DNA from: a virus
Virus record (IMG/VR): IMGVR_UViG_3300042566_000491
Location: 1 to 23,987 of that record
Length of the DNA stretch: 23,987 nt
Direction: 5' to 3' (one strand)
The notes under the pieces are model-generated. The model was not told where the DNA came from. It did not search any database and was given only the letters and a program-made list of their open reading frames with translations. This document shows positions 1 to 23,987 of the stretch, piece after piece; the stretch's first letter is position 1, and the number at the start of each line of letters is the position of its first letter. The translations under genes and the position numbers were made by a program.

Positions 1-300
1 AATAGTTGAGGCGGTGTTTGTGACTGTCACCCCCGCGCCGCCAACTATGGTAAGAGCCCCTGCTCCATAATTGACTACCCGAAGAATATCGTTAGCAGTC
101 CATGCAACAGAAGATTGTGGGGGGATCGTAAAAGTTTGAGCAGAGGCACTAGTGGCAACAGTCAGCAGAGAATCATCAGCCAAAGCAAAAGTATATGTTG
201 TTCCTGATCTAGTATTGACGGGTAGCGAATAATTAGCCTTTAATGCTAATTCAACACTTACATCTTGAACTATATCTGCTGTATCTCTTGCCCTAGTCAT
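1..300 (-). CDS. Partial phage tail/fibre structural protein (C-terminus outside window)
   Basis: The reading frame starts at an ATG ending at 300 and runs off the window edge after 100 codons without a stop. It begins MTRARDTADIVQDVSVELAL, a start often seen in tail-fibre proteins of aquatic phages. A beta-rich segment follows (TFTIPPQSSVAWTANDIL, then VVNYGAGALTIVGGAGVTVT), the kind of repeat found in trimeric fibre proteins. An AGGAGTTAAT ribosome site and an ATGATATAAT box lie just upstream on the minus strand. A virion tail role is inferred from composition and neighbours. Confidence 0.75.
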   Translation of the reverse strand, partial: MTRARDTADIVQDVSVELALKANYSLPVNTRSGTTYTFALADDSLLTVATSASAQTFTIPPQSSVAWTANDILRVVNYGAGALTIVGGAGVTVTNTASTI

Positions 301-317
301 ATTAACTCCTTATATAG

Positions 318-327
318 ATTATATCAT
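318..327 (-). promoter_or_regulatory. Putative late promoter (ATGATATAAT)
   Basis: Minus-strand ATGATATAAT is an extended -10 (TGA-TATAAT) with no recognisable -35. It lies 17 nt upstream of the ATG at 300. Confidence 0.6.
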
Positions 328-386
328 TTTTTTTTAATATTCTTATCCCCTGGATTTTAATATTAAATATTAATTAAGATATAGAA

Positions 387-761
387 TTATTGTGTTGGAT
401 ATGGTATGTTATTTGCTATAAGAAAGTCTTCTAATCTTTCATTTGCCATCCATCCTTCAAATTCTGTAACTACCCTCCAATTTTGGGTAACTATATAATA
501 TTCGGCATGTGGCTGGTATGCAGCATATACTCCAACAGGTCCAGACATTTCCGTAATTACTTCCCAAAGATCAACATCTTCAAACCTGATAGGTCTGTTT
601 CCATCCCAGGGCAGTGGCTCTGGCATATATTGAAATATAGAATTATAGTTCATCCAATTTTCATCAAAAAAATCCCCGTCTTTCGACAGGTTTAAAATTT
701 GTTCTGTTGTTTTCCATCTAGGCAATGGGATACCTAATGATGATGATTCCTGTGCTGCCAT
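387..761 (-). CDS. Hypothetical protein following the glycine-rich fibre gene
   Basis: The frame is open from 803, but the likely start is the internal ATG at 761 (MAAQESSSLGIPLPRW), giving 124 aa and a 44-nt overlap with the end of the glycine-rich fibre gene upstream. The protein is soluble and rich in aromatic and acidic residues, with no signal peptide or membrane segment. Position directly after a fibre gene suggests a fibre-associated or assembly role, but no domain is recognised. The ribosome site is weak (GGTGGA), so translational coupling to the upstream gene is likely. Confidence 0.6.
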   Translation of the reverse strand: MAAQESSSLGIPLPRWKTTEQILNLSKDGDFFDENWMNYNSIFQYMPEPLPWDGNRPIRFEDVDLWEVITEMSGPVGVYAAYQPHAEYYIVTQNWRVVTEFEGWMANERLEDFLIANNIPYPTQ

Positions 762-1587
762 TTCCACCAAGATACGGTGATGTGCCGTTACCGCCACCAC
801 CACCCGAACCCGTATTGATTACTCCATTTGTTGCTCTATTAGAAGCATCTAGTCCACCATTACCGCCAATACTAGAACCACCTAAACCTCTTGATCCATT
901 ACTATCTTGAAAGTTTGATCCCCCTCCACCGCCAGCCCGTGTAACAGATGATCCGTTTATGGATGAAGCCAAACCAGTTCCACCATTTCCGCCATTATTA
1001 TTAGAAGCATTAGAACCAACACCGCCAGCACCACCACCACCGCCACCAGCATTGTTGGGGTTCGCTCCTCCTGACCCATTGCCGCCAGCGTTGCCTTGAC
1101 CAGACGTTGCAGCGGCACCCGGACGTCCATTAGCATTACCGGCACCGCCACCACCACCTGAACCACCAGATGTTGAACTTGTGCCTTGTGATCCACCTCC
1201 GCCCCCGCCTTCTGCTGTAACTGAAGAAAAGACGGTGTTGCTTCCTTTAGCGCCCGTACCAAATCCACTAAATCCTGCTCCACCCGCACCGACAACTACT
1301 GACTGAGCCCCCACTCCAACACTTAACGTTCCTGTTAGATAACCACCTGCACCACCCGCGCCACCTCTATCTGTTCCACCACCACCACCGCCAGCAACAA
1401 TGAGATACTCAACTGACGAGATGTTTGCTAGAACCGTAAATGTATCTGCCCCGGCGGTTGTGAAAGTATGAATACCGTATCCCCCAGCGGTCGTAATAGT
1501 TCCACCAATTGCAGCAGGTGACCAAGCTGCTGTATAACGAGAACTATATCCCAAGATACCAGATTTACTAAATCTTTGAACAGACAC
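718..1587 (-). CDS. Glycine-rich tail fibre/adhesin protein
   Basis: This 289-aa protein has a short N-terminal part (about residues 1-60, ending SSVEYLIVAGGGGGG), then about 200 residues of Gly/Ser/Asn-rich sequence with poly-Gly runs, and a closing GIIIIRYPIA strand. That layout is typical of the glycine-rich domain proteins at the tips of phage tail fibres, where poly-Gly helices form the receptor-binding surface. The start is GTG at 1587, overlapping the upstream TAG stop, with GGAG 8 nt upstream. A second protein of the same type is at 4903-5526. Very likely a virion protein that touches the host surface. Confidence 0.85.
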   Translation of the reverse strand: MSVQRFSKSGILGYSSRYTAAWSPAAIGGTITTAGGYGIHTFTTAGADTFTVLANISSVEYLIVAGGGGGGTDRGGAGGAGGYLTGTLSVGVGAQSVVVGAGGAGFSGFGTGAKGSNTVFSSVTAEGGGGGGSQGTSSTSGGSGGGGGAGNANGRPGAAATSGQGNAGGNGSGGANPNNAGGGGGGAGGVGSNASNNNGGNGGTGLASSINGSSVTRAGGGGGSNFQDSNGSRGLGGSSIGGNGGLDASNRATNGVINTGSGGGGGNGTSPYLGGNGSTGIIIIRYPIA

Positions 1588-1889
1588 TATGAAATCTCCA
1601 GGCCAGAGATATGGAAATTAACTGTTGAGGCAGATGCCAAACCAGCGAGAACGTCTGATGCCTCCAATACCTGCTTTAATTCAAGAATGAGTGAGTCATT
1701 TCCTGGAATATTTACATCATTAGCAATTTGAATACCATCAAAAGACATATCAAATGTTGCTACTGCACTAGCAGTATTAACAACAACTAGGGAGCTTACA
1801 AGAGTAGTTGTTCCAGATGGAACTGTATATAGTGTTGTGCTAGATGTTGGAGCTGCTCCACGGAATAGTGCTTTGAATGTATTTGCCAT
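1587..1889 (-). CDS. Small structural protein of the tail-fibre region
   Basis: 100 aa, starting MANTFKALFRGAAPTSSTTL. It has a beta-sandwich-like composition (Ser, Thr, Val) and no membrane segment. Small proteins of this type (TLYTVPSGTTTLVSSLVVVN) sit among fibre genes of many phages and are presumed head or tail decoration subunits; that role is inference. Only 6 nt separate a TATAAT box (TGT-TATAAT) from the ATG and no Shine-Dalgarno is present, so the mRNA is probably leaderless. Confidence 0.7.
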   Translation of the reverse strand: MANTFKALFRGAAPTSSTTLYTVPSGTTTLVSSLVVVNTASAVATFDMSFDGIQIANDVNIPGNDSLILELKQVLEASDVLAGLASASTVNFHISGLEIS

Positions 1890-1895
1890 AGTTAA

Positions 1896-1905
1896 ATTAT
1901 AACAC
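1896..1905 (-). promoter_or_regulatory. Putative late promoter variant (GTGTTATAAT)
   Basis: Extended -10 TGT-TATAAT on the minus strand. The -10 box ends 6 nt before the ATG at 1889. Confidence 0.5.
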
Positions 1906-2321
1906 TACAACCCTAGTAGTGCTATTGCCTCCACCTGTGTTAATTCATTTTTTGTTGCAAATAAAGTATCAGCTTGAGCAATTGTATAAGTATCTGCTAT
2001 CTGAAAATTATCAGATGCAATAATGACTAAGATATCATTAACTGACGCGCCTGATGAAAGTGTTACCGATGTTCCATTTGATGCAGAATAATCAGTATAT
2101 GGAGTAAGAAGTGCTCCGTTTAAGAATACTTTTATTGCGTCTGTTATATAAGAAAGTGTTTGGGAATTATCATCTACCCCAGAAAAAACCGTTTGGGCAG
2201 CCGTGGCGGTATAAACATATGTGGTAACAAAAGCAACCGCTTGAGCCCCGACTGGAAACCATGTGTCAGCCGTAGCATCATAAACATAGGCTGGTTTGGC
2301 TATTGTGCTTATTACTGTCAT
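1905..2321 (-). CDS. Tail fibre-like structural protein
   Basis: 138 aa. The N-terminus (AKPAYVYDATADTWFPVGAQ) resembles attachment segments of phage fibre proteins. The middle (KVFLNGALLTPYTDYSASNG) matches the 'VFLNGvll..tDYta.nGt.vtL' motif common in fibre shaft domains of marine and freshwater phages. The C-terminus (ADTLFATKNELTQVEAIALL) is a short helical stretch. Family membership is judged from motif memory, without a search. Ribosome site CGAGGATAAT; an ATGATATAAT box lies upstream. Confidence 0.75.
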   Translation of the reverse strand: MTVISTIAKPAYVYDATADTWFPVGAQAVAFVTTYVYTATAAQTVFSGVDDNSQTLSYITDAIKVFLNGALLTPYTDYSASNGTSVTLSSGASVNDILVIIASDNFQIADTYTIAQADTLFATKNELTQVEAIALLGL

Positions 2322-2336
2322 ATTATCCTCGTCTTA

Positions 2337-2346
2337 ATTATATCAT
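2337..2346 (-). promoter_or_regulatory. Putative late promoter (ATGATATAAT)
   Basis: Exact minus-strand copy of the box, 15 nt upstream of the ATG at 2321 and overlapping the stop region of the 548-aa fibre gene. Confidence 0.6.
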
Positions 2347-3989
2347 GCACCCATAAGAAGAAATGGATTAAACCCTGCTCCTGAAAGAAGTCCATCGACT
2401 TGTGTTTTTGTATAAGTATTTGTGTCTATTTGTGTTTTTGTGTAAAAATCATTTCCATTAAGTAGGTTTGATTCACCATTTTTATCTACCCACAAGGTTC
2501 CAGTTTCAATACCTGCCGTTGGAACAGCATCCTGGTAAACAATTGTTCCGCCGCCACCACCACCACCAACAACTGTCGTTACCATGGACGCACTTGCGCT
2601 GCCATCAAAGGATACGCTGCCCGTTACATCTCCCGTTAAAGCAATGGTGCGAGCTGTTGTAAGGGCGGCTGCAGTACCAGTGGTGTTGGCATTGATCGTT
2701 GCTGGAAGGCTTAGAGTTACTGCTCCTGCTGAGGCAGAAACAGTTACCTCATCAGCAGTTCCAAGTAGGCTAGTGACCCCTGGATCAACAGAAATAAAAC
2801 TAAAAGAGTTTGTTGAATCATTATATGAAACTGTTATATTTGTTTGAGTTCCAGCTGCTATTGCAGTAGAAATTGCATCTTGTGCTCTTTCATCTGTGAA
2901 ATATAAATTTGTTGAACCTTGAGTAAGATTATCTGTTGTTTTTGTAGCAAGGGCAGTATCAAAATCTTTAATTGTATAATAATTTGTACCGTCGTTTGTA
3001 AATTCCCAAACATCTGTTGATTCATTCCATCTTATATCGGTATTAGGAGATGTTCCTCTTTCTATTTCAATACCAGCGTTTAAAGAAGGAGATCCAGTTG
3101 TTCCAGAGTTTAATGTAACCAAATTGTCTTCTATTAAAAGTTCTGTAGTATTAATATAGGCAGTTGATCCACTTACAATTAAATTTCCAGTAACAGTAAG
3201 ATCATTGCCAATAGTTACATTGTCTGGTAATCCAATTGTTATTGTTGCTGATTCAGAACCAGATCCAGATACTTCAATTTCATTATTAGTACCCGCGACT
3301 GTAGCAACGTAGTTTCCAGTGGTATCAGTTCCAAGGGCAACGCTGTTGGCTGCAATGGTAGTTGCCAAAGATGCGCTAGAACTACCATCAAAGGATACGG
3401 TTCCTGTTACATCCCCCGTTAGTTCAATAGTACGGGCTGTAGTAAGGGCTGCTGCAGTACCAGTAGTATTGGCATTAATGGTTGCTGGAAGGCTTAGGGT
3501 TACTGCCCCTGCTGAAGCAGAAACTGTTACTTCATCAGCAGTTCCAGCTAGACTGGTTACGCCTGTATTGGTAATCGTTAATGCTGCGGTCTCAGAACCT
3601 GAGCCTGAAACTTCAATGCCAGACCCTGCTGTTGCGGTAGCAACGTATTCTCCAGTGGTATCAGTTCCTAGGGCAACGCTGTTGGGTGCGATTGTAATGG
3701 TCGCACTTGCACTCGCAAGGTTGGTAATGCTTGCACTTCCAGAAACATCACCTAAAAAGGTAAGAGTAAAATCTGCAACATCAAAATCTAAAGTATTGTC
3801 GGCATCGTCATAGGTTACGGTAATTCCGCTTTCTGTGTTGCTAGTAACCATTGTACCAACGGTGTCTGCGATTGCCTCAGAAAGTTTTGTGTCTATGTCT
3901 TCAGCAAGAGACTGAATATCCCCAGCAACATCTACGGTATCAGTATCTTCGGGGTATGGAAACCCATAATTATTTGTAGTAGCAGCCAT
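2343..3989 (-). CDS. Large repeat-containing tail fibre protein
   Basis: 548 aa. The N-terminus (TTNNYGFPYPEDTDTVDVAG) is typical of fibre attachment regions of aquatic phages. The body is Ser/Thr/Ala-rich. A module of about 85 residues, beginning LLGTADEVTVSASAGAVTLS and ending ALGTDTTG.YVA, occurs fully once and partly twice more, and again in the gene at 7401-8378. A central block (DNLVTLNSGTTGSPSLNAGI...WNESTDVWEFTNDGTNY) is a head-binding/fibre domain also seen in cyanophage fibres. A Gly7 run near residue 477 may be a hinge. No catalytic motif. Very likely a long, modular virion fibre. Confidence 0.85.
   Translation of the reverse strand: MAATTNNYGFPYPEDTDTVDVAGDIQSLAEDIDTKLSEAIADTVGTMVTSNTESGITVTYDDADNTLDFDVADFTLTFLGDVSGSASITNLASASATITIAPNSVALGTDTTGEYVATATAGSGIEVSGSGSETAALTITNTGVTSLAGTADEVTVSASAGAVTLSLPATINANTTGTAAALTTARTIELTGDVTGTVSFDGSSSASLATTIAANSVALGTDTTGNYVATVAGTNNEIEVSGSGSESATITIGLPDNVTIGNDLTVTGNLIVSGSTAYINTTELLIEDNLVTLNSGTTGSPSLNAGIEIERGTSPNTDIRWNESTDVWEFTNDGTNYYTIKDFDTALATKTTDNLTQGSTNLYFTDERAQDAISTAIAAGTQTNITVSYNDSTNSFSFISVDPGVTSLLGTADEVTVSASAGAVTLSLPATINANTTGTAAALTTARTIALTGDVTGSVSFDGSASASMVTTVVGGGGGGGTIVYQDAVPTAGIETGTLWVDKNGESNLLNGNDFYTKTQIDTNTYTKTQVDGLLSGAGFNPFLLMGA
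2578..2778. repeat. Fibre module repeat, copy 1
   Basis: Part of the 548-aa fibre gene. This stretch is close in DNA sequence to 3355-3566 and 8005-8213, with mostly silent differences. It encodes the TADEVTVSASAGAVTLSLPA... and LTGDVTGSVSFDGSASASM segments. Confidence 0.8.
3312..3566. repeat. Fibre module repeat, copy 2
   Basis: Longest internal copy, including the segment encoding ALGTDTTGNYVA. A further partial copy of that segment lies at about 3648-3690. It matches 7961-8213 in the other fibre gene over its whole length. Confidence 0.8.
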
Positions 3990-4006
3990 TAATATTCACC
4001 TCATTC

Positions 4007-4016
4007 ATTATATCAT
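4007..4016 (-). promoter_or_regulatory. Putative late promoter (ATGATATAAT)
   Basis: Exact minus-strand copy. It lies 17 nt upstream of the ATG at 3989 and just downstream of the hairpin at 4028-4057, so one unit ends and the next begins here. Confidence 0.65.
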
Positions 4017-4027
4017 TTTTTAAATAC

Positions 4028-4057
4028 AAAAAAGCAGGATAGATTTCTCTACCCTGC
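4028..4057 (-). terminator. Intrinsic terminator after the holin gene
   Basis: On the minus strand a 10-bp stem (GCAGGGTAGA / TCTATCCTGC, one G-U pair) with a GAAA tetraloop is followed directly by six T. It lies 18 nt beyond the holin stop codon and closes the holin transcription unit. Confidence 0.85.
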
Positions 4058-4075
4058 CCTTTATGTAGTCATTAT

Positions 4076-4297
4076 TTACTCTACTAGACTTGGTGATCCC
4101 TTGTCTGGTCCTATGTTTGCAGATACAAGTGATGTAGCATAGGATAGCAGGGCTCCCCCAAGTGCTAGTCCAATATTAGTCTTCCAATCTACAGAAAAAA
4201 CATTAAGTGTTCCTGCAGCTCCTAGAACTAAAATAAATTGTGCAAAAGTCTTGAGTGCTCTTTCAGATGCCTCAATCCAAAATTTCTTAGTGAACAT
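4076..4297 (-). CDS. Holin (r1t-like)
   Basis: 73 aa. The N-terminus FTKKFWIEASERALKTFAQF is the hallmark opening of r1t-type holins of phages of Gram-positive bacteria. Two hydrophobic segments follow (about residues 17-33, ILVLGAAGTLNVF, and 43-62, IGLALGGALLSYATSLV), then a short hydrophilic tail (NIGPDKGSPSLVE). Holins open the cytoplasmic membrane at lysis so that the endolysin, here encoded away at 11967-12494, reaches peptidoglycan. The unit is bounded by an upstream late-type promoter and a downstream terminator, allowing separate timing. Ribosome site GAAGGG. Confidence 0.88.
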   Translation of the reverse strand: MFTKKFWIEASERALKTFAQFILVLGAAGTLNVFSVDWKTNIGLALGGALLSYATSLVSANIGPDKGSPSLVE

Positions 4298-4595
4298 TTT
4301 GATTCCCTTCTTCGTCGTTTATTATATCATCTATGTGTTCATTTTCGTTTCTATAAAGTTGGCTTTGATATTCTGGGGTAGTTCTAAGTTTTACATCTTC
4401 ATACGCTGCCCCACCAATATACGCGGCTACAACAGCACCTATCATACCAAATCCTCCAAGAGCCAGGGTTTCTGCAAGAGATGTAGAATCCCATCTAATA
4501 GCAGTATAGATTACAATACCCATTCCAAAAACCAGGGATGAAAAAACTGCTCTTCTTCTCATCTTCCATGATGGATTAGGGTCTATTGGTAACAT
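4287..4595 (-). CDS. Small two-helix membrane protein, possible lysis accessory
   Basis: The frame is open from 4661, but AGGAAA lies 9 nt before the ATG at 4595, so MLPIDPNPSWKMRRRAVFSS is the likely start (102 aa). Two membrane segments (about residues 18-33 and 45-64, ALGGFGMIGAVVAAYIGGAA) follow a basic cluster, and a charged acidic tail ends in NVH. It overlaps the start of the holin gene by 11 nt. A second holin or antiholin role is suggested by position and topology only. It could instead be an unrelated virion membrane protein. ATG at 4601 is the alternative start. Confidence 0.65.
   Translation of the reverse strand: MLPIDPNPSWKMRRRAVFSSLVFGMGIVIYTAIRWDSTSLAETLALGGFGMIGAVVAAYIGGAAYEDVKLRTTPEYQSQLYRNENEHIDDIINDEEGNQNVH
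4321..4330 (-). promoter_or_regulatory. Putative late promoter (ATGATATAAT) for holin
   Basis: Exact minus-strand copy, 23 nt upstream of the holin ATG and inside the 3' end of the preceding membrane-protein gene. Confidence 0.6.
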
Positions 4596-4900
4596 TGCCA
4601 TTTTCCTATTGGGCAAGATGCTTCTTTTAGCCATGTTTTTAATGGCATACTGCATCCACATTCCCTACACATTTTTATTGGATTAAAAAAGTGTTCGCAA
4701 CCTTTACATATATCATATCTAGAATTACGAATATCCTTAGTAGTATAGTTATTTGAATTTAATAAGTCTAGGGGCGTTACAGATTGAGCTTCTTTATCAC
4801 TAATTGAATTATTAGCAACATACTCTTCTTCCTGTTTTTTTTGTTCAACAAGTAAGGCTTGTTCAGAAGAAATTTCTTCTTCAGTATAGTCAACAGTCAT
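4583..4900 (-). CDS. Cysteine-rich zinc-binding phage protein
   Basis: 105 aa. The first half is acidic and probably disordered. The second half carries Cys65-x2-Cys68 (DICKGCEHF), Cys78-x2-Cys81-x-Cys83 (MCRECGCSM) and Cys96 (SCPIGKW), with a final Cys103. This 'R..iC..C..f.....C..CgC.m..Kt.l....CP.gKW' pattern recurs in a small zinc-finger-like family in T4-like and other aquatic phages. Its function is not known. The ribosome site GAGGTGG lies within the last codons of the upstream fibre gene. Confidence 0.8.
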   Translation of the reverse strand: MTVDYTEEEISSEQALLVEQKKQEEEYVANNSISDKEAQSVTPLDLLNSNNYTTKDIRNSRYDICKGCEHFFNPIKMCRECGCSMPLKTWLKEASCPIGKWQCYQ

Positions 4901-4902
4901 GT

Positions 4903-5526
4903 TTAAGCCACCTCATATTCAACAACAACAGCACCGGACAATCCAGCAGTCGAACAAGGACCGCTGGGGTATGGCCCTTGCGCTCCTGCTCCACCATTGC
5001 CAACACTCGTTGATAAACCATGCGCTGCGTTATCCCTAGCAGTCACCCCACCGTTAGCCGCAGGACTTGGCGAACCAATACCAACCGCACCAGTAGAACA
5101 GCCAAAACCTGCGCCACCCGAGCCACCACCAGCAGTCCATGCACCCGTGATAGATGATGAACCACCTTGCCCACCAACACCGCAACCGCCGCCACCGATA
5201 CGCATGCAACCGCTATCGCCGCCACCGCCGCCAATACTGACGGTCTTAGTTCCAATAGTTAATGAAGTTTCAGCACTATAAAATCCACCCGGACCGCCGG
5301 AGGCTGCCGTGCCAAAACCGTCTGGACCTGCACCACCACCACCACCTCCACCAACGACGGTAACAATAAATGGAACAGAAGAACGTGTTACCGTAAAAGT
5401 TCCACCAGAAAGAAAAACGTGACGTTTATAGTTTTTACCACCACTACTAAAGGTTGTTTCAGTACCACCAGTTGCCTCATTAAAAAGAGGCGTAGAACCA
5501 AAAAATCCAGCAAGCGTAGGGATCAT
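4903..5526 (-). CDS. Glycine-rich tail fibre/adhesin protein, second copy
   Basis: The start is the ATG at 5526 (MIPTLAGFFGSTPLFNEATG), overlapping the upstream stop as ATGA; this gives 207 aa. After about 60 residues comes VPFIVTVVGGGGGGGAGPDG, then a Gly-rich domain to about residue 198 and a closing SGAVVVEYEVA strand. It has the same architecture as the 718-1587 protein but little residue identity outside the Gly runs. The cysteines (CMRIGGGGCGVGG and others) are unusual for this fold. Likely a receptor-binding tip. Confidence 0.82.
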   Translation of the reverse strand: MIPTLAGFFGSTPLFNEATGGTETTFSSGGKNYKRHVFLSGGTFTVTRSSVPFIVTVVGGGGGGGAGPDGFGTAASGGPGGFYSAETSLTIGTKTVSIGGGGGDSGCMRIGGGGCGVGGQGGSSSITGAWTAGGGSGGAGFGCSTGAVGIGSPSPAANGGVTARDNAAHGLSTSVGNGGAGAQGPYPSGPCSTAGLSGAVVVEYEVA

Positions 5527-6134
5527 GCTATTAGGCCACCAACAGCAACCCATGTGTTTGTTGCACGTTTAATAAGGGTGCAACCAGCCCACTGACCAAC
5601 AAGCTTTAAGCCAAGGTAAGAATTCACAGTTACCCCACCAGTTGCAACTATTGTTGTCTGTCCTGCCCCAGCCTGAACCACAAAAATAGATGTGCCAACT
5701 GGAAAAGCAACAGAAGAATTTAAGGGAATGGTTAAATTATTTGCAGAAGCTGAAGTCATTTCAACTATTTTTCCCCCATCTGTTAAAAGCAAGGTATATG
5801 ATGCGCTAGATGTAGTTGTTGCAACAGTTAATGTTGGAGAATTTATTGTTGGAGAAGTCAGTGTTTTATTTGTAAGTGTTTGGGTTGAAGTTGTGCCAAC
5901 AACACTGCCAGATACTCCATGAACGCTTGTTGATAAGTTAGCATGTGTAACAATATCTGCAGAAATATCTGTTAAGTGTCCTTCTATTCCACCAGGAGAT
6001 CCCGTTCCATCATAGTCAGCACCATAGTGGTATTCAGTAAAAGCCTGAACAATATTAGCATTGTCGGTCTGCTCAGGCACACCCGTATCATAAGTGGTTG
6101 TAAATGCATTGGTGGCTGAAATGTTTTGAGCCAT
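5523..6134 (-). CDS. Tail fibre-like structural protein
   Basis: 203 aa. The N-terminal half contains EYHYGADYDGTGSPGGIEGH and the phage fibre linker TSTQTLTNKTLTSPTINSPT, a motif widespread in tail fibres. The C-terminal half is a beta-rich domain (TSIFVVQAGAGQTTIVATGG) ending in NTWVAVGGLIA, seen in receptor-binding heads. It is coupled to the following glycine-rich fibre gene by an ATGA overlap. Ribosome site GGGAGG. Confidence 0.78.
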   Translation of the reverse strand: MAQNISATNAFTTTYDTGVPEQTDNANIVQAFTEYHYGADYDGTGSPGGIEGHLTDISADIVTHANLSTSVHGVSGSVVGTTSTQTLTNKTLTSPTINSPTLTVATTTSSASYTLLLTDGGKIVEMTSASANNLTIPLNSSVAFPVGTSIFVVQAGAGQTTIVATGGVTVNSYLGLKLVGQWAGCTLIKRATNTWVAVGGLIA

Positions 6135-6149
6135 AATTCCTCCCTGTTT

Positions 6150-6159
6150 ATTATATCAT
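6150..6159 (-). promoter_or_regulatory. Putative late promoter (ATGATATAAT)
   Basis: Exact minus-strand copy, 15 nt upstream of the ATG at 6134. It abuts the stop codon of the upstream gene. Confidence 0.6.
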
Positions 6160-6758
6160 TAAGCAAGTAATGAAAGAGTTATGTGAAACCTTGCATTACT
6201 TTCAGTAACTACCGACCAAGATCCAGATACATATTTCATTGCATAGAAAGTAATAATAATTGTATTTGTTCCAGAGTTTACTTCTATACCATATACCGTT
6301 GTCACTATTGGAGTATTTAATAGCTGCGGGGTAATAGAGACATTTATGTTTGTTGCTGTTATATCTGAAATAGAATATTCACTAAAAGCAGTTGCAAGAG
6401 GAACTTGATAATTAAATATTCCCGCACTTGCACTTAAACCAGGGTCGTCAGCTAAACTAACAGTTTCACTATATATTGAGGGCTTAAGGTTTCCAATTTT
6501 TTCCCAATTAAAGCCACCAACCCCGTCAGAAAGATATTGATAAATATATCCCTCTGTTTGCCCCTGACTTGCTCTAATAAAAAGATCATTAGGAAGAATA
6601 GATGTTAAACTTGACGATGCACTATTGGGATTATCAAATCCACTAAAAATTAAACTTCCTCTATCCCCTGTTGCTCCTGTTTCCAACTGAACAAGGATAT
6701 TTTGAGGAGGACCTATTACAGATATATCGGGGTTATTGAGAAGAACTTCTATGCTCAT
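6159..6758 (-). CDS. Fibre protein with remnant collagen-like start
   Basis: 199 aa. The first 40 residues (SIEVLLNNPDISVIGPPQNI then ETGATGDRGS) match the layout of the collagen-like protein at 8397-8762, but with only a very short Gly-x-y stretch. The rest is a Ser/Thr-rich beta domain, including SLADDPGLSASAGIFNYQVP and a GSWSVVTESNARFHITLSLL end. It overlaps the upstream BppU-like gene by ATGA, repeating the gene order seen at 8397-9118. Role inferred as a baseplate or fibre component. Confidence 0.7.
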   Translation of the reverse strand: MSIEVLLNNPDISVIGPPQNILVQLETGATGDRGSLIFSGFDNPNSASSSLTSILPNDLFIRASQGQTEGYIYQYLSDGVGGFNWEKIGNLKPSIYSETVSLADDPGLSASAGIFNYQVPLATAFSEYSISDITATNINVSITPQLLNTPIVTTVYGIEVNSGTNTIIITFYAMKYVSGSWSVVTESNARFHITLSLLA

Positions 6759-7114
6759 GTTATTCTTCCACTGATATCGTTTGTAACTGAAAGTCCTCCC
6801 GCTATTAAAGTGAAAGTATTTAATGCACTTCTTATTTGAACGTCGTAGACATAAGAGGTTCCCTGCACAAGAGACTCCCCATCTTCACTAGATATTGTGC
6901 AGGTAATATAAGAACTTTGACTATTGACGGATACATCTCCATTAAATACAAAAGTATCAGTAGCTCCAGCACGGGAGGCTACTGTAAATTTTGCACTAGC
7001 AGAGGGGTAGTCTGTTAAATTAAAAGCTGTTCCATCTGCATTTTTTGGTTGAATTACAAATTCATATGTATCTCCACGATAATATAAAATGTTAAAAGTT
7101 GCAGGAAATCCCAT
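6755..7114 (-). CDS. BppU-like baseplate N-terminal domain protein, copy 2
   Basis: 119 aa. The pattern 'YRGDTYEFVIQPKNADGTAF NLTDY.a.akf.v' followed by 'CTISSEDGESLVQGTSYVYDVQI...L..G.l.Vt.DI' is that of BppU-like N-terminal domains of baseplate and tail proteins in phages of Gram-positive bacteria. This domain anchors receptor-binding modules. It is a paralogue of 8762-9118 by layout (ribosome-free start, NLTGY/NLTDY motif, G.YVYD.e). Six nt separate the TATAAT box from the ATG and there is no Shine-Dalgarno, so the mRNA is probably leaderless. Confidence 0.75.
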   Translation of the reverse strand: MGFPATFNILYYRGDTYEFVIQPKNADGTAFNLTDYPSASAKFTVASRAGATDTFVFNGDVSVNSQSSYITCTISSEDGESLVQGTSYVYDVQIRSALNTFTLIAGGLSVTNDISGRIT

Positions 7115-7120
7115 ATTAAA

Positions 7121-7130
7121 ATTATATCAT
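7121..7130 (-). promoter_or_regulatory. Putative late promoter (ATGATATAAT), leaderless
   Basis: Exact minus-strand copy. The TATAAT box ends 6 nt before the ATG at 7114. Confidence 0.6.
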
Positions 7131-7134
7131 GTTG

Positions 7135-7341
7135 TCAAGGGGATGCTGAAAAATATGGAATTCTAATTACTTTGTCACCAAGTCGGGCCAACAAGTAACC
7201 TTCAGGAACAAGTTGTTTTAATTCTAAGTAATTCATTACACTTGCTGAGGATAATACAGAACTTTCTTCATCAAAAATAAAAGCACCACCGATGCTTATA
7301 TCGCCCTCTATTAAAAGATCACTCAGTTGCCTTGTTGCCAT
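7135..7341 (-). CDS. Small hypothetical protein in the fibre cluster
   Basis: 68 aa (MATRQLSDLLIEGDISIGGA...). No cysteine pairs, membrane segment or known motif. It ends with a KVIRIPYFSASP strand. It lies between a repeat-containing fibre gene and a BppU-like gene, so a virion role is probable. A TATAAT box (7347-7352) ends only 5 nt before the ATG and AAGGT is immediately upstream, so translation may be leaderless. Confidence 0.65.
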   Translation of the reverse strand: MATRQLSDLLIEGDISIGGAFIFDEESSVLSSASVMNYLELKQLVPEGYLLARLGDKVIRIPYFSASP

Positions 7342-7400
7342 ACCTTATTATACCCTTCCTGAAAAAGATGAGTAATTTTATTTACCCACCCATTGTTCAA

Positions 7401-8378
7401 TTATCCTACAACTACAACACGATAGGCATTGGATGACGGTGCAACTGCAAATGAAACAGTGACGGTATTTGAATCAGTTCTTACAACATCAGTTACAACT
7501 GTCTCATAGTTTGCATTGTCATATACATTAACTGTCACATCTCTTGTTCCCAAGTTATGAACAACTGCAAAAGATGTGTCTGATGCATTTCCAACACTTG
7601 CTGCAACTTTACGAGAAATAGCTCCATAATTTGTTCCATCATTAGAGAGTGTCCACTGATCACTTGTTTCGTTCCAAAGAACAGAAACGTTTGCGCTTGT
7701 TCCTCTTTCAACTTCAATTCCAGAGTTCTCTGTAGGAGATCCAGTTACATTAGAGTTCAATACAATTGTGTTGTCTGCTAACTGTATAGTTTCTGCATTA
7801 ATATATGTAGCAGATCCACTAATTGTTAGATTTCCACCAACAGTAAGATCTCCAGTAACAGAAACGTTATCTGGAAGACCAATTGTTACTGATGCGCCTT
7901 CTCCTGTTCCAGAAACCTGGATTTCACTAGTTGTTCCAGAAATAGAAGCAACATAATCTCCAGTAGTGTCAGTGCCTAGAGCAACGCTATTGGCTGCAAT
8001 AGTTGTTACCATGGATGCACTTGCACTACCATCAAAGGACACAGTTCCTGTTACATCTCCAGTTAGTGCAATGTTACGGGCTGTTGTCAGAGCCGCTGCA
8101 GTGCCAGTAGTATTAGCGTTAATGGTTGCTGGCAGACTTAGGGTTACTGCTCCTACTGAGGCAGAAACTGTTACTTCATCAGCGGTTCCAACTAGGCTAG
8201 TTACCCCCGATACATTTGCCCATGCAGATCCTTTCCAAACTTTGATATTTCCGTCTACAGTGTCGTAGTAGACTTGCCCAGTACTAGGACTAGTTGGTGC
8301 CGTAGCAAGATTTTGAATAGCTGCATTTTGCAGTTCTAGTTTATTTAAATCAATTGGTGTTAAAAATTTTCTAGCCAT
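7401..8378 (-). CDS. Repeat-containing tail fibre protein, paralogue of the 548-aa fibre
   Basis: 325 aa. The N-terminus (ARKFLTPIDLNKLELQNAAI then PTSPSTGQVYYDTVDGNIKV) is a classic phage fibre start. Residues about 58-145 repeat the TADEVTVSAS...ALGTDTTGDYVAS module of the 548-aa protein. Residues about 170-250 (ADNTIVLNSNVTGSPTENSG, WNETSDQWTLSNDGTNYG) repeat its central block. The C-terminal domain (VVHNLGTRDVTVNVYDNANY ... NAYRVVVVG) is a head domain also found in fibres of other actinophages. Ribosome site GGAAGGAA. Confidence 0.82.
   Translation of the reverse strand: MARKFLTPIDLNKLELQNAAIQNLATAPTSPSTGQVYYDTVDGNIKVWKGSAWANVSGVTSLVGTADEVTVSASVGAVTLSLPATINANTTGTAAALTTARNIALTGDVTGTVSFDGSASASMVTTIAANSVALGTDTTGDYVASISGTTSEIQVSGTGEGASVTIGLPDNVSVTGDLTVGGNLTISGSATYINAETIQLADNTIVLNSNVTGSPTENSGIEVERGTSANVSVLWNETSDQWTLSNDGTNYGAISRKVAASVGNASDTSFAVVHNLGTRDVTVNVYDNANYETVVTDVVRTDSNTVTVSFAVAPSSNAYRVVVVG
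7961..8213. repeat. Fibre module repeat, copy 3 (in the other fibre gene)
   Basis: Matches 3312-3566 nearly base for base with scattered third-position changes. It encodes TADEVTVSASVGAVTLSLPA through ALGTDTTGDYVAS. Confidence 0.8.
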
Positions 8379-8396
8379 TTCTTATTTCCTTCCCTT

Positions 8397-8762
8397 TCAT
8401 GATAAATACGCCTTTCCAGTAAATGCCCCAGAGAAGGTCGCAACGACTGTATTTTCATTGGGGTAAGAATAGTCTCCTTCGACTACTGATCCAGCAGAAT
8501 CAACTATAGTTATATTTGGTATAAACCGTAGTCCGTGAACTATTGTCCAAGTGCTAGAAGATGTTGATTGATTGTGAACATAAGATAAATCTGAGTACCT
8601 TGCTTCCCCTGGCGCACCTGTTGCACCTGCTGGGCCTTGAGGACCGCTTGTTCCTATTTCTACAACTACTGGACGAGAATCTATTTCTAAAGATATTGCA
8701 TTGGAATCTATTTCAATAACATTAAGTTTTGACTCAACAATATGTACTGTTCCCGTTGCCAT
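8397..8762 (-). CDS. Short collagen-like phage structural protein
   Basis: 121 aa. After a beta-rich N-terminus (VHIVESKLNVIEIDSNAISL) a short Gly-x-y run (GPQGPAGATGAPG, about residues 36-48) would form a collagen-like trimer. The C-terminal domain (YVHNQSTSSSTWTIVHGLRF then NENTVVATFSGAFTGKAYLS) resembles receptor-binding heads. It overlaps the BppU-like gene as TAATG, which suggests coupled synthesis of an anchor and its fibre. Confidence 0.78.
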   Translation of the reverse strand: MATGTVHIVESKLNVIEIDSNAISLEIDSRPVVVEIGTSGPQGPAGATGAPGEARYSDLSYVHNQSTSSSTWTIVHGLRFIPNITIVDSAGSVVEGDYSYPNENTVVATFSGAFTGKAYLS

Positions 8763-9118
8763 TACTTAGTCACCTCAGCAGTTACTGTAAAGTTACCTTG
8801 AACAAGTCTGTAAACATTTTCTGAAGTATAAATTTCCAAGTCGTAAACATAATTTCCAGGGACAAAATCTTTAGTAAGTCCTGGTTGAATATAAATATTT
8901 ATTGTCCCTGCTGATCCACCAGTATAAATATTTGCTGAGGCTGTTGAGCTATCTAATCCAAGAACAAATCCTTGAGAATAATTAAACTCTCTAATTTGTA
9001 ATCTAGCATTATATCCCGTCAAATTTATAGGAGTTTCTTCAAGTTTGTAGGTAAGTGTGCGTGAGAATGTGCTACCCTGTGGGCATACAAGATTTAATTT
9101 GCCTGGAATCATCGGCAC
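8762..9118 (-). CDS. BppU-like baseplate N-terminal domain protein, copy 1
   Basis: 118 aa. The pattern LVCPQGSTFSRTLTYKLEET, INLTGYNARLQIRE, GTINIYIQPGLTKDFVPGNY and VYDLEIYTSENVYRLVQGNF is typical of BppU-like domains that build baseplates in phages of Gram-positive bacteria. The paralogue is at 6755-7114. Ribosome site AGGAGTGCCG; an ATGTTATAAT box lies 27 nt upstream of the start. Confidence 0.78.
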   Translation of the reverse strand: MPMIPGKLNLVCPQGSTFSRTLTYKLEETPINLTGYNARLQIREFNYSQGFVLGLDSSTASANIYTGGSAGTINIYIQPGLTKDFVPGNYVYDLEIYTSENVYRLVQGNFTVTAEVTK

Positions 9119-9145
9119 TCCTATTTATTTATTTTAACTATTTAA

Positions 9146-9155
9146 ATTATAACAT
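9146..9155 (-). promoter_or_regulatory. Putative late promoter variant (ATGTTATAAT)
   Basis: One-base variant of the ATGATATAAT box, on the minus strand upstream of the gene starting at 9118 and touching the stop of the gene at 9155-9433. Confidence 0.55.
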
Positions 9156-9433
9156 TAGTTATTGAGGTGCCAAACGATGTGGTCATCTACTTTTTCTCTT
9201 ACTTCATGGATATCGCCTTGCATTGCGACTTGATTTTTCTCTATTCTATTTGCAACATCTCTTAGACTAGACCCCCCATTTGGGTGAAGTTCTTTATCAA
9301 TTTTATCTAATCTATCTGTAAGTTTTTTAAAAAACACTCTATGAAGTATTGTCAATGCTGCTGTGATTGCTATGACTGCCCCAGAAATCTGACCAAGAAA
9401 TAGTACAAGCTCATCAATTTGCGGGGTATTCAT
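9155..9433 (-). CDS. DUF2746-like membrane-anchored coiled-coil protein
   Basis: 92 aa. One membrane segment (about residues 8-31, FLGQISGAVIAITAALTILH) is followed by FFKKLTDRLDKIDKELHPNG, then SSLRDVANRIEKNQVAMQGD and a helical tail predicted to coil. The 'elhpNGGsSlrDav.rie' signature is that of the DUF2746 group common in actinophages. These genes often sit near lysis or tail genes, and a holin-like or virion-anchor role has been suggested, but the function is not established. Ribosome site AGGAG, with a rather long 12-nt spacing. Confidence 0.75.
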   Translation of the reverse strand: MNTPQIDELVLFLGQISGAVIAITAALTILHRVFFKKLTDRLDKIDKELHPNGGSSLRDVANRIEKNQVAMQGDIHEVREKVDDHIVWHLNN

Positions 9434-9501
9434 GTATGCAGTTGTCTCCTAAATTTAACAAATATGTTATAAACTAATTTTAACATATTTTTTTATGTAT
9501 A

Positions 9502-9530
9502 TTGACACGTTATCAACAGTAAAGTATAAT
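9502..9530 (+). promoter_or_regulatory. Consensus sigma-70-type promoter
   Basis: TTGACA at 9502-9507, a 17-nt spacer and TATAAT at 9525-9530, a perfect consensus. It faces right into the unit that begins at 9560 and probably serves the whole 9560-11637 block. It is the strongest canonical promoter in the window. Confidence 0.9.
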
Positions 9531-9559
9531 ATACTTATAACTACTAGGATGGGAGTTTT

Positions 9560-9778
9560 ATGAACACTATGGAAAAAATAAAAGAACAAACACTAAAAAC
9601 TACCGACCGATGTGATCGTTGTCAATCTCAAGCCTTTGTTGTTGTAAAAGGAATTGAGGGTGACTTAATTTTTTGTGGTCATCACTTTACAAAATACGAA
9701 GAAGCATTATATAATTGGGCATACGAAATAATTGATGAACGAGAATTTATTAATGCAAAACCACAATCAAGTGCATAA
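9560..9778 (+). CDS. DUF7455-like zinc-binding protein
   Basis: 72 aa. TTDRCDRCQSQAFVVVKGIE followed by GDLIFCGHHFTKYE reproduces the actinobacterial DUF7455 pattern (T-DRCDRCGAQA...G-LLFCxHH), with a likely zinc site from Cys18, Cys21, Cys39 and His41/42. In hosts this family is a small protein of unknown function. A phage copy may interfere with a host homologue, but that is speculation. The start at 9560 has GGGAG 7 nt upstream. First gene after the strong promoter. Confidence 0.8.
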   Translation: MNTMEKIKEQTLKTTDRCDRCQSQAFVVVKGIEGDLIFCGHHFTKYEEALYNWAYEIIDEREFINAKPQSSA

Positions 9779-9785
9779 TTAAAAT

Positions 9786-9857
9786 TGATCAGTAGCTCAA
9801 CGGCAGAGCAACGAGCTGTTAACTCGTAGGCTGTAGGTTCGAATCCCACCTGATCAG
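9786..9857 (+). tRNA. tRNA-Asn (GTT)
   Basis: The acceptor stem TGATCAG/CTGATCA is perfect. The D arm is GCTC...GAGC. The anticodon stem ACGAG/CTCGT carries loop CTGTTAA with anticodon GTT at 9818-9820. The T loop is TTCGAAT with one A-C mismatch in the T stem. CCA is not encoded. Confidence 0.92.
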
Positions 9858-9860
9858 CGA

Positions 9861-9902
9861 GGGCAGGCAGCGACTCCACCCACCCATCCCCGCTGTCTGC
9901 CC
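9861..9902 (+). ncRNA. Strong hairpin between tRNA-Asn and the FmdB-like gene
   Basis: A 12-bp stem (GGGCAGGCAGCG / CGCTGTCTGCCC, one G-U pair) closes an 18-nt C-rich loop with no purine runs. No T tract follows, so a classic terminator is unlikely. It may mark tRNA processing, stabilise the downstream mRNA, or pause RNA polymerase. Confidence 0.6.
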
Positions 9903-9927
9903 CACTTATACTTAGATAGGAGGAAAG

Positions 9928-10110
9928 ATGCCAACATATACATATAGCTGTGCAGATTGTGGTCCAATGGAGTTTTTTCAACCCATTAACAATGACCCAT
10001 TGACAGAATGCCCTCGTTGTGATAGCCTTAACTTTTATAAAACATTTAATAAAGTTGGTGTTCAGTTTAAAGGAAAAGGTTTTTATTCAACAGACTCGAA
10101 AGGTAAGTAA
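9928..10110 (+). CDS. FmdB-like zinc ribbon protein
   Basis: 60 aa. MPTYTYSCADCGPMEFFQPI then LTECPRCDS is the FmdB-family zinc ribbon, with Cys8-x2-Cys11 and Cys28-x2-Cys31. FmdB proteins are described as putative regulators and are common in actinophages. The target is unknown. The ribosome site AGGAGGAAAG is excellent. The stop overlaps the next start as TAATG. Confidence 0.88.
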   Translation: MPTYTYSCADCGPMEFFQPINNDPLTECPRCDSLNFYKTFNKVGVQFKGKGFYSTDSKGK

Positions 10111-10316
10111 TGGACAATCGTAGTGAAATATATCATCACTCTCAAATAGCTTTACAACAAATTGAAGAGCTGAGTAAGACATTAGATAAACTATCTACTT
10201 TGGTAGACCATCGATCTTTCCCTGACGATGCAATCAATGATTCAAAAACAAATCTATACTTGATGAGGACTAGAATCGGTGTTGTATCAGACATTAATCA
10301 ATCATTGACAATCTGA
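10110..10316 (+). CDS. Small helical hypothetical protein
   Basis: 68 aa. Two predicted helices with heptad spacing (SQIALQQIEELSKTLDKLST and the C-terminal half) suggest a coiled coil. No motif is recognised. It is translationally coupled to the zinc ribbon gene by TAATG, and its stop lies just before tRNA-Arg. Confidence 0.65.
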   Translation: MDNRSEIYHHSQIALQQIEELSKTLDKLSTLVDHRSFPDDAINDSKTNLYLMRTRIGVVSDINQSLTI

Positions 10317-10321
10317 TACCT

Positions 10322-10394
10322 GCCCTTGTAGCTCAGGGGAGAGAGCAGAGAACTTCTAATTCTAAGGTCGCAGGTTCGATTCCTGCCAAGGGCA
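10322..10394 (+). tRNA. tRNA-Arg (TCT)
   Basis: Acceptor GCCCTTG/CAAGGGC, D arm GCTC...GAGC, T arm GCAGG-TTCGATT-CCTGC. The anticodon loop CTTCTAA gives TCT, reading AGA. The first pair of the anticodon stem is a G-A mismatch. CCA is not encoded. AGA is a common codon in AT-rich phages and often rare in their hosts. Confidence 0.88.
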
Positions 10395-10405
10395 CAAAAC
10401 ACATA

Positions 10406-10411
10406 TATAAT
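10406..10411 (+). promoter_or_regulatory. Probable -10 box of the tmRNA gene
   Basis: TATAAT ends 9 nt before the first base of the mature tmRNA. CTGCCA, 17 nt upstream inside tRNA-Arg, could serve as a -35. Separate transcription of the tmRNA is possible, in addition to processing from the upstream transcript. Confidence 0.45.
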
Positions 10412-10419
10412 AGTGGCAA

Positions 10420-10699
10420 GGGGCTGAAATAGATTCGATTCTATTCGGAAATCACTCTGGCAGTCAAAATTAAATATAAACGGAAAATGTAAAAACTCCT
10501 ACGCTCTCGCTGCATAAACAAACCAGAAGAGCCGCCTTTTAGACAGGTGGGAACAGAAGTCTAGTGTTAGAAAAACAATTCTAGCAATTGCAGGTCGGAA
10601 ACCAAATTGCTAAAAAAAAATGAAATACAACGCTAGTGCATGACTGTAACTAGAGGAAATGGAAGATAGAAGACCAGGGTGCGATTCCCTGCAGCTCCA
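10420..10699 (+). ncRNA. ssrA: Transfer-messenger RNA (tmRNA, ssrA)
   Basis: It opens with GGGGCTGAAATAGATTCGAT and closes with a T arm (CAGGG-TGCGATT-CCCTG) and acceptor strand CAGCTCC, the tmRNA signature at both ends. The tag reading frame ends at TAA 10515-10517 and reads ...NGKCKNSYALAA. The last codons, TACGCTCTCGCTGC, are nearly those of mycobacterial tmRNA (tag ending DYALAA). In trans-translation, with SmpB, it rescues stalled ribosomes and tags the product for proteolysis. Oddities: one extra base between the AGTC before the resume site and the tag frame, a T-loop TGCGATT instead of TTCGATT, and no Ala at the start of the tag. The exact resume codon is uncertain. Confidence 0.9.
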
Positions 10700-10717
10700 C
10701 TTAGAGAATGGATAATT

Positions 10718-11407
10718 GTGAGAACAGTACTGGATCATGGATATATTCGTACAGTAAATACCATGGGTAGCGATTTAGATGTTGTTAATGCTGCCCGTGT
10801 CTCCTTTGATAAAGAAGCAAATGAATTATCTGAGAAAGATCATAAGCTAATTAGTTATCTTGTTAAGCATAAGCATGATGCTGTGTTTAGACATTGTGCT
10901 ATGACTTTTGAAGTATACGCCCCACTGATGGTTGCTAGGCAATGGTACAAACATGCTGTTGCTTCTAGTCATATTGAGGATCAAATGGGATGGAATGAAT
11001 CTTCTCGTAGATATGTTACAGAGAATGAGCAATTCTATATACCCGCTGTTTCTGAGTGGAGATCTGCTCCTGATAATAAAAAACAGGGTAGTGGCGATGT
11101 TCTAAATCAATACTATGGTGCTAAGTACACAAAGAGAATGCAGATGCTCGTAAAAGAAGCACACGACCTATATCTAGAGGCTTTAGCAGATGGTGTGGCT
11201 CCTGAGCAGGCCAGACTTTTACTCCCCGCATATTCAATGTATGTTCGTTGGAGATGGACTGCAAGTTTAAATGCTCTTTTACATTTTATTTCTTTACGAC
11301 TTGACGCACACGCACAACAAGAGATACAATTATATGCTGATGCTATCTTTTATGAAGTTAAAGATGCATTTCCTATCACTACGACAGAATGGTTATTAAA
11401 TAGATGA
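10718..11407 (+). CDS. thyX: Flavin-dependent thymidylate synthase ThyX
   Basis: 229 aa from the GTG at 10718. An earlier in-frame GTG at 10679 lies inside tmRNA and is rejected. ThyX makes dTMP from dUMP using methylenetetrahydrofolate, FAD and NADPH. Features: GSDLDVVNAARVSF near residue 17, then RQWYKHAVASSHIEDQMGWN followed by ESSRRY (residues 74-99), the extended ThyX motif variant seen in cyanophage and related enzymes rather than the compact RHR-x7-S form. LRLDAHAQQEIQLYA near 193-207 carries the conserved RxxxHAQxEI. It ensures thymidine supply for phage DNA and sits downstream of the tmRNA. Confidence 0.92.
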   Translation: MRTVLDHGYIRTVNTMGSDLDVVNAARVSFDKEANELSEKDHKLISYLVKHKHDAVFRHCAMTFEVYAPLMVARQWYKHAVASSHIEDQMGWNESSRRYVTENEQFYIPAVSEWRSAPDNKKQGSGDVLNQYYGAKYTKRMQMLVKEAHDLYLEALADGVAPEQARLLLPAYSMYVRWRWTASLNALLHFISLRLDAHAQQEIQLYADAIFYEVKDAFPITTTEWLLNR

Positions 11408-11637
11408 CAAATCATATGACAGTTGACGAATGGGTACAATACGGACTTGATAAGGGGTATGCAGATAGCTATTGCTACTTACATGATTCATCTCCTATGA
11501 CAGATGAAGAAGAAGAGGAATATGTAGTAGAGGGTGGAGATCCTTGCATTCCTACTCTACGAGTTTGGTTGGATCAGGAACAAAATCTTCCTTCTTCCCA
11601 ATCCCCCAGTATTCAACAGCTAATCCCTTTTGAATAA
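11404..11637 (+). CDS. Small acidic actinophage protein
   Basis: 77 aa, starting in the ATGA overlap with thyX; MTVDEWVQYGLDKGYADSYC is an alternative start at 11416. The pattern EW..YG...G......C..H...pmt..EEEE...G.DPCIPTLRVW resembles a small family in actinophages whose function is unknown. The last 20 or so residues lie opposite the end of the nuclease gene (86-nt convergent overlap), so the C-terminus may be a recent extension. Confidence 0.7.
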   Translation: MTNHMTVDEWVQYGLDKGYADSYCYLHDSSPMTDEEEEEYVVEGGDPCIPTLRVWLDQEQNLPSSQSPSIQQLIPFE

Positions 11638-11926
11638 GAACATCATTTAAGCATTCATTGGATTCTGCGAAATAAACTTTCGCAAGATATCTACCAAACT
11701 TTTCTCTCTTATCTTTTTCAGATCGAAGAGTAATAGAAGAACCCAGTGGACAAAGAGCACGCACATAATCTAATGTCTTCTTTCCTAATTCTGTATTTTT
11801 TTCGGCGGTATTGATACCAATAAGACGAACACGCTGATATACCCATACATCAAAACCAAGATCAATAGATACATCCATTGTGTCCCCGTCTAAAATCCTA
11901 ACGACCTTAGCTTTATATTCATACAT
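11552..11926 (-). CDS. Staphylococcal-nuclease-like (SNase/TNase) protein
   Basis: 124 aa. The SNase fold is visible: VVRILDGDTMDVSIDLGFDV (Asp13/Asp15), RVRLIGINTAEK (Arg34, then N39-T40-A41-E42) and KFGRYLAKVYF (Arg79). These match the calcium ligands, nucleophile-activating Glu and two Arg of the family. The residue equivalent to Asp40 of S. aureus nuclease is Asn, which may weaken calcium binding; I recall Asn in some phage homologues. No signal peptide, so it acts in the cytoplasm, perhaps on host DNA or RNA. Weak ribosome site. Confidence 0.85.
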   Translation of the reverse strand: MYEYKAKVVRILDGDTMDVSIDLGFDVWVYQRVRLIGINTAEKNTELGKKTLDYVRALCPLGSSITLRSEKDKREKFGRYLAKVYFAESNECLNDVLIQKGLAVEYWGIGKKEDFVPDPTKLVE

Positions 11927-11966
11927 TAGATATCACTGTTCAAGCTACTCATACAAGCTTGACTTG

Positions 11967-12494
11967 TCATGCCTGCTTTATACCGTTGTCATTAATCTTA
12001 AGACGCTTTTGAACTTCCTTGACATCTTTAAGTGTGGTATTACGCTTTGCACCACGATCCCAATCTTGGGAAAGCTCTGTGTGCATACCATCTTCCTTAT
12101 TCCACCATTCACCATTGGCAAGAATCCTATGACCATCTGCAGTCTTGTATCGGTCTAAAATGCGGTCTAAAATCGCCATTTCTTCTTTGGTCATGTGGGG
12201 CTTACCATCAGCCTTTAAAACATCGTAGCGTAGGTCTACGGCTGTCCCAGATGCATGATTGCTAAAGCCAGTATTGGTGCGTGCCTCACGATATACCCAT
12301 GAGTCAACTGGACCTTTGTCAAGCTTAAGTCGCTCAGGCATTTCTTTGTGCCAATCTGCTAGAAAAGCGGCAAAGACGGGGGCAACGCCTCTCCGCAGTC
12401 TTACGGTACGGTTTGTACCTGGAATCTTCATTGTCTTGAGTCGTGGATCATTGGCACTTTTAATTGTAGGCCATCCATTAAGTGATACTCCCAT
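11967..12494 (-). CDS. Endolysin, M15-family peptidase
   Basis: 175 aa. GGAG is directly adjacent to the ATG at 12503, so the ATG at 12494 (MGVSLNGWPTIKSANDPRLK), 9 nt downstream of AGGAG, is the likely start. FSNHASGTAVDLRYD (His80, Asp87) and EDGMHTEL (His138, with Asp135) are the zinc and catalytic motifs of M15/VanY-type D,D- or L-Ala-D-Glu peptidases used as phage endolysins to cut peptidoglycan stem peptides. The tail (LKDVKEVQKRLKINDNG) looks like the start of a peptidoglycan-binding repeat that stops early. No signal peptide, so it needs a holin. Confidence 0.88.
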   Translation of the reverse strand: MGVSLNGWPTIKSANDPRLKTMKIPGTNRTVRLRRGVAPVFAAFLADWHKEMPERLKLDKGPVDSWVYREARTNTGFSNHASGTAVDLRYDVLKADGKPHMTKEEMAILDRILDRYKTADGHRILANGEWWNKEDGMHTELSQDWDRGAKRNTTLKDVKEVQKRLKINDNGIKQA

Positions 12495-12524
12495 ATATTT
12501 CATCTCCTTTTAAGATATATCTAA

Positions 12525-12533
12525 ATTATACAT
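12525..12533 (-). promoter_or_regulatory. Late-like -10 box for the endolysin gene
   Basis: Minus-strand ATGTATAAT is one base shorter than the late box. It lies 30 nt upstream of the endolysin ATG. Confidence 0.4.
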
Positions 12534-12596
12534 CATTTCGCGGAGCGAATTTTCGGCGGCGAATAGTATACCTGTTCATCTTCATGTGTTATATTG

Positions 12597-12612
12597 TGTA
12601 CATATCTGTACA
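12597..12612 (+). promoter_or_regulatory. Palindromic operator-like site
   Basis: TGTACA-TATC-TGTACA lies between a TATATT -10-like box (12590-12595) and the ribosome site GGAGGTGA (12614-12621), well placed for a repressor that blocks the 12623 gene. Confidence 0.45.
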
Positions 12613-12622
12613 GGAGGTGAAC

Positions 12623-12763
12623 ATGAGTAAAACAGAAAAAGTTGAAAAGCTTGAATCTAAAATAATTGAACTAGAAAAAAAGATCTATGAAACACGGGTA
12701 AAGATAGAAGCTGAAAAACATGATCTACATAAGTCTACTGTCAAATCATTAGGGCTTGTATAA
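12623..12763 (+). CDS. Short coiled-coil protein
   Basis: 46 aa (MSKTEKVEKLESKIIELEKK...), highly charged with Leu/Ile heptads over nearly its whole length; one amphipathic helix or coiled coil. The ribosome site (AGGAGGTGAAC) is the best in the window, so it is strongly translated. The open frame extends upstream to 12482, but that part is a shadow of the endolysin leader. Function unknown. Confidence 0.75.
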   Translation: MSKTEKVEKLESKIIELEKKIYETRVKIEAEKHDLHKSTVKSLGLV

Positions 12764-13273
12764 CCATGTCTTCCTAGCTATAGATTCACATAGCGAGAAT
12801 ATGTTCATCTGAACACTATACTCGTCTTTGATCTCATTATATTACGAGTGAAATTTCTTTCGCCAATATGTTTCCTGGAAGAGTATTTTATATAAGAATA
12901 ATATTTGCCGCTTTGCGGCCATGACCCAGAGAATTTTATACCCCCGACTTATGATGTATATGATCTATATATAATGTATGTGATAAGTATCCAGAGAATG
13001 ATCATTGGTTTATTATACCTATACCCCGATTTTTATAGTTTATGTAGCATATAGGCAACATTAGCTATCTTTATGTATCGTATGTAATACTTTATACCCT
13101 TGTTATCAAAATGTTATATTCCAATATCTACCCAATTTTAATAATTTTTTATATGAGCTATAGGGCATTTTCCAATTTTGAACAAATTTTAATATTTTGC
13201 GAGGGTGTACGATGCGGAAATTTGAGAACTTGTCAAGTTTTTATTAGTGCGCCCATAAGGGGAAGTGGGGAGG
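12764..13273. other. AT-rich non-coding region between convergent genes
   Basis: About 500 nt with no credible gene. It holds a perfect inverted repeat TGTTCA-TC-TGAACA (12802-12815), a GCCGC-TTT-GCGGC hairpin (12907-12919) without a T tract, three TTATACCC-type strings (near 12937, 13013, 13092) and repeated CCAGAGAAT. It could contain the 3' ends of the 12623 and 13274 units, or an origin-like or regulatory region. Nothing decisive is seen. Confidence 0.5.
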
Positions 13274-13286
13274 TTATTCCTCCCAC
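13265..13286 (-). terminator. GC-rich hairpin at the end of the minus-strand unit
   Basis: GTGGGAGG / CCTCCCCAC (one bulged base) with loop AATAA, which contains the stop codon of the 13274-13456 gene. No T run follows, so termination is only suggested. Confidence 0.4.
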
Positions 13287-13456
13287 ACCTCTCCCGTATA
13301 TTTTTCCCATTCTGTAATGGTCATGAGTCCTTTGTACTCTTCACACTTTGAACAATAGAAAGTATTTGTTAATTCATCACAGAATACACACACCCTTGCT
13401 TCCATTTCCAATTCATCAAAGGTATCTAAAGTTTTTACAGGAACTGTCATAATCAT
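13274..13456 (-). CDS. Small zinc-ribbon-like protein
   Basis: 60 aa from the ATG at 13456, which overlaps the upstream stop (ATGA) and has GGAGG 4 nt upstream; 13450 is an alternative with better spacing. RVCVFCDE...FYCSKCEEY provides two CxxC pairs, probably one zinc site. The acidic tail ends EVWEE. Function unknown. Last gene of the 13823-13274 unit. Confidence 0.7.
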   Translation of the reverse strand: MIMTVPVKTLDTFDELEMEARVCVFCDELTNTFYCSKCEEYKGLMTITEWEKYTGEVWEE

Positions 13457-13662
13457 TTTGCCTCCCATGTATAAGGGTATTCACCTGTAGGTAATTCATC
13501 GAATGAGCACCCCGCGCTTAATGCATTTTGGTAATCATTGTTTGCTTGGAATTCTGCACATTGGTCTAGGGCATCTACTTTACCCGCGAGAAAGATTGTG
13601 CCTAACATAAATAAAATAAATGCAACGCTAACAACACGCTCACCGCGTTTAGTCAATTTCAC
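13453..13662 (-). CDS. Small single-pass membrane protein
   Basis: 69 aa from the GTG at 13662, with GGAG 8 nt upstream and a GTGA overlap with the preceding gene; the TTG at 13692 is rejected. Basic start MKLTKRGERVV, a membrane segment (VVSVAFILFMLGTIFLAGKV), then an outside domain with two cysteines (LDQCAEF, AGCSFDE). Similar small proteins beginning MKLTRRGERV occur in actinobacteria and their phages; role unknown. Confidence 0.75.
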   Translation of the reverse strand: MKLTKRGERVVSVAFILFMLGTIFLAGKVDALDQCAEFQANNDYQNALSAGCSFDELPTGEYPYTWEAK

Positions 13663-13823
13663 TCTGCTATCTCCATTCCTGATATAGCCCAACCTGTACT
13701 AGAGCAACCGTCTAGCGTGCCGTTAATGATTGACATTAGCATAGATTCGTTATAGCAAGTATATGTAAACTCATGCACTAAGCCTGAATTTATTTTGACT
13801 GTCTTTATCTTTACTGATTGCAT
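13659..13823 (-). CDS. Small hypothetical protein (54 aa)
   Basis: ATG at 13823 with ribosome site AAAGGAAACAAA. It reads MQSVKIKTVKINSGLVHEFT and ends STGWAISGMEIAE. The tiny gene overlaps the next start as GTGA. It is first in a three-gene unit driven by the ATGTCAG promoter at 13854-13876. No motif recognised. Confidence 0.7.
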   Translation of the reverse strand: MQSVKIKTVKINSGLVHEFTYTCYNESMLMSIINGTLDGCSSTGWAISGMEIAE

Positions 13824-13853
13824 TTTGTTTCCTTTGCTAGTTGGTATGGTGTA

Positions 13854-13876
13854 ACCCTATCATCTAGGGCTGACAT
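13854..13876 (-). promoter_or_regulatory. ATGTCAG-class promoter
   Basis: ATGTCAG (13876-13870), then TAGGGT (13859-13854) exactly 17 nt from the motif start, preceded by TGA. No -35. Start of the unit 13823-13274. Confidence 0.7.
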
Positions 13877-13882
13877 TGGTGA

Positions 13883-13989
13883 GGATATTTCTAAAGGATA
13901 ACTAGAGGCTTTTCATTGCTTAGGACTTAGCACCTCGCAGGTAATCTAAGTGCAGTATATGCGCTTTCTAGTTATCTTTTAGCGATACC
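13883..13989 (-). ncRNA. Long imperfect hairpin RNA (about 107 nt)
   Basis: The two ends (13883-13905 and 13968-13989) pair over about 20 bp (CTAAAGGATAACTAG with CTAGTTATCTTTTAG, plus outer pairs). Inside, ATTGC/GCAGT, ACTTAG/CTAAGT and ACCT-CGC-AGGT extend the hairpin to its tip. It has its own ATGTCAG promoter (14010-14032) and no ORF, so it is probably a phage small RNA. A 6S-like polymerase decoy or antisense role is only a guess. Confidence 0.6.
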
Positions 13990-14009
13990 CTCTATTTAGT
14001 TATGGTGTA

Positions 14010-14032
14010 ACCCTATCATAGGGGACTGACAT
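14010..14032 (-). promoter_or_regulatory. ATGTCAG-class promoter for the hairpin RNA
   Basis: ATGTCAG (14032-14026), TAGGGT (14015-14010), with TGA before it. The stop codon of the 27-aa gene overlaps the motif (TAATGTCAG). Confidence 0.7.
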
Positions 14033-14115
14033 TAGCCTGCATGTGGGCACATGTCTGGCTCGTGTCGGTTGTAGCAACCTGAGCAGGTGGCCTCTGGGTA
14101 GTCTAGGTCTTTCAT
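14032..14115 (-). CDS. 27-residue Cys/His micro-protein
   Basis: ATG at 14115 with ribosome site GAGGAAAG, 27 codons, TAA at 14034-14032. It reads MKDLDYPEATCSGCYNRHEP followed by DMCPHAG. Cys11, Cys14, His18, Cys23 and His25 would make one minimal zinc knuckle. It has its own promoter at 14155-14177. Despite the length, promoter, ribosome site and motif agree, so it is probably real. Confidence 0.65.
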   Translation of the reverse strand: MKDLDYPEATCSGCYNRHEPDMCPHAG

Positions 14116-14154
14116 GTCTTTCCTCTTTCTTTAGTTTCTTTATCTTATGTCTGT

Positions 14155-14177
14155 AGACTATCATAGGGGACTGACAT
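14155..14177 (-). promoter_or_regulatory. ATGTCAG-class promoter
   Basis: ATGTCAG (14177-14171), TAGTCT (14160-14155), TGA before it. Drives the 27-aa gene with a leader of about 33 nt. Confidence 0.65.
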
Positions 14178-14269
14178 TTAGTACCCCGACACCCCCTATA
14201 TATCTATTTAATTTAATAAATTATTGTGTTATATATCACATGAAATAGACTTGACAAAGTTGGAAAAGC

Positions 14270-14318
14270 GGGGCGCTCCGCCCCTCTATGCTTGTTACGA
14301 AGAAGCTAAAAAACCCCC
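14270..14318 (+). repeat. Cassette-boundary repeat, copy 1
   Basis: GGGGCGC at 14270, TTACGAAG at 14295, CCCCC at 14314-14318. TTGACA lies 13 nt upstream of GGGG. It separates the leftward 14115 unit from the rightward 14384 gene. In this copy GGGGCG-CTC-CGCCCC can also form a tight hairpin. Confidence 0.85.
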
Positions 14319-14332
14319 AGAAAACTGATGCG

Positions 14333-14355
14333 ATGTCAGACCCCTCTGGTAGGTT
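14333..14355 (+). promoter_or_regulatory. ATGTCAG-class promoter
   Basis: ATGTCAG (14333-14339), TAGGTT (14350-14355), TGG before it. Drives the 14384 gene. Confidence 0.65.
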
Positions 14356-14383
14356 TGCCTTACATCAACGAAAGGAACACATC

Positions 14384-14566
14384 ATGAGTCCGACAGTCGC
14401 GCAGGCTTACGCCCTCTCTCACCTGGGATTTTCTGCTATCCAGGACGACAGCCCCGCCATTCAATGCTCATTCAGCCCCCTGGAAACCTTCAGTTCTCCT
14501 GACTGGGATTCTCTCGTCAGCCATGCTACAAATTATCAACTGTGCGATTGCCACCTCCATGGCTAG
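14384..14566 (+). CDS. Small hypothetical protein (60 aa)
   Basis: The start at 14384 follows ribosome site GAAAGGAA and the 14333 promoter; the frame upstream to 14288 lies in the repeat and is not expected to be translated. It reads MSPTVAQAYALSHLGFSAIQ and ends YQLCDCHLHG (Cys and His close together). Noticeably more GC-rich than its neighbours, which suggests a different origin. It is the only rightward gene among leftward ones and is flanked on both sides by the boundary repeat. Confidence 0.65.
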   Translation: MSPTVAQAYALSHLGFSAIQDDSPAIQCSFSPLETFSSPDWDSLVSHATNYQLCDCHLHG

Positions 14567-14583
14567 CCACTAACCCCGAAAGG

Positions 14584-14632
14584 GGGGCGCCCCGCCCTTA
14601 GCTGCTTGTTACGAAACCAATAAATAATCCCC
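14584..14632 (+). repeat. Cassette-boundary repeat, copy 2
   Basis: GGGGCGC at 14584, TTACGAAA at 14609 (last base differs), CCCC at 14629-14632. It lies between converging genes, so no promoter follows it on the plus strand. Confidence 0.82.
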
Positions 14633-14639
14633 AGGTTTT

Positions 14640-14789
14640 CTACTTATTTATTTTATACATGCACTCTAGTGCTTCACCTAAATACTTTTCTACTTCATTG
14701 TAATCCCCGTCAAATAAATTTATCATTGCCCGTTTAATATTATTAGATGCAATGAATTCGTAATCGGTTAATTCTTTGTTAGATCTCAT
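14640..14789 (-). CDS. Small helical hypothetical protein (49 aa)
   Basis: ATG at 14789 (MRSNKELTDYEFIASNNIKR), with AGAGGA 9 nt upstream. The longer frame to 14864 would only retranslate the upstream gene. It overlaps the upstream stop by 11 nt. Probably two helices; no motif. Last gene of the 15509-14640 unit. Confidence 0.65.
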   Translation of the reverse strand: MRSNKELTDYEFIASNNIKRAMINLFDGDYNEVEKYLGEALECMYKINK

Positions 14790-14898
14790 CTGGTAATTCC
14801 TCTCCACACTTTGAACAAAATACATTTTCATTTTCCCAATACGCGGGACGGTTGCAATGCTCAAAACTAATTTCTTTATCGTCTGTCAATACCCACAT
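14779..14898 (-). CDS. Mini zinc-ribbon protein (39 aa)
   Basis: ATG at 14898, one base beyond the upstream stop. MWVLTDDKEISFEHCNRPAY then ENVFCSKCGEELPDEI has H-C and C-x2-C, likely a small zinc site. Weak ribosome site, so probably coupled to the upstream gene. Confidence 0.6.
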   Translation of the reverse strand: MWVLTDDKEISFEHCNRPAYWENENVFCSKCGEELPDEI

Positions 14899-14899
14899 G

Positions 14900-15109
14900 C
14901 TATTGTTCAGCAAGATACACCGCCAAAGATTCTGTGAAGTCAAGCATAGAAGTTTTATTCTTTTCAAATGCAAATGAAAAACAATCTATGTTGTTTGGAC
15001 TATTCCAACCTTCATAGACATTTGCATAGTGTGAGCCCTTAGCCCATACCACGCCGATATCATTTGGCAAGTGTGCCACCATGTGGTATCGCTTTGAATA
15101 GATCTTCAT
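14900..15109 (-). CDS. Hypothetical protein (69 aa)
   Basis: MKIYSKRYHMVAHLPNDIGV, with VWAKGSHYANVYEGW and a C-terminal helix ending AVYLAEQ. Start by TAATG overlap with the upstream gene, with GGGAGCG 8-10 nt upstream. Soluble; no motif recognised. Confidence 0.7.
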   Translation of the reverse strand: MKIYSKRYHMVAHLPNDIGVVWAKGSHYANVYEGWNSPNNIDCFSFAFEKNKTSMLDFTESLAVYLAEQ

Positions 15110-15234
15110 TAGTTGTCGCTCCCATCTAGGATTTCATAGTCTTCATGATTAGTCTTTGAATAAACAAACTGTGATGCAAGATCGCGGGTAGTGAATGACT
15201 TAACAAACTTATTGAGATAATATACACGATACAT
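15109..15234 (-). CDS. Small hypothetical protein (41 aa)
   Basis: MYRVYYLNKFVKSFTTRDLA, ending EDYEILDGSDN. ATG at 15234 with ribosome site GAAGGA in the end of the upstream gene; the stop overlaps the next ATG. The layout (short strand, then T-x-x-L-A helix) resembles small 'fetch-like' phage proteins, but no family is claimed. Confidence 0.65.
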   Translation of the reverse strand: MYRVYYLNKFVKSFTTRDLASQFVYSKTNHEDYEILDGSDN

Positions 15235-15357
15235 TTATCCTTCACCCTCTTTCAATTCGTCTGGCTCTACATACTCGCCAAGTCTTTCACAATATGCTAG
15301 GCGGGGATTCCATTCACCCGCAGAGTTATACCTTTCGCCATACTCCCAGTCAGTCAT
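15235..15357 (-). CDS. Small acidic hypothetical protein (40 aa)
   Basis: MTDWEYGERYNSAGEWNPRL, ending EPDELKEGEG. TAATG overlap with the upstream stop and direct abutment to the next gene. Tryptophan- and glutamate-rich; function unknown. Confidence 0.65.
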   Translation of the reverse strand: MTDWEYGERYNSAGEWNPRLAYCERLGEYVEPDELKEGEG

Positions 15358-15509
15358 TAGAATGGCACCTCTACAAATTGAGATTTACCTATCCAGACAG
15401 AACCGTCATTAGAATGAAACACCCTAGAACTATCAAAGGCGTTATCCTCAAGCATGAAATAAATATCTAGCCATGCATGTTCAAAGTCTAAAGACATTTT
15501 ATTATTCAT
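15357..15509 (-). CDS. Small hypothetical protein (50 aa), leaderless
   Basis: The TAAGGT box ends 7 nt before the ATG at 15509 (MNNKMSLDFEHAWLDIYFML), and there is no Shine-Dalgarno, so transcription probably starts at the start codon. The frame open to 15590 is upstream of the promoter and excluded. First gene of a five-gene overlapping unit. No motif. Confidence 0.65.
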   Translation of the reverse strand: MNNKMSLDFEHAWLDIYFMLEDNAFDSSRVFHSNDGSVWIGKSQFVEVPF

Positions 15510-15516
15510 AGAGATC

Positions 15517-15539
15517 ACCTTACCATTGGGGACTGACAT
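15517..15539 (-). promoter_or_regulatory. ATGTCAG-class promoter, leaderless
   Basis: ATGTCAG (15539-15533), TAAGGT (15522-15517), TGG before it. TTGCTA precedes the motif and may act as a weak -35. The upstream gene's TAA overlaps the motif. Confidence 0.7.
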
Positions 15540-15751
15540 TAGCAAGCCACCTTCCATGCGTTCCAAACACCAATTTCGCAATATACGCAACGGCTAACGC
15601 CGTCCACATTCCCGATGTGATGCGAGTCTGCATTGGCTTGCTTGACACTCTGGGGCAAGGCTCGCAGGCGAGAGACCTCAAGGGCTTGGACCTCGGCATA
15701 GGTGCCGACATACCTAGCGGTGTGCTTTGGGAGATTCTGAAGATTAAACAT
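15539..15751 (-). CDS. Hypothetical protein (70 aa)
   Basis: MFNLQNLPKHTARYVGTYAE, a helical middle, then ADSHHIGNVDGVSRCVYCEI with His-His and C-x2-C, a possible zinc site. Ribosome site GAAAGG. Its own promoter is at 15778-15800. A single-gene cassette. Confidence 0.7.
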   Translation of the reverse strand: MFNLQNLPKHTARYVGTYAEVQALEVSRLRALPQSVKQANADSHHIGNVDGVSRCVYCEIGVWNAWKVAC

Positions 15752-15777
15752 TTTGATCCTTTCGATTGAATAATGAA

Positions 15778-15800
15778 AGACTATCAGAGGGGTCTGACAT
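15778..15800 (-). promoter_or_regulatory. ATGTCAG-class promoter
   Basis: ATGTCAG (15800-15794), TAGTCT (15783-15778), TGA before it. The preceding gene's TAG stop ends one base before the motif. Confidence 0.68.
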
Positions 15801-15801
15801 T

Positions 15802-15948
15802 CTAGACAGAGGCTAGGTGCTTGCCAGATTGTCCAAGGGTTTCTACATCGACAACACGCCCAAAGAATGTGGGGTGGTCGGTTGGGTCGCCTGCGGATTC
15901 AATACGCACGACATGACCATTGGTAAGGGTGATGAGATAAATAAACAT
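15802..15948 (-). CDS. Small hypothetical protein (48 aa)
   Basis: MFIYLITLTNGHVVRIESAG, ending GQSGKHLASV. The ATG at 15948 has ribosome site GAAAGGCT; the longer frame to 16002 starts upstream of the promoter. Beta-rich, like a small SH3-type or DNA-binding barrel, but this is not certain. Confidence 0.68.
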   Translation of the reverse strand: MFIYLITLTNGHVVRIESAGDPTDHPTFFGRVVDVETLGQSGKHLASV

Positions 15949-15973
15949 TTTAGCCTTTCGATCGATTTCTTTG

Positions 15974-16002
15974 ATCTTATCATGGGGGTCTGACATTGAC
16001 AA
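15974..16002 (-). promoter_or_regulatory. ATGTCAG-class promoter with a -35
   Basis: TTGTCA (16002-15997) directly before ATGTCAG (15996-15990), TGA, then TAAGAT (15979-15974); -35 to -10 spacing is 17. Confidence 0.7.
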
Positions 16003-16014
16003 AATGAAAAGGGC

Positions 16015-16063
16015 GGGGCGCTCTGCTTTGCAGCTCTTGTTACGAAGACTCTAAAAAATCCCC
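16015..16063 (+). repeat. Cassette-boundary repeat, copy 3
   Basis: GGGGCGC at 16015, TTACGAAG at 16040, CCCC at 16060-16063; TTGACA 13 nt upstream as in copy 1. The neighbours on both sides (15948 gene and tRNA-Asp) are leftward, so the repeat points against local transcription. Confidence 0.85.
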
Positions 16064-16072
16064 AGCTTTTTG

Positions 16073-16145
16073 CGATTCTGATGGGATTTGAACCCACGAC
16101 CTCCACCGTGACAGGGTGGCGAGCACTCCGCTGCTCTACAGAACC
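16073..16145 (-). tRNA. tRNA-Asp (GTC)
   Basis: Acceptor GGTTCTG/CAGAATC (one G-U), D arm GAGC...GCTC, anticodon stem CCACC/GGTGG with loop CTGTCAC, T arm GTGGG-TTCAAAT-CCCAT. CCA not encoded. Confidence 0.9.
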
Positions 16146-16204
16146 ATTGCATTATTTTTATGTATCGCAAGAGCACATAGTTATCTCTACTCCTTTCTCT
16201 TGCT

Positions 16205-16283
16205 CGCACCTCGTCTAGGAATTGAACCTAGCAAGACAAGTTTTGGAGGCTCGTCCGTACCCAGTACCCAAGGCTAGGGTGAA
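16205..16283 (-). ncRNA. tRNA-Trp-like sequence, possibly degenerate
   Basis: A good T arm (CTAGG-TTCAATT-CCTAG, 16215-16231), a 5-nt variable region and an anticodon loop CTCCAAA (anticodon CCA, 16244-16246) sit at tRNA spacing. The anticodon stem has one mismatch, the D arm pairs poorly and the 5' side does not match the 3' acceptor strand ACGAGGT beyond four bases. It is either a decayed tRNA-Trp or a tRNA-like domain of a larger RNA. Confidence 0.45.
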
Positions 16284-16314
16284 AAGGTATCTAGGCTTTA
16301 TCCTTTTCTTTTTA

Positions 16315-16430
16315 CTTGTAGCGAGACAAAACATTTTTTGTCATATCTCTATGATGTTAGTACACTAGACTACAAGTGGGGAAGCGAGTCATTTTTCACC
16401 AGGCTCAACCTAGCGGGTCGCATATCCCCA
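16315..16430 (-). ncRNA. Two adjacent structured RNA domains
   Basis: Domain A (16315-16376) is closed by CTTGTAG/CTACAAG and holds three small hairpins: TAGT-GT-ACTA, TCATA-GAGA-TATGA (a GNRA loop) and GACAAAA-AATG-TTTTGTC (the last two share two bases). Domain B (16377-16430) is a nested hairpin TGGGGA/TCCCCA, GCGA/TCGC and a 7-bp tip CGCTAGG-TTGAG-CCTGGTG with G-U pairs. No ORF fits. They lie in a 319-nt gap between the 16465 gene and tRNA-Asp. Confidence 0.5.
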
Positions 16431-16464
16431 AGCCACTATTTAATTATTTAGACATTGTATCAAA

Positions 16465-16611
16465 TTACTTGACAGTTGTCCAACGGTCTGCACCATTTAC
16501 ATCAAGCAAAAGAACTGTACGGCCAAAAGGCTTTTCATGAATTTCTTGAATGATTCCAGTTACGCCTGAAATGCTAGTGGTGAATTCTGAACCTACTGTG
16601 ATTGTAGACAT
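16465..16611 (-). CDS. Small beta-rich actinophage protein (48 aa)
   Basis: Start ATG at 16611 (MSTITVGSEFTTSISGVTGI) with AGGAGAAAA; the frame to 16650 is upstream of the promoter -10. Pattern 'G..FtTs.SGVTG.iqEi......vll.dv.g..RWTTvk' recurs in small actinophage proteins and looks like an SH3-type barrel. Function unknown. Confidence 0.75.
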   Translation of the reverse strand: MSTITVGSEFTTSISGVTGIIQEIHEKPFGRTVLLLDVNGADRWTTVK

Positions 16612-16640
16612 TTTTCTCCTTGTTTGTTTGTTGAAAGAAA

Positions 16641-16669
16641 AGCGTATCATGGTGGGGGCAGAATGTCAA
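16641..16669 (-). promoter_or_regulatory. Vegetative-type promoter
   Basis: TTGACA (16669-16664), 17-nt spacer ending TGA, TACGCT (16646-16641). Drives the 16611 gene and probably the RNAs beyond it. Confidence 0.8.
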
Positions 16670-16697
16670 TACCCTGCCCCCCACCGTTATTGAATTG

Positions 16698-17201
16698 TTA
16701 CCAACTTGCGTGGTAACTGAATGACCAACCATATTCATCTTCTGGAATGATAGTTAGAATATTCTCTATCATCTCTATTGTGTATTTGAGATCTTGGTCG
16801 TAGTATTCATCTAACTCATATCCCCCGAAGAAAAATCCTTCCATAGGCATTAGACCAAACTCATCTGCTACATCTTGCTTAGATACCCCTGCACTTACAG
16901 ACAGGACAGCCTTGCAAGCAGCAAGCAAATCTACCAACGCAACTCGGGGTACATAAATTTCTTGACATTCATCTACACCACCTGCAAGGGTATTGACAAA
17001 CCAACCATGAATAGCGTTGGCCTTGCGCCAATATCCAACGGTAAGAGCAACGCTTGCCCCACCAAAATCAACCTTATCAACAAGACCCTTGGGAGCCAAT
17101 GCCAGCAACGCGGCATAGTCTGGGTTTGGAGTGCGTTCTCTATTACTGTAATTATCTTTACCAACATACTTTTTAGCCTCAAGGTACATATCTAAACCCA
17201 T
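16698..17201 (-). CDS. Conserved phage protein of the MGLDMYL family
   Basis: 167 aa. MGLDMYLEAKKYVGK, VGYWRKANAIHGWFVNTLAG, EIYVPRVALVDLLAACKAVL, FFFGGYELDEYYDQDLKYTI and the SFSYHASW end match a widespread phage and bacterial family of unknown function. The YWRKANAIH motif is its best-conserved part. Ribosome site GAAGGTGG; own promoter at 17235-17263. No membrane segment. Confidence 0.82.
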   Translation of the reverse strand: MGLDMYLEAKKYVGKDNYSNRERTPNPDYAALLALAPKGLVDKVDFGGASVALTVGYWRKANAIHGWFVNTLAGGVDECQEIYVPRVALVDLLAACKAVLSVSAGVSKQDVADEFGLMPMEGFFFGGYELDEYYDQDLKYTIEMIENILTIIPEDEYGWSFSYHASW

Positions 17202-17234
17202 TTGAAACCACCTTCTCTCGTTGTTGTTAAAGAA

Positions 17235-17263
17235 AATCTATCACAAATTAAATGCATAGTCAA
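17235..17263 (-). promoter_or_regulatory. Vegetative-type promoter
   Basis: TTGACT (17263-17258), 17-nt spacer ending TGA, TAGATT (17240-17235). Upstream of the 17201 gene. Confidence 0.78.
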
Positions 17264-17296
17264 ATCTATTGGGTAACAATTTGATAACAAAAAGGC

Positions 17297-17345
17297 GGGG
17301 CGCTCTCTGTGGATAACTTTGTTACGAAGATGTTATAAAATCCCC
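17297..17345 (+). repeat. Cassette-boundary repeat, copy 4
   Basis: GGGGCGC at 17297, TTACGAAG at 17322, CCCC at 17342-17345. It sits between divergent units. A perfect DnaA-box sequence (TTATCCACA on the minus strand, 17308-17316) falls in its variable part. Confidence 0.85.
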
Positions 17346-17361
17346 TGAAATTTGCTTATAA

Positions 17362-17384
17362 ATGTCAGGCCCTTATGCTAGGAT
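17362..17384 (+). promoter_or_regulatory. ATGTCAG-class promoter, leaderless
   Basis: ATGTCAG (17362-17368), TGC, TAGGAT (17379-17384), then 6 nt to the ATG at 17391. Confidence 0.7.
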
Positions 17385-17390
17385 AAATCC

Positions 17391-17534
17391 ATGATGAGAA
17401 ACAAGCCACGCCGTACCCGCGAGCAATTGCAGGCTGTCCTAGAATTGCGACGGTCTAATGCAGCTATGCCCCATAAAAATAAAAATAAGTATTCTAGAAA
17501 AATTAAGCATAAGTCCTTGACATTCAGCCAATAA
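17391..17534 (+). CDS. Basic 47-residue phage protein, leaderless
   Basis: MMRNKPRRTREQLQAVLELR then RSNAAMPHKNKNKYSRKIKH, ending SLTFSQ. Strongly basic at both ends, with a helix in the middle. The 'KPRR.REqLq.vLelRRSNAA.PHkNK.KYsRK.KH' pattern recurs in actinophages; RNA or DNA binding is likely but unproven. Its 3' end carries the promoter of the next gene. Confidence 0.75.
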   Translation: MMRNKPRRTREQLQAVLELRRSNAAMPHKNKNKYSRKIKHKSLTFSQ

Positions 17535-17545
17535 TAAGATAGGTT
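17517..17545 (+). promoter_or_regulatory. Vegetative-type promoter, leaderless
   Basis: TTGACA (17517-17522), 17-nt spacer, TAGGTT (17540-17545), then 6 nt to the ATG at 17552. Confidence 0.75.
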
Positions 17546-17551
17546 AATCTC

Positions 17552-18109
17552 ATGATAAAAATTATTGATTACCCCGTTGCCCTTGCCGAAGTTTCAGAGC
17601 ATTCATATTACCAATGTATTTTGCAGGCTACCCTCGCACAAGTTGAGGCCGCTAGTGTTTGGTATCACGAAGCACAGGAAGTTGCGGAGGATGTTGCAGA
17701 AAATCTAGGCGTATCGCTTGAGATTGGCGCGTCTATCGTTGCGGCATTCTCACCCCGTGAGCGTTGGTCAAGTAATGTTGCTAAGTCTCTCGCGTTCTCA
17801 ATGGGCAAGCCTGTAGTGGGTCTTAGTAATAATCTAAAAATGGCAGAGTCTGCAATGACTAAAGGTTTTGATTCTCTCAATGGTCAAAAGACTAACGCAT
17901 TCGCTCGTGCCATTGCGGGAGATACTGACGCGGTGGTTATCGATGTTTGGATGATTCGTGCGGCACACCTTGACGCAAGCAAGGGTGTAAATAAATCACA
18001 ATACAACACGCTAGTAAATTCTGTTTGCAAAGTTGCAAAAGAGTTTGGACTAACCCCGCGTACCGCGCAAGCTTTAATCTGGATAGTAAAAAGAGGGAGT
18101 GCAGAATAA
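17552..18109 (+). CDS. Conserved actinophage protein, DUF7178-like
   Basis: 185 aa, soluble and mostly helical. SIVAAFSPRERWSSNVAKSL, GLSNNLKMAESAM, NGQKTNAFARAIAGDTDAVV, IDVWMIRAAHLD and TPRTAQALIWIVKRGSA match an actinophage family (AALSPR..W..N..., K..aF.raiaGd.davtvDvW..raa, aiqAi.Wva.Rg.a) that I associate with DUF7178. The layout is reminiscent of helix-hairpin-helix DNA glycosylases (an Asp in VIDVWM could be catalytic), but this is conjecture. Start inferred from the -10 to ATG spacing. Confidence 0.75.
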   Translation: MIKIIDYPVALAEVSEHSYYQCILQATLAQVEAASVWYHEAQEVAEDVAENLGVSLEIGASIVAAFSPRERWSSNVAKSLAFSMGKPVVGLSNNLKMAESAMTKGFDSLNGQKTNAFARAIAGDTDAVVIDVWMIRAAHLDASKGVNKSQYNTLVNSVCKVAKEFGLTPRTAQALIWIVKRGSAE

Positions 18110-18369
18110 TGAAAGACTACACATTTAAAAATCCTATAAAAATTAATCACCCACTAGCAGACAAAATTAGTGTGCAAGATAGTGAGAGGCACTACTGTGT
18201 TCCTGGTAAGTCTAGCGAAATTGCTTTTTTTATTGGCAAAAATTTTCAGACAGAAATTATTGCAGAGTTTGCAGACTATACACATGCAGAGCCAGACCTA
18301 GACACTAGAGTGTATTCTCATGTTCCTAATGAATTAATTTATTCATTCCTGGCTAAGTGGAAGGTGTGA
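18109..18369 (+). CDS. Hypothetical protein (86 aa)
   Basis: ATG at 18109 in a TAATG overlap with the upstream stop; the frame from 18025 is a shadow. MKDYTFKNPIKINHPLADKI, GKSSEIAFFIGKNFQTEIIA and ELIYSFLAKWKV. Single-domain, soluble, no motif recognised. Boundary repeat copy 5 begins 3 nt after its stop. Confidence 0.72.
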   Translation: MKDYTFKNPIKINHPLADKISVQDSERHYCVPGKSSEIAFFIGKNFQTEIIAEFADYTHAEPDLDTRVYSHVPNELIYSFLAKWKV

Positions 18370-18371
18370 GG

Positions 18372-18419
18372 GGGGCGCCCCGCTTTTTCTGCCTTTTACG
18401 AAGAGCTTTAAAAACCCCC
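18372..18419 (+). repeat. Cassette-boundary repeat, copy 5
   Basis: GGGGCGC at 18372, TTACGAAG at 18396, CCCCC at 18415-18419. It lies between a stop codon and the next promoter. Confidence 0.85.
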
Positions 18420-18449
18420 AGAAATTCCTGAAAATATATCTGAAAACTC

Positions 18450-18479
18450 TTGACAAATGTCAGGCCGTTCTGTTACTCT
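18450..18479 (+). promoter_or_regulatory. ATGTCAG-class promoter with consensus -35
   Basis: TTGACA (18450-18455), ATGTCAG (18457-18463), TGT, TACTCT (18474-18479). Drives the DUF932 gene. Confidence 0.75.
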
Positions 18480-18516
18480 TAGGTCATAAGAAATTCCAAT
18501 CTATCAAGGAGACAAA

Positions 18517-19503
18517 ATGGTTGCAGCAGTTGAGGTCGGTCAAAATGGCGAAGCAGCATTCGCGTCTTTGCGCGAACCCGCTTGGCATAATCTTGGCACA
18601 GTATTTAATGATGAGGTCACTACGCGGGAAATGCTTGATCTTGCATACCTCTCTAATTGGAATGTTCGCCTAGAGAGTGTCACACTTCCAGGCCGTTCAC
18701 ACCGCGAATACTTTGCGGTTACTCGTAGCAATCCTTTTGACGGTCATGCTGATGTGCTTGGCATGGTAGGTGAGCGTTACAAGGTTGTACAGAATGAGCA
18801 ACTATTTAATTTTGCTGACAACATTCTAGATGGTGCTCGCTGGGAAACTGCTGGCTCAATCAAAAACGGTACTGTTGTCTTTGGCTCGCTTGCTCTTGAT
18901 CGTGAGTCTGTCATTGACCCTAATGGTGTAGGTGATAAGGTGAATTCATATCTCTTAGTTCACACATCACATGATGGATCGCTTGCTGTGCAGGCTAGTG
19001 TTACCCCTGTCCGTGTTGTTTGCCAAAATACTTTGAACATGGCTTTGCAAGGTGTAAAGCAATCCTACAAGATTCGACACACACAGACTGTTGATGGTCG
19101 CGTTGCTGTTGCGCGTGAGGCTCTTGGTCTTGCTCATAAGTTCATGGACGAATTCGACAAGCAGGCAGCAGAACTGTATGCACGGGAAGTTAGTGCTGAC
19201 AAGTTTTTTGATATCGTGTCTGCTATTTATCCTAAGCCTGAGAAAGATGCAAAGGGTAGCATGACAAAGTGGGAAAATAAAATTGACACGATCAACTCAA
19301 TTTATACTGGCCCAACCAATAACATGATCGCTGGTACTGCGTGGGGTGCTCTCAATGCAATTACTGAGCGACTGGACTGGTATCGTACTGCTCGCAAGGG
19401 CAGCACAGAGTCAATGTCTGCTGCTGCATCAGGTTTTGATGTTGCAACAAATAGTGAAAAGGCTCGTATTCTATCTGCGGTCAGGGAACTGACGGCAGCA
19501 TAA
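18517..19503 (+). CDS. DUF932 / TIGR03299 phage-plasmid-like protein
   Basis: 328 aa. PAWHNLGTVFNDEVTTREML, GMVGERYKVVQNEQLFNFAD, TPVRVVCQNTLNMALQG and RHTQTVDGRVAVAREALGLA are the signature blocks of the TIGR03299 subfamily of DUF932, frequent in actinophages and plasmids. The function is unproven; links to DNA repair or replication are sometimes suggested for DUF932. Ribosome site AAGGAGACAAA. It is the largest gene of the right arm and a stand-alone unit with its own promoter, a 3' hairpin and a boundary repeat. Confidence 0.88.
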   Translation: MVAAVEVGQNGEAAFASLREPAWHNLGTVFNDEVTTREMLDLAYLSNWNVRLESVTLPGRSHREYFAVTRSNPFDGHADVLGMVGERYKVVQNEQLFNFADNILDGARWETAGSIKNGTVVFGSLALDRESVIDPNGVGDKVNSYLLVHTSHDGSLAVQASVTPVRVVCQNTLNMALQGVKQSYKIRHTQTVDGRVAVAREALGLAHKFMDEFDKQAAELYAREVSADKFFDIVSAIYPKPEKDAKGSMTKWENKIDTINSIYTGPTNNMIAGTAWGALNAITERLDWYRTARKGSTESMSAAASGFDVATNSEKARILSAVRELTAA

Positions 19504-19515
19504 CCCTAGACGGCG

Positions 19516-19546
19516 GTGCCCCTCGTAGTAATCCTGCGGGGGGCAC
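19516..19546 (+). terminator. Strong hairpin after the DUF932 gene
   Basis: A 10-bp stem GTGCCCCTCG / CGGGGGGCAC (one U-G) with an 11-nt loop, 12 nt after the stop. No T tract follows; actinobacterial terminators often lack one. Likely end of the unit. Confidence 0.6.
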
Positions 19547-19563
19547 TGCTATGTCAGAGAGCT

Positions 19564-19611
19564 GGGGCGCCCCGCAAATATCTTCTTTTACGAAGCAAGT
19601 AAAAAATCCCC
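19564..19611 (+). repeat. Cassette-boundary repeat, copy 6
   Basis: GGGGCGC at 19564, TTACGAAG at 19588, CCCC at 19608-19611. An ATGTCAG without a -10 box sits just upstream (19551-19557). Confidence 0.85.
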
Positions 19612-19630
19612 ACAAATTTGCAAAACATTC

Positions 19631-19659
19631 TTGACTTATCATTGTTTATCATATAGGGT
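19631..19659 (+). promoter_or_regulatory. Vegetative-type promoter
   Basis: TTGACT (19631-19636), 17-nt spacer, TAGGGT (19654-19659). Start of the operon 19686-22353. Confidence 0.8.
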
Positions 19660-19685
19660 ATGTATAACAACAACTAAGGAGAGTT

Positions 19686-20159
19686 ATGACTTATCTAGAT
19701 ACCCCCGTTGATACCTCTGATGCCTACACCTACTACTCACCAGATCAGGTAAAGCAAATGGCCTATGATCTTGGTGTTATGGCAAAAGAGAATGAAACCT
19801 TCAGACTTGATATAGTTTCTCTTAGGAATACTATTTCTGCTCTTCAACGACAGAATTCATACGGAAACAATCTTCTTGCCAATGCAAAGGTTATCATTCT
19901 TGAAGCATTTGACAATGATGACTTTGATAAAGATGTTGTTACTAACATTGCAGAAGCACTTGATATTTCTCTTACCAAGGAGTATGACGTTACAATTAAT
20001 GTAACTTTCTCTGGGACTGTTTCTGTACCCTTGGGATTTGACATGGACTGTGATCTTGAGAACTACATCAGATTTGAAGCCAGTAATACTCGCTGGGGCG
20101 ACGGAGAACTTGAATGTGATTTGTACTCTGATGGTATTGACGTAACCGTAAACAACTGA
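19686..20159 (+). CDS. Hypothetical phage protein with coiled-coil segment (157 aa)
   Basis: MTYLDTPVDTSDAYTYYSPD, a helical segment (about 26-56, ETFRLDIVSLRNTISALQRQ), then a C-terminal beta-rich acidic domain (TINVTFSGTVSVPLGFDMDC ...). The second half resembles a frequently seen actinophage C-terminal domain ('y.V.v.v..sGtvevp.g...d....f.....v.'). Ribosome site AAGGAGAG. First gene of the operon. Confidence 0.75.
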   Translation: MTYLDTPVDTSDAYTYYSPDQVKQMAYDLGVMAKENETFRLDIVSLRNTISALQRQNSYGNNLLANAKVIILEAFDNDDFDKDVVTNIAEALDISLTKEYDVTINVTFSGTVSVPLGFDMDCDLENYIRFEASNTRWGDGELECDLYSDGIDVTVNN

Positions 20160-20171
20160 TAGGATCACGAC

Positions 20172-20348
20172 ATGCTTACATTTGAGAATGATGGTTTAAC
20201 TAAAGATCAGATGCTACAACACTACACAGTTCTTGGATTTGCCATGTACTTGTGTGTGGTGGAGCGTAAGTCAGATGGTGTGCGTGGCACACTTGACTTT
20301 GCAGATGTTGCTGGTGTAAGGTTCTACTACGATTTCAAGGAGGCATGA
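20172..20348 (+). CDS. Hypothetical phage protein (58 aa)
   Basis: MLTFENDGLTKDQMLQHYTV, LGFAMYLCVVERKSDGVRGT and ending VRFYYDFKEA. The pattern 'mLtF.NdG.t.eq...hytVLGFa..LCv' is familiar from actinophage genomes, without known function. It ends in an ATGA overlap with the next gene. Confidence 0.72.
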   Translation: MLTFENDGLTKDQMLQHYTVLGFAMYLCVVERKSDGVRGTLDFADVAGVRFYYDFKEA

Positions 20349-20578
20349 TGCAAACTGATCCTAGAATACCTAATACAGATAAAGAAGTATTTGCAATGGC
20401 ATGGATGATTGGTTATATTGGTTGGGCACCAGATGAATTGATAGAGCTTTTTCCTAATGAATCATTTCGTGATTGCCCTGAATTTATTCCTCTAGACCTT
20501 GCACATTTCTGGCGGCAAGGCTATGATAGCGGTGTAGCATTCTTTAGTGACCACGCTTTAGATGAGGAGTCAGAATGA
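20345..20578 (+). CDS. Hypothetical phage protein (77 aa)
   Basis: AGGAGG stands one base before the ATG at 20345, so the second ATG (20348) may be used. MQTDPRIPNTDKEVFAMAWM, IGYIGWAPDELIELF, and a C-terminal DLAHFWRQGYDSGVAFFS. Aromatic and acidic, helical. ATGA overlap with the next gene. Confidence 0.7.
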   Translation: MMQTDPRIPNTDKEVFAMAWMIGYIGWAPDELIELFPNESFRDCPEFIPLDLAHFWRQGYDSGVAFFSDHALDEESE

Positions 20579-20916
20579 CAGAAGATGAATGGTACGAGAA
20601 GTACAAGCCTATCAAGAATCATTTAGATCCTAATGCTTCTTGGAATGGTCAAATGTTTGAAACATATGGCGAGGAAATTGAGTTTGTCAAAAGCCAACCA
20701 GATGAGAATGTCTGGACATGGATTGACGGAGAAAACAGAGGCACCTATTTAACATCTGGTCAATCATGGGTAAATAGATTAGGTTATCTTATTTGTTCCG
20801 TGCCTTGGACAGATGGATACCAATGTATTGTTATTGACGAAGAAGAAGAACTCTGTGATGAATGTGGAGAGAATTTGGAAGAGGGCGACTGTGAATGTGA
20901 ATTGGAGGAAGGATAA
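20575..20916 (+). CDS. Conserved phage protein with C-terminal zinc ribbon (113 aa)
   Basis: MTEDEWYEKYKPIKNHLDPN, MFETYGEEIEFVKSQPDENV, WTWIDGENRGTYLTSGQSWV, NRLGYLICSVPWTDGYQCIV and a tail LCDECGENLEEGDCEC (C-x2-C ... C-x-C). The 'mfEtyGeE.efV......VWTwvdgd' block occurs in a phage family of unknown function; the cysteine tail suggests a zinc site. Confidence 0.78.
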   Translation: MTEDEWYEKYKPIKNHLDPNASWNGQMFETYGEEIEFVKSQPDENVWTWIDGENRGTYLTSGQSWVNRLGYLICSVPWTDGYQCIVIDEEEELCDECGENLEEGDCECELEEG

Positions 20917-20918
20917 CA

Positions 20919-21128
20919 ATGGAAACACTGCCTGAATACATTAACATATCAAGGACTATCTCATACAATGTAGAATCATTGGTTGAGGTCATGAAGAATG
21001 CTGGAGAAGAAGATATAAGCATTGAGACTATCATTGAATATATTGAAGATGATGTTCGTGAGGACATGTGTTCACCCCTTAGTCGCCACGACCTAACATG
21101 GACAGATGAGAATGGAGTAGAACTGTGA
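20919..21128 (+). CDS. Acidic hypothetical protein (69 aa)
   Basis: METLPEYINISRTISYNVES, strongly acidic helical middle (EDISIETIIEYIEDDVREDM) and LTWTDENGVEL. Ribosome site GGAGGAAGGA lies in the end of the upstream gene. GTGA overlap with the next start. Confidence 0.7.
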   Translation: METLPEYINISRTISYNVESLVEVMKNAGEEDISIETIIEYIEDDVREDMCSPLSRHDLTWTDENGVEL

Positions 21129-21241
21129 AGAAAGAAGAAATGATTGCTGAGTTTGTCAAGATGATAGATCATGCCCATGAAGCAGGTTGGCATGAGGGAT
21201 ATATCAAGGGAATGGAGTTTCATAGTGATACACATCTATGA
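21125..21241 (+). CDS. Small hypothetical protein (38 aa)
   Basis: GTG start in the GTGA overlap. MKKEEMIAEFVKMIDHAHEA then GWHEGYIKGMEFHSDTHL, a helix with several His. Too short for a search by eye, but its overlaps on both sides fit the operon. Confidence 0.6.
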   Translation: MKKEEMIAEFVKMIDHAHEAGWHEGYIKGMEFHSDTHL

Positions 21242-21440
21242 GTGTGATGATGGAGCAACTATCTACCACGAAGTTTACAAGACTGTAATTGGTGAGGGGT
21301 GGGGAGAAGAATTCCAGCTTGTATTGGAAGATCAAAAGGAATTTGATTTATACCTTGACATTATCAAGACTCAGGGTGTAGACTTTGTAATCCACACACT
21401 AAAGGAGTATGATGAATACCACCTCGCACTATCGTCCTAG
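21225..21440 (+). CDS. Hypothetical protein (71 aa)
   Basis: GTG at 21225 with GGAG 7 nt upstream; the frame open to 21171 lies inside the previous gene. MIHIYECDDGATIYHEVYKT, then EFQLVLEDQKEFDLYLDIIK and a final helix. Overlaps the previous gene by 17 nt and the next by 32 nt. Confidence 0.65.
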   Translation: MIHIYECDDGATIYHEVYKTVIGEGWGEEFQLVLEDQKEFDLYLDIIKTQGVDFVIHTLKEYDEYHLALSS

Positions 21441-21687
21441 CACTCGTCCTAGCGTAAAGTCTGTTAATTACTGGGACAATATCTTTGAGGATACCGCCCA
21501 GACTTGGAAGGGTCAGACTGTTTCTGCCATGGTAGAACGTGGTGATCCCTTCCCCGACTTTTATCGTGTGACCTATACCATCGATGGTGTAAAGAAGTCT
21601 AAGTTATTCTATGGTGAAACTTCATGGAGTGACACAGAACGTTTTGTATATGACATGGGTATCTACAATGTATCTGGAAGGATATGA
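21409..21687 (+). CDS. Hypothetical phage protein (92 aa)
   Basis: MMNTTSHYRPSTRPSVKSVN, FRVTY-type beta domain (PDFYRVTYTIDGVKKSKLFY) and a final helix. AAAGGAG stands one base before the first ATG; the second ATG (21412) is the better-spaced start. Function unknown. Confidence 0.7.
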   Translation: MMNTTSHYRPSTRPSVKSVNYWDNIFEDTAQTWKGQTVSAMVERGDPFPDFYRVTYTIDGVKKSKLFYGETSWSDTERFVYDMGIYNVSGRI

Positions 21688-21860
21688 TGTCTAAGTATCT
21701 AGTAGCATGGCAAGAGGTTGATACGCTAAACCTTATCGTTGAGGCATCCTCCAAGGAAGAGGCCATTGACAAATTTCTTAGTGGAGACTATGATAGCGAA
21801 GAAGTAAATAGTGTTGGTATTTCATTTGATGATGATTCAATAGATGCAGAGGAGATGTAA
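21687..21860 (+). CDS. Small hypothetical protein (57 aa)
   Basis: MSKYLVAWQEVDTLNLIVEA, SSKEEAIDKFLSGDYDSEEV, acidic tail ending DAEEM. 'y.v.v.Ea.s.eEAi..f..Gdyd' resembles a common small actinophage protein with a ferredoxin-like strand-helix pattern; function unknown. TAATG overlap with the next gene. Confidence 0.72.
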   Translation: MSKYLVAWQEVDTLNLIVEASSKEEAIDKFLSGDYDSEEVNSVGISFDDDSIDAEEM

Positions 21861-22150
21861 TGAACATAGAAGAGATTAATTACACAATTTTATCTGGTGA
21901 AGCAGACGAGTTTCTAGATGGTATCGTTAAGGCAGTAAAGATTCGCAAGGACGCACTCAAGCCTCAGATTTGGGAGTTTAAGATTGGTGACAAGGTAAAG
22001 ATCATCAATGCTAATCCAAAGTATCTTAATGGTTCTACTGCAACTATAACAAAGGTTAATAGAACCAAGGTTGTTATTGATCTTGATACCCCCGCTGGCA
22101 AGTTCTCTCGCAACATCACTACCCCTCTAGGAATGCTAGAGAAGATTTAA
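21860..22150 (+). CDS. KOW/SH3-like domain protein (96 aa)
   Basis: Helical N-terminus (MNIEEINYTILSGEADEFLD then IVKAVKIRKDAL), then a KOW-like barrel: FKIGDKVKIINANPKYLNGS, TATITKVNRTKVVIDLD. KOW domains bind RNA, ribosomes or polymerase in NusG-like factors; here only the domain is seen. Ribosome site GAGGAGATG. Confidence 0.72.
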   Translation: MNIEEINYTILSGEADEFLDGIVKAVKIRKDALKPQIWEFKIGDKVKIINANPKYLNGSTATITKVNRTKVVIDLDTPAGKFSRNITTPLGMLEKI

Positions 22151-22353
22151 TGTGGGTAGTTAATGATCTCATGCTCATAAATTTTATAGAGCCAGGGGAT
22201 GTAGTAAAAATACATGACAAAGTTGTTCATGTAACAAAGATAGATATCCAAACAGATATAGTAATTGTCTTTGGATATGATGATGGATGGGGAGAAGATG
22301 CTATATGGGAATATCCATCTGATTCTATGATTGAAGTAATGATAGAAGATTGA
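22150..22353 (+). CDS. Small beta-barrel-like protein (67 aa)
   Basis: MWVVNDLMLINFIEPGDVVK, IHDKVVHVTKIDIQTDIVIV and an acidic end. The GDVVKI...V.kI pattern suggests another SH3-type barrel, as in the gene before it (TAATG overlap). Start at 22171 is possible. Confidence 0.65.
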   Translation: MWVVNDLMLINFIEPGDVVKIHDKVVHVTKIDIQTDIVIVFGYDDGWGEDAIWEYPSDSMIEVMIED

Positions 22354-22360
22354 TTGGTTA

Positions 22361-22436
22361 TGGGCGATAGCACAATGGTTAGTGCATCAGTCTTATATAC
22401 TGACGGTTCTGGGTTCGAGTCCCAGTCGCCCAACCA
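22361..22436 (+). tRNA. tRNA-Ile (TAT), CCA encoded
   Basis: Acceptor TGGGCGA/TCGCCCA, D arm GCAC...GTGC, anticodon stem TCAGT/ACTGA with loop CTTATAT (anticodon TAT, reading AUA), T arm CTGGG-TTCGAGT-CCCAG. A UAU-anticodon Ile tRNA is uncommon in bacteria, which normally read AUA with a lysidine-modified CAU tRNA. Confidence 0.85.
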
Positions 22437-22437
22437 A

Positions 22438-22513
22438 GCCCTCATAGCTCAGCTGGTAGAGCTACGGACTTTTAATCCGCAGGTCGTAGGTTCAAGTCCT
22501 ACTGGGGGCACCA
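22438..22513 (+). tRNA. tRNA-Lys (TTT), CCA encoded
   Basis: Acceptor GCCCTCA/TGGGGGC (with a wobble), D arm GCTC...GAGC, anticodon loop CTTTTAA (anticodon TTT), T arm GTAGG-TTCAAGT-CCTAC. One base separates it from tRNA-Ile, so they are cotranscribed. Confidence 0.9.
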
Positions 22514-22524
22514 AGGCTTAAAGA

Positions 22525-22572
22525 GGGGCGCCCCGCCAAAACTTTCTTTTACGAAGGACTTGACTTTTCCCC
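22525..22572 (+). repeat. Cassette-boundary repeat, copy 7
   Basis: GGGGCGC at 22525, TTACGAAG at 22549, CCCC at 22569-22572. Its A-rich segment is replaced by TTGACTTTT, so the -35 of the next promoter lies inside the repeat. Confidence 0.82.
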
Positions 22573-22588
22573 GAGATTTTGCTAGGAT
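22560..22588 (+). promoter_or_regulatory. Vegetative-type promoter
   Basis: TTGACT (22560-22565), 17-nt spacer ending TGC, TAGGAT (22583-22588). Overlaps repeat copy 7. Confidence 0.8.
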
Positions 22589-22619
22589 TCATCTATCGAC
22601 AAACGGGATGGAGATAAAA

Positions 22620-23264
22620 ATGCCTAACTGGGTTTATAATGCTTTACATTGTAAAGGATCTAAGGATGATCTTGATACCATTGCTGCTTTTTTTGAGATG
22701 GATGTTGAGGTTCATAGTTGGAATCCCCAGAAGGGACTTGATGATCTTGTAATTGAGCAGGTTCCTTTTACTTATATGGCTATGAGAAATCCTTTTGAAG
22801 AGCCCTATAACATTACCCGTGAAGAATATCATTCTGTAAATGGTTATTCAGATGGTAAGCAGACTGGGCAGACACCAGGGAACTGGTATAACTGGAACGT
22901 CAATAACTGGGGCGTGAAGTGGGATGCTAAGTTCAATGGTGTTCAGAGGGTGGATGAGTTACTCTCTTATCACTTTGAATCCCCTTGGGGGCCACCAAGT
23001 GCTGACATGCTTTTAGATATGTCGGAGAAGTTTCCTAACGTTGTCTTCACTCATAACTATGAAGAAGAGCAGGGTTGGGGTGGAGAGTATGAGTTTCAAA
23101 ATGGAGAAGTATCCGAGGAAAGGGAATGGGATACTCCCACATCTCATTTTGAGCATGAAGAAAGAGGAGACTCTTGTATCTGTGAAGATGGCGATCTTGA
23201 TTGGATGTATCAGGACTGTCCTGCAAAGATTGAGGCTGAGGAAAAAGAATTGCAAAACTCTTGA
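22620..23264 (+). CDS. Api92-like (ferredoxin-like fold) phage protein
   Basis: 214 aa from the ATG at 22620 (MPNWVYNALHCKGSKDDLDT), with ribosome site GGAGATAAAA; the frame open to 22560 overlaps the promoter. The MPNW-N-L-(V/C)-G start, WNPQ.. segment, WYNWNVNNWGVKWDAKFN and a C-terminal FESPWGPP, FTHNYEEEQGWGGEY are the pattern of the Api92-like/DUF1281 family of phage and plasmid proteins, function unknown. An added acidic tail carries CICEDG and a C-P pair. Shares a leader sequence (GATGGAGATAAAA) with the 23320 gene. Confidence 0.82.
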   Translation: MPNWVYNALHCKGSKDDLDTIAAFFEMDVEVHSWNPQKGLDDLVIEQVPFTYMAMRNPFEEPYNITREEYHSVNGYSDGKQTGQTPGNWYNWNVNNWGVKWDAKFNGVQRVDELLSYHFESPWGPPSADMLLDMSEKFPNVVFTHNYEEEQGWGGEYEFQNGEVSEEREWDTPTSHFEHEERGDSCICEDGDLDWMYQDCPAKIEAEEKELQNS

Positions 23265-23289
23265 CCTACCCCTTTTTTTCTGATAGGGT
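23261..23289 (+). promoter_or_regulatory. Vegetative-type promoter
   Basis: TTGACC (23261-23266), 17-nt spacer ending TGA, TAGGGT (23284-23289). The -35 overlaps the previous stop codon. Confidence 0.8.
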
Positions 23290-23319
23290 TGTGCTATCAA
23301 CAAATGAGATGGAGATAAA

Positions 23320-23571
23320 ATGGCAACTATGGCAGGTACACAAGAATTCATGGAAGCACATAAAGATCATTCTTTATTTATGCAAGTAGTTGAGTCAACT
23401 CAATCAACATATGCTGTAGACATTCAGAAATTACATAATCTTCATCTATACGCCTGCCTTGGAGAGATGGATAGCAGAGAGTCTATGGATAACACTCAGA
23501 GTTATTATTTAAATTGTGCTGATTGTGATATAGAAGAAGAAATAAATCCTGGGGAAGTTATTGAAGATTAA
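23320..23571 (+). CDS. Hypothetical phage protein (83 aa)
   Basis: MATMAGTQEFMEAHKDHSLF, a helical middle, and YYLNCADCDIEEEINPGEVI with C-x2-C. Ribosome site GGAGATAAA. Stand-alone unit with its own promoter; function unknown. Confidence 0.7.
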   Translation: MATMAGTQEFMEAHKDHSLFMQVVESTQSTYAVDIQKLHNLHLYACLGEMDSRESMDNTQSYYLNCADCDIEEEINPGEVIED

Positions 23572-23574
23572 CCC

Positions 23575-23603
23575 TTGACAATACCACTCGTCTATGATAG
23601 GGT
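23575..23603 (+). promoter_or_regulatory. Vegetative-type promoter
   Basis: TTGACA (23575-23580), 17-nt spacer ending TGA, TAGGGT (23598-23603). Drives the gene starting at 23633. Confidence 0.82.
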
Positions 23604-23632
23604 AGCCACATCAACTAACAATAAGGAGCATA

Positions 23633-23987
23633 ATGGGTGATCGTGCAAACTTTGGACTAAAGCAAAGTGATGGTAATACTATCTTTCTTTATTCACATTG
23701 GGGTGGAGAGGGAATGATGGATACCCTGGCAAATGCTCTGGCTGTGGCCCGTCCACGGTGGCATGATGAAGGGTATGCAACTCGTATCATAATCTCACAA
23801 ATCATTGGTAGTGATTGGAGAGAGGAAACGGGGTATGGATTGTATATAAATGAAATTCCAGATAATGAACACTCTATTCCTGTTGTAGACTTTGTTTCTC
23901 AAACTGTCTCACTCTATGAGGCTTCATGGTCAATTCCCTTTGTCCAAGAGAATCCCAAATTCACAATGCCCTTTGAAGCTTTCATAA
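23633..23987 (+). CDS. Conserved phage protein of the MGDRANF family (partial)
   Basis: 118 codons, cut by the window end. MGDRANFGLKQSDGNTIFLY, SHWGGEGMMDTLANALAVAR, RWHDEGYATRIIISQIIGSD, WREETGYGLYINEIPDNEHS and PVVDFVSQTVSLYE match a phage family frequent in actinophages, with invariant MGDRANF, HWGG and YATRI blocks. Function unknown. Ribosome site AAGGAGCATA. Confidence 0.82.
   Translation, partial: MGDRANFGLKQSDGNTIFLYSHWGGEGMMDTLANALAVARPRWHDEGYATRIIISQIIGSDWREETGYGLYINEIPDNEHSIPVVDFVSQTVSLYEASWSIPFVQENPKFTMPFEAFI

What the first reader, a model, noticed from the sequence alone, without database searches (positions are those of the whole stretch)
13883..13989. 107-nt long-hairpin RNA with its own promoter
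Two ends pair over about 20 bp, and the interior folds further (ATTGC/GCAGT, ACTTAG/CTAAGT, ACCT-CGC-AGGT), giving a rod of about 107 nt with bulges. An ATGTCAG promoter reads directly into it and no ORF is present. Its rod-with-bulges shape invites comparison with 6S RNA, but no homology is claimed.
Basis: partly seen in the sequence, partly recalled or inferred. Interest (0 to 1): 0.7.

Follow-up and report, generated by a model that had tools for sequence, protein, structure and literature searches.

The report
Swappable phage early RNA cassette
In a gene-packed early region of a virus related to Streptomyces phages, one promoter-driven gene slot holds not a protein gene but a 112-nucleotide hairpin RNA that one relative keeps (with matching changes in its paired bases), another lacks, and two more replace with a different, widespread structured RNA.

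Summary
The hairpin is real: window 13881-13992, slightly longer than reported, folding far better than shuffles on both strands (z -6.1 minus, -5.6 plus). The ATGTCAG promoter that reads into it is on the minus strand (14033-14010). A second copy starts 4 nt past the hairpin and drives the next gene. The interval has no ORF. These promoters match the actinobacterial RecA-NDp/PafBC pattern TGTCRG-N10-TAnnnT.

One independent homologue exists (L003, identical in L007; 80% identity). Pairing is kept by four two-sided changes while the internal-loop strands stay unchanged. A close relative, L201, is an empty site: one promoter, no hairpin. L004 and L005 carry a different RNA in the same slot behind the same AAATAGAGRGTA leader: two copies of UGAGCCUAGCAAAUAA around a small hairpin. 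That element occurs in at least 120 viral contig stretches, usually once per record; no record searched has both.

I read it as a self-contained structured-RNA cassette in an accessory early-gene array, probably acting through a protein bound at its conserved internal loop. Transcription, strand and function are inferred. 6S membership is not supported; put-like leader, RNase site and DNA palindrome remain open.

The parts
13881..13992 (-). Rod-shaped hairpin RNA element: outer stem of about 21-25 pairs, conserved asymmetric internal loop, upper helix
   Evidence: Fold z -6.11; homologue in L003 with 4 two-sided compensatory pairs
13967..13992 (-). 5' arm of the outer stem (minus-strand RNA)
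   Evidence: Inverted repeat I3
13881..13906 (-). 3' arm of the outer stem
   Evidence: Inverted repeat I3
13951..13966 (-). Invariant 5' strand of the internal-loop region, AAGCGCATATACTGCA
   Evidence: Identical in L003 while flanking helices change
13911..13925 (-). 3' strand of the internal-loop region, TCCTAAGCAATGAAA; TCCTA and GCAATGAA are identical in L003
14010..14033 (-). Promoter P1 reading into the hairpin: AATGTCAG, N10, TAGGGT; expected start near 14003
   Evidence: architecture measured on relatives; literature consensus
13854..13877 (-). Promoter P2, starting 4 nt after the hairpin and driving the next gene
13659..13823 (-). 54-aa ORF of the next cassette (MQSVKIK...); homologues in L004 and L201
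14032..14115 (-). 27-aa cysteine-containing ORF of the preceding cassette; its TAA stop overlaps promoter P1
14155..14178 (-). Promoter of the preceding cassette; in L003 the equivalent promoter (TAGTCTACAGACATAA) leads straight into the hairpin

Best explanation
It is a self-contained RNA cassette (promoter plus structured RNA, no protein) in a phage's accessory early-gene array. Shown: each neighbouring cassette is one RecA-NDp-type promoter plus one tiny gene; the hairpin occupies such a slot; its pairing is kept by compensatory change; the cassette is absent from a close relative and replaced by a different structured RNA, usually one per record, in others. Inferred: the minus strand is transcribed early from P1 by host RNA polymerase, the rod is a scaffold that displays the invariant internal-loop strands, and these bind a host or phage protein in trans (host takeover or counter-defence). 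I put the RNA-cassette reading at about 0.75 and the trans-acting, protein-binding step at about 0.4.
For: Fold far beyond shuffles on both strands. Taking the structure from the window alone, 4 of its 39 minus-strand pairs are broken in L003 against 11.7 expected (0 of 2000 simulations as few), with 4 two-sided kept changes (P 0.0035); the plus-strand structure breaks 7 of 45. Internal-loop strands identical while helices change. P1 reads in, P2 follows at +4, no ORF. Empty site L201 with a single promoter. L004 and L005 hold the UGAGCCUAGCAAAUAA RNA behind the same AAATAGAGRGTA leader and next to the same neighbouring genes (MQS... in window and L004; MKTRKTP in L003 and L005). Mutual exclusion: model R2 finds nothing in the window, L003 or L007 records, and model R1 nothing in 28 other records. 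Genes downstream of the alternative RNA are diverse, about 40 clusters, and 20 of the 21 records with exact matches carry two repeat copies, i.e. one element.
Against: No transcript data. Only two independent sequences of the rod. The plus strand folds as well or better (window -42.6 against -40.5; L003 -50.3 against -37.3), so strand rests on the promoters and on better-kept minus-strand pairs. No terminator follows, so the RNA may simply be the leader of a longer mRNA. No binding partner is known, and trans action is a guess. The records are fragments, so the mutual exclusion is provisional.
Confidence: 0.55

Rival explanations
1. Cis-acting leader element: the hairpin near the 5' end of the transcript modifies RNA polymerase (as HK022 put RNA does) or protects and processes the downstream polycistronic mRNA, for instance as an RNase III site of the T7 early-mRNA kind.
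For: It begins about 10-15 nt after the expected start and no terminator follows; HK022 putL also lies just downstream of an early promoter (PMC9378689). The alternative RNA often sits in a leader directly ahead of a small ORF. The long outer stem would suit RNase III (general knowledge).
Against: P2 restarts transcription 4 nt later and neighbouring genes have their own promoters, so antitermination has little to do; about one element per genome although there are many leaders; a single rod, not two stem-loops of about 70 nt.
Confidence: 0.25
2. DNA-level palindrome (cruciform, replication or recombination site) whose RNA folding is incidental.
For: Both strands fold about equally well; compensatory change would also be kept in a DNA palindrome; promoter repeats flank it and cassettes shuffle.
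Against: Minus-strand pairs are better kept than plus-strand pairs (4 against 7 broken); a promoter reads into it; the alternative in the same slot has short stems with long conserved single-stranded loops, as in an RNA.
Confidence: 0.1
3. PeSL-like stem-loop: a boundary element (terminator plus early promoter) that insulates cassettes and promotes their shuffling, with no RNA product of its own.
For: The hairpin lies directly ahead of P2; repeated promoters flank variable cassettes; T4-type phages are reported to shuffle genes through promoter-stem-loop cassettes (PMC4503421).
Against: No U-tract and no terminator-like site; the adjacent promoters in the array lack such a hairpin; the invariant internal loop is unexplained.
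Confidence: 0.08
4. 6S-like RNA polymerase decoy: the rod with an internal bubble mimics an open promoter. The invariant loop strand contains UAUACU, like a -10 element.
For: Rod with an asymmetric internal loop; GCAUAUACUGC invariant in both sequences.
Against: No Rfam 6S hit even at permissive thresholds; shorter and differently proportioned than 6S; no evidence of pRNA.
Confidence: 0.05

Closest known systems
UGAGCCUAGCAAAUAA tandem RNA of actinophage-like viral contigs (found here; not in Rfam)
   Same: Same genomic slot and leader in L004 and L005; often follows the same promoter type; usually one per record; conserved loop strands between covarying stems
   Different: Short stems and a repeated UGAGC/CAAAUAA internal loop; no sequence or covariance-model match to the window hairpin
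HK022 put RNA (PMC9378689)
   Same: Structured RNA just downstream of an early phage promoter
   Different: put is about 70 nt with two stem-loops and acts on the polymerase that made it; here one 112-nt rod, followed at once by a new promoter
PeSL cassettes of T4-type phages (cited in PMC4503421)
   Same: Early promoter and stem-loop between small shuffling ORFs
   Different: Here the hairpin occurs once, is not terminator-like, and sits in the place of a gene
6S RNA
   Same: Rod with an internal bubble
   Different: No family match, shorter, different proportions
RecA-NDp / PafBC promoters (PMC5656591)
   Same: TGTCRG-N10-TAnnnT exactly
   Different: Here they drive a phage gene array; dependence on PafBC is untested

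Membership tests
6S RNA (RF00013) | Match to the Rfam covariance model | tested here: not met
   No 6S hit in gathering or E<=10 scans
6S RNA (RF00013) | Binds RNA polymerase holoenzyme and templates pRNA | not testable with these tools
   Needs biochemistry
HK022 put RNA | Located directly downstream of an early promoter | tested here: inconclusive
   It is directly behind P1, but early timing of P1 is inferred
HK022 put RNA | About 70 nt, two stem-loops | tested here: not met
   Single 112-nt rod; description of put
HK022 put RNA | Antitermination through the beta' zinc-binding domain | not testable with these tools
   Needs transcription assays
UGAGC/CAAAUAA tandem RNA | Match to model R2 built from 44 members | tested here: not met
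   No match in the window, L003 or L007 records
UGAGC/CAAAUAA tandem RNA | Slot seen in L004 and L005: RecA-NDp-type promoter, AAATAGAGRGTA leader, upstream of MQS or MKTRKTP genes | tested here: met
RecA-NDp (PafBC) promoter | TGTCRG followed after 10 nt by TAnnnT | tested here: met
   P1 and P2; 667 of 971 sites in relatives at exactly N10; consensus
RecA-NDp (PafBC) promoter | Activation by PafBC | not testable with these tools
   Host unknown; no WYL-domain protein in 14 related records
PeSL cassette | Terminator stem-loop preceding an early promoter | tested here: not met
   No terminator-like site
PeSL cassette | Presence/absence and reordering of cassettes at the repeated motif | tested here: met
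   Window, L003 and L201 compared

The most novel reading that the evidence does not exclude
The rod and the UGAGC/CAAAUAA RNA are interchangeable solutions to one phage need: a previously undescribed class of single-copy, early, trans-acting phage RNAs that engages a common host target, carried by many actinophage-like viruses under promoters that copy the host's DNA-damage (PafBC) promoters.
Probability: 0.3. Interest if true: 0.85.

Novelty: new variant of a known kind. Interest (0 to 1): 0.58.

Why it matters
Phage protein-coding accessory genes are catalogued widely, but RNA genes in the same slots are mostly missed. Here comparison of relatives shows a slot filled by one RNA, by another RNA, or by nothing. 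It also ties that slot to a repeated RecA-NDp/PafBC-type promoter, which suggests that these phages draw on the host's DNA-damage activator. The tandem RNA found alongside is in at least 120 contig stretches and not in Rfam, so its function could be tested in a laboratory actinobacterium.

Tried and rejected
Rfam at gathering and permissive thresholds: no family. INPHARED and plasmid DNA similarity for the hairpin: only chance-level matches or none. Exact core pattern in IMG/VR: two contigs only; a relaxed pattern gave 46 further stretches, none matching the covariance model. Genome collection: no match for the rod core or the tandem repeat. Relatives through the 54-aa neighbour: none; through the neighbouring 67-aa protein alignment: found the empty site. 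A phage-encoded WYL/PafBC protein: none in 14 related records. Strand by folding energy: not decisive. A Streptomyces BE-type phage (BoomerJR) has the related DUF932 and ThyX genes, but only one isolated match to this promoter pattern and no tandem repeat in the 14.6 kb checked. Considered and left: CRISPR-repeat mimic (a 112-nt rod is too long) and retron (no reverse transcriptase among the proteins scanned).

Full report
Observation. The hairpin spans 13881-13992. On 13880-13992 the minus strand folds at -40.5 kcal/mol (z -6.11) and the plus strand at -42.6 (z -5.56), with no shuffle as good. No ORF longer than 10 codons lies in the hairpin on either strand. Among inter-promoter intervals of the window and relatives in which no ORF of 20 codons was found, this one has the lowest folding energy per base.

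Where it lies. The window is a whole IMG/VR record of 23,987 bases, from a phage with tRNAs, a tmRNA, ThyX, an endolysin and a DUF932 protein whose closest annotated relatives (58% identity) are in BE-type Streptomyces phages (Stanwilliamsviridae). The hairpin is in a minus-strand run of tiny genes. Each follows a promoter of the form AATGTCAGnCCCnnnTGnTAnnnT, 8 sites in the window against 0.2 expected. Across relatives, 667 of 971 distinct WTGTCRG sites have TAnnnT exactly 10 nt downstream, usually with an extended -10 TG. That is the spacing of the mycobacterial RecA-independent DNA-damage promoter tTGTCRgtg-N8-TAnnnT (PMC5656591), activated by PafBC through sigma adaptation at a -26 element (PMC10936776; PMC10609372). 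Dependence on PafBC here is inference.

Cassette anatomy. On the minus strand the order is: promoter and 27-aa gene whose TAA overlaps the next promoter; P1 (14033-14010), leader, hairpin, 4 nt; P2 (13877-13854) and the 54-aa gene. So the hairpin stands where the neighbouring cassettes have a gene.

Relatives. One independent homologue of the hairpin exists, in L003 (identical in L007 over the 12.2 kb compared), 80% identical. On the consensus structure all 37 pairs are kept, four by changes on both sides (that structure was derived from these two sequences). With the structure taken from the window alone, 4 of 39 pairs break against 11.7 expected, and 4 two-sided kept changes occur (P 0.0035). 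The plus-strand structure does worse, 7 broken. The loop strands AAGCGCAUAUACUGCA and UCCUAnGCAAUGAA do not change. A close relative, L201, has a single promoter in place of P1-hairpin-P2, with the leader TAGGGTTACACCATACCAACTA of P2 unchanged: an empty site. In L003 the hairpin follows the promoter that in the window drives the 27-aa gene, so cassettes appear to be exchanged at the promoters.

A different RNA in the same slot. L004 and L005, behind the same promoter type and the leader AAATAGAGRGTA, carry two copies of UGAGCCUAGCAAAUAA around a small hairpin. The neighbours match pairwise: the MQS gene next to the slot in the window and L004; the MKTRKTP gene in L003 and L005. Twenty-one of 31 records searched have an exact match: 20 of them two copies of the repeat, that is one element, and one a single copy; L078 holds two elements. 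It is not in Rfam. Outer and inner stems covary, while the loop strands UGAGC and CAAAUAA are nearly invariant. In some members a further UGAGC ... CAAAUAA pair flanks the core, so the unit appears to be an internal loop UGAGC/CAAAUAA closed by CUAG/CUAG or CUC/GAG. Downstream genes fall into about 40 clusters. Model R2 for this element finds nothing in the window, L003 or L007 records, and model R1 for the rod nothing in 28 other records.

Mechanism. Shown: a conserved structured element in a gene slot, present or absent as a unit, and replaced by another structured RNA. Inferred: it is transcribed from P1 early in infection; the rod displays the invariant loop to a protein; its target is likely shared with the tandem RNA. 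I prefer trans action because the element is generally single-copy, its downstream gene is not constant, and a new promoter follows at once. A cis role as leader (put-like or RNA processing) is the main rival, since no terminator follows and many tandem-RNA copies do sit in mRNA leaders. A DNA palindrome cannot be excluded, since both strands fold well. 6S membership is not supported.

Limits. Two independent rod sequences, no expression data, host unknown, fragmentary records.

Noticed in passing
L004:6205-6273, L005:3012-3083, L019-L138: Widespread structured RNA element: UGAGCCUAGCAAAUAA twice around a small hairpin, outer and inner stems covarying, usually one per record, in at least 120 stretches of viral contigs, not found in Rfam, INPHARED or the genome collection.
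   Followed up: partly
L190:842, L191:1516, L193:1516: Single UGAGC ... CAAAUAA modules inside GC-rich hairpins (e.g. GGGGAUAGGGUGAGCCUAGAAAUAGCAAAUAAACCUAUCCCC), apparently just after genes, in more distant relatives.
   Followed up: partly
window 13854-17381 and loci L003-L138: Hundreds of phage promoters of the form TGTCRG-N10-TAnnnT with extended -10, matching the actinobacterial RecA-NDp/PafBC DNA-damage promoter; no WYL-domain protein in 14 related records.
   Followed up: partly
window 14265-14320, 14579-14634, 16010-16065, 17292-17347, about 18370-18421: Repeated motif GGGGCGC...TTGTTACGAAG...AAAAAnCCCC(A)G in intergenic gaps, most copies just upstream of an ATGTCAG promoter; resembles a stem-loop plus promoter cassette.
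   Followed up: no
window 19504-19620: Very stable hairpins just after the DUF932 gene (the 113-nt window at 19465 folds at -58.9 kcal/mol on the plus strand), including GGGGCGCCCC and a copy of the TTTTACGAAG motif.
   Followed up: no
window 10420-10702: tmRNA gene found by Rfam (61.6 bits) but not reported by ARAGORN.
   Followed up: no
window 14032-14115; L201:245-394: Tiny cysteine-rich proteins (27 and 49 aa) encoded in the cassettes, with stop codons touching or overlapping the next promoter.
   Followed up: no
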